Source: a bacterium
GTDB lineage: Bacteria > Desulfobacterota > Binatia > DP-6
DNA length: 64,000 nucleotides
Assembly (NCBI GenBank): GCA_026129405.1
Contig: JAHCID010000002.1
Location: 496,001-560,000, forward strand
Direction of reading: 5' to 3'
In this document: positions 1-64,000 of the stretch, in pieces
How positions within the stretch are numbered: position 1 is the stretch's first letter
How the letters are laid out: the number at the start of each line of letters is the position of its first letter
Notes under the pieces: model-generated
Databases searched by the model: none
Told to the model about the DNA's origin: nothing
What the model saw: the letters and a program-made list of their open reading frames with translations, nothing else
Translations under genes and position numbers: made by a program

Positions 1-714
1 TTCGATCACCGGCTGATCGTCGCGACCAGCGACGGAGCGGTGCGCACCGTCGCCCTGCGGCCGATGGCGGTGGCCGACTTCTACGCCGCGGTCTTCGCGG
101 CACTCGGCGAGCTCGGCATCGCGGTGCACATCCACCCGGTGCCGAACGAGCTGCCCGATGCGACCCCGCTCGACGTCGACCGCGTCCACGCCGCCTACGA
201 CCCCGAGTACGCGCGTCGCTTCTGGCGCGTCCTGGCGCAGTCGGCGCGGGTCTTCACGGCCTTCCGTGCGCGCTACCTCGGCAAGTGCAGCCCGGTGCAC
301 TTCTTCTGGGGCAGCAACGACCTGGCCGTCACCCGCTTCTCGGGGCGGACGGCGCCGCCGCATCCGGGCGGCGTGCCGCACCTGCCGGACGTAGTCGCGC
401 GGGAGGCGTACTCGCACGAGGTCAGCAGCGCCGGCTTCTGGCCGGGCGGCGGCGCCATCGACTACCCCGCCTACTACTCGTACGCCTATCCGTCGCCCGA
501 CGGCTTCGCCGACGAGCCGGTGCAGCCGGGCGACGCGTTCTGGAGCAAGGACCTCGGCGAGTTCGTCCTGCCGTACGACGCCGTGCGCACGGCCGCCGAT
601 CCCGACGCCGTCCTGCTCGCGTTCCTCCAGAGCACGTACGAGGCGGCGGCGAACCGGGGCGGATGGGACCGCGCCGCCCTCGAGCGTCGCGAGGGCGACG
701 GGCCGCCGCGGTAG
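1..714 (+). CDS. DUF5996 family protein (5' end cut by window)
   Basis: The reading frame is open from the first base, so the true start lies outside the window; about 237 residues remain before the TAG. The visible part has the Trp/His/Gly-rich core I associate with DUF5996 proteins: HFFWGSND near residue 100, a SHEVSSAGFWPGG stretch near 140, then acidic and aromatic segments ending in FLQSTYEAAA. The function of this family is unknown to me, and no signal peptide or membrane segment is visible. It lies upstream of a small unknown gene on the same strand with a 143-base gap, so an operon is possible but not shown. Confidence 0.8.
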   Translation, partial: FDHRLIVATSDGAVRTVALRPMAVADFYAAVFAALGELGIAVHIHPVPNELPDATPLDVDRVHAAYDPEYARRFWRVLAQSARVFTAFRARYLGKCSPVHFFWGSNDLAVTRFSGRTAPPHPGGVPHLPDVVAREAYSHEVSSAGFWPGGGAIDYPAYYSYAYPSPDGFADEPVQPGDAFWSKDLGEFVLPYDAVRTAADPDAVLLAFLQSTYEAAANRGGWDRAALERREGDGPPR

Positions 715-857
715 AAGTTGCCGGCCGGGGACGTCGTTGCCGCGCCGGAGCGGGCGGCGACGCCGGTGGGACGCGGGATCCCGGACGGCGCGCCGCTTGC
801 TCCGCCGCCTGCGCCCGCGCGTTTCCCGCGCGCCGTCGCCCGACCAGGAGAGAGCCC

Positions 858-1190
858 GTGCCCGTCGAGACCCTCGAGACCCGCCGCATCGGCGACGAGC
901 TGCTGACGCTCGTCCGCCGCGGCGATCAGTTCCGCATCGTGAGCCTGCCCGCCGCCGGCGCCCGCGTGCGCTCCGTCGCCGCGGCCAGCCGCTGGCGCTT
1001 CCGCTCCCGCGAGGTCGCCCGCCGCGCCTTCACCTTCGCGGTCGCGTCCGAGCGCGTCTGGGCCGCGCGTCTCGATGGCCGGCGCGCCGACGCCTTCGCG
1101 CTGGCGGCGGCCGCCGCCGGGCGCGCCTTTCGCGGCGCGGCGCTCCGCCACGACGATCTGCCCGAGGCGATCGTGCTGCGCGGCGACTGA
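858..1190 (+). CDS. small hypothetical protein, 110 aa
   Basis: The GTG start is chosen because AGGAG lies just upstream (about 845-849) and the frame has a normal coding pattern. The protein starts PVETLETRRIGDELLTLVRRGDQ and continues with an Arg/Ala-rich region; it has no clear membrane segment and no recognised motif. It ends 11 bases before the end of the convergent TylF-type methyltransferase gene. I do not recognise a family. The frame extends far upstream without a stop, as often happens in this GC-rich DNA, so the start rests on the ribosome binding site. Confidence 0.5.
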   Translation: MPVETLETRRIGDELLTLVRRGDQFRIVSLPAAGARVRSVAAASRWRFRSREVARRAFTFAVASERVWAARLDGRRADAFALAAAAAGRAFRGAALRHDDLPEAIVLRGD

Positions 1191-1201
1191 CGGATCGCCC
1201 G

Positions 1202-1963
1202 CTACGCCGTCGCCGGGCGCAGCTCGACCAGCCGGTCGCTACCGAGGCCGCGCATCCGCGGCGGCGGCACGCCGACCGCGTCGCGCCAGAAGGCGTCGTC
1301 GCGCAGGAGCGCCGCCGTCGCCTCGAGGTGCCCGTCCTGGGAGAAGAGCACGCCGTCGGGACGCAGCAGCGGGAAGAGGTGCACGAGGCAGGTGCGCGTC
1401 GAGGCGAGGAGGTCGACGTCGAGCAGCACGACGTCGAGGGCCGGGTGGAAGCCGGGCAGCGTGTCGGCGAACCAGCCCTTGTGGAACGTGCAGACCTCGG
1501 GCGCGCCGAAGCGCGCCACCGTGCGCCGTACGCTCGGCAGGCGGCCGCGGAACGCGCCGGCGCGGAAGACGACCGGCTTGCCCCAGGTGTTGTGGTGTCG
1601 CTCGTCGTTGGCGGGGATGCCCTGGAAGGAGTCGAAGACGTGCAGGTGGCCGCCGGCGATGCGGGTCGCGAGGCTCAGCTTCGCGGTGCTCGCGCCCTTG
1701 GCGACGCCGCACTCGACCACCGTCGGGCCGCTTCGTCGCAGGATGGCGTCGGCCACGGCGAGCATCTCGGCCTGCGCGTGGTAGGCGCGCACCTGGTTCG
1801 TCGTGTGGACGAAGCGGCCGACGAGGGCGAGGCGGCCGCGCAGCGGCAGCGCCGGGTACGGCGTCGCGAGGAAGCGCAGCACCGCGCGCCGGTCGCGGCG
1901 CAGGAGGAAGCGCAGCGACTGGAGCCGGCGGTAGAGCGTGCCGGGGCCGCGGCGGACGCGCAT
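1202..1963 (-). CDS. TylF/MycF-type SAM-dependent methyltransferase
   Basis: The 253-residue protein looks like the TylF (macrocin O-methyltransferase) family, which transfers a methyl group from S-adenosylmethionine to a sugar or polyketide hydroxyl using a metal ion. The SAM-binding glycine motif is VVECGVAKGAS at about residues 82-92, followed by HVFDSFQGIP near 108-117. A metal-binding Asp pair is likely in LLDVDLLAST near 180-189. An Arg-rich N-terminal stretch of about 50 residues precedes the domain. It is a single gene, divergent from the amidohydrolase at 2063, with no sugar-biosynthesis genes nearby, so the substrate cannot be inferred. Confidence 0.75.
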   Translation of the reverse strand: MRVRRGPGTLYRRLQSLRFLLRRDRRAVLRFLATPYPALPLRGRLALVGRFVHTTNQVRAYHAQAEMLAVADAILRRSGPTVVECGVAKGASTAKLSLATRIAGGHLHVFDSFQGIPANDERHHNTWGKPVVFRAGAFRGRLPSVRRTVARFGAPEVCTFHKGWFADTLPGFHPALDVVLLDVDLLASTRTCLVHLFPLLRPDGVLFSQDGHLEATAALLRDDAFWRDAVGVPPPRMRGLGSDRLVELRPATA

Positions 1964-2062
1964 CGCGCCGGGCGTCTATCCCCGGGCGCGTGGGGTGGGC
2001 AAGCAGACGTGCGCCGTGGCGCGTCTGGACGCGACCGGGCGCCCTGCTGTAGCGAACCCCTC

Positions 2063-3205
2063 GTGAAGAACGGCTTCCGCGTCGCCGACAGCGACATGCA
2101 CCTCTTCGAGCCTGCCGATCTCTGGCAGCAGTGGATCGATCCGGCGTGGAAGCATGCCGCGCCGGTCGGGCTCACGGAGATGCGACGCGACATGCGCGTC
2201 AAGGTGAAGTCGCACGTCATCCTGCGCCTCGGCCGCGTGCGCCCGCAGACCCACCACAGCGCGTGGAAGTCGGAGCACGAGGGACCGTACGACCACGCCG
2301 AGCGCCAGGGCTGGAACCCGACGTCGCAGAAGGAGGCGATGGACGCCGAGGGGCTCGACGTCGCCGTGCTCTTCCCGACGCGCGGCCTCTTCGTGCTCGG
2401 CCTCGACACGCCCGAGATGATGGGTCCCGACGGCCTCGAGCCCGACCTCGCGGCCGCGATCGCGCGCGCCTACAACGACTGGCTCGCCGACTTCTGCCGC
2501 CACCACCCCGATCGCTTTCTCGCCGCCGGCATGGTCGCACCGCACGACGTCGCCGCCGCCGTCGCCGAGGCGCGCCGCTGCGCCGGCATGGGCTTCAAGG
2601 CGGTGTTCCTCTCGCCGGGAGCGGTGAACCGCCGCCCCTGGCACCATCCCGCCTACGATCCGCTGTGGGGCGAGTGCGAACGGCTCGGGCTGGCGGTCGG
2701 CTTCCACGGCGGCGGGCAGAACTTCCTGCGCCCCGACTTCTCGCTCGAGGTGCTCGACAAGCTGATGATGTGGCACACGTTCAGCCAGCCGCTCGGCATC
2801 ATGGCGACGGCCGTGAGCCTCACCGCCGGCGGCGTGTGCGAGCGCTTCCCGAGGATCCGCTTCGCGCTGCTGGAGGGGAACTGCGCCTGGGCGCCCTGGC
2901 TCTTCTATCGTCTCGACGAGCACTGGGAGTGGCTCGGCAGGATGGAGGCGCCCGAGCTGACGATGAAGCCGTCGGACTACTTCCGCCGCAACTGCTGGCT
3001 CTCGGTCGAGGCCGACGAGGCGCTCGTGCGCCAGTACGTCGAGGTCTTCGGCGACGACAACCTGGTCTTCTCGACCGACTACCCGCACGCCGACTCGAAG
3101 TACCCGCACGCGGTCGAGACCTTCCTCACGCTGCCGCTGTCGGAGACCGCGAAGCGGAAGATACTGTGGGACAACTGGTGCCGGCTGTACGACGTCGCGG
3201 GGTGA
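2063..3205 (+). CDS. amidohydrolase family protein (Amidohydro_2, ACMSD-like)
   Basis: This 380-residue TIM-barrel metal-dependent hydrolase or decarboxylase belongs to the amidohydrolase-2 group. Visible marks are the N-terminal metal motif in ADSDMHLFEP (Asp-x-His near residues 10-12), FHGGGQ near 213 and the C-terminal FSTDYPHADSKYP near 336-348, where the Asp and His are typical metal or catalytic residues. The GTG start fits the point where the conserved N-terminal strand begins; the frame runs open far upstream but that part has no family resemblance. Proteins of this type in aerobic heterotrophs often act on aromatic or cyclic carboxylates; the substrate here is unknown. Confidence 0.8.
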   Translation: MKNGFRVADSDMHLFEPADLWQQWIDPAWKHAAPVGLTEMRRDMRVKVKSHVILRLGRVRPQTHHSAWKSEHEGPYDHAERQGWNPTSQKEAMDAEGLDVAVLFPTRGLFVLGLDTPEMMGPDGLEPDLAAAIARAYNDWLADFCRHHPDRFLAAGMVAPHDVAAAVAEARRCAGMGFKAVFLSPGAVNRRPWHHPAYDPLWGECERLGLAVGFHGGGQNFLRPDFSLEVLDKLMMWHTFSQPLGIMATAVSLTAGGVCERFPRIRFALLEGNCAWAPWLFYRLDEHWEWLGRMEAPELTMKPSDYFRRNCWLSVEADEALVRQYVEVFGDDNLVFSTDYPHADSKYPHAVETFLTLPLSETAKRKILWDNWCRLYDVAG

Positions 3206-3594
3206 GCCTCAGAGCGCCGCGCTGATCGCGTCCCAGCGCCGCCCCGCTCGTCGTCTTCGCCCACGCAGGCCACGAGCCAGGTACGAACGTAGCGGCGGTC
3301 GAGGTGATCACCCTGCACGGCGAGACGAAGAAGAGGTCGACAGGGACGTCACCGAATCGGCCGCGGGCGTCGCCGCGCTCGCGCGCCGTGCGTTGGGCGA
3401 CGCTGCGATCGAGCTCCGCAACCCAACGACGGGTGCGGTCGTCGACGCCGGTGGCCATGAGCCGCGCGTACGCCGTGACCCCGGAGGATGCCACGGGCTC
3501 GGCACCGGTGCGGGTCCGCGCGGCGCCCGGGCGCGAATGGGCGCACGTACTGGCGACCGGCGCGTTCATCCCGTAGGGGTGAAGGCAGGGAGCC
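3206..3594. other. intergenic stretch, no confident gene
   Basis: This 389-base gap separates the amidohydrolase from the pyruvate dehydrogenase operon. Several short frames are open on both strands but none has a recognisable motif or a good ribosome binding site. A plus-strand frame around 3340-3500 reads like a degraded coding segment (TESAAGVAALARRALGDAA), but it merges out of frame with its continuation. The promoter of the pyruvate dehydrogenase operon should lie here, although I see no convincing -35/-10 pair. Confidence 0.4.
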
Positions 3595-6282
3595 ATGAGC
3601 GACGCGCACGAGACGCCTGCGGTCCCCAGCGAGATTCCACCGGCCGAGCTCGAGGAGTGGCTCGAGTCGCTCGACGGCTTCATCGCCGCCAGCGGCACGG
3701 GGCCCACCGAGCAGCTGATCGCGCGCCTGGTCGAGCGGGCACGGCGGGCCGGCGTGCCGGTGGCGGCCACGCTCGAGACGCCGCAGGTGAACACGATCCC
3801 GGCGTCGCGCCAGCCGGCCTTCCCCGGCGACGTCGCGCTCGAGCGCCGCATCAAGAGCCTGGTGCGCTGGAACGCGATGGCGATGGTGGTGCGCGCCAAC
3901 CGCCAGGCCGAGGGCATCGGCGGCCACATCTCCACCTTCGCGTCGGCCGCGACCCTCTACGAGGTCGCCTTCAACCACTTCTTCCGCGGCAAGGACGCCG
4001 GCGTCGACGCCGACCAGATCTACTTCCAGGGCCACGCCGCGCCGGGCATCTACGCCCGTGCCTTCCTGGAAGGACGCCTCGACGAGTCCCGCGTCCACAA
4101 CTTCCGCCAGGAGCTGCGCGCGACGCCGGGGCTGTCGTCGTATCCGCATCCGTGGCTCATGCCCGACTTCTGGGAGTTCCCCACGGTGTCGATGGGCCTG
4201 GGGCCGATCATGGCCATCTATCAGGCCCGCTTCAATCGCTACCTCGAAGATCGCGGGCTGAAGCCGAAGGGGAAGGGCCATGTGTGGGCCTTCCTCGGCG
4301 ACGGCGAGACCGACGAGCCCGAGTCGCTGGGCGCGCTCACGCTCGCGTCGCGTGCGCACCTCGGCAACCTCATCTTCGTCGTCAACTGCAACCTCCAGCG
4401 CCTCGACGGTCCGGTGCGCGGCAACGGGCAGATCATCCAGGAGCTGGAGCGCGCCTTCCGCGGCGCCGGCTGGCACGTGATCAAGGTGGTCCTCGGCAGC
4501 GACTGGGACCCGCTGCTCGAGAAGGACCCCGAGGGCCTCATCGCACGCCGCTGGTCCGAGGTCGTCGACGGCGAGGTGCAGAAGTACTCGGTCTCCGACG
4601 GCGCCTACATCCGCGAGCATTTCTGGGGGAAGTATCCCGGCCTCGCGACGCTGGTGGAGCACCTGAGCGACGGCGAGCTCGCGAAGCTGAACCTCGGCGG
4701 CCACGACCCGGTGAAGATGTACGCCGCCTACCGTGCCGCCGTGGAGCACGATCGCGGCCCGGTCGTCATCCTGGCCCGCACCATCAAAGGGTACGGCCTC
4801 GGCGAGCACGGCGAGGGCAAGAACGTCACGCACCAGCAGAAGAAGATGAACGAGGACGAGCTGCGGGAGTTCCGCACCCGCTTCGGCATCCCGATCTCGG
4901 ACGAGGCGCTCGCCTCCGCGCCGCTCTATCGGCCCGCGCCGGACAGCGAGGAGGCGACGTATCTGCGCGAGCGCCGCGCGGCGCTGGGCGGCCCGGCGCC
5001 CGCCCGCCGCGTGCACTGCGAGCCGCTGCCGCCGCCCGCGCCGGGCCTGTTCGAGGAGTTCTTCGCGGGCGCCGGCGACGACCGCAAGGTCGCGACCACC
5101 ATGGCCTTCGTGCGGCTGCTGGCGAAGCTCCTGCGGGACGAGCACGTCGGCCGCTACGTCGTCCCGATCGTGCCGGACGAGGCGCGCACCTTCGGCATGG
5201 AGGCGCTCTTCCGCCAGTGCGGCATCTACTCGCACGTGGGCCAGCTCTACGAGCCCGTCGATGCGAAGAGCCTGCTCTACTACAAGGAGGTGCGCGACGG
5301 GCAGATCCTCGAGGAGGGCATCACCGAGGCGGGCTCGATGTCGAGCTTCATCGCCGCCGGCACCGCCTATGCGACGCACGGCATCCCGACCATCCCGATG
5401 TTCATCTACTACTCCATGTTCGGCTTCCAGCGCATCGGCGACCTGGTCTGGGCCGCGGCCGACATGCGCTGCAAGGGCTTCATGCTGGGCGCGACGGCGG
5501 GGCGGACGACGCTCGCCGGCGAGGGTCTCCAGCACCAGGACGGCCACAGCCACCTGCTCGCCTATCCGGTGCCGCAGCTCGAAGCCTACGATCCGGCGTA
5601 CGCCTACGAGATCGCCGTCATCGTGCGCGAGGGCATCCGGCGCATGTACGAGAAGATGGAGGACGTCTTCTACTACCTGACGCTCGCGAACGAGCCCTAC
5701 GCGATGCCCGCCATGCCCGCCGGCGTCGAGGAGGGCATCCTGCGCGGCATGTACCTCCTGCACCGCGCGCCCGACGACGACTCGCCGCGCCGCGTGCAGC
5801 TGCTCGGCACCGGCGCCATCCTCGAGGAGGCGGTGCGGGCGCGCGCGATCCTCGGCGAGCGCTACGGCATCGCGGCCGACGTGTGGAGCGTCACCAGCTA
5901 CAAGGCGCTGCACCGCGACGCGCTCGACGTCGACCGCTGGAACCGGCTGCACCCGAGCCGCGCGCCGCGGGTGCCGTACGTCGCCGAGTGCCTCGGCTCG
6001 CGGCGCGGGCCGGTCGTCGCGGCCAGCGACTACGTGCGCGCGCTGCCCGAGTCGATCGCGCGCTTCGCGCCGTTCCCCATGACCTCGCTCGGCACCGACG
6101 GCTTCGGGCGCAGCGACGGCCGCAAGGCGCTGCGCGACTTCTTCGAGGTCGACGCGCGCCACATCGCGCTGGCGGCGCTGGCGGCGCTGGCGCGCACCGG
6201 CGTCGTCGAGCCGCCCGTCGTCGAGCAGGCCCTCACCGACCTCGACATCGACCCGGAGCGCGTGAACCCGCTGCTCCGCTGA
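3595..6282 (+). CDS. aceE: pyruvate dehydrogenase E1 component, homodimeric type
   Basis: This 895-residue thiamine-diphosphate enzyme decarboxylates pyruvate and passes the acetyl group to the lipoyl arm of E2. Length and layout match the single-chain (E. coli type) E1. GHISTFASAATLYEV lies near residue 107, and the ThDP/Mg motif GDGETDEPES starts near 236 with the matching VNCNLQRLDGPV about 35 residues later. The pyrimidine-binding and C-terminal domains follow (EEGITEAGSMSSF near 578). The ATG has a purine-rich GGCAGGGAG upstream. It is the first gene of an E1-E2-E3 operon; E2 starts 21 bases after the stop. Confidence 0.96.
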   Translation: MSDAHETPAVPSEIPPAELEEWLESLDGFIAASGTGPTEQLIARLVERARRAGVPVAATLETPQVNTIPASRQPAFPGDVALERRIKSLVRWNAMAMVVRANRQAEGIGGHISTFASAATLYEVAFNHFFRGKDAGVDADQIYFQGHAAPGIYARAFLEGRLDESRVHNFRQELRATPGLSSYPHPWLMPDFWEFPTVSMGLGPIMAIYQARFNRYLEDRGLKPKGKGHVWAFLGDGETDEPESLGALTLASRAHLGNLIFVVNCNLQRLDGPVRGNGQIIQELERAFRGAGWHVIKVVLGSDWDPLLEKDPEGLIARRWSEVVDGEVQKYSVSDGAYIREHFWGKYPGLATLVEHLSDGELAKLNLGGHDPVKMYAAYRAAVEHDRGPVVILARTIKGYGLGEHGEGKNVTHQQKKMNEDELREFRTRFGIPISDEALASAPLYRPAPDSEEATYLRERRAALGGPAPARRVHCEPLPPPAPGLFEEFFAGAGDDRKVATTMAFVRLLAKLLRDEHVGRYVVPIVPDEARTFGMEALFRQCGIYSHVGQLYEPVDAKSLLYYKEVRDGQILEEGITEAGSMSSFIAAGTAYATHGIPTIPMFIYYSMFGFQRIGDLVWAAADMRCKGFMLGATAGRTTLAGEGLQHQDGHSHLLAYPVPQLEAYDPAYAYEIAVIVREGIRRMYEKMEDVFYYLTLANEPYAMPAMPAGVEEGILRGMYLLHRAPDDDSPRRVQLLGTGAILEEAVRARAILGERYGIAADVWSVTSYKALHRDALDVDRWNRLHPSRAPRVPYVAECLGSRRGPVVAASDYVRALPESIARFAPFPMTSLGTDGFGRSDGRKALRDFFEVDARHIALAALAALARTGVVEPPVVEQALTDLDIDPERVNPLLR

Positions 6283-6303
6283 GCCGCCGCGAGCTGGAAG
6301 GAC

Positions 6304-7759
6304 ATGAGCAAAGAGCTGAGCGTGCCCGAGCTGGGCGAGAACATCGCCTCCGCCACGGTCGTCGAGGTCTTCGTCAAGGCCGGCGACCACGTCGACAAGG
6401 ACCAGGCCGTGCTGAGCCTCGAGACCGACAAGGCGCAGTTCGAGCTGCCGGCGAGCGACGCCGGCACCGTCGACGCGGTGCTGGTGCAGGTCGGCGACGA
6501 CGTGCGCGTCGGGCAGGCGGTGCTCCGGCTGTCGGACGGCGAGTCGGGGGCGGCGGCGGCGCCTGCGCCTGCGCCTGCGCCGAAGGCCGCACCGAGCGAG
6601 CCGGATACACCACCGGCCGAGGCGGAGGAGGCGCCCGCGCCGGCGCGCTCGCCCGCGCCCGAAGCGAAGCGCCCGGCCGCGCCGCGCAGCCGGTGCAGAG
6701 GAACGCGGGCGCCGACGGCGGGAGCGGGACGCGGCCCGAGCCGCCCGCGCGGCGGCCGGCGCCGCGCGACAGAAGGCCGCAGCCGCGCGTGCCGCCGAGC
6801 CGGCGCCCGCGGCCAGGGCCGTCCCCGCCGACGCCATCGCCGCCGCGCCCTCGGTCCGCCGCCTCGCGCGCGAGCTCGGCGTCCGTCTCGCGGACGTCGT
6901 CGCCGCGACCGGCGACCCGCGCGTCACCGCGGCCGAGGTGCGCAGCTTCCGGGAGAAGGCCGCGGAGAAGGCCGCGCGCCCGTCCGCGAAGGCGCCCGCC
7001 GCAGCGAGCGGCTTCCCTGTGTCCGAGCCCCTGCCCGACTTCTCCCGGTGGGGCGAGATCGAGATCGAGGAGATGTCGAAGATCCGCCGCAGGACCGCCG
7101 AGAACATGGCGCGCGCCTGGGTCGAGATCCCCACCGTCACGCACCATGACGAGGCCGACATCACGCAGCTCGAAGGGCTGCGCAAGCGCTACGCGGCGCG
7201 CGTGAAGGAGGCCGGCGGCAGCCTCACCTGGACCGCCATCCTGCTGCACGTGGTCGCCGGGGCGCTGCGCCGCTTCCCGCAGTTCAACGCCAGCGTCGAC
7301 ATGGCGGGGAACCGCATCATCCACAAGAAGTACGTCCACATCGGCGTGGCGGTCGATACCGAGCGCGGGCTGCTCGTGCCCGTCATCCGCGACGCCGACA
7401 AGAAGAACATCGTCGCGCTCGCGAAGGCGCTGGCCGAGGTGTCCGAGGCGGCGCGCAGCCGCAACATCAAGCCCGACATGATGCAGGGCGCGACCTTCAC
7501 GATCACGAACCTCGGCGGCATCGGCGGCGTGGCGTTCAACCCGATCGTCAACCCGCCCCAGGTCGCCATCCTCGGCGTGTCGCGCGGCAGCGTGCGCCCG
7601 CTATGGAAGGACGAGCAGTTCGTCCCGTGCCAGGTGCTGCCGCTGTCGCTGTCGTACGACCATCGCGTCATCGACGGCGCCGACGCGGCCCGCTTCCTGC
7701 GCTGGACGTGCGAGGCGCTCGAAGAGCCCTTCCTGCTCGACCTCGAGGGGGGGCAGTGA
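6304..7759 (+). CDS. aceF: dihydrolipoamide acetyltransferase E2, frameshifted as sequenced
   Basis: This is the core of the pyruvate dehydrogenase complex, moving acetyl groups from E1 to coenzyme A. The N-terminal lipoyl domain is in frame from the ATG (ETDKAQFELPA, lipoyl Lys near residue 43) and runs into an Ala/Pro linker. Around 6650-6740 the reading must move by one base. Beyond that point the peripheral-subunit-binding domain (SVRRLARELGV, from about 6851) and the catalytic domain, with its DHRVIDGADAARF active-site motif near the end, lie in the next frame to the TGA at 7759. The original frame runs on to 7149 as Arg-rich nonsense. All domains are present and in order, so the gene is probably intact in the cell; a sequencing or assembly slip in the repetitive linker is the simplest explanation. 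Confidence 0.88.
6560..6582 (+). repeat. hexanucleotide tandem repeat in the E2 linker
   Basis: GCCTGC-type hexamers are repeated about three and a half times, encoding an Ala-Pro run in the flexible linker after the lipoyl domain. Such low-complexity DNA is prone to slippage and lies about 100 bases before the apparent E2 frameshift. Confidence 0.7.
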
Positions 7760-9171
7760 GCACGCCCGACAAGGCCGGCCTCGTCGTGCTCGGTGCGGGA
7801 CCGGGCGGTTACGCCGCGGCCTTCCGCGCCGCCGATCTCGGCGTCGACGTGACGCTGGTCGATCCCGAGCCCGAGCCGGGCGGCGTCTGTCTGTTCCGCG
7901 GCTGCATCCCGTCGAAGGCGCTGCTGCATCAGGCGGCGCTCATCGAGGAAGCGAAGGACGCCGCCGAGCGCGGCGTCGCCTTCGCCCCGCCCGCGATCGA
8001 CGTCGCGCGGCTGCGCGGCTGGAAGGACGGCGTCGTACGCACGCTCACGGGCGGCCTCGGCAAGCTGGCGCAGAGCCGCGGCGTGAAGCGCCTCCGCGGC
8101 CGCGGCACGTTCCTCGACGGCTCGACGCTGGAGATCACGCCGGTCAGCGGCGAGCGCACGCGCCTGCGCTTCGAGCACTGCATCGTCGCCACCGGCTCGC
8201 GCCCGGCGTGGCTGCCCATCCTCGACACGGAGTCGCCGCTGGTCATGAACTCGTCGGAGGCGCTCGACCTGCCCGACGTGCCACCGCGGCTCCTCGTCGT
8301 GGGCGGCGGCTACATCGGCCTCGAGCTGGCGTCCGTCTACGCGGCGCTCGGCTCCCGCGTGACCCTCGTGGAGATGACGCCGACGCTGCTCCCCGGCGTC
8401 GACCGCGACCTCGTGCGCGTGCTGGTGAAGCGGCTCGAGCCGCGGCTCGAGGCCGTGCTGCTGGAGACGAAGGTGACGAAGGTCCGCCTCGCCGAGACCG
8501 AGTGCCAGGTGACGCTCGAGGGCAAGGTCGATCGGCCCGAGCGGACGTTCGACCGCCTGCTCGTCGCCACCGGCCGCAAGCCCAACTCGAGCGGCCTCGG
8601 ATTGCGGCACACGAAGGTGCGCATCGACGAGAAGGGCTTCATCGAGGTCGACGCGCAGCGCCGCACCGCCGAGCCGCACGTCTTCGCCATCGGCGACGTC
8701 GCGGGCGAGCCGATGCTGGCGCACAAGGCGACGCACGAGGGGCTCACCGCCGCGGCGGCGGTCGCCGGGCGGCACGCGGCGTTCGAGCCGCAGGCGATTC
8801 CGGCGGTGGTGTTCACGGATCCGGAGCTCGCCTGGTGCGGGCTCACCGAGGAGCAGGCGAAGCGCGACGGGCGGCCGGTCAGCGTCGCGCGCTTTCCGTG
8901 GGCGGCGTCGGGGCGCGCCCTCACGCTGGCGCGCCCCGACGGCCTGACCAAGCTCGTGGTCGACCCGGAGACCAAGCGGCTGCTCGGCGTGGCGATCGTC
9001 GGCCACGGCGCCGGCGATCTCATCGCCGAAGCCGTGCTCGCGATCGAGATGGGCGCGACGGCGGAGGACCTGGCGCTCAGCGTGCACCCGCATCCGACCC
9101 TCTCCGAGACGCTCATGGAGGCGGCGGACGCGGTGTTCGGCCTGAGCGTCCACGTCCACAAGCGCCGGTAG
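7756..9171 (+). CDS. lpdA: dihydrolipoamide dehydrogenase (E3)
   Basis: This 471-residue FAD flavoprotein reoxidises dihydrolipoamide with NAD+. It shows the FAD dinucleotide-binding motif GAGPGGYAAA near residue 13 and the redox-active disulfide motif CLFRGCIPSK near 45. The NAD-binding motif VGGGYIGLELAS lies near 182, the second FAD motif AIGDVAGEPMLAHKA near 314, and the catalytic C-terminal HPHPTLSE near 445. The GTG start overlaps the E2 stop by four bases (GTGA), which supports both the start and the E2 stop and indicates translational coupling. It completes a compact E1-E2-E3 operon. Confidence 0.95.
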   Translation: MSTPDKAGLVVLGAGPGGYAAAFRAADLGVDVTLVDPEPEPGGVCLFRGCIPSKALLHQAALIEEAKDAAERGVAFAPPAIDVARLRGWKDGVVRTLTGGLGKLAQSRGVKRLRGRGTFLDGSTLEITPVSGERTRLRFEHCIVATGSRPAWLPILDTESPLVMNSSEALDLPDVPPRLLVVGGGYIGLELASVYAALGSRVTLVEMTPTLLPGVDRDLVRVLVKRLEPRLEAVLLETKVTKVRLAETECQVTLEGKVDRPERTFDRLLVATGRKPNSSGLGLRHTKVRIDEKGFIEVDAQRRTAEPHVFAIGDVAGEPMLAHKATHEGLTAAAAVAGRHAAFEPQAIPAVVFTDPELAWCGLTEEQAKRDGRPVSVARFPWAASGRALTLARPDGLTKLVVDPETKRLLGVAIVGHGAGDLIAEAVLAIEMGATAEDLALSVHPHPTLSETLMEAADAVFGLSVHVHKRR

Positions 9172-9182
9172 GCGCCCCGGGC

Positions 9183-9614
9183 TCAGGACGCCGGCGGGTG
9201 CGGCGTCACGCGCGTCCACAGGTCGTCGAAGGTGCGCGTGTCGAAGAACGCCGTGGCCTCGACCACGCGTCCCTCCCGCATGCGGAAGTACCAGGTGTAG
9301 GTGTTGCGGTACTCCTGCCCGTCGCTCGCGGTGGCGACGCCGTCGAACAGGATGATCACCATGTCGCCGTCCGCCCAGACGCCGCGCACGGTGGGCTTCA
9401 GGGGCACGGAGACGCGGGCGTTGAACGGGCCGATCACCTGCTCGAGGAAGTCCTTTCTCGTGTAGGTCTTCGAGAGCGGCGACGAGCCGACGATGGTCCA
9501 CGAGGCGTCGGCGTCGAGCAGCTCGAACGGGCTGCCCGTGCGCTCGCGCCAGCGGTCGAAGGCGGCGGTGACCAGCGCCTTGTTCGAGGTTTCGTCGTGG
9601 GGCGTGTCAGCCAT
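9183..9614 (-). CDS. SnoaL-like / NTF2-fold protein
   Basis: This 143-residue protein has the pattern of a SnoaL-like or NTF2-fold protein: an N-terminal helix (VTAAFDRWRERTGSPFELLD), a central strand pair with WTIVGSSPLSKTYTRKDF, and a C-terminal sheet (YRNTYTWYFRMREGRVVEATAFFD). Such folds serve as small isomerases, hydrolases or ligand-binding proteins; the substrate is unknown. The ATG at 9614 is preferred over one 22 codons upstream because GGAGG precedes it closely. It is convergent with lpdA, 11 bases away. Confidence 0.7.
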   Translation of the reverse strand: MADTPHDETSNKALVTAAFDRWRERTGSPFELLDADASWTIVGSSPLSKTYTRKDFLEQVIGPFNARVSVPLKPTVRGVWADGDMVIILFDGVATASDGQEYRNTYTWYFRMREGRVVEATAFFDTRTFDDLWTRVTPHPPAS

Positions 9615-9808
9615 GGAGGCCTCCGTGAGGGCGGGGACGATCGCCAGCGTGATGGCGCCGACGGGTCGGGCGGGGAGCATGCATCGCGCACCGTAGCCGG
9701 TGGTCCAAGGATGGGAAACAGGGCGGCGATCTGCCCGCCTCCATGCCGAGGTCGATGCGCGGTGAGGTCGTCGTGTCCGCGAGCGGCTCGCGCGCGGGCA
9801 CGCGCCCG

Positions 9809-10453
9809 CTACCGGCGACGTGGGGACGACGACGGGCGTCCGTCCAGCCGCAGCGGGCGCGTCCCGCGGCGCACCGTCCCCGCGAGCGGCACGTACGCCA
9901 GCTCGCGCACCTCGCGCGTGCAGCGCAGCAGCAGCCCGCCGCGGCTCATGTCGCCGCGCCCCACGAAGTCCGACGGGAACAGCAGCCGATCGCCCAGGAG
10001 GGGCGCGAGCACGGCGGCGTACTTGTCGCTGGCGACGCTGCCGAGCAGCACCACCTCGGTCTCGGGGTGCGGGTCGAGCCGCCGGACGAGCGTCTCGAGG
10101 TCGCGCCGCAACGGTGCGGCGTAGCGCGGCTCGGCGGCGTCGATGGGGACGTCGGCCCAGCCGCGCAGCACGTCCAGGGTGACGCGGCTCTGCGGGGGGC
10201 GCAGGCCGTCGGTGGCGGTGATCACGAGCACACCCGGCAGCGGACGGGGCGGCCGTGCGAACGCCGTGGCGTAGTGGAGCTTGCCGCGGAAGTAGAGCCC
10301 GGAGAGGAAGCTGAACACCTCGCCGAGGGCGGCGCCGGCGGGCGCGCGCACCGCGGTCGCCAGCTCGGACCGCGCCCGATCGCCGAAGAGCAGGCGGGCG
10401 CGCGCGCCGCGGCAGGACGCAGGCGACAGCAGGAACACGCGCGGCGGCGTCAC
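9809..10453 (-). CDS. uncharacterised protein coupled to the PolX/PHP gene
   Basis: I do not recognise this 214-residue protein. It begins with a hydrophobic strand (RVFLLSPASCRG) and has YFRGKLHYATAFA, a VLVITATDGLRPP strand, ETEVVLLGSVASDKY and a FVGRGDMSRGGLLLR segment. It ends in an Arg/Ser-rich tail. The alternating strands suggest a soluble alpha/beta fold of Rossmann-like character. The GTG start overlaps the stop of the upstream PolX/PHP gene by four bases, so the two are translationally coupled and probably act together, perhaps in nucleic acid metabolism. Confidence 0.6.
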   Translation of the reverse strand: MTPPRVFLLSPASCRGARARLLFGDRARSELATAVRAPAGAALGEVFSFLSGLYFRGKLHYATAFARPPRPLPGVLVITATDGLRPPQSRVTLDVLRGWADVPIDAAEPRYAAPLRRDLETLVRRLDPHPETEVVLLGSVASDKYAAVLAPLLGDRLLFPSDFVGRGDMSRGGLLLRCTREVRELAYVPLAGTVRRGTRPLRLDGRPSSSPRRR

Positions 10454-12147
10454 GGGCGGACGGCCGCGGCGAAGGCGCCGGCGGGGAGGGTGTTGAGGAC
10501 GTCGGCCGCGCCGAGGCCGCCGCGGCGGGCCATGTCGACGCCGTAGCGCGCGTTCGCGAGCGCGCGCGTGGAGTGGGCGTCGGCCGAGACGACGAAGCGC
10601 AGGCCGCGGGCGCGCGCCTTGCGGATGCCCTCGGGCGCGAGGTCGAGCCGGTGCGGATCGCCGTTCACCTCGATGGCGACGCGCGACTCGGCGGCAGCGT
10701 CGAGCACCGCGTCGAGGTCGACCGCGAACGGCGGCCGGCTGCGCACGTAGCGGCCGAGCGCGTGTCCCCAGATCTTGAACACGGGATGGCGCATGGCGCG
10801 CACGAGGCGCCGGGTCATCCCGGCGGCGTCGAGCCCGTGGCGGTCGTGGACGCTCGCGATCACGACGTCGAGCTGCGCCAGGACCGGGTCGGAGAAGTCG
10901 AGCGCGCCGTCGCGCAGGATGTCGCTCTCGGTGCCGCGCAGCAGGCGCACCCGCACGCGCTCCTGGACGGCGGCGATCGCATCGCCCTGGCGGCGCAGCC
11001 GGTCGGCGTCGAGCCCGCCGGCGTAGCCGGCGCTCGCCGAATGGTCGGTGATGGTGAGGTAGTCGAGGCCCAGCGCGTCCGCGGCGCGGGCCATGGCCTC
11101 GATCGTGTCGCGGCCGTCCGACCAATCGGTGTGGCAGTGCACGGCGCCGCGCAGGGCGTCGTGACGCAGCAGCGCGTCCGCCCGCGTCCCCGCGGCGGCC
11201 GCCTCGATCTCGCCGGCGTCCTCGCGCAGCTCGGGCGCGACGTCTGCGAGCCCGAGCCGTGCGTAGACGTCGGCCTCGCGCTGCGACGGGGCCACGAGCC
11301 CGTCGAGGTGAAGCCGGCGCTCCTGCGCCCGCGTCCGCAGTCGGGCCACGTGGCGTGGACTGCCGGTGGCGGCGATCCATGTCGCGGCAAAGCGCTCGGG
11401 TGACGCCACGTGGACGGCCACGTCGAGCAGCCCCGGCCGGACGATCACCGGGCCGTCGATCGCTGCGGCGCCGGGCAGGGAGGCGGCGTGCCGCCAGACG
11501 GCGTCGGGCGCCGGGGTCGCGATCGCGACCTCGAGACGCTCGGTCAGCTCGACGCGCCGGCGCAGCGTGCCCGCCAGCTCGACGCGTGCAGCGGCCGGAT
11601 GCGCGCGCAGGTGGGCGAGGACGCGGGCGGCCTCGGCGTCGGCCTCGGGCAGGAGCGCGCCGCGTGCCCGCTCGGCGAGCGCCGCGAGCCGGGCGCAGAC
11701 GGCGCGCTCGGTCGCCTCGCCGAAGCCGGGCAGGCCGCGCAGCCGCCCGTTCTCGCAGGCCTCGCGCAGCGCCTCGAGCGACGCGACGCCGAGCGCGTCG
11801 TGCACGGTGCGGATGCGGCGCAGCGACAGGACGGCACGCAGCTCGGCCGTGCCGGGCGGGAAGCGGCTGCGCAGGCGCTCGAGGCCGGCGAGACGCCCGG
11901 TGGTCACCAGCTCCGCGACGGCGGCGGCGATGGTGTCGCCGATGCCCGCGATCGCCGTCAGCCGGCCGGCCAGGACCAGCGCGGCGAGGTCGCCGGGGAC
12001 CTGGAGGACGACGTCGGCGGCGCGGGTGAAGGCGCGGGCGCGGAAGTAGTTGCCCTTCTCCAGCGCGAGCAGCGCGCCCATCTCGCGCAGGGCGGCCGCC
12101 ACGGCGGGCGCGCTCGGTGCGCCGGCCGTGCCCTGGGACTCTCGCAC
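10450..12147 (-). CDS. PolX-like helix-hairpin-helix and PHP domain protein with degenerate polymerase site
   Basis: The 565-residue protein has the layout of bacterial family X DNA polymerases: an N-terminal helix-hairpin-helix region (EKGNYFRARAFTRAADVV, then GIGDTIAAAVAEL), a palm-like region and a C-terminal PHP phosphoesterase. The PHP metal motifs look complete: HCHTDWSDG near residue 334, TITDHS, RGTESDIL, IASVHD and SADAHS. In the palm, the expected Gly-Ser...Arg-Arg...Gly-Asp-x-Asp metal site appears as GTLRRRVELTERLEVAIAT and lacks the Asp pair. I therefore infer loss of polymerase activity with a retained PHP phosphatase or nuclease. The GTG at 12147 is chosen; an ATG at 12213 would add an Arg-rich extension overlapping the divergent ligase gene. 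Confidence 0.82.
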   Translation of the reverse strand: MRESQGTAGAPSAPAVAAALREMGALLALEKGNYFRARAFTRAADVVLQVPGDLAALVLAGRLTAIAGIGDTIAAAVAELVTTGRLAGLERLRSRFPPGTAELRAVLSLRRIRTVHDALGVASLEALREACENGRLRGLPGFGEATERAVCARLAALAERARGALLPEADAEAARVLAHLRAHPAAARVELAGTLRRRVELTERLEVAIATPAPDAVWRHAASLPGAAAIDGPVIVRPGLLDVAVHVASPERFAATWIAATGSPRHVARLRTRAQERRLHLDGLVAPSQREADVYARLGLADVAPELREDAGEIEAAAAGTRADALLRHDALRGAVHCHTDWSDGRDTIEAMARAADALGLDYLTITDHSASAGYAGGLDADRLRRQGDAIAAVQERVRVRLLRGTESDILRDGALDFSDPVLAQLDVVIASVHDRHGLDAAGMTRRLVRAMRHPVFKIWGHALGRYVRSRPPFAVDLDAVLDAAAESRVAIEVNGDPHRLDLAPEGIRKARARGLRFVVSADAHSTRALANARYGVDMARRGGLGAADVLNTLPAGAFAAAVRP

Positions 12148-12173
12148 CGGCGACGCGCGTGTATGATCGCGGC

Positions 12174-13214
12174 GTGGCAACGTCCCATTCCGTACGCCGA
12201 ACCCGCGCGGCATCAAGTCCCGTGAGGGCGCTGCCGGGGAAACGGCGGGCCGCGCTGCCGGCCGCGATCACGCCGCAGCTGGCGACGCTCGTCGCCGCGC
12301 CGCCGGCGGGCGACGACTGGCTCCACGAGAGCAAGTACGACGGCTATCGCATCCTCTGCCGCGTCGCGCGCGGCCGCGTCACCCTCGCGAGCCGCAACGG
12401 CAAGGATTGGACGGAGCGCTTCCCCGCCGTCGCGCGTGCGGCGGCGGCGCTGCCGGTCGCCGCCGCGCTGCTCGACGGCGAGGTCGCCGTCGTCGGCGCG
12501 GACGGCCGCACGAGCTTCGGCGCGCTCCAGAACGCGGCGGCCGGCGGCGGGACGCTCGTCTACTTCGTCTTCGACCTGCTCCATCGGGACGGCATCGACC
12601 TGACCGGCGTGCCGCTCGAGGCGCGCAAGCAGGCGTTGCGCGCCCTGATCGGCGGCGGCCGCACGGGGACACTGCGCTACAGCGAGCACGTCGTCGGCGG
12701 CGGCGAAGCGGCGTTCCGGGCCGCGTGCCGCGCGCGGCTCGAGGGCATCGTCTCGAAGCGGCGCGACGCGCCGTACGTCGGCGGTCGCACGCGCACGTGG
12801 CTCAAGGTGAAGTGCGCGCACGGGCAGGAGCTCGTCGTCGGCGGCTTCACCGATCCGGAGGGGAGCCGCGCCGGCATCGGCGCGCTGCTGCTCGGCGTGC
12901 ACGACGCCGACGGCCGGCTGCGCTATGCCGGCAAGGTCGGGACCGGCTTCATGCAGGCGGCGGCGCTGGCGTTGCGCGAGCGGCTCGACGGGCTCCGCGC
13001 CCCGGCCAGCCCGTTTCTCGAGCGGCCGCCCGGTGCGACGCACGCGCACTGGGTGCGGCCGCTCCTCGTCGTCGAGGTCGGCTTCACCGAGTGGACGTCG
13101 GACGGGCGGCTGCGCCATCCCACCTTCCGCGGTCTGCGCGAGGACAAGCCGGCGACGGCGATCGGGCGCGAGCGCGCGCCGCCGCCGCCCGCGTCGAGCC
13201 GGAGGCGGCGATGA
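12174..13214 (+). CDS. ligD: LigD-type ATP-dependent DNA ligase module
   Basis: The 346-residue protein matches the ligase domain of LigD, which seals breaks in bacterial non-homologous end joining. Motif I is KYDGYR near residue 46 (adenylated Lys). Later nucleotidyltransferase motifs include LLDGEVAVVG, FDLLHRDGIDL and EGIVSKRRD, and the OB-fold motif is RTWLKVKC. It ends with the C-terminal LigD signature (VEVGFTEWTSDGRLRHPTFRGLREDKP). The GTG is six bases after TATGAT, a possible -10 for a nearly leaderless transcript; another GTG lies at 12222. It is divergent from the PolX/PHP gene and overlaps the polymerase-module gene by four bases. Confidence 0.9.
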   Translation: MATSHSVRRTRAASSPVRALPGKRRAALPAAITPQLATLVAAPPAGDDWLHESKYDGYRILCRVARGRVTLASRNGKDWTERFPAVARAAAALPVAAALLDGEVAVVGADGRTSFGALQNAAAGGGTLVYFVFDLLHRDGIDLTGVPLEARKQALRALIGGGRTGTLRYSEHVVGGGEAAFRAACRARLEGIVSKRRDAPYVGGRTRTWLKVKCAHGQELVVGGFTDPEGSRAGIGALLLGVHDADGRLRYAGKVGTGFMQAAALALRERLDGLRAPASPFLERPPGATHAHWVRPLLVVEVGFTEWTSDGRLRHPTFRGLREDKPATAIGRERAPPPPASSRRRR

Positions 13215-14119
13215 GCGCCGCCGCGGGACCGCGTGACGGCGACGCAGGCCTCGAGATCGCCGGCGTGCGCCTGACGCACCCCGACCGCGTCCTGTATCCC
13301 GGCCAGGGACTCACGAAGCGGGCGCTGGCGGAGTTCTATGCCGGCATCGCCGACTGGATCCTGCCGCACCTAGTCTCGCGGCCGACGTCGCTCGTGCGCT
13401 GCCCGGATGGCCTCGGCGGGCCGTGCTTCTATCAGAAGCACACGGGGTCCTGGGCCCCCGAGGTGCTGCGCCGCGTACGCATCCAGGAGCGGCACAAGCT
13501 GGGCGAGTACCTCGTCGTCGACGATCTCGCGGGGCTCGTCGGTCTGGTGCAGATGGGCATCCTCGAGATCCACACCTGGAACGCGGTGGCCGAGCGCCTC
13601 GAGGAGCCGGATCGGATCGTCTTCGACCTCGATCCGGCCGAAGACGTGCCGTGGACGGCGACGGTCGCCGGCGCGCGCGTCCTGCGCGCGCGGCTTCAGG
13701 CACGCGGCCTCGAGACCTTCCTCAAGACGACGGGCGGCAAGGGCCTGCACCTGGTGGCGCCGATCCGGCGTGGCCCGAGCTGGGAGGCATGCGCCGCCTT
13801 CGCGCGCGGCGTGGCCGAAGACCTCGCGCGCGAGGCGCCCGAGGCCTTCGTGGCGACGATGTCGAAGGCGAAGCGCCGCGGCCGCATCTTCATCGACCAT
13901 CTGCGCAACGTCCGCGGCGCAACCTCGATCGCCGCCTACTCGACGCGCGCGAAGCCGGGCGCGCCGGTGTCGACGCCGATCGCCTGGGACGAGCTCGGTC
14001 CGCGCATGCGGCCGGACCGCTTCACGGTCGCGAACCTCGGGCGCCGGCTGCGCGCGCTCGCGGCGGATCCGTGGGCCGACTACGCCCGCACGCGGCAGCG
14101 GCTGCCGCGGGAGCGATGA
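13211..14119 (+). CDS. LigD-type polymerase/primase module (separate gene)
   Basis: The 302-residue protein matches the LigD polymerase domain, an archaeo-eukaryotic primase-like enzyme that adds (ribo)nucleotides to broken ends. The catalytic Asp pair lies in FDLDPAEDVPW near residue 137, the nucleotide-binding TTGGKGLHL follows near 177, and the third acidic residue is in IFIDHLRN near 230. The ATG overlaps the ligase stop (ATGA). In many bacteria these modules are fused with a 3'-phosphoesterase domain; here two separate genes are seen, no phosphoesterase module and no Ku gene are in the window. Confidence 0.9.
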   Translation: MSAAAGPRDGDAGLEIAGVRLTHPDRVLYPGQGLTKRALAEFYAGIADWILPHLVSRPTSLVRCPDGLGGPCFYQKHTGSWAPEVLRRVRIQERHKLGEYLVVDDLAGLVGLVQMGILEIHTWNAVAERLEEPDRIVFDLDPAEDVPWTATVAGARVLRARLQARGLETFLKTTGGKGLHLVAPIRRGPSWEACAAFARGVAEDLAREAPEAFVATMSKAKRRGRIFIDHLRNVRGATSIAAYSTRAKPGAPVSTPIAWDELGPRMRPDRFTVANLGRRLRALAADPWADYARTRQRLPRER

Positions 14120-14170
14120 GCCGGTCGACGTCTCGACGGCGGCCGCCAGCCTGGGCTAGCCAACGTGGCC

Positions 14171-14845
14171 ATGCCCATCACCCGGCGCCGGCTGCCGCTG
14201 CTCGCTCTCCTCGCCCTCGCCGCGTGCGGCGGCGGGACGTCCTCGTCCCCCTCCGACGCCGATCTCGTCCTGCCCGGCACGTTCTCCGAGGAGACCACCG
14301 TCGAGGACCTGAAGACGCGCTACGGCGCCGCGAACGTCGTCGTCGGCGAGCTGCCCGACGGCGAGAAGGGCCTGATCCTCTTCCCGAACGACCCCACGCT
14401 GCGCGCCTACGTCCGCTTCTACGACGAGGAGCCGATGGGCCACCTCGCCGCCATCACGGTGGTCGACAGGGAATCGCGCTGGCGCGGGAAGGGCGGCGTC
14501 CGCATCGGCATGTCGCTCGCCGAGGTGGTGGAGAAGAACGCCAACCGCTTCCTCTTCAACGGCTTCGACGAGAAGCACGAGGCGCAGGTGCGCGACTACT
14601 GGGACGCGGGGAAGCTCGACGTCCAGGAGGGCGACCGCCTCTACTTCGGCGTCGATCTCCGGCTGCGCGCGCCGGTCGAGCAGATCCCGAAGGGCGACTA
14701 TCCGAGCGACGGTGGCCAGTGGTCCACGGACGACCCGCAGTATCCGCGGCTCGGCGAGATCGCGGAGGTCTCCGCGATGAGCGCCTGGTCGAGCCTCGAC
14801 GACGAGTGGTCGGGGCTCGACCGCGGACGGCTCGCGGCCCGTTAG
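14171..14845 (+). CDS. putative lipoprotein
   Basis: The 224-residue protein has a lipoprotein signal: Arg-rich start, hydrophobic stretch and the lipobox LALAACGGG with the Cys at about residue 19. A Ser-rich spacer follows. The mature part is acidic, begins with DLVLPGTFSEETTVEDLKTRYG, and contains VRIGMSLAEVVEKN, a pattern seen in periplasmic proteins of unknown role. A GTG two codons upstream is an alternative start. The gene ends four bases into the convergent acyl-CoA dehydrogenase gene. The function is unknown. Confidence 0.7.
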   Translation: MPITRRRLPLLALLALAACGGGTSSSPSDADLVLPGTFSEETTVEDLKTRYGAANVVVGELPDGEKGLILFPNDPTLRAYVRFYDEEPMGHLAAITVVDRESRWRGKGGVRIGMSLAEVVEKNANRFLFNGFDEKHEAQVRDYWDAGKLDVQEGDRLYFGVDLRLRAPVEQIPKGDYPSDGGQWSTDDPQYPRLGEIAEVSAMSAWSSLDDEWSGLDRGRLAAR

Positions 14846-15987
14846 GCCGCGAGCGCCGCCGCGATCTTCTGCCGCTGCACCAGCCCGTCGCCCCACAGGA
14901 ACTGGCCGTGGCGCAGGCGCTTGAACCAGATGTGGACGTCGCACTCCCAGGTGAAGCCGATGCCGCCGTGGAGCTGCACCGAGCGGTCGGCGCAGAACGC
15001 CGCCGCGTCGGCCGCCGCCGACTTGGCCATGCGTGCGACGCGCAGCGCCGACGCAGGGTCGGTGTCGAGCGCGCAGGCCGCGGTCCACAGCACCGAGCGG
15101 GCGCGGTCGACGGCCAGCATCATGTTGACGATGGGGTGCTTCACCGCCTGGAAGAAGCCGATCGGGTGCTCGAACTGCGTGCGCACGCGAGCGTATTCCG
15201 CGGTGGTCTGGAGCGCCCACTCGGCGGCGCCAGAGAGGTCGGCGGCGACGAGCACCAGGATCGACGCCTCGGCGTCGGCCAGCGCCTTCGCACCCGCGCC
15301 CGGCGCGGCGATCGTGCCCGCCGGCGTCACCTTCGCGAAGGTGACGTGCGCCTGGTCGCGCGTCAGATCGACGATGCGATCGGGCACGACCGTCACGCCG
15401 TTCGTGCCGGCCGGCACGGCGTAGAGGCCGACGCCGCCCGACGCGTCCCTCGCGGTGACGACGAACAGCCCCGCTTTGCGGGCGTCCTGCACGAAGCAGG
15501 CGGTGCCGGACAGCGTGCCGTCCTCCGCGACCGTGACGTCCGTCTCGCCCGGCTCCCACGACGCCGACCGGCCGGCGACGGCGAGCGTCGCCGCGGTGCC
15601 GCCCGCGATCTGCTCGAGCCAGGGCTTGGCGCTCTCCTCGGGCGCGCAGCGCAGCACGGCGGTCGCCTGCAGCGTCGCCGGCAGCGGCGAGGGGGCGGCG
15701 GCGCGGCCGATCTCCTCGGCGACCGCCGTCACGGCGACGGTCTTCATGCCGACGCCGCCGGCCGACTCGGGCACCCACAGCGCCGTCCAGCCGAGCGCCA
15801 CCATCTCGTCCCAGAGCGCCTCGTCCCACGCGCAGGGCGGCTCGGGGCCTTCGTAGGCGGCGTGGTGATCCTTCGCGGCGAGCACGCGGAGGCGCTCGAT
15901 GCCCGCCTTCTCGCGCAGCAGCTTGCGCGCCTGGTCGCGCACCATCTGCTCCTCGCTGCCGAAGCCGAAATCCTTGGGCTGTGCCAT
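14842..15987 (-). CDS. acyl-CoA dehydrogenase, second subunit of a pair
   Basis: This 381-residue member of the acyl-CoA dehydrogenase flavoprotein family introduces a double bond next to the thioester. The N-terminal helical domain (SEEQMVRDQARKLLREKAG), a divergent middle beta domain and the C-terminal helical domain (QLHGGIGFTWECDVHIWFKR near residue 338) are all recognisable. The middle domain is less conserved than in the upstream neighbour. It follows that neighbour by 12 bases, so both are one operon. Two adjacent unequal subunits recall the heteromeric FadE pairs of actinobacterial steroid side-chain degradation; the substrate here is unknown. Confidence 0.85.
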   Translation of the reverse strand: MAQPKDFGFGSEEQMVRDQARKLLREKAGIERLRVLAAKDHHAAYEGPEPPCAWDEALWDEMVALGWTALWVPESAGGVGMKTVAVTAVAEEIGRAAAPSPLPATLQATAVLRCAPEESAKPWLEQIAGGTAATLAVAGRSASWEPGETDVTVAEDGTLSGTACFVQDARKAGLFVVTARDASGGVGLYAVPAGTNGVTVVPDRIVDLTRDQAHVTFAKVTPAGTIAAPGAGAKALADAEASILVLVAADLSGAAEWALQTTAEYARVRTQFEHPIGFFQAVKHPIVNMMLAVDRARSVLWTAACALDTDPASALRVARMAKSAAADAAAFCADRSVQLHGGIGFTWECDVHIWFKRLRHGQFLWGDGLVQRQKIAAALAA

Positions 15988-15999
15988 CGTCGTGCGTCC

Positions 16000-17208
<1,209 letters not shown>

Positions 17209-17221
17209 GGGCGGGGGTTCT

Positions 17222-17275
17222 TGCCCGATCGGCTCCGCGAGGCAACGCGCCGCCGGTCAGGTGCCCGACCGGGCA
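17222..17275 (+). promoter_or_regulatory. candidate upstream activator sites for the sigma-54 regulator
   Basis: A perfect palindrome, TGCCCGACCGGGCA, lies at 17262-17275, centred about 120 bases before the start site predicted from the sigma-54-like promoter. A second copy with an intact left half (TGCCCGATCGG) begins at 17222. Position and symmetry fit enhancer sites for an NtrC-family dimer, most simply the regulator encoded by the second gene of this operon. GC-rich DNA produces such palindromes by chance, so this stays a candidate. Confidence 0.4.
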
Positions 17276-17361
17276 TGCGACCGGCTGCATGCGCCGCCAT
17301 GCGGCTGCCGCCGGGTGGCCTGGAATCCTTCCGCCCGGTGGGCCTAGAAGGTGGCGGTCGC

Positions 17362-17378
17362 TTGGCATCGACCTTGCG
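17362..17378 (+). promoter_or_regulatory. candidate sigma-54 promoter
   Basis: TTGGCATCGACCTTGCG matches the -24/-12 pattern (TGGCAC-N5-TTGC): GG at 17364-17365 and GC at 17376-17377 are exactly 12 bases apart. It lies just before a kinase-sigma-54 activator operon, so autoregulation is plausible. The caveat is spacing: transcription would begin near 17389, only about eight bases before the ATG at 17397, leaving little room for a ribosome binding site. Confidence 0.45.
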
Positions 17379-17396
17379 AACCTCCCCCGAGGCCCG

Positions 17397-19492
17397 ATGG
17401 AGTCGTCGCCCCTCTGCTCTTCGCTGATCACCGCCGGCGCCGCGCACGGCGCCGTGGCCCTCCTCTGGGCGGTGGTCGCGTGGGACATCGGCTCGAGCCT
17501 GCGGGCGCGGCCGCAGCGGCGGGCGCTGCCCTTCCTCGGCCTCGTGGTCGCGGTCTCGATGACGGTCGCCTACGCGGGCGGCGTCCCGTTCGGTCTGATC
17601 CCGCCGGAGATGCGGGCCGAGAAGCCCATGGGGCTGCGCCTCCTCGGCGTCCTGCGCGACGTCGCCGTCATCCTCGGGACCAGCGCCTTCCGGCACATGA
17701 CGCGCTACTTCCCGCTCGAGGTGCGGGTGCCGAGCCGGCGCTGGCTGCTGGTCAATTACGGCTCCGCGCTCGCGGTCGCGGTCTTCTGCACCGTGGTGTG
17801 CGCGACGGCGGAGCCGGCGTCGGAGCTGTGGCGCGTCGCGCGGCTCGTGTTCGTGGCGTTCGTCGTCGTGATCCTGGGCCTGGCGCTGCTCCAGATCCAT
17901 CGCGTCGCGCGGGACGGCGGCTGGCGGCCCGGCGGGCTCGGCGTGGCGCGGCGCTCGGACGTCGTCGTGCTGGGCGCGGCGCTCGTCGTCCTGTCGCTGC
18001 TGTTCGCGGTGATGGTGGTCAGCGAGTCGCCGCTCGTGAAGGAGCGCATCGCGATCCTCGACGCCCTCGTCGGCTTCGCGTTCGCGATCCCGTTCGTGAT
18101 GCGCTCGTTGGGCGAGGTCGTGCGGCTCTACCTGCTGACGCTGTCGATGGGGGCCGTGGTGGCGCTCGCGTACGTCGGCGGGCCGCTGCTCCGCGAGCGG
18201 GTGCCGACGTCGTGGGGGCGCATCCTCGTCGACGTGGGCGCCGTCGCCTTCATCGTGGTCGCGATCGGGCATGCCCACCTCTGGGTGCGGGCGGGGCTCG
18301 AGCACCTGCTCTTCCGGCGCAGCCGCCGGCGGCGAGCCGAGCTCCAGGGCTTCGTGCGTACGCTCGCCCCCGAGCTCGGCGTCCGCGAGGCGACGCGGCT
18401 CGCGCTGGCCGAGTCGTTCCGCGTGCTCCAGCTGCGCGGCGCGGCGGTGATCCTCGACGACGGCAGCGCGCCGCTGTGCGAGGGCACGCTCGCGATCGCG
18501 CCGGTGGCCGACGTCTGGCCGCGCGGCGCGGCGGCCGCGTTCCTGCCGACGCGCGTGTACGGCGCGGGCTCGTTCGAGGAGCTGCCGCGGCCGATCGCGC
18601 TGGCGCTCGTCGGCGCCGACGTCACCGGCGTCGTGCCGATCGTCAGCCCGCGACGCCGCTGGGGCGACCTCTTCATCACGACCGGCCCGCTCGGCGCGTT
18701 CTTCGGCGCGGCCGACGTGGAGGCCGTCGAGAGCTTCGCGGCCCAGCTGGCGCTCGTCCTCGACGGTGCCGAGCTGCTCGGGCGCGCCCGTGCCGTCGAG
18801 CGCTCGCTGGCGCAGGCGGAGAAGCTGGCCGCCGTCGGCGAGACGGCCGCGTCGCTCGCGCACGAGATCCGCAACCCCGTGACCGCGGCCCGGAGCCTCG
18901 CGCAGATGCTCGCCCGCGAGCCGGGCGCCGCCGACGCGCCGGAGCTGGCGACGCTGATCCTCGGTGAGCTGGAGCGCGTCGAGCGCCGCGTCGCCGCGCT
19001 GCTGCGCTTCGCGCGGCCCGACGAGCCGGCGTCCGAGACGGTGGACGTCGCCGCCCTGGTGCGCGGCACGCTCGCCGGGCTGCGCGGGCGGCTCGAGGCG
19101 GCCGACGTCGGCGTGGTGTGCGACCTCGCGCCGGGCATCGCCGTGCGCGGCGACGGCGAGCAGCTGCGGCAGGTGCTCGTGAATCTCGTCGAGAACGCCG
19201 TCGACGCCATGGCCGGCGGGCCGGCGCCGCGCCGGCTCACCGTGCAGGCGGCGAACGGCGGCAGCCGCGTCGTGCTGCGCGTCGGCGACACCGGCACGGG
19301 CGTCGCGCCCGACGCGCTGCCGCGCGTGTTCGAGCCGTTCTTCTCGCAGAAGGCGCAGGGGACGGGGCTCGGCCTGGCGATCGCGCGGCGCACGATCGAC
19401 GCGCACGGCGGGCGCATCGCGCTCGCGCCCGGAGCGGCGGGGGGGACGACCGTCACCGTCGAGCTGCCGGCCGCGTCGCGCGTGGTGGCGGC

Positions 19493-19496
<4 letters not shown>
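17397..19496 (+). CDS. membrane sensor histidine kinase (NtrB-like output)
   Basis: The 699-residue kinase has an N-terminal hydrophobic half with several membrane segments (roughly residues 10-300) resembling the sensor part of PrsK/PEP-CTERM-type kinases. A GAF-like region follows (about 310-460), then the phosphoacceptor helix SLAHEIRNPVTAARS with His near 489. The ATPase domain has NLVENAVDAM, DTGTGV and GTGLGLAIARR. It should phosphorylate the sigma-54 activator encoded immediately downstream, with which it overlaps by four bases. The ATG is chosen because the membrane region begins directly after it. Confidence 0.9.
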
Positions 19497-20908
<1,412 letters not shown>

Positions 20909-20910
20909 AT

Positions 20911-20925
20911 CTGCCCATCGGGCAG
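20911..20925. repeat. short perfect inverted repeat after the response regulator
   Basis: CTGCCC-ATC-GGGCAG is a 6-bp perfect stem with a three-base loop, starting three bases after the regulator stop. It has no T-run, so it is a weak terminator candidate. Its half site resembles the palindrome upstream of the kinase gene (TGCCC/GGGCA) with a spacing one base shorter, so a regulator site is also possible. Confidence 0.35.
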
Positions 20926-20991
20926 ACCCTGCCGGGCGGCCGGTCCCGCCCCGCGGGGCACGCGCCGGGCACGCGGCGTGCTTTCGCGCCG

Positions 20992-21948
20992 ATGGCTCGT
21001 ACGGTCGCCTTCTGGTCGGGGCAGCTCGGATTGCGCGGCACCGACGTCGCCCTCTACGACTTCGCCCACTGGAACGAGGCGCTGCTCGGCAACCGGTCGA
21101 TCGTCGTGGCGCCGGCGGGCGTCGTCCACGACGACCTCGCCCGCTTCCAGGCGCGTTTCCCGGTGTTCCTCTACGAGGGCGCGTTCGCGGCCGCCGAGCG
21201 CATCCTCGAGCGCGAGCGCGTCGATTGCCTCTATACGATCAAGACCGGGCAACGGGACGGGATCGTCGCCGGCGGCTGCCGCACCGCCGTCCACGCCGTG
21301 TTCACCTTCCACGAGCCGCACGGCGACGCCTACGCCTACATCTCGCCGTGGCTCTCGCGCGTGGTGAGCGGCGGCCGCCAGCCGTGGGTGCCGCTGATCG
21401 TCGACGTGCCGCCGCCCGACGGCGATCTGCGCGACGAGCTCGGCATCCCGCGCGACGCCATCGTCTTCGGCCGCCACGGCGGGCCGGACGCGTTCGACAT
21501 CCCCTTCGTCCAGCGCGTCGTGGCGGAGACGGCGGCGACGCGTCCGGACGTCTGGTTCGTCTTCCTCAACACCGCCCCGTTCTGCGCCCCGCGGCGCAAC
21601 GTCGTGCACCTGCCGGCGACCCGCGACATCGCGCGCAAGTGGCGCTTCGTCGCCACCTGCGACGCCATGCTGCACGCCCGGCTGCGCGGCGAGTGCTTCG
21701 GGCTGGCGATCGCGGAGTTCTCCGCGTGCAACCGGCCGGTGTTCACCTACGCGGACAGTCGCTGGGTGCCGGAGCAGGCGCATCTCGACCTGCTCGGCGC
21801 GCGGGCGCTGCGCTACGAGTCCGCCGCCGACCTCGCGCTCCGGCTCGCGGCGTTCGAGCCGCGCCCCGCGCACGACTGGAACGCCTTCCGCGACTTCACG
21901 CCGGCGCGCGTCATGCCGCGCTTCCGCGAGGTCTTCCTCGACGCCTGA
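20992..21948 (+). CDS. glycosyltransferase family 1/GT4-like protein
   Basis: The 318-residue protein looks like a GT-B glycosyltransferase. It has an N-terminal Rossmann-like half (VAFWSGQLGLRGTDVALYDFA; a Gly-rich acceptor loop) and a C-terminal half with VFGRHGGPDAFD. The sugar-nucleotide region HARLRGECFGLAIAEFSACNRPV lies near residue 225-247 and has the spaced Glu residues of the EX7E motif. No membrane segment is visible. Donor and acceptor cannot be deduced. It sits alone between the two-component operon and the LLM oxidoreductase, which follows 20 bases downstream on the same strand. Confidence 0.75.
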   Translation: MARTVAFWSGQLGLRGTDVALYDFAHWNEALLGNRSIVVAPAGVVHDDLARFQARFPVFLYEGAFAAAERILERERVDCLYTIKTGQRDGIVAGGCRTAVHAVFTFHEPHGDAYAYISPWLSRVVSGGRQPWVPLIVDVPPPDGDLRDELGIPRDAIVFGRHGGPDAFDIPFVQRVVAETAATRPDVWFVFLNTAPFCAPRRNVVHLPATRDIARKWRFVATCDAMLHARLRGECFGLAIAEFSACNRPVFTYADSRWVPEQAHLDLLGARALRYESAADLALRLAAFEPRPAHDWNAFRDFTPARVMPRFREVFLDA

Positions 21949-21968
21949 AGCCCGAGTAGGAGGGCGAC

Positions 21969-23024
21969 ATGGAGTTCGGCGTCGCGCTGCCCGCTCGCGT
22001 GGGCGATCACGCCCTGGTTGCCCTGGCCGAGGAGCTCGGCTTCACGCAGGCGTGGTTCTACGACTCGCAGATGCTGTACTCCGACGTCTACGCGACCATG
22101 GCCGTCGCGGCGATGCGGACGTCGCGCATCCGCCTCGGCACCGGCGTCGCCGTGCCGACGACGCGCCTCGCGCCGGTGATCGCCCATGCCATCGCCACGG
22201 TCGCGCAGCTGGCGCCCGGGCGCGTCGAGCTGGGCATCGGGGCGGGCAACACCGCCCGCTACACGATGGGGCTACCGCCGATGCGGCTCGCGACGCTGCG
22301 CCGCGAGATGCGCGCGATCCGCGCGTTGCTCGCGGGCGACACCGCCGTGCTCGAGATCGAGGGCGGGGCGTACCCGGTGCGCTTCCTGCATCGCGACCGC
22401 GGCTTCCTGAACCTCCACGATCCGATCCCGATCACGCTCTCGGCGCTGCTGCCGAAGGCGCTGGCGCTCTGCGGCGAGGAGGCCGACGCGCATCTCACCT
22501 GGGGCGTCGGGCCCGACGTGCTCGCCTTCCAGCGGGCCGCGATCGCCGAGAGCGCCGCGCGCGCCGGCCGCGACGTGGCGGGCATCCCGTCGAAGGGCAT
22601 CTTCCCGACCGTCGTGCTGGCACCGGGCGAGACCAGCGCCTCGGAGCGAGTGCTGTCCGCAGCGGCGCCGTTCGTCACCAACCTGCTGCACGTGCAGGTG
22701 GAGTGGAAGTCGGCGCCGCTGCCGCTCTCCGCGTCGGTGCAGCCGCTCGTCGAGCGCTACCAGGCATGGGCCGAGGCGCTGCCCGGGCCGACGCGCCATC
22801 TCCTGCTGCACGAGGGGCATCTCGTCTACGCGCGCCCCGACGAGCGCGAGTACGTCGTGCCCGAGCTGGCGGAGCTGGCCGCGATCATCGGCGAGCCCGA
22901 CGCGGTGATCGCGCGCGTGCGCGCGCTCGAGGCGGCGGGGCTGTCGCACTTCGCGATCCAGCCGACCGACGACCCCGCGCGCCAGATGCGCGATTTCGCC
23001 GAGCAGGTGGTCGCGCGGTACTGA
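21969..23024 (+). CDS. LLM-class flavin/F420-dependent oxidoreductase
   Basis: The 351-residue luciferase-like TIM-barrel protein begins MEFGVALPARVGDHALVALAEELGF, typical of coenzyme F420-dependent members such as methylene-tetrahydromethanopterin reductase relatives. It continues with IRLGTGVAVPTTRLAPVIAHAIATVAQL and LGIGAGNTARYTMG near residue 90-100. A strong AGGAGGG site precedes the ATG. F420 rather than FMN is favoured by the nearby F420:NADP oxidoreductase at 23413; the substrate is unknown. Confidence 0.85.
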   Translation: MEFGVALPARVGDHALVALAEELGFTQAWFYDSQMLYSDVYATMAVAAMRTSRIRLGTGVAVPTTRLAPVIAHAIATVAQLAPGRVELGIGAGNTARYTMGLPPMRLATLRREMRAIRALLAGDTAVLEIEGGAYPVRFLHRDRGFLNLHDPIPITLSALLPKALALCGEEADAHLTWGVGPDVLAFQRAAIAESAARAGRDVAGIPSKGIFPTVVLAPGETSASERVLSAAAPFVTNLLHVQVEWKSAPLPLSASVQPLVERYQAWAEALPGPTRHLLLHEGHLVYARPDEREYVVPELAELAAIIGEPDAVIARVRALEAAGLSHFAIQPTDDPARQMRDFAEQVVARY

Positions 23025-23043
23025 GCGTCGTCCGTCGGACGGC

Positions 23044-23262
23044 TCACGCCGCGGGCCGCAGCGGCGCGGGCGTTCCGGGGCGGAGCCGCGTCGTCGGCTG
23101 GGGCGCCCGCAGGCCGCGGCCGGCGAGCGGCCGCAGCGCGAGCATCCCCAGGATCACGGCGAGGCCGACCACGACCGGGATCAGGCTGAGGGGGGCGAGC
23201 GGGCCGAGCAGCTCGGCCAGCGTCAGGGCGGGGGCGACGGGGGGTAGTCCGAACGGCAGCAT
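23044..23262 (-). CDS. small membrane protein, 72 aa
   Basis: This small protein has a hydrophobic centre (LIPVVVGLAVILGMLAL, about residues 27-43) and a Pro/Arg-rich C-terminal tail, so it is probably a single-pass inner-membrane protein. It has no recognised family. The reading frame is supported by AGGAGG eight bases before the ATG, one of the best ribosome binding sites in the window. It is convergent with the LLM oxidoreductase gene, 19 bases away. Confidence 0.55.
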   Translation of the reverse strand: MLPFGLPPVAPALTLAELLGPLAPLSLIPVVVGLAVILGMLALRPLAGRGLRAPQPTTRLRPGTPAPLRPAA

Positions 23263-23412
23263 CGAGGCGTCCTCCTGTTGGGAGGCTCGATACGCACGCG
23301 GCGTGCCAGTGGGCTGGGCGCGCCAACCCCGCGATTCGTCAGGGTCGGGACGGGGAGGCGGCGGCCTGGCTGCAATGCAGGCACTGCACGCCCCGCAGGA
23401 CCCGATGGGCGG

Positions 23413-24072
23413 TCAGTGCTTGCCGAGCCCCTCGACCCGCATGGCGCCGTGCCCGCCGTGGCGGCGGTTCAGGTTGACGAGCAGCGCGGTGAGCGCCTCG
23501 AGGTAGCGGGCGTTGCGCAGGTCGCCGGCGTCGAGCGGGTGCAGCCCGGGGATACGGGCGGTGAGGGCGGCGACGCGGTCGCGCGCCTCTTTGTCGTCGC
23601 CGCAGAGGAGGGCGTCGGTGGAGAGCGTCTGGGCGAGGTCCTGGAGGGCGCCGGCGGGGAGGTTCTTGAAGGCGCTCACGACCCTGGCGTCGGGCAGCGC
23701 CGTCTGGAGCCACTCGCTCACCGAGGCGGCGCCGGCGATGGTCTCGAGGCCGCAGAACCTCTTCGCGAAGGCGAGCGGCACGATGGCGTCGACCACCACC
23801 TTGCCCGCGAGCGCCGGCCGCAGCGCCGTGATCAGCTCGGCGAGGCCCTCGAACGGGACGCAGAGGACGACGGGGTCGCCCGCCGCGGCCGCCTGGTCGT
23901 TCGGGGCGCCGCTGACCGTCGCGCCCGGGACGGCGGCGCGGATGCTCGCCGCCGCCGCCTCGGCCCGCTCGGCCGAGCGCGATCCGATCACCAGCGGCTC
24001 ACCGGCCGCGGCCCAACGCATCCCGAGCCCGAGGCCCAGGGCCCCCGTCCCACCGAGAAGTGCGATGCTCAT
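23413..24072 (-). CDS. F420-dependent NADP oxidoreductase-like protein
   Basis: The 219-residue Rossmann protein begins MSIALLGGTGALGLGLGMRWA, with the GGTGALG dinucleotide motif at residues 6-12 and SRSAERAE near 29, which reads NADP phosphate. It belongs to the F420-dependent NADP reductase (Npd/Fno) family that passes hydride between reduced F420 and NADP+. VSAFKNLPAGAL near 129 and the Gly/His-rich end HGGHGAMRVEGLGKH are family features. Its start overlaps the tail of the secreted-protein gene ending at 23999 by about 70 bases. Together with the LLM enzyme it argues that the organism makes F420. Confidence 0.82.
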   Translation of the reverse strand: MSIALLGGTGALGLGLGMRWAAAGEPLVIGSRSAERAEAAAASIRAAVPGATVSGAPNDQAAAAGDPVVLCVPFEGLAELITALRPALAGKVVVDAIVPLAFAKRFCGLETIAGAASVSEWLQTALPDARVVSAFKNLPAGALQDLAQTLSTDALLCGDDKEARDRVAALTARIPGLHPLDAGDLRNARYLEALTALLVNLNRRHGGHGAMRVEGLGKH

Positions 24073-25333
24073 GTGGGGCCGCACCTTCGCCCTGTTTGTC
24101 GGCCACGTCCAGCCTCGCGAGGGCACGCACGTCGGCGATCAGCGCCGCGCCGGCATCGCGCAGCTGCGTGCGCGCCGGCTCCGGCACGAGGCGCTGCGCC
24201 TTGCGCGTGCGCAGCGTCCGGCCGAAGGCGGCCAGCGCCTTGCGCACCTTCTTGAGCGCCTTGCCGATCCGTCCCGGGGCGCCGCCGGCCTGGGCGGTCG
24301 CCAACGCCGTCCTGGCCGCGGTGACGCGGGCGAGGAGCTTCGCCCCGAGGTTGCCCGCGCCGGACGGGAGCAGCGCCTCGAGGGCGTCGAGGCGGCAGGC
24401 GATCGACCCGAACGTGGCGCCGGTCGGGCAGCCGCTCGGCGGCGTCGTGGTCGTCGTGGTGGGGTCGCCGCCGGGGGTGGTGGTGGACGTGGTCGTGGTG
24501 GTGTCGCCGGGCAGGGTGGTGCTGGTCGTGGTCTCGACCGTGCTCGGGATCGTGAACAGCGTCGCGCCGTCGCCGTCGGTCACCACCACGGCGGCGCCCG
24601 GAATGGGCTCGTCGTTCTCGTCGTGCAGCGCGATCGCCAGCAGCTCGAACGTGTCGGCGAAGTCGGCGACGACCTCGGCGGCGAAGGGTAGCCCGTCCGG
24701 CGCCGCGACGATGACGTCGGTGCGCAGGTTGAGACGCAGGGACTGCGGCGTCCAGTTCTGCCGGCGCACCGGCTCGCAGATCGTGCCGACGCACTGCACG
24801 CCGGCGCCGTCGAGGCGTGCAGACGAGAACGCCAGGGCGGTGACCGACGGGTCGGAGGCGCTCGTCGACGCCGTCCCGTGGAGGCCGAAGACGATGTAGG
24901 CGATCGCGATCGGCGGCGTGACGCCGACCGCGCCCAGCTGCACGATCTCGACCGTGGTGTCGGCGTAGACCGCATCCACGGCGGCCCCGAGGCCGGTCGC
25001 CGCCGCGCGCACGAGCCGGGTCGACGAGTGGAGCGTGAGCCGGCCGCCTACGCTGCCGGCCTTGCTGAACGCCTCGGCGCACAGGAAGTCCGGCGTGCCG
25101 GGCGCGGGGCAGAGGGCGCCGCGACGCGAGAGGAGCAGCCCGCGGACGCCGACCGTCGTCGGCTCGAGACGGTTGAGCTTGAAGTCGAACCCCTCGTCGA
25201 CGCGGCCCGGGGTGGACGCGAAGCGCCAGCCGATCTGCGACGAGTAGAACACGATGGCCGGGGCGGGCGGCGGCGCCGCGAGCAGGAGGACCAGCGCCAG
25301 GGCAGCGCGGGACAGCAGCGATCGTCCGTACAT
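23999..25333 (-). CDS. secreted protein with Thr-rich linker
   Basis: The 444-residue protein has a clear signal peptide (Arg near the start, ALALVLLLAAPPPAPA, cleavage after about residue 27). A beta-rich N-terminal domain follows, of the kind ending in a PEP-CTERM-like or choice-of-anchor fold (GWRFASTPGRVDEGFDFKLN). After a long Thr/Ser/Pro/Gly linker (about residues 263-300) comes a helical, Ala/Lys/Arg-rich domain. I see no catalytic motif. It follows the metallopeptidase-like gene by 11 bases, so both are probably co-expressed and exported. Its C-terminal 25 codons overlap the next gene's start. Confidence 0.7.
   Translation of the reverse strand: MYGRSLLSRAALALVLLLAAPPPAPAIVFYSSQIGWRFASTPGRVDEGFDFKLNRLEPTTVGVRGLLLSRRGALCPAPGTPDFLCAEAFSKAGSVGGRLTLHSSTRLVRAAATGLGAAVDAVYADTTVEIVQLGAVGVTPPIAIAYIVFGLHGTASTSASDPSVTALAFSSARLDGAGVQCVGTICEPVRRQNWTPQSLRLNLRTDVIVAAPDGLPFAAEVVADFADTFELLAIALHDENDEPIPGAAVVVTDGDGATLFTIPSTVETTTSTTLPGDTTTTTSTTTPGGDPTTTTTTPPSGCPTGATFGSIACRLDALEALLPSGAGNLGAKLLARVTAARTALATAQAGGAPGRIGKALKKVRKALAAFGRTLRTRKAQRLVPEPARTQLRDAGAALIADVRALARLDVADKQGEGAAPHEHRTSRWDGGPGPRARDALGRGR
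24445..24545 (-). repeat. low-complexity DNA encoding the Thr-rich linker
   Basis: On the minus strand this is a run of ACC/ACG/ACA-type Thr codons broken by Ser, Pro and Gly. Such linkers join domains of exported proteins in several deltaproteobacterial-type genomes. The DNA is internally repetitive and may vary in length between strains. Confidence 0.6.
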
Positions 25334-25344
25334 GACAGGCTCCG

Positions 25345-27405
25345 TCAGAAGTCGAACTCGAGCGCGAGCGGGAAGCCGCAGACCTCGCGCAGGTAGGCGT
25401 CGGCGGCGACGAGATCGCCGTGGCGGTCGGCGATCGCCTCGGCGTAGGCTTCGGAGAGCGTGATCTCGTACGCGCACTCCTCGGCGCTCTCGCCCTCCTC
25501 GCAGACGAGCGCGTCGACGATGTCGTAGCCGATGGCCTCGTAGTAGGCCGTGGTGACGTCGCCGTAGGCCCTGACCACGCCGGCCCAGGCGGCGGCGATC
25601 GGCGCCGGCACCGGTGCCGCGAGGACGATCGTGTCCTTCCACGGCCCCCACGCCGCACGCAGGTCGGCGGGCGTGCCCTCGAGGAGCGCCGTCGCGAGCG
25701 CGGGGCCGAGCGTCGTGAGCGGCTGCAGCGCGCGGCAGAAGCCGGTGGCGTTGGTCGGATCGTACCGGCAGCGCTCGGCCACCGAGAGGCCGGTGAGCGC
25801 GCCGCGGGCGCCGGTGCTCCAGCCGGTGACGGCGACGTCGAGCGGCAGGCGCACGTCGAGCGTCGTCCCCGGCGGCGGTGCGCCGCTCGGGCAGGTGCAC
25901 GGCGGCGCGGTGCAGAGCAGCGTCCCTGCGGGCGCGACGAGGTCCCGGCCCGCGGCGTCGGCGAGGCGCACGTTGCCGCCGGCCACGTCGACGAGGAGGT
26001 TCGGCGCCGCCGCCGTGAGACGCAGCGCGCTCGCCGCGTACGGGGCGACGTCCACGGCCTCGACGTCGCCTTCGGGCAGCGTCGTCTCGGGCGGCACGAG
26101 GGCGTGGCCGGGCACGCCGCCGCCCTGCACGTCCCACTCGGCGCCGCGCGCCGGCAGGCGCAGCAGCGACGCCGCCCAGCTGCGCTGGAGGCGGACGGCG
26201 ACCGGCGCCGACAGCACGCCGAACGCGGCCCCGTGCGTCGTCGCGCGGGTCAGCGTCGGAAACAGCGCCCACGGCTTCGCGCCGAGCCACGCGGCTTCGG
26301 CGAAGACGCCCATGCCCGAGTAGGTGCGCCGGTCGAGCGGCACCGCCGGCTTGCGGAACCAGTCCGCCCAGGTGGAGTCGACGCCGGCGTAGATGCCGAC
26401 GACGTCGGCCGCCACCCAGTTCGCGCCGCCTTCGTCGAGCCACTGCGGCGCCGTGACGTCGACGTAGCGCGCGAGCCCTGCGAGCTGCGCCTGGAAGCAG
26501 TGGAAGACCTCGTGCGTGATCGTGCCGCGCACCGTGGCCGCGTCGGGATCGACGCGCGCGCGCGCCGCGACGTAGAGCCGGCAGCGGGCGAGTGGTCCGG
26601 CCGCGTCCCCGGCCGCGTCGAGCGCCTCGAGTGCCGCCGGGGCGCCCGGCTTCGCCGGCTCCATGAACACGACCTCGATCGGGACGGCGAGCGGGACGCC
26701 GAGCCGCGCGCCGATGGCGGCGACGGCGTCGTCGACCAGCCTGCGGAAGCGCATGGCGTCGGACGCGGCGTCGCGTGTCGTGTCGGCGGCGGGCGTCGCC
26801 GCGGGCGCGGGCACGGCGGTCGCCCGGGCCAGCGCCGCGTCGACGGCGTCGCGCTGCTCCGGCGTCAGCTGGTCGCGGAAGGCCCGGATCCAGCGCAGCG
26901 CGGCACAGCCGCCGACGTCGCCGGTGTCGTGGCCGACGGCTGCCGCCGTCCCCGCGGTAGCACCCGGCGGCGTGGGCACGCCGGGCAGCGGAGCGACGAG
27001 CAGCGCGAATGCGGCGCGCGCGGTGTCGACGGTGACGACGCCGGCGCGCTCGACGTCGGCGAGGACGGCCTCCCAGGCGCTCGGGGTGTCGACGGGCGCC
27101 CGGCCGTCGGCCAGGCAGCGATCGGACGCCGGATCGGCGCGGCACGCCGTCAGCAGGAGCCGCCGGCAGCGCTTGCGCTCGGGCCGCTGCGCCCGCCGGC
27201 AGGCGCGTCGTGCCGAGCCCCGGAGCGTCGTGCACGCGTGCGCCGCGACGACCTGTTGCCGGCACGCGGCCACCGGCTCGCGGCAGAGCCGCGCGCACGG
27301 CTTCTTCGCCGCCGGCCACCCCGGTTCCGGCACGGCGACGCAGACGAGAACGAAGAGGAGCAGCAGCCCCACGGTGGCAGCGCCGGTGCGGACCGTGGTC
27401 GTCAC
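25345..27405 (-). CDS. secreted HExxH metallopeptidase-like protein
   Basis: The 686-residue protein starts with a hydrophobic signal (TGAATVGLLLLFVLVCVAV, cleavage before about residue 32), then a Cys/Arg-rich N-terminal region with at least eight Cys. The zinc motif GTITHEVFHCFQ lies near residue 302 and is followed about 25 residues later by QWLDEGGANWVAAD, whose Glu fits the third ligand of gluzincin (MA clan) peptidases. The rest looks like a beta-sandwich and helical tail. The GTG at 27405 is chosen since it places the signal peptide at the N terminus. It is divergent from the 7TM histidine kinase and upstream of the other secreted protein. Confidence 0.72.
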   Translation of the reverse strand: MTTTVRTGAATVGLLLLFVLVCVAVPEPGWPAAKKPCARLCREPVAACRQQVVAAHACTTLRGSARRACRRAQRPERKRCRRLLLTACRADPASDRCLADGRAPVDTPSAWEAVLADVERAGVVTVDTARAAFALLVAPLPGVPTPPGATAGTAAAVGHDTGDVGGCAALRWIRAFRDQLTPEQRDAVDAALARATAVPAPAATPAADTTRDAASDAMRFRRLVDDAVAAIGARLGVPLAVPIEVVFMEPAKPGAPAALEALDAAGDAAGPLARCRLYVAARARVDPDAATVRGTITHEVFHCFQAQLAGLARYVDVTAPQWLDEGGANWVAADVVGIYAGVDSTWADWFRKPAVPLDRRTYSGMGVFAEAAWLGAKPWALFPTLTRATTHGAAFGVLSAPVAVRLQRSWAASLLRLPARGAEWDVQGGGVPGHALVPPETTLPEGDVEAVDVAPYAASALRLTAAAPNLLVDVAGGNVRLADAAGRDLVAPAGTLLCTAPPCTCPSGAPPPGTTLDVRLPLDVAVTGWSTGARGALTGLSVAERCRYDPTNATGFCRALQPLTTLGPALATALLEGTPADLRAAWGPWKDTIVLAAPVPAPIAAAWAGVVRAYGDVTTAYYEAIGYDIVDALVCEEGESAEECAYEITLSEAYAEAIADRHGDLVAADAYLREVCGFPLALEFDF

Positions 27406-27468
27406 ACGTCGGGGGCGTGAGATCGGACCGCACGTCGTTCGGTCGAGGCTCACGCCTTCGGAGCATGG

Positions 27469-29462
<1,994 letters not shown>

Positions 29463-29478
<16 letters not shown>

Positions 29479-29837
29479 TCCTCATCGTCGAGGACGACCC
29501 CAGGAGCCGCCGGCTCGTGCGCGACGTCCTCGAGTACCGCGGCTTTCGCACCGCCGAGGCGACGGCGGGCGACGAGGGCGTGCGGCTCGCGAAGACGCTC
29601 GGCCCGAGTCTCATCCTCATGGACCTCCAGCTGCCGCGCCTGGACGGCATCGCGGCGCTGCGGCTCTTGCGGGCCGATCCGGCGACGCGCGCCATCCCGG
29701 TGGTCGCGGTGACGGCGTCGGCGACCTCCGCGGCGCGCCCCCAGGTCCGGGCCGCGGGCTTCGACGGCCACCACGACAAGCCGATCGACGTGAAGGCGCT
29801 GGTCGCACTGGTCGAGCGCATGGTCGCGCCGGGATGA
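29463..29837 (+). CDS. stand-alone receiver (CheY-like/DivK-like) protein
   Basis: This 124-residue protein is a single receiver domain: acidic pocket IVEDD near residues 8-12, phosphoacceptor Asp near 54 (LILMDLQLPRLDG), the Thr in AVTAS, and Lys in HDKPID near 105. There is no output domain. It overlaps the kinase stop and, with ATGA, the next gene, so kinase, single receiver and receiver-cyclase are one translationally coupled unit. It may relay phosphate between the kinase and the downstream receiver or interact with another protein. Confidence 0.9.
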
Positions 29838-31540
29838 CGCCGGCACACGTCCTCGTGGTCGACGACACGCCGGCGAACCTGCGGCTCCTCGTCGATCTGC
29901 TGGAGGTCTCGGGCTACGCGGTGACGGCCGCGACCAGCGGGGACGAGGCCCTCGCACGCATCGCCGAGGGCGGCGTCGACCTCGTCCTGCTCGACGTCCT
30001 GATGCCCGGCCTGAGCGGCTACGACGTCTGCCGCGCCGTGCGCGAGAACCCGGCGACGCGCTGGGTGCCCGTCGTGCTGGTGACGGCGCTCGACGCGCCC
30101 GAGGAGCGGGTGCGCGGCCTCGACGCCGGCGCCGACGATTTCGTCACCAAGCCGATCAGTCGCCCCGAGCTGCTGGCGCGCGTGCGCTCGCTGCTGCGCA
30201 TCAAGCGGCTCTACGACACCATCGACGATCAGGCGCGCCAGCTGCGGGAGTGGAACGAGCGGCTCGAGCGCCGCGTGGAGACGCAGCTGGGGGAGCTCGC
30301 GCGGCTCGGGCAGCTGAAGCGCTTCCTGCCGCCCGAGGTGGCGGAGCTGGTGCTGCGCGGCGGGACGGACGATCCGCTCGGCAGCCATCGGCGCGAGATC
30401 GTCGTCGTGGCGCTCGAGCTGCGCGGCTTCACGGCGTTCGCCGACGGTGCGGCGCCGGAGGACCTGCTCGCCGTCCTGCAGAGCTACCACGACGCGCTCG
30501 GCGGCCTCGTGCTCGCGCACGAAGGCACGCTCGAACGCTTCACCGGCGACGGCCTCACGGCCTTCTTCAACGACCCCCTGGAGCAGCCCGACGCAGCCGA
30601 GCGTGGGGTGGCGCTCGCGCTCGCGCTGCGCGAAGCCGGTGGGGCGCTCGCGAGCCGCTGGGCGCGACGTGGCATCCAGCTGCACGTCGGCATCGGCGTG
30701 GCCCAGGGCTACGCGACGCTCGGGGCGATCGGCCTCGACGCGCGCTCCGACTACGCCGCGGTGGGCGCCGTGACGCAGCTCGCGGCCCGGCTGTCGGAGG
30801 CGGCGCATCCCGGGGATATCCTGCTGGCGCAGCGCGCGCTGGCCGACGTCGAGTCGCTCGTCGACGCCGAGCCGACGGGAGCGCTCACCCTGCGTGGGTT
30901 CCCGCGGCCCGTGACGGCGTTCCGGCTGCTGCGGGCGGCGTCGGGGGACGGCGCCGCGCCGGCCGGTGCCGACGATCCGAGCGCACGCATCTTCCGCCGC
31001 GAGGGCGAGTACTGGACCGTCCAGTTCGACGGCGTCGCGTGCCGGCTGCGCGACACCAAGGGGCTCCGCTACCTCGCCCATCTGCTCGGCCATCCCGACG
31101 AGAGCGTGCACGTCCTCGACCTGGTCGCCCTCGCCCGCGGTGAGGCGCCCGAGCGGCCGGGGGCCACGCTCGGCGACGCAGGGCCGATGCTCGACGAGGC
31201 GGCCAAGGCCGCCTATCGCGCCCGCCTGCTCGACCTGCGCGCCGAGCTGAGCGAGGCAGAGGCGCTCGCCGACGTCGATCGCACGGCGGCGGCGCGCGCG
31301 GAGATCGACGCGCTGTCGCACCAGCTGGCGAGCGCCGTCGGTCTGGGAGGCCGCGATCGCCGTGCGGCGAGCGCGACCGAGCGCGGACGGGTGGCGGTCA
31401 CGCGGGCGATCACCGACGCGCTGAAGCGCATCCGCGTCCACCATCCGGCCCTCGAGCGCTACCTCGAAGCGTCGATCCGTACCGGGGCGTTCTGCGTCTA
31501 CCGGCCGCCCGACGCGTCGCGGTCGCTCTGGCGCTCGTGA
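29834..31540 (+). CDS. receiver-cyclase-like fusion with extra C-terminal helical domain
   Basis: The 568-residue protein has a receiver domain (Asp near residue 53, LLDVLMPG; KPIS near 110), a linking coiled coil, and a class III nucleotide cyclase-like domain (about 195-340: LELRGFTAF, GDGLTAFF, DYAAVGAV). A C-terminal domain of about 180 residues follows, starting GEYWTVQFDGVACRLRDTKG. Similar C-terminal domains occur in large actinobacterial ATPase/TPR regulators. In the cyclase, the first metal Asp position appears as Glu (ALELRGFT), while the second Asp (GDG) is kept, and the usual Asn of the VNxAAR motif is not seen. Catalytic activity is therefore uncertain; a sensory or binding role is possible. 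Confidence 0.85.
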   Translation: MTPAHVLVVDDTPANLRLLVDLLEVSGYAVTAATSGDEALARIAEGGVDLVLLDVLMPGLSGYDVCRAVRENPATRWVPVVLVTALDAPEERVRGLDAGADDFVTKPISRPELLARVRSLLRIKRLYDTIDDQARQLREWNERLERRVETQLGELARLGQLKRFLPPEVAELVLRGGTDDPLGSHRREIVVVALELRGFTAFADGAAPEDLLAVLQSYHDALGGLVLAHEGTLERFTGDGLTAFFNDPLEQPDAAERGVALALALREAGGALASRWARRGIQLHVGIGVAQGYATLGAIGLDARSDYAAVGAVTQLAARLSEAAHPGDILLAQRALADVESLVDAEPTGALTLRGFPRPVTAFRLLRAASGDGAAPAGADDPSARIFRREGEYWTVQFDGVACRLRDTKGLRYLAHLLGHPDESVHVLDLVALARGEAPERPGATLGDAGPMLDEAAKAAYRARLLDLRAELSEAEALADVDRTAAARAEIDALSHQLASAVGLGGRDRRAASATERGRVAVTRAITDALKRIRVHHPALERYLEASIRTGAFCVYRPPDASRSLWRS

Positions 31541-31612
31541 GCGGTACGCGACGCCACCGAGAGCCCTCCGCCGGGGCGAAGCTGCATCTCGGCGAAGCGG
31601 CGTGAACCGGCG

Positions 31613-32053
31613 CTACTCGTCGAGGTCCATGTCGAGGAAGGCACCGCTCGGACTCGCGGGGCCAGGTTTGAGGCTCACGAGACCCTGGTTCCCGTCGGCC
31701 AGGAAGAGCGTCGCCTGGATGGTCGGAAACAGCACCTCGCACGGGGCCGGGTTGGCGAGCTGCCACTTCCGGCGCGGAGACTTGCGGCGTCCCGTCCAGA
31801 GGATTCCTTCCGTCGTGGGCGAGACTCCGAACCCGCCCCCGGCGCACTTGAAACGGATCTTCGCGCCTTTGACGGGACACACGGAGCCACGGCAGTACCA
31901 GCGGCCGTCGATCCGATCTCCCGATCCGACCAGCAGGCCGATCACCGTTACCCGCGTCGAGCCTTCGGCCGTCGTCAAGGTGCCTTTCCACACCTTTGCG
32001 TGTGCCACCGAAACGAGCGTCAGCAGGACCGCAGCCACCAGAGCCGGTTGCAT
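31613..32053 (-). CDS. small secreted protein
   Basis: The 146-residue protein has a short signal peptide (PALVAAVLLTLVSVAHA, cleavage after about residue 19) and a mature part rich in beta strands and Gly, with four Cys (WYCRGSVC, RFKCAGGG, NPAPCEV) that could form disulfides. I recognise no family. Secreted proteins with this general look (short, Gly/Cys-rich, KVWKGTL start) may bind surfaces or carbohydrate. It stands alone, convergent with the receiver-cyclase gene. Confidence 0.6.
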   Translation of the reverse strand: MQPALVAAVLLTLVSVAHAKVWKGTLTTAEGSTRVTVIGLLVGSGDRIDGRWYCRGSVCPVKGAKIRFKCAGGGFGVSPTTEGILWTGRRKSPRRKWQLANPAPCEVLFPTIQATLFLADGNQGLVSLKPGPASPSGAFLDMDLDE

Positions 32054-32109
32054 GACCGCCCTTTTGAGCCAGCGCGGTGCGGCCCGTCAACTCGACGAGG
32101 TCATTTGGT

Positions 32110-32870
32110 CGCGAAAGGTGGCCGTGTGACCGGAGCGCTGCGTCGGGTGGTCGTTCCCGGCGGCGCCAGCACCCGCGTGATGGGACCGCCGCCGGCGATC
32201 GCGGCGTGATACTGCTCCCAGCTCTCCGCGACGAAGAGCATCCGCCGCCGTCGAGCGTGCCATCCGGATGGTGCAGGACGAAGGCGGCCGCACGGCCGGG
32301 AAACCGTCCCTCCGGCGCGCGCAGCGCCACCGCGGCCGGCCTGAAGGGTGCGTTCGGCAGGAGCGCCATCGTCCCGGGCCTCGCGCGCACTTCGGCGTAC
32401 AGAGCCGCGAGCTCGGCGTCGACGCTCGGGCGCAACGTGCTCGGGCTCGTCGTTCCGGCACGGATCGGGCATGCGACCAGCAGCAGCGCGGCGACCCAGG
32501 TGGAGATGCGCAGCGCAGCCGTGGCCAACGTCAGCAGCAGCGCGCAGAGCAGCGAGCCCTGGTAGTGGTAGCGCGGCTCGGTGGAGACGGCGAGCTCCAG
32601 GCCGACGCGGCCGACGGCGATCGCAGCATACGACGAGCAACGTGACCTGACGCGGGAAGCGGCGGGCGGCGACCACGGCGGCGGCCGCCGCGAGCAGGCG
32701 ACGAAGCGCGCGTGCCGCGTCCGTCGATCCGTCCGTCGGGGTGGGCGAGCACGAACGCGGCGGCCTCCCCCGGGAAGCGTTCGGGGCCGCGAACAGCACC
32801 ATTGGCGAGCGCCAGGTCGAGCCCGGAGTAGTGGCAGTGGCGCACCCCGGGTGGGATCCGAAAATGCATT
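32110..32870 (-). pseudogene. decayed membrane protein gene with repeated segment
   Basis: Coding-like segments on the minus strand lie in three frames. From right to left: a segment ending FPGEAAAFVLAHPDGRIDG (about 32720-32870); LLAAAAAVVAARRFPRQVTLLVV (about 32650); then SSYAAIAVGRVGLELAVSTE and EPRYHYQGSLLCALLLTLA with more membrane-like sequence (about 32500-32640). The last part is FPGRAAAFVLHHPDGTLDG, then a shifted MLFVAESWEQYHAAIAGG. The tail motif FPGxAAAFVLxHPDG occurs twice, at about 32260-32320 and 32725-32780, so two related genes or a duplication are involved. The EPRYHYQ and membrane pattern recalls DUF2079 or GT39-type integral membrane proteins. No intact gene remains. Confidence 0.5.
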
Positions 32871-32990
32871 GAGAAGATGGATATCCGCTTGCGACTGGCG
32901 ACGTCACGTCGAAGGCGCCGGGCTCACTTTCCCGTCGTATCTCCGCCCTCTCGGGTGCGGGCGAGAACGCCATGGATAATGCTTTTCTCC
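32871..32990. other. intergenic region before rpoD promoter
   Basis: Base composition is noticeably less GC-rich than in the genes around. I see no coding frame or structured element here beyond the adjacent promoter. Confidence 0.3.
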
Positions 32991-33019
32991 TTGACTGTGT
33001 GGGGGTGCGACAGTAGGTT
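32991..33019 (+). promoter_or_regulatory. sigma-70-type promoter for rpoD
   Basis: TTGACT at 32991-32996 and TAGGTT at 33014-33019 are separated by 17 bases, a standard housekeeping promoter on the plus strand. Transcription would start near 33026, giving a leader of about 150 bases before rpoD. No riboswitch-like structure is evident in the leader. Confidence 0.55.
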
Positions 33020-33175
33020 CGCCCCCCTGAGATCGCGTTCTGGCTCGCTGAATACCGCCCGACCCGCCTCCGCCAGGACTGCGTATCCCTCAGGATTTCC
33101 ACTACTTGAGCGGAACCAGCCCGAGCCTCGCGTGTATCGGTTGAGAGGCCCCGGCCGAGCCGTGCCGGCAGCGCC

Positions 33176-35026
33176 ATGCTGCCGTCCGCCCGTGGCGTGA
33201 TGCGCATGGAAAAGCGTTCGAACGACAAGAAAACCTCGGCCAAGGAGTCCCGGCCCGCGGCGACGCGGGCTGCGGCGGCGGCGGCGCCCGCAGCGCGGCG
33301 AGAGGCTCGTGAGGCCCGGGAGCCGCGTGGCGGCGACGGTGCGCCGGAGGGCGGGGGCGCCGAGGAGATCGACACCGTCGTCTCGATGCTCGGCGAGATC
33401 GACGTCGAGACCGAATCGGTCGACGAAACGGCGCTGGCGGAGGACGGGGAGAAGCAGGAAGGGGCGGAGTGGGGCGAGGAGAAGCCCGAGCAGGAAGAGG
33501 TCGAGCGGGCCCCCGGTGAGACCGCCGATCCGGTGCGGATGTACCTCCAGGAGATGGGCGGCGTCCCGCTGCTCACCCGCGAGGAGGAGGTCGCGATCGC
33601 GAAGGAGATCGAGGCCGGCGAGAAGGACGTCCGCGAGGCCGTCTTCTCCCTCGACATCGCGCATCAGTACATCCTGACCCTCGGGGAGCGGCTGCGGCAG
33701 GGCGAGATCGAGGCCCGCCATCTCTTCGGCGACGAAGAGCAGCAGACCGAGAGTGACACCGCCGAGTCCGGTCCGCGCGAGGACAAGCGCGCCGACGCGT
33801 TCCTGAAGCAGGTGAGCAAGCTGAAGCGGCTCGCCGGCGAGCAGGAGAAGCTGGAGGCGGAGCGCAAGAAGGCGCGCACCTCCAAGGCGCGCAAGGTCGC
33901 GATCGACAAGCGCCTCGAGGTCATCGCGCAGCAGACGCGCGAGACCCTGCTCGAGACCAAGATCGGCCCGAAGCACGTCACCAGCATGGTCGACAAGCTG
34001 AAGGACGGCTTCCGCATCGTCGACCGCGAGCAGTTCGAGACCAAGCGCCTCGAGGAGCGTCTCGGCCACCCCGGCAGCGAGGTGATCAAGTTCGCCCAGC
34101 GCATCAAGAACGAGGAGAAGGACGCCGCGCGCCAGGCCAGCCGCATGTTCCACGCGCCGGCGGCGCAGGTCGTCGACGCGGGCGAGACCATCAAGGAGGC
34201 CCGGCGCAAGATCAAGATCGTCACCGACGAGCTCGGCATGCCGGCCGAGACGCTGCGCGAGGTCCTGATGGTGATCCGCCGCGGCGAGAGCAAGGCGCAG
34301 GAGGGCAAGCGCCGGCTCATCGAGGCCAACCTCCGCCTCGTCGTCTCGATCGCCAAGCGCTACACGAACCGCGGCCTCGGCTTCCTCGACCTGATCCAGG
34401 AGGGGAACATCGGCCTCATGCGCGCGGTCGAGAAGTTCGAGTACCAGCGCGGCTACAAGTTCTCGACCTACGCCACCTGGTGGATCCGCCAGTCGGTGTC
34501 GCGCGCCATCGCCGACCAGGCGCGCACGATCCGCATCCCGGTCCACATGATCGAGACCATCAACAAGGTGATCCGCACCTCGCGCTACCTCGTGCAGCAG
34601 TACGGCCGCGAGCCCAGCGCCGAGGAGATCGCCCAGCAGATGGAGATGCCGGCGGACAAGGTCCGCAAGGTGCTGAAGATCGTGAAGGAGCCGGTCTCCC
34701 TCGAGACGCCGATCGGCGACGACGAGGAGAGCTCGCTGGGCGATTTCGTCGAGGACCGGCAGACGCTGTCGCCGGCCGACGCCGCGATGGCACTCTCGCT
34801 CGAGGAGCAGACCCGCAAGGTGCTGGCGACGCTGACGCCGCGCGAGGAGCAGATCCTGCGCCTGCGCTTCGGCATCGGCGAGAAGTCCGACTACACGCTC
34901 GAAGAGGTCGGCCAGCGCTTCGCGGTCACGCGCGAGCGCATCCGCCAGATCGAGGCGAAGGCGCTGCGCAAGCTGCGCAGCCCGAACCGCTCGCGCGTCC
35001 TCGAGACCTTCGTCGGCCGGCAGTAG
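33176..35026 (+). CDS. rpoD: RNA polymerase primary sigma factor RpoD
   Basis: The 616-residue protein has all parts of a primary sigma factor. Region 1.2 is [26 protein letters not shown] (from about residue 118), followed by a long helical non-conserved region. Regions 2.1-2.4 span about 380-450 ([47 protein letters not shown]), then region 3 ([13 protein letters not shown]) and region 4.2 ([29 protein letters not shown]). The N-terminal 100 residues are Ala/Glu/Arg-rich low complexity. Start choice is uncertain among ATGs at 33176, 33200 and 33206, none with a clear ribosome binding site. It is not next to dnaG or rpsU, its usual neighbours in proteobacteria. Confidence 0.96.
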
Positions 35027-35031
35027 CCGGC

Positions 35032-35063
35032 GGCGCCCGCCGCCGACGTCGGAGGCGGGCGCC
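35032..35063. terminator. stem-loop between convergent rpoD and hydrolase genes
   Basis: GGCGCCCGCC at 35032-35041 is a perfect complement of GGCGGGCGCC at 35054-35063, a 10-bp GC stem with a 12-base loop, located six bases after the rpoD stop. It lacks a T-run on either side. Position between two convergent genes suggests a bidirectional terminator or mRNA 3' stabiliser. Confidence 0.55.
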
Positions 35064-35071
35064 CGTTCCGG

Positions 35072-35896
35072 TCAGCCTTCGGTGAAGGCGAGGATCTCCG
35101 AGTTTATCACGTCGGCGTGGATCGTGAACGCGCCGTGCGGGAACCCCTTGTAGACCTTGAGCTCGCAGTTCCTGACCAGCTTGGCCGTCAGAAGCCCGGA
35201 GTCGGCGATCGGCACGATCTGGTCGTCGTCGCCGTGGACGACGAGCACGGGCACGTCGATCTGCTTCAGGTCCTCGGTGAAGTCGGTCTCCGAGAACGCC
35301 GCGATGCAGTCGTAGTGCGCCTTGGCGCCGCCCATCATGCCCTGGCGCCACCAGTTCCGGATCACGCCCTCGGCCGGCTTCGCCCCGGGGCGGTTGTAGC
35401 CGTAGAACGGGCCGCTCGCGACGTCGAGATAGAACTGGGCGCGGTTCGCGGCGAGCGCAGCGCGGAGGCCGTCGAAGGTTTCGATCGGCGTGCCGCCCGG
35501 GTTCTTCTCCGACTTCACCATGACCGGCGGCACGGCGCTGATCAGCACGGCCTTCGCGACCCGGCCCTTGCCGTACCGGGCGACGTAGCGCGCCACCTCG
35601 CCGCCGCCCGTCGAGTGGCCGATGTGGATGGCGTCGCGGAGCCCGAGAGCGCTCACGAGCTCGTCGACGTCGGCCGCGTAGGTGTCCATCTCGTTGCCGG
35701 TCGCCGTCTGCGTCGAGCGGCCGTGCCCGCGCCGGTCGTGCGCGATGACGCGGTACCCCTTGGCGAGGAAGTACAGCATCTGCGCGTCCCAGTCGTCGGC
35801 GCTGAGCGGCCAGCCGTGATGGAACACGATGGGCCGCCCGCTGCCCCAGTCCTTGTAGAAGATCTCGGTCCCGTCCTTCGTGGTGATCCTGCTCAT
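35072..35896 (-). CDS. alpha/beta hydrolase, non-heme chloroperoxidase/arylesterase-like
   Basis: The 274-residue protein matches the cofactor-free haloperoxidase/esterase group. The oxyanion-hole region is [13 protein letters not shown] near residues 25-37, and RRGHGRS lies near 55. The nucleophile elbow GHSTGG has Ser95; the acid is in [11 protein letters not shown] near 220 and the catalytic His in GFPHGAF near 253. No signal peptide is seen, so it acts in the cytoplasm, probably on esters or lactones. AGGAGG lies shortly before the ATG. It is a single gene. Confidence 0.9.
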
Positions 35897-36233
35897 GCGA
35901 TGGCTCCTCCTGCGCGCGTCCTGTCGGGGTGGTTCGTGGGTGGTGGTCCGCCGTGCTCAGGGCACGGGCGGGACGTAGGGGAAGACCGGCGATGGTCCGG
36001 CGGCCACCGGATCGTTCCCGATGCCGAGGTACGTGGGAGTGTTCGCCGCGCGGCTCAGCATACGTCCGGCGCGTCGTTGGTGAGAGACCGGTCGTTCCGC
36101 ACGGCAGAAGCCGGACGTCGCCGGGGTGGCGACGTCGGGGGCGAGGCGCGTTCGGCCCGAAGCGAGGGCCGACGTCGGCCTGGCCGACGTTGCCGGCCGC
36201 GCCCCTCACCAGCGGTCGTCGTCGCCATGGTGG
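35897..36233. other. intergenic region with one strong palindrome
   Basis: This 337-base gap on the 5' side of the hydrolase gene has no convincing gene; open frames here are Arg-rich and lack start signals. It contains the 19-base palindrome at 36172-36190, annotated separately. Confidence 0.4.
36172..36190. repeat. perfect 9-bp-arm palindrome
   Basis: ACGTCGGCC-T-GGCCGACGT is perfectly symmetrical around one base. It lies 44 bases after the DUF2934 stop and about 275 bases before the hydrolase ATG, reading along the minus strand. It could be a terminator stem with a minimal loop or, more likely given the one-base centre, an operator for a dimeric repressor. Confidence 0.45.
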
Positions 36234-36542
36234 TCAGCCCTCGGCCGCCTCGAGGACGAGGCCGCCGGCGTAGTCGCGGAGCAGGCGATCGTCGTCGGCC
36301 AGGCGGCGTTCGGCCGCGTGCCAGTCCTCTTCGGGAGAGCCCAGGGGCCGGCCGCGCCGGACCCAGAGGTCGTACGCCAGCTCGCGTCGCGTCGGCTGTG
36401 GTCGATCGTCTCCATCACCTCTCCCGCGTCGGCCGGTCCGGGTGGCCGACAGCAGCTCGTGTCGTCGTCGGCGTGCGCCACGGACGGCCGGCGCCCTGGA
36501 CCGGTCCGTCCGGACGCCGCCTCGCGTCGCCTGGCGATGCAA
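36234..36542 (-). CDS. DUF2934-like small protein, probable frameshift near its start
   Basis: The last 50 residues carry the DUF2934 pattern: RRELAYDLWVRRGRPLGSP followed by EEDWHAAERRLADDD. The function of this family is unknown. Upstream, this frame is Arg-rich and has only weak starts. The natural start appears to be the ATG at 36415, preceded by GGGAGAGG and reading METIDHSRRDA, but it is one frame off. A one-base slip within the CGACGCGACGCG run at about 36380-36395 would join the two into a protein of about 60 residues. The outer limit given is the open frame; the real gene is probably 36234-36415. Confidence 0.5.
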   Translation of the reverse strand: MHRQATRGGVRTDRSRAPAVRGARRRRHELLSATRTGRRGRGDGDDRPQPTRRELAYDLWVRRGRPLGSPEEDWHAAERRLADDDRLLRDYAGGLVLEAAEG

Positions 36543-36685
36543 CCGTCGTGCCGCCGGCGAGGGGCGTGACGGCGGGTGTCGAACGCAGCGCCCGACGACA
36601 TTTCGGCATCCGTGCCGTGGCGACGGTGGCTACGGCCGGACGTCGCCGCTGGCGGCCGCCTCGGCTGCCGCGCCGAGGCGCGACG

Positions 36686-37882
36686 CTACTTCGCGGCGCC
36701 GGTCGTGACCGCCTGGCCGTCGTGCAGCGCGGCCACGTCGCCGACGACGAGCGTCTCGCCGCCGGCGAGGCCCGACGTCACCTGCAGGTCGTCGCCGAAG
36801 GCGGGGCCGACCTGCACCGGCGTGCGACGCGCACGGCCGTCGGCGACCACCCACACGAAGCGCGCGTCGCCGTCGGTGTGCACCGTGCTCTTCGGTGCGA
36901 GCACCGCGCCGCTCGGCCCGGCCGTGCCCGGCACCTCCTCGAGGAAGGTGATGCGCGCGCTCATGTCGGGCCACAGCTTGTCGTCGGGCTGCTCGATCTG
37001 CACCTCGACACGCAGGGTGCCCTTCTGCCGATCGACCTGCGGGTAGAGCTTCACGACGTGGGCCGCGTAGCGGCGGTCGGGGAGGGCGTCGGGGACGACC
37101 TCGGCGCGCTGGTCGAGGCGGATCTTCGCGAGCTCGCTCTCGGTGACGTCGACCTGCCCGCGCAGGTCGGCGAGGTTGGCCATGCGGATCAGGTCGCCGG
37201 AGCCGTCGAAGCCGCCGGGGACGGCGATCTCGCCGACCTCCTTCAGCTTGGCGAGGATCACGCCGCTGCGCGGGGCGCGCAGCACGGTGTAGTCGAGCGC
37301 GACGCGTGCCTGCTCGAGCTCGGCCTCCGCCTGGCCGACGCGCGCCGCGGCGCTGCGCGCCTCGGATTCCTTCACGTCGAGCTCCTCGCGCGAGATGATG
37401 CCGCCCTGCCCGAGCGGTCGCGCGCGGCGCAGCTGCGCGTCGGCGAGGGCGCGGTTGGCGCGCGCCAGCCGCAGATTGGCCTCGGCGCGGTCGACCGCGG
37501 CGCGGTACTCGCGCGCGTCGAGCTCGACCAGCGGATCGCCGACCTGCACGTGGTCGCCCTCCTCGACGACGTAGCGGTCGATGCGGCCCGCGACACGCAC
37601 GCCGATCGAGATGTAGCGGTCGGCGCTGACCACGTAGCCCGCGCCCGAGAGCACCGGCACCGCCGGCGCGCCGCCACGCTCGGCGGCGACGGTCTTCGCG
37701 GTGGCCGTCTCGACGGCGACGGGGCGGCCGCGGCCGGCGAGCGCGGCCAGCCCGAGCGCGACGAGCACCAGCGCGCCGATCACCCAGGGCCAGCGCCGCC
37801 GGCCGCGTGCGGCCGCGTCGCCGCGCTCGAGCCGCAGCTGGGCGAGCTGCTCGCGCAGCTCGGGATGGGCGTCTGCCGTCAT
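36686..37882 (-). CDS. HlyD/MacA-like periplasmic adaptor of an ABC exporter
   Basis: The 398-residue protein has a short cytoplasmic N terminus, one membrane anchor (WVIGALVLVALGLAALAG, about residues 34-51), a barrel-sandwich/lipoyl half-motif (YVVEEGDHVQVGDPLVELDAREY), a coiled-coil hairpin (EANLRLARANRALADAQL to EAELEQARVAL) and beta-barrel/MP domains. This is the layout of membrane-fusion proteins that link an inner-membrane pump to an outer-membrane channel. It is the last gene of a four-gene minus-strand operon and overlaps the permease gene by four bases. No outer-membrane channel gene is present. Confidence 0.9.
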   Translation of the reverse strand: MTADAHPELREQLAQLRLERGDAAARGRRRWPWVIGALVLVALGLAALAGRGRPVAVETATAKTVAAERGGAPAVPVLSGAGYVVSADRYISIGVRVAGRIDRYVVEEGDHVQVGDPLVELDAREYRAAVDRAEANLRLARANRALADAQLRRARPLGQGGIISREELDVKESEARSAAARVGQAEAELEQARVALDYTVLRAPRSGVILAKLKEVGEIAVPGGFDGSGDLIRMANLADLRGQVDVTESELAKIRLDQRAEVVPDALPDRRYAAHVVKLYPQVDRQKGTLRVEVQIEQPDDKLWPDMSARITFLEEVPGTAGPSGAVLAPKSTVHTDGDARFVWVVADGRARRTPVQVGPAFGDDLQVTSGLAGGETLVVGDVAALHDGQAVTTGAAK

Positions 37883-39054
37883 GCGTGTCGCAGCGCTTCG
37901 ATGACCTGGAGCCGGGACGCGCGCCAGGCCGGGGCCAGCCCGCCGAGGAAGCCGATCAGGACCGCGAAGCCGAGGGCCGTGAGGACGCCGCCCATCGAAG
38001 GCTCGAGGAGGACGGTCGCCACGCTGAACGTCATCATGCTGAAGGCCACGCCCGCAAGCAACGTATTGACGCCCCAGATCGCGAGCAGGGCGAGCAGGAC
38101 GCCGGCGGCGAAGCCCAGCCCGGCGATTAGGACCGACTCGAGCAGGAAGGCCATGAGGATCGAGCCGCGCCCGAACCCGAGCGCCCGCAGCGTGCCGATC
38201 TCCGCCGTGCGTGCCGCCACCGCGGCATACATCGTGTTGGCGGCGCCGAACGTGGCGCCGACGGCCATCACGCTCGCGAGCGAGAGCACCAGGACGTAGA
38301 GGGCCTGCGCCGTTTCGGCCTGCTCGCGGTAGTAGTCCTGCTCGGGCTTCGCCTCGAGCGTGAAGCGGCCGTCGGCCTCGATGCGGCGCTGGAGCGCCTG
38401 GCGATCGGCGCCGGGCGCGACGGTGATGCGCATGCCCGAGTAGCCCTCCCGTCGCGTGTCGCCCTGGATGTCGCGGACGTCGGCCCAGATCTCGCTGTCG
38501 AAGGCGGTGCCGTTCGCGTCGTTGATGCCGACGACCGTCCAGCGGCGGCGTCCGAACTCGATCGTGCTCCCGAGCGTGGCCCCCTCGTAGCGCAGCGCGA
38601 CCCCGCGCCCGATCACGACCTCGCCGAGCTGCGGGTCGAAGATGCGGCCCTGTGCGAGCCGTACGTCGCGGTGCACGGCCCAGGCGATCGGCTCGACGCC
38701 GCGGACGAGCACGTTCTCGCGCAGCCCCTCCCGGGTGCGCAGGAACGGCTGGTTGACGAGCTCGGGCGACGCCAGCGGCGTGCCGTCGGCGGTGAGCCCG
38801 ATGCCGGGCATCACGCGCACGTTCTCGGCCGCGTCGCGCGTGATGAAACTCGAGCCGTCGCTCGTCGAGCCCTTGCGCATGACGATCAGGTTGTCGGGCT
38901 CGCCGGTGGCGACGAGCATGCGCGTGAGGCCGCCGACGAGGGCGGCGAGCAGCATCGTCACCGCGACCACGAGGGCGATGCCGCCGGCGGTGAAGGCCAC
39001 CGTCCAGCGCCGCACCGCGAGGTTGCGGGTGGTGTACGCGAGCGGGATCGCCAT
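37879..39054 (-). CDS. ABC transporter permease, MacB/FtsX type (second permease)
   Basis: The 391-residue protein has one N-terminal membrane helix (about 20-42), a large periplasmic domain (about 45-275, with EVVIGRGVALRYEG and FGRRRWTVVGI) and three C-terminal helices with the FtsX pattern (RTAEIGTLRALGFGRGSILMAF). It is coupled to the adaptor downstream and lies three bases after the first permease. Two different permeases suggest a heterodimeric MacB-like pump driven by the ATPase at 40239. The substrate is unknown; lipids, peptides or antimicrobials are typical for the family. Confidence 0.88.
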   Translation of the reverse strand: MAIPLAYTTRNLAVRRWTVAFTAGGIALVVAVTMLLAALVGGLTRMLVATGEPDNLIVMRKGSTSDGSSFITRDAAENVRVMPGIGLTADGTPLASPELVNQPFLRTREGLRENVLVRGVEPIAWAVHRDVRLAQGRIFDPQLGEVVIGRGVALRYEGATLGSTIEFGRRRWTVVGINDANGTAFDSEIWADVRDIQGDTRREGYSGMRITVAPGADRQALQRRIEADGRFTLEAKPEQDYYREQAETAQALYVLVLSLASVMAVGATFGAANTMYAAVAARTAEIGTLRALGFGRGSILMAFLLESVLIAGLGFAAGVLLALLAIWGVNTLLAGVAFSMMTFSVATVLLEPSMGGVLTALGFAVLIGFLGGLAPAWRASRLQVIEALRHA

Positions 39055-39057
39055 CGC

Positions 39058-40242
39058 TCAGGCCAGGCGGCGCAACGCCTCGACGACGTTCAGCCGTGCG
39101 CCCGTCCACGCCGGCACGGCGCCGGCGACGAGTCCCACCACGGTGGCGATGGCGAGCCCCTGGAGCAGGATCGCCGGCGACATCGTGAAGTTGCCGAGCG
39201 GCCCCAGGAACGCGGCGTTGCCCGTCTTGCCCGCCGCCGCGAGCGCGCTGAAGAGCCACCATGCCCCGAGCGTGCCGGCCATGCCGCCGACGAAGCCGAG
39301 CAACGTCGACTCGGCGAGCAGCGCGAAGAGGATCGGCCGTCGCCCGAAGCCGAGGCTCTTCAGCATCGCGATCTCGGGGATGCGCTCGCGCACGCCCATC
39401 GACGCCGTGTTCGCCGCGATCAGCACCACCGCCGCGACCACGAGGAAGCCGACGATGAGGATCACGCGCACGAAGCTCTGGAACGAGGCCATGAAGTTCG
39501 ACACGAACGACTTCTCGGTCTCCGACGCCGTCACCGCCTCGGCGTTGCGGAACATGCCGTCGATGCTGCGGATGATGCCCTCGACGTGCTCCGGCCCCTC
39601 GGCCCGCAGCCAGATCATGCTGACGGCCGGCAGCCCGCCCATCTCGAAGCCGGGACGTGGGCCGAGCGACTCCTCGAGGTACTTGTGCTGGAACCACATG
39701 ACGTTGGCGTTGCCGGTGATCGAATGGATCACCCCGACGATGCGGAACGAGAGGTCGACGCCCCAGGCCGAGTGCACGAGGGTGACGTTCTGCCCGACGC
39801 GCCAGCCGAACTTGCGCATGGTGCCCTCGCCGACGAGCGCGCCGTTACGCGTCTTGCGGAAGGCCGCGAGCTCCTCGGGTGGAATCTGGTAGTCGGGCCA
39901 CACCTCGCCCACGGTCTCGGGATCGACCGCGAACTGCGGGAACATGTTCTTCGGCTCGTCGTAGACGCCGCCGAACCAGGTATAGTGGTTGACCGCGGCC
40001 ACGTGCGGCACCTGGCGCACCTTGGCGAGGTAGGAGTAGGGCAGGAGGTAGGTGAGCCCGGCCTCGTGGTGCGTCGAGATGCGCACGTTCGACACCGCCT
40101 TCTCGAGGATGGTGTCGAGCGCCGCCGGCAGCGACAGCACCGCGCAGACGAGGAAGATCGACAGCGCGATCGACAGCATCGTCAGCACCGTGCGCAGCGG
40201 GTGGCGGAAGAGGTTGCGCCAGACGAGCCCGGGCCAGGTCAC
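39058..40242 (-). CDS. ABC transporter permease, MacB/FtsX type (first permease)
   Basis: The 394-residue protein has the same layout as its neighbour: N-terminal helix (LTMLSIALSIFLVCAVLSLP), periplasmic domain (HYTWFGGVYDEPKNMFPQFA, IVGVIHSITGNANV), and C-terminal helices with RERIPEIAMLKSLGFGRRPI. Sequence identity to the other permease is low, so the pair is ancient. The GTG start overlaps the ATPase stop (GTGA), which fixes the start. Confidence 0.88.
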   Translation of the reverse strand: MTWPGLVWRNLFRHPLRTVLTMLSIALSIFLVCAVLSLPAALDTILEKAVSNVRISTHHEAGLTYLLPYSYLAKVRQVPHVAAVNHYTWFGGVYDEPKNMFPQFAVDPETVGEVWPDYQIPPEELAAFRKTRNGALVGEGTMRKFGWRVGQNVTLVHSAWGVDLSFRIVGVIHSITGNANVMWFQHKYLEESLGPRPGFEMGGLPAVSMIWLRAEGPEHVEGIIRSIDGMFRNAEAVTASETEKSFVSNFMASFQSFVRVILIVGFLVVAAVVLIAANTASMGVRERIPEIAMLKSLGFGRRPILFALLAESTLLGFVGGMAGTLGAWWLFSALAAAGKTGNAAFLGPLGNFTMSPAILLQGLAIATVVGLVAGAVPAWTGARLNVVEALRRLA

Positions 40243-40919
40243 GCCGCCGCCCCGTCGGGGGCGAGCACGCCCTTGTCGAGACGGATCACCTCGTCGACGA
40301 ACGCCTCGGCGCGATGGTCGTGCGTCACCATCACGATCGTCTTGTGGAAGGCGCGGTTCAGCTCGCGCAGCAGCGTCAGGATGGCGACGGCGCTCTTCGC
40401 GTCGAGGTCGCCGGTGGGCTCGTCGGCGACGAGCAGGTCGGGGTCGGTGACGATCGCGCGCGCGATCGCGACGCGCTGCTGCTCGCCCCCCGAGAGCTGC
40501 TGCGGCCGGTGATCCGCCCGATGCGGGACGCCGACGGCGGCGAGCGCGATCTCGGCACGCCGGCGCCGCTCGGCGCGCTTCAGGTCCGTCAGCAGCAGCG
40601 GCAGCTCGACGTTCTCGACCGCCGTCAGCACGGGCAGCAGATTGAAGAACTGGAACACGAGCCCGACGTGGCGTGCGCGCCAGGCGGCGAGCGCGTCGTC
40701 GTCGAGCTGCGAGAGCGCCTTGCCGGCGACGGTGACCTCGCCGCCGTCCGGGCGATCGAGCCCCGCGAGCAGGTTGAGGAGCGTCGACTTGCCGGAGCCC
40801 GACGGACCCATGAGCGCCACGAAGCGTCCCGCCGGGATGTGCAGAGTGACGTGATCGAGCGCATGGACCACGTCCACGCCGCGCCGATAGGAGCGGGATA
40901 TGTCGTCGACCTCGATCAT
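40239..40919 (-). CDS. ABC transporter ATPase, MacB/LolD type
   Basis: The 226-residue ATPase has Walker A GPSGSGKST at residues 38-46, Q-loop VGLVFQFFNLLPVLTA, signature LSGGEQQRVAIARAI, Walker B LLVADEPTGDLD and the switch His in VTHDHR. LolD/MacB-type ATPases drive mechanotransmission pumps rather than classical substrate translocation. It is the first gene of the operon ATPase-permease-permease-adaptor. Confidence 0.93.
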   Translation of the reverse strand: MIEVDDISRSYRRGVDVVHALDHVTLHIPAGRFVALMGPSGSGKSTLLNLLAGLDRPDGGEVTVAGKALSQLDDDALAAWRARHVGLVFQFFNLLPVLTAVENVELPLLLTDLKRAERRRRAEIALAAVGVPHRADHRPQQLSGGEQQRVAIARAIVTDPDLLVADEPTGDLDAKSAVAILTLLRELNRAFHKTIVMVTHDHRAEAFVDEVIRLDKGVLAPDGAAA

Positions 40920-40959
40920 GCGTCGTGGGGCGCCGGGGCGGCTGCGACAGCTTCTGCGG

Positions 40960-40972
40960 GACGGGTCCCGTC
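40960..40972. promoter_or_regulatory. palindrome in the divergent promoter region
   Basis: GACGGG-T-CCCGTC is a perfect 6-bp-arm palindrome between the exporter operon (minus) and the small YjfB-like gene (plus). It could be an operator shared by both; no -10/-35 pair is clear nearby. Confidence 0.3.
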
Positions 40973-41025
40973 GGTTCAAGTCCCGGCGCGTCTCCACCGA
41001 TACCGGAAGATGGAGGACTCCACAC

Positions 41026-41244
41026 ATGCCCATCGCGATCGGAGCCGCAGATCCCGCCCTCCAGCCCGCCGCCGCCGCCGCTCGTGCCAGCGAGGTCGGC
41101 GTCGCCGCCACGAAGAAGGCCCTCGACCAGCAGGAGCTCGAAGGGCGCGCCGCCGTGAAGCACGTCGCCGCGAGCGCCCCGCAGACCGAGACCCACGATC
41201 CGCCGTCCGACACGCGCGGGCGGCACGTCGACCGCCAAGCCTGA
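41026..41244 (+). CDS. small YjfB-like (putative motility protein) protein, 72 aa
   Basis: The protein has an Ala-rich N terminus, then ARASEVGVAATKKALDQQELEGRAAVKHVA, which resembles the short helical YjfB family described as putative motility proteins, and a polar His/Asp/Arg tail. GGAGG nine bases before the ATG supports the start. No flagellar genes are nearby, so any motility role is untested. The match is by general pattern. Confidence 0.5.
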   Translation: MPIAIGAADPALQPAAAAARASEVGVAATKKALDQQELEGRAAVKHVAASAPQTETHDPPSDTRGRHVDRQA

Positions 41245-41290
41245 GCGTTTTCGTCTTGAGCGGCGCCGCCCGGGCTGCTTCTATGCGCCC

Positions 41291-42118
41291 GTGGCGGACG
41301 CCGAGCCCCTGCCGTCGAGCACGCTGATCCTCCTGCGCGCCGAGCCGGTTGCCGCCGACCCGTTCGCGGTGCTGATGCTCGAGCGTCACGGCAGCGTGAC
41401 CTTCCCCGGCGTGCACGCCTTCCCGGGCGGCGTCGTCGATCCCGGCGACCACGTCGTGCCTGGCGCGCGGCTGCCGCCCGATCAGGCGTGGGCGCCGGCG
41501 GGCGAGGGCGACGGCCCCGACGACGCGCTGCCCTACTGGGTCGCCGCGGTGCGCGAGCTGTTCGAGGAGGTCGGCATCCTGCTCTCGACGCGCGCCGGCG
41601 CGCCGGTCGCGTCGTGCGACCTGCCCGACCTCGCGGACCTGCGCGCACGGCTCCACGCCGGCGCGCCGTTCGCCGAGCTGCTCGCCGAGCACGATCTCAC
41701 GCCCGCGACCGACGCCCTCTACTACCTCGCGCGCTGGATCACGCCGAAGCAGAACCCGCGCCGCTTCGACACGCGCTTTCTCGTCGCGCGCCTGCCCGAC
41801 GTGCAGGAGGCGTGCGCCGACGGCACCGAGACGGTGAGCTGCCGCTGGTTCGGCCCACGCGAAGCGCTCGCCGCCTACGAGTCGGGCGCCATCACGCTGA
41901 TCCCGCCGACGGTACGGACACTCGACGACCTCGCGCGCTTCCCGTCGATCGACGCCGTGCTCGCCGACGCGCGCCGGCGCGTGGTGCGCGCGGTGCGGCC
42001 GCAGGTGGTGACCGTCGGCGGCCAGCCGGCGCTCCAGTACCCGGACGAGGCCGGCCATGCGGAGCTGCCGCCGCGCCGGCTCGTGCTGCGCGACGGCCGC
42101 TGGCGTCCGGCCGACTAG
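41291..42118 (+). CDS. NUDIX hydrolase, NUDT19-like
   Basis: The 275-residue protein has the NUDT7/NUDT19 layout, a NUDIX box split by an insertion: FPGGVVDPGDH near residue 45, then AAVRELFEEVGILLS near 84 with the REx2EE metal site. These enzymes hydrolyse CoA esters or dinucleotides. The downstream PKQNPRRFDTRFLVARLP segment is typical of this subgroup. It ends by overlapping the convergent lipase-maturation-like gene by four bases; the neighbouring acyl-CoA dehydrogenase would fit a CoA-ester substrate. Confidence 0.85.
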   Translation: MADAEPLPSSTLILLRAEPVAADPFAVLMLERHGSVTFPGVHAFPGGVVDPGDHVVPGARLPPDQAWAPAGEGDGPDDALPYWVAAVRELFEEVGILLSTRAGAPVASCDLPDLADLRARLHAGAPFAELLAEHDLTPATDALYYLARWITPKQNPRRFDTRFLVARLPDVQEACADGTETVSCRWFGPREALAAYESGAITLIPPTVRTLDDLARFPSIDAVLADARRRVVRAVRPQVVTVGGQPALQYPDEAGHAELPPRRLVLRDGRWRPAD

Positions 42119-43548
42119 CCCGGCGGCGGGTCTGCGCGGTGGCGCGGCGTCGTCGTGCCTTCGAGCGTGCGCTCCCACCAGCGTCCCGTCGCGGCGCGCG
42201 TCGCGCGATCGGTGAAGCGGTAGCGATACACCGCGACGCGCAGCTGCGCCGGCGCGCGACCGTCGAATGGATCGTGCGCCCACAGCGACGCCACCGCGGC
42301 GGGATCGGCGAGCATGCGGCCGAGCAGCGTATCGAACCACGGCGCCCCGCGACGGGCACCGAGCAGCAGGAACCAGGCCTGGAAGTCGGCGCGCGGCTGG
42401 TGCGGCTGGACGAACGCCGGCGCGCGCGCCGGGTCGCCCGGCTTCCAGCGCCACTCGTACTCGCGCCAGGTGACGCCGTCGTCGGAGCCTTCGAGCACGA
42501 CCTCGTCGCGCACGTAGGTCATCGACGCGAACAGGTGGTAGGCGTTCAGCGAGCGCAGCGGGGCGACCAGCCGATAGACGGGCACCAGCGGCGCCGCCCA
42601 TGCGGGCAGTGGTCCGACGAAGCGCGAGAACGGCAGCAGCGAGAGCGGTACGACGACGAGCGCGAGGGTCGCGTATGCCGCGGTCGCGAGCGGCTGCGGC
42701 GCGCGCGGCGCCGCCGGCACGAACGGTCGCCCGGCGCGGGCCGCGAGCCAGGCGAGGTGGTCGTCGTCGAGCAGCCACAGGCACGTCGCCAGCGACAGCC
42801 AGTTGAAGAAGCCGTAGTTCGCCGTCGCGGCGACGCCGAGCTGGAAGCCCGCGAGCAGGAGAAAGCCGAGCGGGCGCAGCAGGCGCGGACCGAAGAGCAG
42901 GAACGGCACGCCCAGCTCGACGACGTAGGTCGCCGCCGCGAAGCCCTTCTGCGCCGTCTCGGGGAGCTGGTGCGCCCACCAGCCGAGCCACGTCGGCAGC
43001 GGCGCCGTTTCCCAGTAGGCGATCATCGCCGTGAGGTCGCGCCAGCCGGGGTCGCCGAGCAGCAGCTTCGCGGCGCCCGACTCGACGTGCAGGCGGAAGC
43101 ACAGCCACTGCATGAGGAAGACGCCGACGGGATGCGGCGACGGCGCGCCGCGCGGCCGCCAGCCGCGCGGCGCCACCAGGAGCGCGAAGGCCAGCGTCTC
43201 GAGCAGCAGGTTGTCCCACTGGAAGGAGAGGAAGTCGCCGCCGACGGTGGCGAGCGAGAGGTAGAGCAGCCACGCGACGGGAAGCAGCAGCCGCGGCGCC
43301 AGGCCGAGGAGGATGCCGAGCCCGGCGAGCACGCCGCCTGCGGCCGTCGCCGCGAGCAGCGCGTCCGAGCAGCCGAAGCGCAGGAGCGAGAGCGCGCGCG
43401 GCGCGACCTCGCACGCGGGCGACAGTCCGCGGCTGCCGAGCAGGAGCGGCAGCTGCACCCACAGCGACGCGAACGCGATCGCGGTGAGCGCACCGAGGCA
43501 GCGCAGGAAGAGATCGCGGACCCGCCCGCGGGGGCGGGGCGCCGTCAC
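42115..43548 (-). CDS. lipase maturation factor family membrane protein
   Basis: The 477-residue integral membrane protein looks like the LMF1/LMF2 family. Multiple membrane helices in the first 330 residues include GDFLSFQWDNLLLETLAFALL, LMQWLCFRLHVESGAAKLL, WRDLTAMIAYWETAPLPTWL and NYGFFNWLSLATCLWLLDD. A soluble C-terminal domain follows (DGVTWREYEWRWKPGDP, HQPRADFQAWFLLLG). In animals this family aids lipase folding; the bacterial role is unknown. The GTG start overlaps the acyl-CoA dehydrogenase stop by four bases, so the two are coupled. Confidence 0.88.
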   Translation of the reverse strand: MTAPRPRGRVRDLFLRCLGALTAIAFASLWVQLPLLLGSRGLSPACEVAPRALSLLRFGCSDALLAATAAGGVLAGLGILLGLAPRLLLPVAWLLYLSLATVGGDFLSFQWDNLLLETLAFALLVAPRGWRPRGAPSPHPVGVFLMQWLCFRLHVESGAAKLLLGDPGWRDLTAMIAYWETAPLPTWLGWWAHQLPETAQKGFAAATYVVELGVPFLLFGPRLLRPLGFLLLAGFQLGVAATANYGFFNWLSLATCLWLLDDDHLAWLAARAGRPFVPAAPRAPQPLATAAYATLALVVVPLSLLPFSRFVGPLPAWAAPLVPVYRLVAPLRSLNAYHLFASMTYVRDEVVLEGSDDGVTWREYEWRWKPGDPARAPAFVQPHQPRADFQAWFLLLGARRGAPWFDTLLGRMLADPAAVASLWAHDPFDGRAPAQLRVAVYRYRFTDRATRAATGRWWERTLEGTTTPRHRADPPPG

Positions 43549-44717
43549 TGGCCCCGCGGGAGGCCGAGCACCTGCATGGCGATGATGCCGCGCATGATCT
43601 CGGACGTGCCCGAGGCGATGCTCGCCGCACGCGCGGCGAGGAACGCCTTCTGCGGCAGCTGCGCCGGATCGCCCTCGCCGCCGCGCGGCTCGGGCGCGTC
43701 GTAGAGGAGACCGGCGGGGCCGAGGACCGCCATCGCCAGCTCGGGGAGCGCCTGCGTCAGCTCCGTCCAGTGCAGCTTGATGATCGCCGACTCGGGGCCG
43801 GGGAAGCCGAAGCGTATCAGCTTGTCGAGCGTGCGCTGGCAGGTGAAGCGGAAGACCTCGGTGCCGAGGTAGAGCCGCGCCATCTCCTGGCGCAGCACCG
43901 GGTCGCGCCCGGCGCCGCGGGCGCGCGCCAGCGCGAGGACGCCGTCGCGCTGCTCCTTCAGGAGTATCTGCATCCCGACGACGTAGAGGATGCCGCGCTC
44001 GTTCTGCAGCGCCGACACCGCGATCTGCCAGCCGTCGTCGAGCGCGCCGAGGAGGTTCGCCTTCGGCACCCGCACGTTCTCGAAGAACACCTCGTTGAAG
44101 TCCGCCTCGCCGGTGATCTGGCGCAGCGGGCGTACGGTGATGCCCGGCGTTTTCATGTCGACGAGGAGGCACGAGACGCCCTTGGCGCGCTTCGTCGTCG
44201 GGTCGGTGCGCGCGAGCACCATGATCCAGTCGGCGTGGTGCGCGAGCGTCGTCCACACCTTCTGGCCGTTCAGCACGAAGTGGTCGCCGTCGACGACCGC
44301 CTGCGTGCGCAGCGAGGCGAGGTCGGACCCCGCGCCGGGCTCGGAGAAGCCGAAGCACCAGAGATCCTCGCAGGAGAGGATGCGCGGCAGGAAGCGGCGC
44401 TTCTGCTCGTCGGTACCGTAGGCGATGATCGGCGGCCCGGCGATGCCGATGCCGAGGTTGCCGATGATCTCCGGCGCCCGGGCGCGCGCCATCTCCTCGA
44501 CGTAGGCGACCTGCTCGGGGATGCCCGCGTCGCGGCCGCCGTACTCGCGCGGCCAGGTGATGCCGACCCAGCGGGCCGCCGCCATCGCACCCTGCCAGGC
44601 GCGCAGGCGGCGCACACGCTCGTCGTCGGACAGGCGGCCCACGTGCTCGCGCCGCAGATCGTCGGGGACGTGGGCGTCGAGCCAGGTGCGCAGCTCCTCG
44701 CGAAAGGCATCGGACAT
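43545..44717 (-). CDS. acyl-CoA dehydrogenase
   Basis: The 390-residue flavoprotein carries WPREYGGRDAG near residue 54, the flavin-contact motif CFGFSEPGAGSDLAS near 118-132, NGQKVWTTLAHHADWI near 149 and C-terminal GTSEIMRGIIAMQVLGLP. As in the enzyme at 16000, the Glu of the Glu-Gly-Thr motif is replaced (here Ser-Gly-Thr), so the catalytic base is expected elsewhere. It is related to but clearly distinct from the 14.8-17.2 kb pair. The ATG at 44717 is chosen because homology starts there. It is translationally coupled to the lipase-maturation-factor-like gene. Confidence 0.88.
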   Translation of the reverse strand: MSDAFREELRTWLDAHVPDDLRREHVGRLSDDERVRRLRAWQGAMAAARWVGITWPREYGGRDAGIPEQVAYVEEMARARAPEIIGNLGIGIAGPPIIAYGTDEQKRRFLPRILSCEDLWCFGFSEPGAGSDLASLRTQAVVDGDHFVLNGQKVWTTLAHHADWIMVLARTDPTTKRAKGVSCLLVDMKTPGITVRPLRQITGEADFNEVFFENVRVPKANLLGALDDGWQIAVSALQNERGILYVVGMQILLKEQRDGVLALARARGAGRDPVLRQEMARLYLGTEVFRFTCQRTLDKLIRFGFPGPESAIIKLHWTELTQALPELAMAVLGPAGLLYDAPEPRGGEGDPAQLPQKAFLAARAASIASGTSEIMRGIIAMQVLGLPRGQ

Positions 44718-44857
44718 GGGCGGGCGATAGCAGCCCCGCCCCGGCGGCGTCGAGCCGCCGACGGCAGATGCGTTGAGGGGCGCCACGTTGACAGCGCCGG
44801 CGGCGATGCGGGAAGACCGGACGGGTCGGCGCGTCGCACCGCGTCCTTCGAGAAGCG

Positions 44858-45877
44858 ATGCCAGTCACCAGCTCCCACGCCGTCGGCCCCGCCGGGGGCC
44901 CGGTCACCGAGGTCGTCGACTGCCCGTTCTGCGGCAGCGCCGCCCACGCGCCGATCACCGGCAGGATGGCCGACGAGGAGAGCGCGCATCTCGACGAGCC
45001 GTTCGCGTCGCTGCGCTTCCAGCTCGTCGCGTGCACGCAGTGCGACACCGCCTACCTGCGCGAGCGCCCCGCGGGGGCCGAGCTCTGGCGCTTCTACCAG
45101 GGGGAGTACTGCTGCTATCAGCCGCTCGACGCGCGCGGGCCGATCGTGCGCGCGCTGGTCCGCGTCACCACGCGCCAGCAGCTGCGGGCGCTGCGCCGCC
45201 TGATGCCGCCGGGCAGCGACCTCATGGTCGACTACGGCTGCGGCATCGGCACCTGGCTGCGCCTCCTGCGCGAGGCCGGCGCGCCGTGGCGCCTGTTCGG
45301 CACCGAGGTGTCGGAAGAGCTCGTCGCGCGCGCCCGTGCGCAGGACATCGCCGCCGCCGTCGCCGACGAGCGCACGCTGCGGGAGCACGTCGCGCCCGGC
45401 AGCGCGGGCGTGATCAACCTGCACCACGTGATCGAGCACGTGCCCGATCCGCACGGCCTGCTCGCGGCGCTGTACGAGGCGCTGGCGCCGGGCGGCGTCG
45501 TCATCGGGCAGACGCCGGATCGCTCCTCGCTCGAGGCGCGCCTCTTCGGCGACCTCTGGCCGCAGTGGCACGTGCCGCGCCACCTCGTGCTCTTCGACCC
45601 GGCGACCATCCGCCGTTTCGCCGAGCGCGCCGGCTTCGAGGTGGTGCGCGTCGCCGGCTCGCCGTCGGGTGCGACGCAGTGGAGCGGCGGCACGCTGCGC
45701 GCCTGGGCGAAGCGGCGGGGACGGCCGTTCCGCGGCATCCACGAGCCGCTCTATCCGGTGCTGATGCTCGCGTTCGCGCCGGTGTCGGTGGCGCAGTCGC
45801 TCGTCGGCTCGACGAGCCACATGGACTTCGTCCTGCGCAAGCCGGGCGGCAAACCCGCCGGGACGGCGACGCGATGA
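44858..45877 (+). CDS. zinc-ribbon class I SAM methyltransferase
   Basis: The 339-residue protein has an N-terminal zinc ribbon (CPFCGSAAH near residue 22 and CTQCDTAYLRE near 59), then a Rossmann SAM domain with MVDYGCGIGTWLRLL near 122, FGTEVSEELVARA, and HHVIEHVPDPHGLLAALYEAL near 190. Such proteins (methyltransferase 12/23 type) often modify lipids, quinones or secondary-metabolite sugars. ATGA coupling to the downstream desaturase gene suggests that both modify the same lipid. Confidence 0.85.
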   Translation: MPVTSSHAVGPAGGPVTEVVDCPFCGSAAHAPITGRMADEESAHLDEPFASLRFQLVACTQCDTAYLRERPAGAELWRFYQGEYCCYQPLDARGPIVRALVRVTTRQQLRALRRLMPPGSDLMVDYGCGIGTWLRLLREAGAPWRLFGTEVSEELVARARAQDIAAAVADERTLREHVAPGSAGVINLHHVIEHVPDPHGLLAALYEALAPGGVVIGQTPDRSSLEARLFGDLWPQWHVPRHLVLFDPATIRRFAERAGFEVVRVAGSPSGATQWSGGTLRAWAKRRGRPFRGIHEPLYPVLMLAFAPVSVAQSLVGSTSHMDFVLRKPGGKPAGTATR

Positions 45878-46830
45878 CGGCCGCGCGGGCGACGCCGCTG
45901 CGCCAGCGCGATCTGCCGCGGGCGCTGCTCGCGCGCTCCGCGTGGCGCGGGCTGCCGCCCGTGCTGCGCACGTGGACGCTCGTCGTCGCCGCCGCGTGGT
46001 GCGTGGGGCAGTGGCCGAACCCGCTCGTGTGGATCGCCGCCGCGATCGCGATCGGCGTCCTCCAGCACTCGCTCGTGGTGCTCGCGCACCACAGCCAGCA
46101 CTTCGAGCTGGCCGACAGCCGGCGCCTCAACGACGCGGTCGGCACGTGGCTGCTGCACGCGCCGCTGCTGAACGCGCTCCGCCAGCAGCGCTTCATCCAC
46201 TTCCAGCACCACGCGCGCCTGGGCCAGGACGACGATCCCGACCGCTACTACTACGACCTCGCCCTGCACGGCCGTGAGACGGGCGCGGGTCTGCGGCGCT
46301 GGGCGCTCCTCTTCTTCGCCGGCGGCGTGCTGGTGCCGAACCTGCAGAAGCTGCTGCGCGGCCGCTACGCGCGCGACGTCGGCGGCCGCGGCGTCGCCGC
46401 GCTCGGCCCGGGCGACGTTGCCGCCATCGCCGTCTGCCAGCTCGTGCTGATCGCCACGTTCTGGGCCCTGACGGGTCACGTCTTCGCCTGGGCGCTCCTG
46501 TGGGTGGCGCCGATGCTGACCGTGGCGGCGGGCCTCAACGGCGTACGCAGCACGCTCGAGCACGCCGACCGCGGCGCGCCGCCGGAGCGCATGCTGACCT
46601 TCGCGCCGAACCGCCTCGAGCGCGCGGTGCTGGGACCCGTGAACATGAACTACCACTGGGAGCATCACCGCTTCATCGCCGTGCCGTTCTACCACCTGCC
46701 CGCGGTGCGCGAGCTGCTGCTCGCCGAGCACGATCTCGCCCCGGCGCGCCTGGTGCCGGGCTACCTGCGGCGCTTCGCCGAGCTGTCGGCCGCGGCCACG
46801 GCGCCTGCGTCGCGCTCGCTCGCGAGCTGA
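45874..46830 (+). CDS. fatty acid desaturase-like membrane di-iron enzyme
   Basis: The 318-residue protein has the three His boxes of membrane fatty-acid desaturases or hydroxylases: AHHSQH at about residues 71-76, HFQHH at 109-113, and NYHWEHH near 256-262, among several hydrophobic segments. The His boxes bind two irons that activate oxygen. The substrate is unknown; coupling to a methyltransferase suggests lipid modification, for example of a sterol- or hopanoid-like compound or a methylated fatty acid. It overlaps the upstream gene by four bases. Confidence 0.87.
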   Translation: MTAARATPLRQRDLPRALLARSAWRGLPPVLRTWTLVVAAAWCVGQWPNPLVWIAAAIAIGVLQHSLVVLAHHSQHFELADSRRLNDAVGTWLLHAPLLNALRQQRFIHFQHHARLGQDDDPDRYYYDLALHGRETGAGLRRWALLFFAGGVLVPNLQKLLRGRYARDVGGRGVAALGPGDVAAIAVCQLVLIATFWALTGHVFAWALLWVAPMLTVAAGLNGVRSTLEHADRGAPPERMLTFAPNRLERAVLGPVNMNYHWEHHRFIAVPFYHLPAVRELLLAEHDLAPARLVPGYLRRFAELSAAATAPASRSLAS

Positions 46831-46837
46831 CGGGCCC

Positions 46838-49273
46838 TCACCGGCAGGCGGCGCCGCGGGGCGGGCGCAGCGTCCCGCGCGCCGCATACGACGGCGGCGC
46901 GTCACGCCGCTTCGCGCCCCAGCGCGGATCCGGCCCGGAGGCGAGCGTGTAGTCGAGCCGCGCGCCGCAGGCGACGTCGGCGAAGCGCAGCCAGGCGCGG
47001 GGGTGCTCGCGGCCGTCGCGCCGCAGGGCGTGCACGTACGGCAGCTCCGGCGCGCCCGGCGCGTCGAGCACGAGGTCGCCGCCGGCGAGGCGCACGGTGG
47101 CGTGCGGGAAGAGCGGGCTGCCGAGCACGAGCACGTCGTCGCCGGGGACGGCGGGGTAGAGGCCGAGCGCGCCGAGCACCCACCACGCCGACATCGTCCC
47201 GAGGTCGTCGTTGCCGGGGAGACCGGCGGGCGTCGTGTCGTACAGCTCGCGCAGGGCCTGGCGCACCAGCTCCTGCGTGCGCCACGGACGGCCGATCCAG
47301 GGGTAGAGCCACGGCGTGCCGAGCGACGGCTCGTTGCCGAGGAAGGCGTACGGCGAGGTCGGTCCTTCGTTCAGCCGCGCGAGGTGGGCGTCGAGCAGCC
47401 GCATCGCCGCCGGGCGGCCGCCGAGCGCGCGCACGAGGCCGGCGGGGTCGAACGGCACGAACCAGCGGTACTGCGCGGCGTTGCCCTCGACGAAGCCCTC
47501 GCCCGCGAGCGGATCGAAGGCGGCGGGAAACGCGCCCGAGGCGTAGCGCGGCGTCAGGTAGCCGGAGGTGCGATCGAGGAGGAGGCGCCAGGCGCCGGAG
47601 CGGCGGAGCATCGTGCGCGCCGCCTGCGCGTCGCCGGTGGCGGCCGCGAAGCGCGCGAGGGCGAAGTCGGCGGCGGCCCATTCGAGCGTGGTCGCGGCCG
47701 AGCCCCACACCGCTTCGGGCCGCCCGAAGATGGTCGTCGTCGAGCCGGTGGAGGTCTCGGTGCCGTCGTGCGGCACCCAGCCGAGGCGCAGGTAGTCGGC
47801 GAGGCCGCCGCGCTCGACGTAGTCGGCGTTCGGGCTGCGGCCGGTCTGCGTGGCGCCCTTCACCATCGCTGCGAGCGCCGCACCCGTGTCGAAGTCGCGG
47901 GCGCCGAACGCGTGCGCGCTCGCGATCATGATCGACGCCGGATCGCCGACCATGACGTTCGTATGCCCGTTCGCCACCGGCCAGCGCGGCAACCAGCCGC
48001 TCTCCGCCGCGTCGGCGAGCAGCGAGCGCACGAGGTGCGACGTCCGCGCGGGGTCGAGCAGCGCGAGCAGCGGCAGCTGCGTGCGGTAGACGTCCCATCC
48101 CGAGACGTTCGCGTACTTGGTCCAGCCGCCGGTGCGGTGCACGGCGCCGTCCATGCCGGCGTAGGCGCCGTCGACGTCGCTGAAGACGTTGGGTGCGAGC
48201 AGGGCGTGGTAGAGCATGGTGTAGAAGGTGCGCGTGTCGGCGGGCGTGCCGCCGGCGACGGCGACGCGACCGAGGAGCGCGTCCCACGCGGCGCGGGTCT
48301 CGGCGCGGGCGGCGTCGACGTCGAAGTCGGGGCTCTCGGCGTCGAGGTTGCGACGGGCGCCGTCGACGCTCACCCACGAGACGGCGACGCGCACGCGCAC
48401 CACCGGGTCGGCCGTCGCGTCGAACGTCACCCACGCGCCGGCCTGCGCGCCGTTGCTCGTGTGCGGGAACTCGGGGAAGCCGGATTGCGGCCGCAGGTGG
48501 AAGGGATTCGCGACCTGGCGGGCGACCGCGGTGGAGCCCGGCGCCAGCGTCTGCTCGCCCCAGGTGCCGAATCCGGCGAACGCCCGCTCGAAGCGCGCGA
48601 CGAAATGGAGGACGTAGCGGTTGCGATGGTAGCAGAACTGCCCGGCCGCGACGTGGCCGGACACCTCGCGCCGTGCGGGGTCGATCGCGAGCCCGACGTC
48701 GCCGTTCGCCATCGCGCTGCCGCCGGCGTTGAAGAGCAGGCTCGCCGTCGCGGTGGCGGGGAAGGTGAAGCGGCCGACGCCCGAGCGCGTGCGCGCCGCC
48801 AGCTCGACCAGCGTCGCGCGCGGCGTGCCGGGGTCGAGCCGCACGCGATACCAGCCCGGCTCGGCCGCCTCGTCGTCGTGCGAGAACGCCGCGAGGTAAC
48901 GCGGCTCGATGTCCCACGTTCCGGCGACCGCCGGCGCGCGCGTGATCGGCAGGCTGGTCGGCAGGATCGGCACGTCCTGGAACACCGAGCAGCCCGCGCC
49001 GCTGAGATGCGTCAGGCTGAAACCACGGATGGTCCGGTCGTCCCAGGTGTAGCCGCCGGGCGAGTTCACGAGGCCGGGGAGCGTGTCGGGGCTCCACTGG
49101 AGCATGCCGAACGGCGCCGAGGCGCCGGGGAACGTGTTGCCGGCGCCGCCGCCCGTGCCGAAGTCGACCGTGCGCGCGGCGGTGCCGACGAAGGTGCTCA
49201 CCTGCGCGCTCGGCCCGGCGGCGCCGACGCCGGGGACGGCGAGCGCGGCGACGAGCAGGCCGAGGGCGCGCAT
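46838..49273 (-). CDS. GH92 alpha-1,2-mannosidase-like glycoside hydrolase
   Basis: The 811-residue protein has a signal peptide (ALGLLVAALAVPGVGA, cleavage near residue 19) and the complete GH92 layout. The N-terminal beta-sandwich includes STFVGTAARTVDFGTGGGAGNTFPG and GFSLTHLSGAGC. The (alpha/alpha)6 domain has FYTMLYHALLAPNVFSDVDG, the catalytic region VEGNAAQYRWFVPFD and NDDLGTMSAWWVLGALGLYPA. GH92 enzymes cut exo alpha-mannose links using calcium. It is a single gene, with no sugar transporter nearby. It points to growth on fungal or host mannan-like glycans or to recycling of mannosylated proteins. Confidence 0.93.
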   Translation of the reverse strand: MRALGLLVAALAVPGVGAAGPSAQVSTFVGTAARTVDFGTGGGAGNTFPGASAPFGMLQWSPDTLPGLVNSPGGYTWDDRTIRGFSLTHLSGAGCSVFQDVPILPTSLPITRAPAVAGTWDIEPRYLAAFSHDDEAAEPGWYRVRLDPGTPRATLVELAARTRSGVGRFTFPATATASLLFNAGGSAMANGDVGLAIDPARREVSGHVAAGQFCYHRNRYVLHFVARFERAFAGFGTWGEQTLAPGSTAVARQVANPFHLRPQSGFPEFPHTSNGAQAGAWVTFDATADPVVRVRVAVSWVSVDGARRNLDAESPDFDVDAARAETRAAWDALLGRVAVAGGTPADTRTFYTMLYHALLAPNVFSDVDGAYAGMDGAVHRTGGWTKYANVSGWDVYRTQLPLLALLDPARTSHLVRSLLADAAESGWLPRWPVANGHTNVMVGDPASIMIASAHAFGARDFDTGAALAAMVKGATQTGRSPNADYVERGGLADYLRLGWVPHDGTETSTGSTTTIFGRPEAVWGSAATTLEWAAADFALARFAAATGDAQAARTMLRRSGAWRLLLDRTSGYLTPRYASGAFPAAFDPLAGEGFVEGNAAQYRWFVPFDPAGLVRALGGRPAAMRLLDAHLARLNEGPTSPYAFLGNEPSLGTPWLYPWIGRPWRTQELVRQALRELYDTTPAGLPGNDDLGTMSAWWVLGALGLYPAVPGDDVLVLGSPLFPHATVRLAGGDLVLDAPGAPELPYVHALRRDGREHPRAWLRFADVACGARLDYTLASGPDPRWGAKRRDAPPSYAARGTLRPPRGAACR

Positions 49274-49377
49274 GGGCGAGGCGATGCTCGCCCGCGGCCC
49301 CCCGTGTCTGTCAAGGCGGACCGCGGCGTGCGACGGGCTTGCGCCGGCCGGCCGCTCGGGTCCACTGGCGCGATCCC

Positions 49378-50235
49378 ATGGCCACCCTCGTCGTCCGGCA
49401 CACCACGATCTACCGCTATGCGCGCCCGGTCGCGTTCGGCGAGCACCGGCTGATGGTGCGGCCGCGCGACAGCCACGACCTGCGCCTGCTCTCGACCGAC
49501 ATCGAGCTCGCGCCGGCGGCGAGCATCCGCTGGCTGCACGACGTGTTCGGCAACTCGATCGCCGTCGCGAGCTTCAAGGAGCCGGCCGACGAGCTGCGCT
49601 GTGTCAGCACGCTGCGCCTCGAGCACTACCCGTCCTCCGAGCCCGACTTCGCGATCGAGCCGTACGCGCGCACCTACCCGTTCAGCTACTCGGGCGCGGA
49701 GGTGCCGGACATCGGGCGTCTCGCCGAGCGGCACTATCCGGATCCGCAGCATCGCATCGACGCCTGGGCGACCGAGTTCGTCGCCGCCGGTGCCGACACC
49801 GACACGCACGCGATGCTCGTCGACATGACGAAGGCGATCAAAGCCGGCTTCGCCTACGTGCGGCGGGACGAGGAGGGGACGCAGACACCGGTCGAGACGC
49901 TCGAGAAGCGCACCGGCAGCTGCCGCGACTTCGCGCTGTTCATGATGGAGGCGGTGCGGAGCCTCGGGCTCGGAGCGCGCTTCGTCACGGGCTACCTCTA
50001 CGGCGAGGGCTCGACGGGCGGCGGCGCGACGCACGCCTGGGTACAGGTCTACCTGCCGGGCGCGGGATGGATCGAGTTCGACCCGACCAACGGCCTCGTG
50101 GGCAGCGCCAACCTGATCCGCGTCGGCGTCACGCGCGATCCGAGCCAGGCGATCCCGATCTCCGGCGCCTACACCGGCGAGCCCGAGGACTACCTCGGCA
50201 TGACCGTCGAGGTCGCGATCGAGAGCGAGGCGTAG
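49378..50235 (+). CDS. transglutaminase-like cysteine protease-fold protein
   Basis: The 285-residue protein has an N-terminal beta domain (VVRHTTIYRYARPVAFGEHRLMVRPRDSHD, the bacterial transglutaminase-like N-terminal region) and the catalytic domain. The Cys is in GSCRDFALFMMEAVRSLG (Cys182), the His in THAWVQVYLPGAGW (His219) and the Asp in FDPTNG (Asp235), a complete triad. Bacterial members act as peptidases or amidases rather than cross-linkers. No signal peptide is present. It lies convergent with the TMTC-like gene. Confidence 0.9.
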   Translation: MATLVVRHTTIYRYARPVAFGEHRLMVRPRDSHDLRLLSTDIELAPAASIRWLHDVFGNSIAVASFKEPADELRCVSTLRLEHYPSSEPDFAIEPYARTYPFSYSGAEVPDIGRLAERHYPDPQHRIDAWATEFVAAGADTDTHAMLVDMTKAIKAGFAYVRRDEEGTQTPVETLEKRTGSCRDFALFMMEAVRSLGLGARFVTGYLYGEGSTGGGATHAWVQVYLPGAGWIEFDPTNGLVGSANLIRVGVTRDPSQAIPISGAYTGEPEDYLGMTVEVAIESEA

Positions 50236-50238
50236 GGC

Positions 50239-52386
50239 TCAGTCGCCGGCGCGCAGCGCCTGCACGCGCTGCGCCGCGAGCGCGTCGCCCAGTACGCGCG
50301 CGCGCTCCCACGCGGCGAGCGCGTCGGCGCGCTGGCCGAGCGCCTCATAGGCGCGGGCGAGGCCGACGAAGCCGCGCGCATCCCCCGGCTCGAGCGCGCA
50401 CGCCCGCTCGAGATGCGGCAGCGCCTCGGCGGCGCGCCCCGCGAGCGTCAGCGCGCCGCCGAGGTTCACGAGGCCGCGCAGGCGGTCGGGCTCGGCGTCG
50501 ACGTAGGCGCGCAGCTGCGCGATGCCTGCGTCGAGCTGGCCGTCGTTCACGAGGTCGGTGCCCCAGGCGAGCAGGTAGTCGGGCGTCAGCTCGTTGCGGG
50601 CGCGGGCCAGCTCCAGCGCGCGCTGCGACAGCTCGAGCGCGGCGCGCTGGTGGAGGCGCGCGTTGGCGCGGTCGTGGACCGACATCGCCGTGCGCACCTG
50701 GGCCTGGTTGCGCAGGACGAGCGGGTCCTCCTTGCGCGCGAAGGCCCGTCGATAGAGGGCGTCCGCCTCGCGCAGCAGGGCGAGGGCCCGGGCCGGATCG
50801 CCGGCGGCCTCCGCGGCCCGCGTGCGCTGCGCGCCGAGCGAGTTGAGCACGAGGGGGCTCTCCGGTGCGACGGCATAGGCGCGCTCCCAGAGCGCCGTCG
50901 AGCTGGTCCAGAACGTCGCCTGGTGCCAGGTGAGGGCGGCGGAGCCGGCGACGAGCCCGGCGCCGAGGAGGGCGACCGCCGCGCCCTGCGTGCGCGCGAG
51001 CGCCGCGGCCCCGCCGGCGGCGAGCAGGACGAGCGGCATGGTCGCGAGATGCGCGTAGCGGTCGGCCACGAGCTGCGGCCCGCTCTGGACGAACCCCAGC
51101 ACCGGCGCGACCAGGACGGCGTAGGCGCATCCCGCGGCGAGCAGCGCCGGCGCGCGCCGGCGCAGCGCGACGGCCGCCCCGGCGAGGACGAGCACGGCGA
51201 GCGCCGGCAGGAGCCAGCGCGGCTCGGCGAGCGACATCGACGCCGGCAGCTCGTAGATCGGCAGCAGGTCGAGCGGCGCGAGCGTGCGCGCCGGGTAGTA
51301 CGCGAGCCCGTAGAACGCCTGCGCGACGCGGGCCCCGAGCGGGTGCGTGTCCCACGCCGGCATGACGCCGACGGTGCTCGCCTGCGCCCAGTGCGCGAGG
51401 CGCGCGAAGACCAGCGCCGGCACGACGAGCGGCAGCTTCTCCAGCACGAGCGCCGGCACGCGGGCCGTGCCGAAGCGGCGCAGGGGCCAGGCGTCGAGCA
51501 CGACGAGGAGCGCCGGCAGCACCATCCCCCAGGCCTTCGCCAGCAGCGACAGCACGAGGCAGCCCGCCGCGAGCACGAGCCATCCGCCGCGTCCGCTGCC
51601 GCGCCCCGCGAGGACGACCGACGCGGCCCACGCGGCGACGCCGAGCCCGAGGAGGGGGAGCGAGGCGACGCGCAGCGCCGCCGGCGCGGAGAGGTCGAGC
51701 CCGCCGAGCACGCCCGCGAGGGCGGCGAGCGTACAGGCGCCGAGCGCGAGCCCCGTGCGCCGCGACGGCGTGAACACCGTCGCGGGCGGCGCCCACGCGA
51801 GCCAGGCGTCGAGCGCCAGCAGGAAGAAGAGCGTCGAGAGGACGTCGCGGCGCTCGGTGAGCCACACGACCGACTCGACGCGCAGCGGATGCACGGCCCA
51901 CAGCGCCGCGGCGGCCGCCGCCGCGAGCGCACGCCGGGTCGGGTCGAGCGCGGGCAGCGTGACGGCGAAGAGGCGCCAGGCGAGCCAGAGGAAGGCGAGG
52001 GCGCCGAGCGCGTGCAGCACGACGTTGGTCGCGTGGTAGGCGCCGGCCTCCGGATACGCCGGTCCGGTGAGGCCGTGGAGGACGTAGTCGACCCCGAACG
52101 ACAGCCAGGTGAGCGGCTGGTAGTGTCCCATGTGGCCGGTCGCGGCCATCCAGCCGAGCTGCTCCGGCCCGAGGCCCCGCCAGCGATGGTTCAGCGTGAA
52201 GAGCTTGTCGTCGTCGAAGTCGAGGAACTCGGCCGAGAACGCAGGCAGGAAGGCCAGCAGGACGAGCGCGACGAGCCCGGCGCCGAGCACGCCGAGGAGC
52301 CCGAGCGGGACCGGCGCGGCGATCGGCGGGTCCGGCGGGCGCGGCGCCGCCGGCCGGGGTGCGCGGCGCGCCGTTCCTCGGGCCAT
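50239..52386 (-). CDS. TMTC-like membrane protein with TPR repeats
   Basis: The 715-residue protein has an N-terminal helix and about ten further membrane segments, with the signature HPLRVESVVWLTERRDVLST near residue 165-185, FLDFDDDKLFTLNHRW near 53 and YHATNVVLHALGALAFLWLAWRL. This is the pattern of O-mannosyltransferase-like TMTC proteins. The C-terminal 200 residues are TPR-like helical pairs (RALALLREADALYRRAF; AEALPHLERACALEPGDARG). In eukaryotes TMTC proteins O-mannosylate cadherins; in bacteria the role is undefined. The ATG at 52386 is chosen as the point where the membrane-proximal Pro/Arg-rich leader begins. Confidence 0.85.
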   Translation of the reverse strand: MARGTARRAPRPAAPRPPDPPIAAPVPLGLLGVLGAGLVALVLLAFLPAFSAEFLDFDDDKLFTLNHRWRGLGPEQLGWMAATGHMGHYQPLTWLSFGVDYVLHGLTGPAYPEAGAYHATNVVLHALGALAFLWLAWRLFAVTLPALDPTRRALAAAAAAALWAVHPLRVESVVWLTERRDVLSTLFFLLALDAWLAWAPPATVFTPSRRTGLALGACTLAALAGVLGGLDLSAPAALRVASLPLLGLGVAAWAASVVLAGRGSGRGGWLVLAAGCLVLSLLAKAWGMVLPALLVVLDAWPLRRFGTARVPALVLEKLPLVVPALVFARLAHWAQASTVGVMPAWDTHPLGARVAQAFYGLAYYPARTLAPLDLLPIYELPASMSLAEPRWLLPALAVLVLAGAAVALRRRAPALLAAGCAYAVLVAPVLGFVQSGPQLVADRYAHLATMPLVLLAAGGAAALARTQGAAVALLGAGLVAGSAALTWHQATFWTSSTALWERAYAVAPESPLVLNSLGAQRTRAAEAAGDPARALALLREADALYRRAFARKEDPLVLRNQAQVRTAMSVHDRANARLHQRAALELSQRALELARARNELTPDYLLAWGTDLVNDGQLDAGIAQLRAYVDAEPDRLRGLVNLGGALTLAGRAAEALPHLERACALEPGDARGFVGLARAYEALGQRADALAAWERARVLGDALAAQRVQALRAGD

Positions 52387-52437
52387 GATCTGCACGGGTT
52401 CACCCGCCGGACGGGCACGAGTCAATCGCGGCGGCCC

Positions 52438-52464
52438 TGTCGATTCCGCTCCGGGCCGTTCGTC
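52438..52464 (+). promoter_or_regulatory. candidate ECF42-type promoter of the DGPF-sigma operon
   Basis: TGTCGA at 52438-52443 is followed after 17 bases by CGTC at 52461-52464. This matches the -35 (TGTCGA) and -10 (CG[A/T]C) elements reported for ECF42 sigma factors in Streptomyces. It lies about 50 bases upstream of the DGPF start, directly ahead of an ECF42-like gene, so autoregulation is likely. Transcription would begin near 52471. Confidence 0.6.
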
Positions 52465-52515
52465 ACCGGGGCGGGGACGGGATCGTCCCACCACCCCGAG
52501 AAGGAGATCGACGTC

Positions 52516-52860
52516 ATGCTGTATGCCTTTCTGATCGCCAGCGACGAGCGCGGCGACGTATGGCCGGGACACCCCGGCTTCGAGGAGCTGGTCGCCGAGC
52601 ACCGGCGGTTCCGGGAGATGGTGGAGCGCATGGGCATCCTGCGCGGCAGCCATCGCCTGCGCCCGACGAGCACCGCCACCACCGTCCGTGTGCGCGACGG
52701 CAAGGTGCTGTGCACCGACGGGCCGTTCGCCGAGACGCACGAGCAGTTCGGCGGCCTCTATCTGCTCGACTGCCGCGACCTCGATCAGGCGCTCGAGCTG
52801 GCGGCGCAGATTCCCACCGCGCGCCGCGGCTCGATCGAGGTGCGCCCCGTGGTCGAGTGA
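52516..52860 (+). CDS. YCII-related / DGPF-domain protein
   Basis: The 114-residue protein has the family motif [21 protein letters not shown] near residue 72-92 and an N-terminal [14 protein letters not shown] strand. DGPF/YCII proteins have a ferredoxin-like fold and form the typical target gene next to ECF42 sigma factors. AAGGAG lies nine bases before the ATG. It is coupled by GTGA overlap to the sigma factor gene. Confidence 0.93.
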
Positions 52861-54137
52861 GCCCCCATCCCGAGCCCGCGGCCGCGGCGCAGGCGGCGCT
52901 CGAGCGTGCGCTGCGCGACCAGCCGGGTCGCCTGCTCGCGCTCCTGATCCGCGTCCTCGGCGACTTCGCCCTCGCCGAGGACGCGCTCCAGGACGCGGCG
53001 GCGCACGCGCTCGCGTCGTGGCCGCGCGACGGCGTGCCGGAGAACCCGCCGGGCTGGCTCGTGACGACGGCCCGCCGCCGCGCCATCGATCAGCTGCGCC
53101 GCGCGACGAGGTGGCAGCGCAAGCAGGCGGATCTCGCCGTGCTCGCCCGGCTCGACGCCGAGGAGGAGGCGCCCGTGGACGCTGCGATCCCCGACGAGCG
53201 CCTGCGGCTCGTGTTCACCTGCTGCCATCCCGCGCTGCCGCTCGAGGCCCGCGTCGCGCTCACGCTGCGTACGCTCTGCGGGCTGACGACCCCCGAGATC
53301 GCGCGCGCCTTCCTCACCAGCGAGCCGACCATGGCGCAGCGCCTCGTGCGCGCGCAGCGCAAGATCCGCGAGGCCGGCATCCCGTACCGCGTGCCGGATG
53401 CCGCCCAGCTGCCCGAGCGTCTGGGCGGCGTGCTCGCGGTCCTCTACCTCGTCTTCAACGAGGGCTATGCCGCGACGGCCGGCGACGCGCTCGTGCGCGC
53501 CGATCTCTGCGCCGAGGCGCTGCGCCTCGCCCGCCTCGTGTGTGCGCTCGTGCCCGACCAGCCGGAGGCCCTCGGCCTGCTCGCGCTGATGCTCTTCCAC
53601 GACGCGCGGCGGGCCGGCCGCACCGACGACGCCGGCATGCTCGTCCTGCTCGAGGAGCAGGACCGCACGCGCTGGAGCCGGCGCCAGATCGTCGAGGCGA
53701 ACCGCGTGCTGGAGGCGGCGATCGCGCTCGGCCCGCCCGGGCCCTACCAGCTCCAGGCGGCGATCGCCGGGCTGCACGCCAACGCGCCGACGGCGGCGGC
53801 GACCGACTGGAGCCACATCGCCGCCTGCTACGATCGGCTGCTCGAGCTGGCGCCGACCCCGGTCGTGGCCGTGAACCGCGCGGTGGCACACGCGATGGCC
53901 GACGGGCTCGACACGGGGCTCTGGCTCCTCGCCGAGGTCGAGGACATGGACGGCGTGCATCTCTATCACGCCGCGCGCGGCGAGCTGCTGCGGCGTCTCG
54001 GCCGTCGCGACGAAGCCGCCGCGGCCTGGCGCCGCGCGCTGGCGCTCGCGCGCAACGCCGCCGAGCGTGCCTTCTTCACGCGCCGGCTCGCGGAGGCGGA
54101 TGTCGATTCCGCGGACGGCGGTTCGACGTCTTCGTGA
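52857..54137 (+). CDS. ECF42-type extracytoplasmic function sigma factor with TPR-like extension
   Basis: The 426-residue protein has sigma region 2 ([30 protein letters not shown] near residue 24-53, [17 protein letters not shown]), a region 4 with [21 protein letters not shown] and [30 protein letters not shown] long helical extension follows ([28 protein letters not shown], then [22 protein letters not shown]), the TPR-like C-terminal domain of the ECF42 group. There is no anti-sigma factor gene; in this group the C-terminal extension controls activity. The GTG overlaps the DGPF stop. Confidence 0.93.
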
Positions 54138-54152
54138 AAGGAGGACGTCGTC

Positions 54153-54773
54153 ATGATCGTCCATGGAAGCACCGCCTCCCCGTTCGTGCGCAAGGTCTGC
54201 ACGCTGCTCGCCGAGAAGGGCGTCCCCTACGAGCGGCGCGACCTCGTGCCGGTTCCGAAGACGCCCGCGCTGCTGGCCAAGCACCCGCTCGGCAAGATCC
54301 CGATCCTCGAGCTGGACGACGGCACCTACGTGCCCGACTCGTCCGTGATCGCACTGTACCTGGAGCGTATCCAGCCGGCGCCGGCGATGTATCCGGCCGA
54401 CGCCAAGGAGTACGCGCGCGCCCTGTTCCTCGAGGAGTACGCGGACACGCGCATCTTCGACGTCGCCGGCGGGCTCCTCGTCGAGCGCTTCGTGAAGCCG
54501 CGCCTCTTCGGCCAGCCCGCCGACGAGCGCCGCGTCGCCGCGATCCTCGCCGAGGAGCTGCCGGCGGTGTGCGACTGGCTCGAGCCCCAGGTCCACCCGG
54601 AGCGCGACACGCTGCTGCCCGCGTTCGGCATCGCCGACGCCGCGATCGATGCGCACCTCGGCGTCCTGCCCGTGGTCGGCGAGGGCGTCGACCCGCAGCG
54701 CTGGCCGCGTCTGGCGCGGTATCTCGACCGGCTGTGGGCACGCCCGTCGTTCCAGGCGACGGCGCCGGGGTGA
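54153..54773 (+). CDS. glutathione S-transferase-like protein
   Basis: The 206-residue protein has the thioredoxin-fold N-terminal domain (STASPFVRKVCTLLAEKGVPYE, LGKIPILELDDGTYVPDSSVI with the Asp-Ser that binds the gamma-glutamyl group) and a helical C-terminal domain (GIADAAIDAHLGVLP). A Ser in SPFVRK is the likely catalytic residue. AAAGGAGGACG precedes the ATG, and the gap to the ECF42 gene is 15 bases, so it is probably in the same operon and may belong to the ECF42 response to toxic compounds. Confidence 0.88.
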   Translation: MIVHGSTASPFVRKVCTLLAEKGVPYERRDLVPVPKTPALLAKHPLGKIPILELDDGTYVPDSSVIALYLERIQPAPAMYPADAKEYARALFLEEYADTRIFDVAGGLLVERFVKPRLFGQPADERRVAAILAEELPAVCDWLEPQVHPERDTLLPAFGIADAAIDAHLGVLPVVGEGVDPQRWPRLARYLDRLWARPSFQATAPG

Positions 54774-54991
54774 GCGGTGGGACGCGATCCGGGGCGCGGA
54801 GCGTCGCCTCTTCCCGCTGTCGTTTCGGCCCTCGTCGGCCGGGGCAGGAGCCGGAGGAGCCGGGCGACGACGTCGTCGCCAGGACCGATCCCGAGACGGA
54901 CGGGATCGAGAGAGCCGGCCTGCCGGAGTCTCGCGACCCGCCTTTCGCCGCGGGTTGCGACCTGCGACGTACACGGGTACCAGGGCGGGCT

Positions 54992-56188
54992 GTGTCGGCC
55001 CCCCCTCCGCTCCTGACGACCACGGACGAGCTGCAGGACTTCGCCGCGGAGGTCCGGAAGGCGGGGCGGCTGGCGATCGACACCGAGTTCGTCTGGGAGC
55101 GGACCTACCGGCCCACGCTCGGGGTCGTGCAGATCGCCACCGAGCAGGCCTGCGCCATCCTCGACGCCACCGTCCTGCCGAGCCTCGAGCCGCTGTTCCC
55201 CGTCCTGAAGGATCCGGACATCCCGGTCATCCTGCACGGCGGCGGACAGGACCTGGAGATCATGGCCCTGCTCATGGGCGAGCCCATGCGGGGAGTGATC
55301 GACACCCAGGTGGAGGCGGCTTTCCTCGGCTATGGGCTCCAGGTGGGCCTCTCGGTGCTGCTCGAGCGGGTGCTGAAGGTGCGCATCCGCAAGGACCAGA
55401 CGTACACCGACTGGACGCGGCGGCCGCTCAAGAAGGAGCAGCTCGAGTACGCGCGGGGCGACGTCATCCACCTCCTCGCCATGCACGACCGGCTGCGCGC
55501 CGACCTCGAGCGGCGCGGGCGGCTCGCCTGGGTGCACGAGGAGCTCGAGGACCTCGAGGACCCGAAACGCTGGCAGGCGCTGGGCGACGACGAGCGCTAC
55601 CGCACGGTGAAGGGCTGGCAGCGGCTCGACGCCGAGGAGCTGGCCGTCCTGCGCGCGCTCGCCGGGTGGCGCGAGAGCGGCGCGCGCCGGGCGAACATCC
55701 GCCCCAACTTCCTCGCCAACGACGTCGTGCTGGTCACCCTCGCCCAGCGCCCGCCGGCGACGATGGACGAGCTGCGCGGCGTGCGCGGCCTCTCCGGCGG
55801 CACCGTCGACCGCCACGGTCGTGCGATGCTGACCGCGATCAAGGAAGGGCAGGCGTCGCCGCCCGACACCTGGCCGCAGCCGCCGCCGCGCGTGCGGCGC
55901 TCGGCGCCGCCGAGCGGGCTCGTGGCGCTGCTGCGCGCCGCCGTCCAGGCCGCGGCCGACCGCGACGAGCTGGCGCCCGAGGTGATCGCCAGCGCCCGCG
56001 ACCTCGACGCGCTCGTCGCCGCCGCGACCGGCGGCAAGACCGAGGACGGCGAGGAGCCCGTGCTGCTCCAGGGGTGGCGCAAGCGGCTCGTCGGCGACAC
56101 CCTGCTCCAGATCGCGCGCGGCGAGATGACGATGCGCTACGACCCCAAGCGGCGCGAGGTCGTCGGCGAGGCTACGACGCGGGCGTGA
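54992..56188 (+). CDS. rnd: ribonuclease D-like 3'-5' exonuclease
   Basis: The 398-residue protein has a DEDDy exonuclease domain: IDTEFVWERTYRPTLGVVQIA (Asp30, Glu32), LHGGGQDLEIM (Asp) and LEYARGDVIHLL (Tyr and Asp). One HRDC domain follows (AEELAVLRALAGWRESGARR and GLSGGTVDRHG). RNase D trims 3' ends of tRNA and other small RNAs. The GTG start (VSAPPPLLTTTDELQDF) fits the beginning of the exonuclease domain; no clear ribosome binding site is seen. The 218-base gap upstream has no gene. Confidence 0.9.
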   Translation: MSAPPPLLTTTDELQDFAAEVRKAGRLAIDTEFVWERTYRPTLGVVQIATEQACAILDATVLPSLEPLFPVLKDPDIPVILHGGGQDLEIMALLMGEPMRGVIDTQVEAAFLGYGLQVGLSVLLERVLKVRIRKDQTYTDWTRRPLKKEQLEYARGDVIHLLAMHDRLRADLERRGRLAWVHEELEDLEDPKRWQALGDDERYRTVKGWQRLDAEELAVLRALAGWRESGARRANIRPNFLANDVVLVTLAQRPPATMDELRGVRGLSGGTVDRHGRAMLTAIKEGQASPPDTWPQPPPRVRRSAPPSGLVALLRAAVQAAADRDELAPEVIASARDLDALVAAATGGKTEDGEEPVLLQGWRKRLVGDTLLQIARGEMTMRYDPKRREVVGEATTRA

Positions 56189-56627
56189 TCTTGAGGATCA
56201 GCGTCTTGCCGGCCTGCACGCGCTCGGGGCGCGGCCGGAAGAAGCCGATCCACGAGATCCAGTACTTCTCGTCGTAGGCGGGCGCCATCTTCGCCGCCTG
56301 GGCGGGATCGGTGACGATCTCGGCGGTGCCCTCGAAGCCGGGGCCGTCCTTGGTTCCGACGTTCACGAACACCGGGCTGCCCTTGGCGATGCGCTTCGCC
56401 TTCCAGCTGCCGGGTGCGGTGGTGGTCCAGACGTTGGTCCCGTCCCAGGTGAACCACACCGGCGCCGCGTCGCTGCGCGTGCCGTCGGCCCGCTGCGTGG
56501 CGATGTAGACGTGCTTGTCGGTCTCGAGCGCCTTCACGACGTCGGGCGCGAGCGCCGCCGTCGCCAGCGCGACGCCGAGCAGCAGCCCCGAGATTCCGAT
56601 CCCCAGCACCGCGCGCGATCGTCCCAT
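56172..56627 (-). CDS. PNPOx-fold protein with N-terminal signal/anchor
   Basis: The 151-residue protein has the split beta-barrel pattern of pyridoxamine-phosphate-oxidase-like proteins (KHVYIATQRADGTRSDAAPVWFTWDG, NVWTTTAPGSWKAKRIAKG), which often bind FMN, F420 or haem. Unusually, an N-terminal hydrophobic segment (LGIGISGLLLGVALATAAL, about residues 8-26) looks like a signal peptide or anchor. F420-type members are favoured by the other F420 genes in the window, but this is an inference. It overlaps the convergent RNase D gene by 17 bases. Confidence 0.75.
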   Translation of the reverse strand: MGRSRAVLGIGISGLLLGVALATAALAPDVVKALETDKHVYIATQRADGTRSDAAPVWFTWDGTNVWTTTAPGSWKAKRIAKGSPVFVNVGTKDGPGFEGTAEIVTDPAQAAKMAPAYDEKYWISWIGFFRPRPERVQAGKTLILKITPAS

Positions 56628-56714
56628 GCGTCCTCCCGTCGAGGCCGTGCGGAGGGAGCGTCCCTCCGGAGCGCGTGGTGACAGGGCGCCCCGCGCGAGT
56701 CAACGCACGACGGA

Positions 56715-58535
56715 TCAGGCGGCGCGCCGCGGCCGCACCGCCGCGGGCAGCCGCACGGTGAAGCGCGTTCCGGCTCCGACCCCGCTCTCGACCTGGACCG
56801 TGCCGCCGAGCGCCTCGACGAAGCGCTTCACGATGTGCAGCCCGAGGCCCACGCCGCCGCCGCCCGCGCCCGGGACCTGGCGGAACATGTCGAACACGTA
56901 GGGCAGGGCGTCGGGCGGGATGCCGCAGCCCGAGTCGGCGACGGTGAACAGGAGGTCGCCGGCCGCGGTGGCCTCGGCGGTGAGCGTCACGTGGCCTTCG
57001 GCGGTGAACTTGAGGGCGTTGTGGACGAGGTTGCGCAGCGCGGCCTTCAGCTTCGCGCCGTCGGTCCACACGACGGGGAGATCGTCGGCGAGCTCGAAGC
57101 GGAGCACGACCTCGGGCCGGCGCCAGCTCTCCGGCAGCTGCTCGCGCAGCTCGGCGAGCAGGCCGGCGATCGGCGTGTCCGCGCATGCGAGGGGGAGCTG
57201 GCCCGCCTCGAGCCGATTCAGGTCGAGGATGGCGGTGATCATCTCGAGCAGGGTCAGCGCCTGGCGCTGCGTGCGGTCGAGGGCGCGGCGCTGCTCGGGC
57301 GCGAGGGTGCCGAGGCCGTCGTCGAGCAGCATCTCGACGTAGCCGAGAATGACGTTCAGCGGCGAGCGCAGCTCGTGCGAGATCGTGCCGACGAACTCGG
57401 ACTTGAGCCGGCTCGCGGCCCGCACCTGCTCGAGGAGGTCGGCGTTGTGCAGCACGATGGCGGCGTGCTCGGCGATGCCTCCGAGCAACCGCTCGGTCCA
57501 TTGCGGCGGCGGGTCCTTGCCCTCCCACCAGCCGACGGCGAGGAAGCCGATGAGGGCGTCCTCGCGTCGCAGGCCGGCGAGCAGCACGGTGCCGAGGGTG
57601 CGGCCGCCGAGGAACGGCGCGGGGACGCGTGCCGCCTCGTCGAGCCCGAGGGCGACGACCCGCTCGCCGGCCAGGCGTTCGAGCGCGCGCCACGAGCCGA
57701 AGGGGATCGGGATGCGGCCGAGCTCGACCGCCGGCACCTCGGGATCGCTCAAGGCGCCGACGCGGAAGCTCGTCCCGCCGGCCTCGATGACGAACGTCCC
57801 CGCCCAGTCCGCCGACAGATAGCCGCGCGCGGTGTCGTTCACGCGGCCGAGCAACGCCGGGGCTTCGAGGTCGGAGCCGAGCGAGCGCGCCACCGCGTTG
57901 AGGGCCGCCGCCGTGCGGGCTTCGAGCTCGAGGTCGCGGCGGTGCTGCTCGAGGACGCCCGCCAGGCGCGCGAGGTCGTCGTTCTTCCGGGCGAGGTGTC
58001 CGCCATAGAAGAAGGACTGCTGGGCGACGAGGAAGAAGAGGAAGGCGGGTCCGAGGAAGCCCGGGCTCAGCAGGTCGGCACTGTTCGCGGGCTGATCGAG
58101 CACGAAGAGGAGCGCGTGCGCCGCCGTCGCGGCCGCCGCCGTTCCCAGCCCGACGGGCACCGAGATGAGGCTCGCCGGGACGATCACGAGGACGAACATC
58201 GGGCGCAGGACGAGGCTGGCGACGCCGCTCGTCGACGCCCACAGCCCGACCGTGACGCCGGCCAGATCGATCGCCGTCTGCGCGACGAAGAAGGCCATGG
58301 AGCCCTGCGTCCGCGCCGGCGCATGCAGCCCCGCCAGCGAGAAGAGCGCGAGGGTCGCGCAGACCGCCAGGGCGGGCGCGAGCCGGACCTGGTCGATGCC
58401 GAGCGCGTGCGTGACCAGGACGAACGCGGCGATCGCGCCGACGACGCGCAGCCGGCTACGGTTGAGCCACGCGTTGAAGACGGCGAGGTCGCCGGCACCG
58501 TGGCCGGCCCGGCGCTCCACGGCGGGGCCCTGCAT
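56715..58535 (-). CDS. membrane sensor histidine kinase with GAF domain
   Basis: The 606-residue kinase has an N-terminal membrane block of about six helices (residues 25-180), a GAF domain (about 200-345: GYLSADWAGTFVIEAGG, FLAVGWWEGKD) and the phosphoacceptor helix TISHELRSPLNVILGY near 375. The ATPase domain has NLVHNALKFTAEG, DSGCGIPPDALPYVFDMF and GVGLGLHIVKRF. No response regulator is adjacent, so it is an orphan kinase. The ATG at 58535 is chosen because upstream residues are low-complexity. Confidence 0.9.
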   Translation of the reverse strand: MQGPAVERRAGHGAGDLAVFNAWLNRSRLRVVGAIAAFVLVTHALGIDQVRLAPALAVCATLALFSLAGLHAPARTQGSMAFFVAQTAIDLAGVTVGLWASTSGVASLVLRPMFVLVIVPASLISVPVGLGTAAAATAAHALLFVLDQPANSADLLSPGFLGPAFLFFLVAQQSFFYGGHLARKNDDLARLAGVLEQHRRDLELEARTAAALNAVARSLGSDLEAPALLGRVNDTARGYLSADWAGTFVIEAGGTSFRVGALSDPEVPAVELGRIPIPFGSWRALERLAGERVVALGLDEAARVPAPFLGGRTLGTVLLAGLRREDALIGFLAVGWWEGKDPPPQWTERLLGGIAEHAAIVLHNADLLEQVRAASRLKSEFVGTISHELRSPLNVILGYVEMLLDDGLGTLAPEQRRALDRTQRQALTLLEMITAILDLNRLEAGQLPLACADTPIAGLLAELREQLPESWRRPEVVLRFELADDLPVVWTDGAKLKAALRNLVHNALKFTAEGHVTLTAEATAAGDLLFTVADSGCGIPPDALPYVFDMFRQVPGAGGGGVGLGLHIVKRFVEALGGTVQVESGVGAGTRFTVRLPAAVRPRRAA

Positions 58536-58687
58536 CGAAAGGCGGACAGCAAGGGTGGTGCCACGGGGCACGCGCGCCGCCGCGGCCTCCGTCGGGCCCC
58601 GGGGCGCCGAAAAGCTGACGCTCACGCCCCCCGTTGACGGGGCCCGCGCAAGCTGACCTCCCCGACGGAGCGTGCTATGCGTCGGGT

Positions 58688-60198
58688 GTGAGTACGCCGA
58701 AACGGCCCAGGAAGGCCGCGAGCAGCACCCCGAAAGCACCCCGCGCCAAGGTCCGGAAGACCACCGCCGCCGCCCCGCGGACCCGCCGCAAGAAGGTGGC
58801 CGAGAAGGCCCCCGAGAAGGTCGCCGACCCGCTCGAAGCGCTCGAGACGCTGGTCGCCGCGCCGCTCGCCGCCGAGGCCGAGCCGGTCGTCGAGACGACC
58901 CCGGCCGAGCATCCCCTCGAGACGCCGCTCGATCCCGAGCCCGCCCCCGTCATCGTGACGGTCGTACCGGAGCCCGGCCTCGCGGCGCGCATCCCCGAGC
59001 CCGATGCCCCGCGGCCGCGCCCGGCGCACCGCCGCGGCGTGTTCTTCGACGTCGAGAACACCAGCCGCGCCGCCGACATCTCGCGCGTGCTCGCGCACCT
59101 CGATCTCGACTGGGTCGGCACGAGCACCGAGTTCTTCGCGGTGGGCAACTGGCGCGTGGTCGGCCACGACACCGCCCGCCTGCTCGCGCACAAGGGCGCG
59201 GCGCTGGTCCACAGCGCACCGTCGGTCGGCGTCCGCGACTGGAGCGATCTGCGCATCGCCGTCGCCGCGGGCGTCTGGCTCGCGGGTGCGCGGCCCGGCG
59301 ACGTCATCGAGATCGTCTCCGACGATCAGGCGTTCGACGCCGTGGGCGACGTCGCGGCGAGCCTCGGGGTCACGTTCCGCCGCACCTCGTACCGGGCGCT
59401 CGCGGGCGGGCAGGTCGAGGAGCCGGTGCCGGCGTCGAGCACCGCCGACCGCAGCCGGCGGCGCGGTCGCGGCGGTCGCCGCGGCGGCCGCGGTCGCAGC
59501 GAGCGGCCTGAGCGCGTCACGCCGCGCGAGGAGCCCCGCCACCGCGACGACGCGCGCGCCGCCGCGAGGAGCCGCGGCACCGCGACGACGCCCGCCGCCG
59601 CGAGGAGCCGCGGCACCGCGCCGCGGTCGCGAGCGAGGAGGCCGCGGCGGTGCCGCAGACCGCGCCCCACGACGAGATCGTCGACGTGGTGCGCGATCTC
59701 ATGGTCGGCTCGCCGAGCGGCGTCACGCTCGACGCGCTCGCCAACGAGCTGCGTACGCGCGGCTTCAGCCGGCCGCCGGGATCGCCGCGGCTGATCACGC
59801 GGCTGCGCCGGATCAAGGAGCTCGACGTCACCGCGCGCGGGCTGATCCGCGTGTTCGATCCCGATGCGCCGCCGGCCGCCGAGCCGCGCGGCGCGGCGCG
59901 GTCGCAGACCGCGGTCGTGCCGCTGTCGGACCACCTGCCGCTCGAGGCGCCGGACGAGGACACCTTCGGGTTCCAGGGTCTGGAGCCGGGGGAGGGTGCG
60001 CCGGTCGAGCTCGAAGCCGAGCTGCTCACGCCCGAAACCGGCGACGACGAGGGCGGCGACGACACGGAGCCGTCGGGGGCCGCGGGCGAGGCCGGTGCCG
60101 AAGGCACGGCGCGCCGCCGCCGCCGTCGCGGCGGACGCCGCCGTCGCGGACGTCGCAGCGGCGCGTCGGTCGCGGCTGCCGCGCCCGAAGGGGTCTGA
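58688..60198 (+). CDS. NYN (PIN-like) and LOTUS domain protein, frameshifted as sequenced
   Basis: The N-terminal frame from GTG 58688 gives a Lys/Ala/Pro-rich leader and an NYN/PIN-like domain (RGVFFDVENTSRAAD near residue 116, VRDWSDLRIAVAAGVWLAG, DVIEIVSDDQAFDAVGD near 206), probably an RNase. Within a tandem repeat near 59551-59559 the reading must shift by two bases. Then follow a LOTUS/OST-HTH domain (HDEIVDVVRDLMVGSPSG, LDALANELRTRGFS), an acidic stretch and an Arg-rich tail to 60198, about 500 residues in total. NYN-LOTUS fusions suggest RNA binding and cleavage. The original frame runs on to 59794 as nonsense. Confidence 0.82.
59525..59630 (+). repeat. 36-bp tandem repeat containing the NYN frameshift
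   Basis: Three copies of a unit encoding REEPRHRDDARR-like peptide begin with GAGGAG at 59528, 59566 and 59602. The first interval is 38 bases and the second 36, the extra two being in a CGCGCG run at 59551-59559. Loss of these two bases restores one continuous frame across the gene. Confidence 0.75.
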
Positions 60199-60207
60199 GG
60201 GCCTCGC

Positions 60208-61503
60208 TCAACGCCGCACGTCGATCTCCCCCGTCGCCCGCAGTCCGGCCTCGATGGCGCCGTCGAGGTAGCCGGGATGGTCATGGGCGGTCTCGGTGCC
60301 GGCCCAGTGGATGTGGTCGATGGGCGCGTGCGGGAACGGCAACTCGGCCGGTGAACCCGGTCCGGCCAGTGCCAGGTACCCACCGCCGGCGTTCTCGTCG
60401 AGGTGCCACGACTTCTCGTGCCAGCTCGCGGGCTCGAGGACTTCGCGGCCGACGTGCGGGACGAGGTCGTCGAGGAGCATCGCGCGGCGCTTCGCCGGGT
60501 CGAGATCGTCGAGAAGCCGCGCGGTCGGACCTCCGACGAGGATGACCAGATGGCCCGGCCCGCCGGGTGCACCGCTGTCGAAGACGGCGCGGCCGGGGGC
60601 GTCGAGGACGATGAACTCGCCGCCGCCTCGCTCTCGCCAGAACGGCGCTTCGTACACGGCGATCCCTTTGAAGACCGAGCCCATGTAGGTGGTTTCCTGC
60701 AGGGCTGTGAGCGCCATCGGAAGCGGCGGATCGAACCGGATGCGCCTGGCCAAAGGCGGCGGCACCGTGACGATCACTTTCGACGCGCGCACCTCGCCGT
60801 CCGTCGTCGCGACGGTGACGCCGGCATCGTCCTGCACGATCGCCGTCACGCGACGCCCGGTGCGGATGCGGGGTCCGACTTCGCTGGCCAGGTGATCCGT
60901 GAGGGAGCCGATGCTTTCCTCGACCAGCGTGTCCTGCGCGCCCCCTGCCGTCGACAGCATCGTGCGGAGGCCGCCCTGGCGCCGAATCATGTTGACCATC
61001 GAGTCGACCGTCATCTTGTCGAGATCGGCCGTCCACGACACATCGGCCAGGACGCCGAGGAGCCGGCGCGCCGTGACGCCCGGCACCTTCTTCAGCAACG
61101 ACGCGACGGTGGTGTTCCGCCGTCGCCGCGGAGTCGGGAGCCGAGTGAGAGCCTCGACACCGACGAGCGCGATCACCGCCAGCAGCATGGACGGTGACGC
61201 CAGGGACACGCGGCGCTCGTCGTCGAGCAGGGTGGGGACGCCCTTCGTGTGCATGCGGAACGGCGTCGCGCCGAGCTCGGCGGCGAGCGCGGCGATGCGG
61301 TGGTGGTCGTGCCCGATCCACTGACCGCCCAGGTCGACCCGCGAGCCGAGCGCCGTCGTCGCGCTCATCGCCCGCCCGCCGGTACGGTCCGCAGCTTCCA
61401 GCACGAGAAACGCGACGTCCCGCCGCTGGAGCTCACGTGCCGCGATCAATCCGGAGAGTCCCGCGCCCACGATTGCCACGGTCGTGGCGTCTGGCTCTCG
61501 CAT
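60208..61503 (-). CDS. flavin-containing amine oxidase
   Basis: The 431-residue FAD enzyme has the ADP-binding GAGLSGL motif at residues 13-19, LEAADRTGGRA near 38 (the amine-oxidase GGR motif), LGGQWIG near 60, and a C-terminal FAD-contact region IHWAGTETAHDHPGYLDGAIEAG. Substrate may be a polyamine, aromatic amine or carotenoid-like compound. The ATG at 61503 is supported by GAGGAGAG upstream; an alternative lies seven codons further upstream. It is the last ordinary chromosomal gene before the cassette-like region. Confidence 0.9.
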   Translation of the reverse strand: MREPDATTVAIVGAGLSGLIAARELQRRDVAFLVLEAADRTGGRAMSATTALGSRVDLGGQWIGHDHHRIAALAAELGATPFRMHTKGVPTLLDDERRVSLASPSMLLAVIALVGVEALTRLPTPRRRRNTTVASLLKKVPGVTARRLLGVLADVSWTADLDKMTVDSMVNMIRRQGGLRTMLSTAGGAQDTLVEESIGSLTDHLASEVGPRIRTGRRVTAIVQDDAGVTVATTDGEVRASKVIVTVPPPLARRIRFDPPLPMALTALQETTYMGSVFKGIAVYEAPFWRERGGGEFIVLDAPGRAVFDSGAPGGPGHLVILVGGPTARLLDDLDPAKRRAMLLDDLVPHVGREVLEPASWHEKSWHLDENAGGGYLALAGPGSPAELPFPHAPIDHIHWAGTETAHDHPGYLDGAIEAGLRATGEIDVRR

Positions 61504-61769
61504 CGAAGTCTCTCCTCGTGGCAACGCGGAAGCTCACCCGGCGCGCGGACGGACGAGGTGTAGCCCGCGCAGCTCGGCGATGGCCGTGCTGATCGAGCCC
61601 TCCATGAGCGTCAGCGAGTGGCGATACACGTAGGACCGGACACTCAATACGGATAGCGCGGCCAACCACATGCACTGCACGCAACGACGCACTGCGCCAC
61701 ACTGCGCGACTATGAACACGCGACAGCGTCGTGCGCCTGCCCGCCGGTCGGCTCTCGTCGACTTCAGCC
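61504..61769. other. boundary region, no confident gene
   Basis: Between the amine-oxidase start and the first attC-like site, open frames exist on both strands, but none has a recognisable domain. An ATG sits right at the attC-like end (reading away from it on the minus strand: GTTAGATGG), as often found for the next cassette gene, and its frame runs 112 codons into the amine-oxidase gene as Arg-rich sequence. It may be remnant cassette DNA or just the promoter of the amine oxidase. Confidence 0.35.
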
Positions 61770-61833
61770 ATCTAACGGGCTCGGCGTTCAGCTGCCGGCG
61801 CAGCCGGGCGGCTGCAACGGCGTCTTGTGCACC
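61770..61833 (-). repeat. attC-like site A (after the ParE-like gene)
   Basis: On the minus strand this ends in GTTAGAT, matching the integron end box GTTRRRY, at 61770-61776. It has inverted arms GTTCAGCTGCC and GGCGGCTGCAAC around a GC spacer with one unpaired base, a hallmark of attC. The other end box near 61825 is degenerate. From TAAC at 61773 through 61821 it matches site C in 41 of 49 positions. Confidence 0.6.
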
Positions 61834-62126
61834 TCAGCGACGTCTCCACGCCCGCGGGTCCCTGGCGCAGTGGAAGACGGCACAGACTAGAATCTCGGCC
61901 TCACCGATCTCGTAGAACACGGCATACGGAAAAAACGAGAGAGGAGCGCACGGCGCATATGGTGATCGACGAGCCCATAGGCAGCCGGATGCCGTCTGAT
62001 GGCGACGAAGCGTCGATCGACGGCTCGGAGAAACTCGCGTCCCAGGGTCGAACGCCGGGCAGAGTACCAGGCTCGGGCCTCCGCAAGATCAACCTCTGCC
62101 TCCGGTAGTAGCCACAGCGGTTTCAC
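61834..62126 (-). pseudogene. ParE-type toxin gene, frameshifted at an A/T homopolymer
   Basis: The GTG overlaps the antitoxin stop (GTGA). The first 60 or so codons read as a ParE-type toxin of the RelE/ParE superfamily: VKPLWLLPEAEVDLAEARAW, then LGREFLRAVDRRFVAIRRHP and RRALLSRFF. At the A6 run 61930-61935 (T6 in sense) the frame breaks. In another frame the expected continuation is found (PYAVFYEIGEAEILVCAVFH, then CARDPRAWRRR) to the TGA at 61834. A change of one T more or two fewer restores the toxin. Whether the toxin is really inactive or mis-sequenced cannot be told. Confidence 0.75.
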
Positions 62127-62341
62127 TTCTGCCGTTCGAGCCTCCGGCGCACCTCGCCCCACGGGCGAGCGGCCTGCGGATCTCGCGCATGCGCTCGGCG
62201 GCGCCGTGCCAGCTCCTTACGCTGAGCATCGGTGACAGGAACCACCTCAGGGGTGGACGCGAGACTGTCCCACAGCTCCTCGATCAGGCTGAGACGGGCC
62301 TTGGCACTCAGGGCGAGGGCTTCTCTGCGGACGGCGCTCAT
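62123..62341 (-). CDS. addiction-module antitoxin-like protein
   Basis: The 72-residue protein looks like the short addiction-module component paired with ParE toxins: SAVRREALALSAKARLSLIEELWDSLAS, then EVVPVTDAQRKELARRRRAHA and an Arg-rich tail that would bind and block the toxin. It is coupled by four bases to the toxin gene downstream. It begins just inside the cassette, 50 bases from site B. Confidence 0.8.
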   Translation of the reverse strand: MSAVRREALALSAKARLSLIEELWDSLASTPEVVPVTDAQRKELARRRRAHARDPQAARPWGEVRRRLERQK

Positions 62342-62390
62342 GGCTGTGTTCTCCGCCTGTCGACTTCGGGCAGCAAGCCGGCGTCAGTGT

Positions 62391-62480
62391 GTCTAACGTC
62401 GTGCGGATCAGCCGCGCGCCCGGCGACGCACGCCGGATTTCCCGGGGCTCGAGCGCGCCGGCTGCCTCCGCTTGTTAGCG
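62391..62480 (-). repeat. attC-like site B (after DUF2442 gene)
   Basis: The ends are GTCTAAC at 62391-62397 and GTTAGCG at 62474-62480, 90 bases apart and inverted. Inner arms match imperfectly (TCAGCCGCGCGC and GCGCGCCGGCTG). The DUF2442 stop codon lies inside the site, as is common in cassettes. Confidence 0.55.
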
Positions 62481-62770
62481 CGCTTGCGGCTCGCGAGCCA
62501 CCGTTCGAAAGACCCTTGGCTCTCCGCGGAGGGGCGGCCTGCAAGAACTCCTTCAACACTGATGTCCTCATCAAGGTCGGGCCAGTGGACGCCTTCGCCC
62601 GAACCGATCAGTCTCCAGTGTCGCCGCTCGCGGACCGTTCCGGACACCAGGCGCGGATACCAGGCCAATGGCACGGTCACGGAGCGGCCGTCACTCAGAT
62701 CGATGGCGAGTTCGTCCTCCCCAATTCTGACCGCCACCGCCGACGGCTGCTCAACCCTTGAAGTACTCAT
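62408..62770 (-). CDS. DUF2442 protein
   Basis: The 120-residue protein contains the DUF2442 pattern: VAVRIGEDELAIDLSDGRSV, then PLAWYPRLVSGTVRERRHWRLI, GEGVHWPDLDEDISVEGVLAG. Its partner gene DUF4160 lies immediately upstream with a 20-base overlap; this pair recurs in mobile contexts and is thought of as TA-like, though not proven to be so. The last 20 or so Arg/Lys-rich residues are encoded by the attC-like site and are probably not part of the ancestral protein. Confidence 0.8.
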   Translation of the reverse strand: MSTSRVEQPSAVAVRIGEDELAIDLSDGRSVTVPLAWYPRLVSGTVRERRHWRLIGSGEGVHWPDLDEDISVEGVLAGRPSAESQGSFERWLASRKRANKRRQPARSSPGKSGVRRRARG

Positions 62771-62987
62771 TCCACGCCCTCACAAATCGTTCCTGATGGT
62801 CAGCGACGATGCTCGATACACGGGATAGCTCATGGCGGACCAAGCCGCGACTCGAGTGGAGGCGGACCGGCGCAAGCCAGAACGTGGCGCTCCCGCCGCC
62901 ACCCTCCACATGCACGTGAAGCGGCTCAGCGCGATCGCTCGCGTAGAAGAAGAACCGGTAAGGCCCCACTCGCAGGATCGTCGGCAT
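62751..62987 (-). CDS. DUF4160 protein
   Basis: The 78-residue protein has the DUF4160 core MPTILRVGPYRFFFYASDRAEPLHVHVEGGG, with Arg, Glu and two His in the conserved PxHVHV motif, and a C-terminal IVADHQERFVRAWNEYF helix. It is the upstream partner of the DUF2442 gene. Some authors treat these as a toxin-antitoxin-like pair; its biochemical activity is not established. Confidence 0.85.
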   Translation of the reverse strand: MPTILRVGPYRFFFYASDRAEPLHVHVEGGGGSATFWLAPVRLHSSRGLVRHELSRVSSIVADHQERFVRAWNEYFKG

Positions 62988-63023
62988 CGCTGACAGGCCC
63001 TCTGATCCATTCCGACCTTGGCG

Positions 63024-63084
63024 CGCTAACGACCTGGGCGCTCAGCCGCCGGCGGAGCCGGTCGGCTGCAGCGGCAGGTTAGCC
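63024..63084 (-). repeat. attC-like site C (after the BrnA-like gene)
   Basis: This short (61-base) site has ends CGCTAAC at 63024-63030 and GTTAGCC at 63078-63084. Inside, CAGCCGCC and GGCGG-type arms flank GGCGGAGCCG. The antitoxin stop codon TAA is formed by the end box itself, a classic cassette arrangement. It is the best-preserved member and close in sequence to site A. Confidence 0.6.
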
Positions 63085-63324
63085 AGCCCTCCGACCCGCC
63101 TTCCTACGCGCCGGCATCGCCTTGATTACCGAGCGCAGGAACGAGTTGACTGAATCGGACGAGTTGAACACCGATGTGACGTCGGGCGCGAGCACCACGG
63201 CGACTGCGTTCTTCGGCACCTGCCCTGCGAACCGATTCGCCTTCGCCGTCCGATAGTCGAAGCGATACTCCGGACGCATGTCCGTCGCCGAGGCCACGCT
63301 ACGCTTACGAGGTGCCTTCTTCAT
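63079..63324 (-). CDS. BrnA-like antitoxin
   Basis: The 81-residue protein is basic and has the layout of BrnT partner antitoxins: MKKAPRKRSVASATDM, then a short RPEYRFDYRTAKANRFA and a C-terminal domain (AVVLAPDVTSVFNSSDSVNSFLRSVIKAM) like a ribbon-helix-helix DNA-binding fold. It overlaps the toxin gene by 20 bases. BrnA usually represses its own promoter; here the promoter would lie upstream of the toxin. Confidence 0.75.
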   Translation of the reverse strand: MKKAPRKRSVASATDMRPEYRFDYRTAKANRFAGQVPKNAVAVVLAPDVTSVFNSSDSVNSFLRSVIKAMPARRKAGRRAG

Positions 63325-63589
63325 AGTCCTGCCTTTCCTGTCGCGTCGCCCTGCGCGCGCTGAATATGCGAATGCGGGCGGACCGCTGAACGAAGCAGAT
63401 GACAATCAGCCGGCGGCGAGCATCGTGACCGACTAGTATCTCGCGCGCCTCGCTGCCGGAGTGATCCGGGTCGTCGAAGATGCGGGCCAGAGGGTCTCCG
63501 AATGCGCCAACGGCCTCCTCGAACGAGACGCGATGCTTCTCTCGGTTCCCCGCCGCCTTCTTCGGGTCCCATTCGAAGCTCAAGTCCAT
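63305..63589 (-). CDS. BrnT family toxin
   Basis: The 94-residue protein is a strong BrnT match: MDLSFEWDPKKAAGNREKHR, VSFEEAVGAFGDPLARIFDDPDH, then SEAREILVGHDARRRLIVICFVQR and IRIFSARRATRQERQDYEE. BrnT is a ribonuclease-like toxin of the RelE fold that is neutralised by BrnA. The toxin precedes the antitoxin, the usual order for this family. Confidence 0.9.
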   Translation of the reverse strand: MDLSFEWDPKKAAGNREKHRVSFEEAVGAFGDPLARIFDDPDHSGSEAREILVGHDARRRLIVICFVQRSARIRIFSARRATRQERQDYEEGTS

Positions 63590-63633
63590 CGAGAGCTGCC
63601 ACTTCTAGCATGCGGGAGCGCGATTTGCCGCCT

Positions 63634-63730
63634 GGCTAACAACGACTGGCGCTCGACTAGCCAGCGCCGTCGCCATTGCCGATTCTCTTCTCGAGTTCAC
63701 GAAGCCACACCCGCTCTCGAGATGTTAGAC
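63634..63730 (-). repeat. weak attC-like site D (upstream of BrnT)
   Basis: The ends GGCTAAC at 63634-63640 and GTTAGAC at 63724-63730 are 97 bases apart and oriented like the other sites, but internal arms do not pair well. Its place between the BrnT gene and the next segment fits the cassette model. Confidence rests mainly on the end boxes. Confidence 0.35.
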
Positions 63731-63792
63731 GCTGTGGCGCTTCACGCCCGATCGCGATGAAGACCGAGGCAAGCCCGTCCCACCGTGTGGGC

Positions 63793-63960
63793 TCACCGTA
63801 ACGGCCACGGATGATCTTCGATGGATGCCTCGCCAGGTGCACGCCCCTTCTCACTGCTGCTCTTACGCGCGTTGCACTTGTTACATGCCACGGCGAGATT
63901 CTCCCGTAAGCACCCCCGTCAAGGACCCCAGGCATTGCTGGACTCCATCGGGGTTGGGGG
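63793..63960 (-). pseudogene. HNH endonuclease remnant
   Basis: A minus-strand frame ending at 63793 reads RGCLRENLAVACNKCNARKSS, the second half of an HNH zinc-finger nuclease motif (NLAVACxxCNxxK), followed by EASIEDHPWPLR and a stop. Upstream in the same frame is a TGA at about 63922, and the His-containing first half is not found in any frame with confidence. The gene could be truncated, frameshifted, or start beyond base 64000. It lies in a stretch of lower GC content, as expected for acquired DNA. Confidence 0.5.
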
Positions 63961-64000
63961 CCGCGGGAGAAAGCGCGTGGACGGGACGTCGCCCAGCGAT

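Follow-up and report, generated by a model that had tools for sequence, protein, structure and literature searches.

The last 2.2 kb of the analysed DNA raise the question of what kind of element ends there. The preliminary description had read it as the end of an integron or of a CALIN, that is, an attC cluster without integrase left by a decayed integron. The window, meaning the whole 64,000-nucleotide stretch analysed here, corresponds to C2:496001-560000 in a genome of 5.63 Mb on 15 contigs, and positions to its right are given on the contig or as window-equivalent numbers. The region almost certainly forms the distal part of the array in an inverted chromosomal integron, and it carries toxin-antitoxin cassettes. 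The first of the two earlier readings is kept and the second is not, because, on the same contig, the array leads to an IntI gene and an attI. The drop in GC content noticed at the outset was borne out. The array has 65.5% GC and 300 overlapping same-size stretches from the rest of the window have a mean of 73.8% (sd 2.1); none of them is as low.

The minus-strand two-gene units described earlier were recovered with Pfam profiles. Cassette 1 spans 61776-62396 from core site to core site on the minus strand. Its Unstab_antitox antitoxin lies at 62123-62341 (PF09720, 54.4 bits; NCBIfam TIGR02574, 61 bits) and is accompanied by a ParE-like toxin at 61887-62162, whose match to PF05016 is weak and below the cut-off (14.4 bits). 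The frame of the latter is broken near 61.93 kb, which had escaped the preliminary description. Cassette 2 (62397-63029, minus strand) carries a DUF4160 gene at 62751-62987 (PF13711, 63.7 bits) and a DUF2442 gene at 62408-62770 (PF10387, 78.4 bits). In Dickeya, DUF4160 and DUF2442 have been shown to make up a type II toxin-antitoxin pair, dhiTA, in which the toxin gene comes first (PMC8198452). The same order and overlap are found here, so that cassette 2 is, by domains, order and overlap, a predicted toxin-antitoxin pair of the dhiTA type; its toxin scores 20.4 bits with the NCBIfam DhiT equivalog, for which the cut-off is 100 bits. Cassette 3 (63030-63639, minus strand) contains a BrnT toxin gene at 63305-63589 (PF04365, 87.2 bits) and a small BrnA-like partner that ends at 63079 and has no Pfam match. 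Judged from their sequences, each of the three cassettes in the window encodes a toxin-antitoxin pair. The fourth segment of the preliminary description (63640-63903, minus strand) is probably the 3' part of an HNH-nuclease cassette gene split by an IS3-family element. The motifs were seen by eye on either side of the element, and a Pfam search of 63640-63903 alone gave nothing above threshold.

Four inverted boxes had been proposed as attC-like, and a covariance search was carried out on them. Seven candidate sites, taken from the C1 and C2 arrays, went into a first model, R1. A genome-wide search with it gave 18 sites with E no higher than 1, and three arrays account for most of these. So that the test would not be circular, the training set of a second model, R2, was limited to the C1 and C6 arrays; this model never saw the array in the window. 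Three of the four sites scored high, all on the minus strand. Site A (61770-61830) reached 29.5 bits with R2 (E 2.7e-5) and 35 bits with R1 (E 5.1e-6 in 143 kb), with a fold z of -2.7. It is the last attC of the array and has a good R' box and a degenerate R'' box. Site B (62391-62480) reached 44.5 bits (E 2.8e-9; fold z -2.3) and site C (about 63023-63084) 55.9 bits (E 2.7e-12; fold z -4.2) with R2. As had been remarked, stop codons lie in the boxes: that of the DUF2442 frame (62408) is inside site B and that of the BrnA-like frame (63079) is inside site C. The fourth box, candidate site D (63634-63730, minus strand), has R-box-like ends at 63634-63640 and 63724-63730, and its attC stem is unsupported. 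It was matched by neither R1 nor R2 genome-wide, and a minus-strand search with the filters switched off gave it 4.9 bits, so that as an attC it lacks support. The right edge of cassette 3 hinges on this unproven site. As a control, the attC of a class 1 plasmid integron was recognised by the same model on the expected strand (30.9 bits). An Rfam search of the arrays returned zero families.

The array continues beyond the window. The IS3-family insertion sequence occupies 63904-64000 and extends to window-equivalent 65101 on the minus strand, with rve and HTH_Tnp_1 transposase frames; over 1198 bp it shares 93% identity with a copy on C7. Behind it are a second DUF4160/DUF2442 cassette, attC sites at C2:561399 and C2:562005 and a short attC at C2:563008. 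Together with the three sites of the window these form an array of cassettes each with an attC. Cassettes without an assigned function, the attI and the IntI gene follow. From the direction of the genes, integrase and attI had been placed beyond base 64000, and both were located there, 4-5 kb past the window's right edge. The attI has its G^TT core at about window-equivalent 68006. The IntI gene is at C2:564209-565154 (window-equivalent 68209-69154) on the cassette strand (minus), and a search for a tyrosine recombinase of the IntI type matched TIGR02249 at C2:564209-564928 with 345 bits (cut-off 265).

Three such platforms are present in the genome, on C1, C2 and C6, and in all of them intI shares the strand of the cassettes and points towards attI. 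The inverted integrons at C1:1636103-1640856 and C6:15442-19604 have the same intI-attI module as C2. Over 1349 bp, the modules of C2 and C6 share 96% identity in a mosaic pattern, and their similarity stops at the attI core. Between the C1 and C2 platforms the divergence is about 13%. The attI tail 'GGATTAGGC.GGTCGGTCGAAGG(G)TTCG^TTAG' is conserved at all three. A block, CGCCACTTGGCGGGGTAGTTT, was also observed upstream of every intI of the three (C2:565240-565260, C1:1640836-1640856 and C6:15442-15462). It is fully conserved despite the 13% divergence of the C1 gene, and a search allowing up to 3 mismatches gave no other copy in the genome and none in six family members. A fourth IntI gene, more distant than these three, survives as a remnant at C2:218244-218665, with a weak attC-like site at C2:220333-220393.

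A second copy of cassette 2 is located at C1:1639090-1639729, where it is the first cassette behind the attI of the C1 integron. The two copies show 0 differences over 640 bp, and their boundaries are exactly at the core sites. This is strong evidence, at the level of sequence, for a recent site-specific cassette movement between two integrons. Since the platforms differ by 13% and the cassette copies by nothing, cassette 2 would have moved much later than the platforms split. The identical pair could instead have arisen in a genuine integron by gene conversion or misassembly, without movement by IntI. The C2/C6 integrase identity, which is mosaic with long identical runs, does suggest gene conversion between those copies. 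However, on either side the identity of the cassette pair reaches no further than the G^TT core, and immediately next to the cassette the platforms of C1 and C2 are 13% apart. Conversion or misassembly is therefore an improbable source of the pair, and site-specific movement is preferred.

Other genomes were also compared. Of the window cassettes, cassette 2 alone has a family homologue in a genome other than this one; that homologue is in another genus (G002:C50), at 72% identity and within a different attC array. The other matches to cassettes 1-3 in six family members were short and mostly on attC sites. Fixed synteny in distant relatives, which would have spoken against an integron, is not what these cassettes show, and a second copy of cassette 2 lies elsewhere in the genome. 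In three more genomes (loci L035, L071 and L099), an attC follows directly on the 3' end of DUF2442. In the genome studied here, the DNA at C1:320849-321142 is related to cassette 2 but has diverged from it (71-75% identity), and the models find no attC nearby. Lone attC sites without an array were noted at C1:733445-733504 and C1:1431109-1431171 and are possible off-target cassette insertions. Beside the former there are reading frames, one with a weak, below-cut-off match to the CRISPR-associated family PF09609.

The assembly yielded no IntI with an intact frame. The C2 frame has one 1-nt insertion at residue 76, the C6 frame (C6:15548-16431) has two single-nt indels, and the C1 frame has a 118-nt deletion and other indels. 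General indel sequence error is unlikely to be behind the broken integrases, because split frames were found neither among 56 near-full-length ABC domains nor among the other, non-integron tyrosine recombinases of the genome, although local error may still lie behind the interruptions. The differences between the C2 and C6 integrases are distributed over codon positions as 3:6:22. Because they fall mainly at third positions, both genes stayed under selection through most of their past, until recently. With all three frames interrupted, present integrase activity is probably reduced or absent, and the array may now behave functionally like a CALIN. Nevertheless, a CALIN proper is very unlikely, since by definition it has no neighbouring integrase, and this array has a recognisable IntI gene and an attI right beside it. 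A defence or toxin-antitoxin island built by homologous recombination or IS elements, with terminator-like palindromes as boxes, would agree with the toxin-antitoxin pairs and the IS3-family element but is practically dismissed by the box-specific covariance scores, the attI/IntI linkage, and a cassette duplicate that ends exactly at core sites without flanking homology.

For the inverted integron, the following mechanism is proposed. The integrase gene is read towards attI, and cassettes would enter there, at the G^TT core. Older cassettes would be pushed leftward, as far as 61.77 kb. Each cassette would consist of one or two small genes and an attC, which would fold as a single strand and be recombined by IntI. 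By analogy with work on Vibrio, the distal toxin-antitoxin cassettes probably help to hold the array in place. Cassette 2 would have moved recently between the C2 array and the attI of the C1 integron, in a direction that we infer.

How common this layout is was surveyed in the class. Of 58 sampled genomes, this one among them, 22 have an IntI match with E no higher than 1e-60, and the layout of the relatives' integrons was read with attC as a guide. Ten further integrons are inverted (G001 twice, G002, G007, G009, G025, G031, G050, G051 and G055:C30) and two are divergent (G035 and G055:C37). In the IntI tree, inverted, divergent and unknown rows are intermixed and the deep branches lack resolution. 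A single origin of the inverted layout was dropped on this account, and the number of layout changes is left unclaimed. Tentatively, a small network of paralogous inverted platforms, each built on a duplicated intI-attI module, may have traded cassettes, with one integrase serving several of them before decay, and the inverted layout may be the rule in this class, beyond the spirochaetes; this wider picture is a real possibility but short of our expectation. The frequency of the layout in the class, together with the identical cassette in two arrays of one genome, makes cassette traffic between platforms, and cassette expression behind a co-oriented integrase, testable.

Inverted chromosomal integrons are already known, and the region is an ordinary but well documented member of them. 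Its added interest lies in the identical cassette in two paralogous platforms and in the frequency of the inverted layout in the class. A review names an 'inverted integrase group' (PMC10500605), and in archaea the attI sites are described as lying directly downstream of intI (PMC9668308). The best descriptions of inverted integrons come from Treponema; in the class surveyed here such integrons are common. The inverted chromosomal integron of Treponema (PMC3607928) shares with the present one an IntI read towards attI in the cassette direction and a downstream attC array; in contrast, the present genome has three paralogous platforms, short arrays and interrupted integrase frames. The plasmid integron of Gemmatirosa kalamazoonensis is also inverted, with IntI on the plus strand and 13 attC sites downstream on the same strand, but it lies on a 1.1-Mb plasmid, its array is longer, and its attC sites score lower with the same model. 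The class 1 integron used as a control is likewise recognised through its attC; unlike the present array it has a divergent intI, is plasmid-borne and carries resistance cassettes. Vibrio integrons are divergent in layout, and their arrays are far longer. The closest solved structure to the IntI of a relative is VchIntIA (2A3V). The sedentary chromosomal integrons of Vibrio, such as that of Vibrio cholerae, share with the array described here both toxin-antitoxin cassettes and embedded IS3 elements (PMC11023631).
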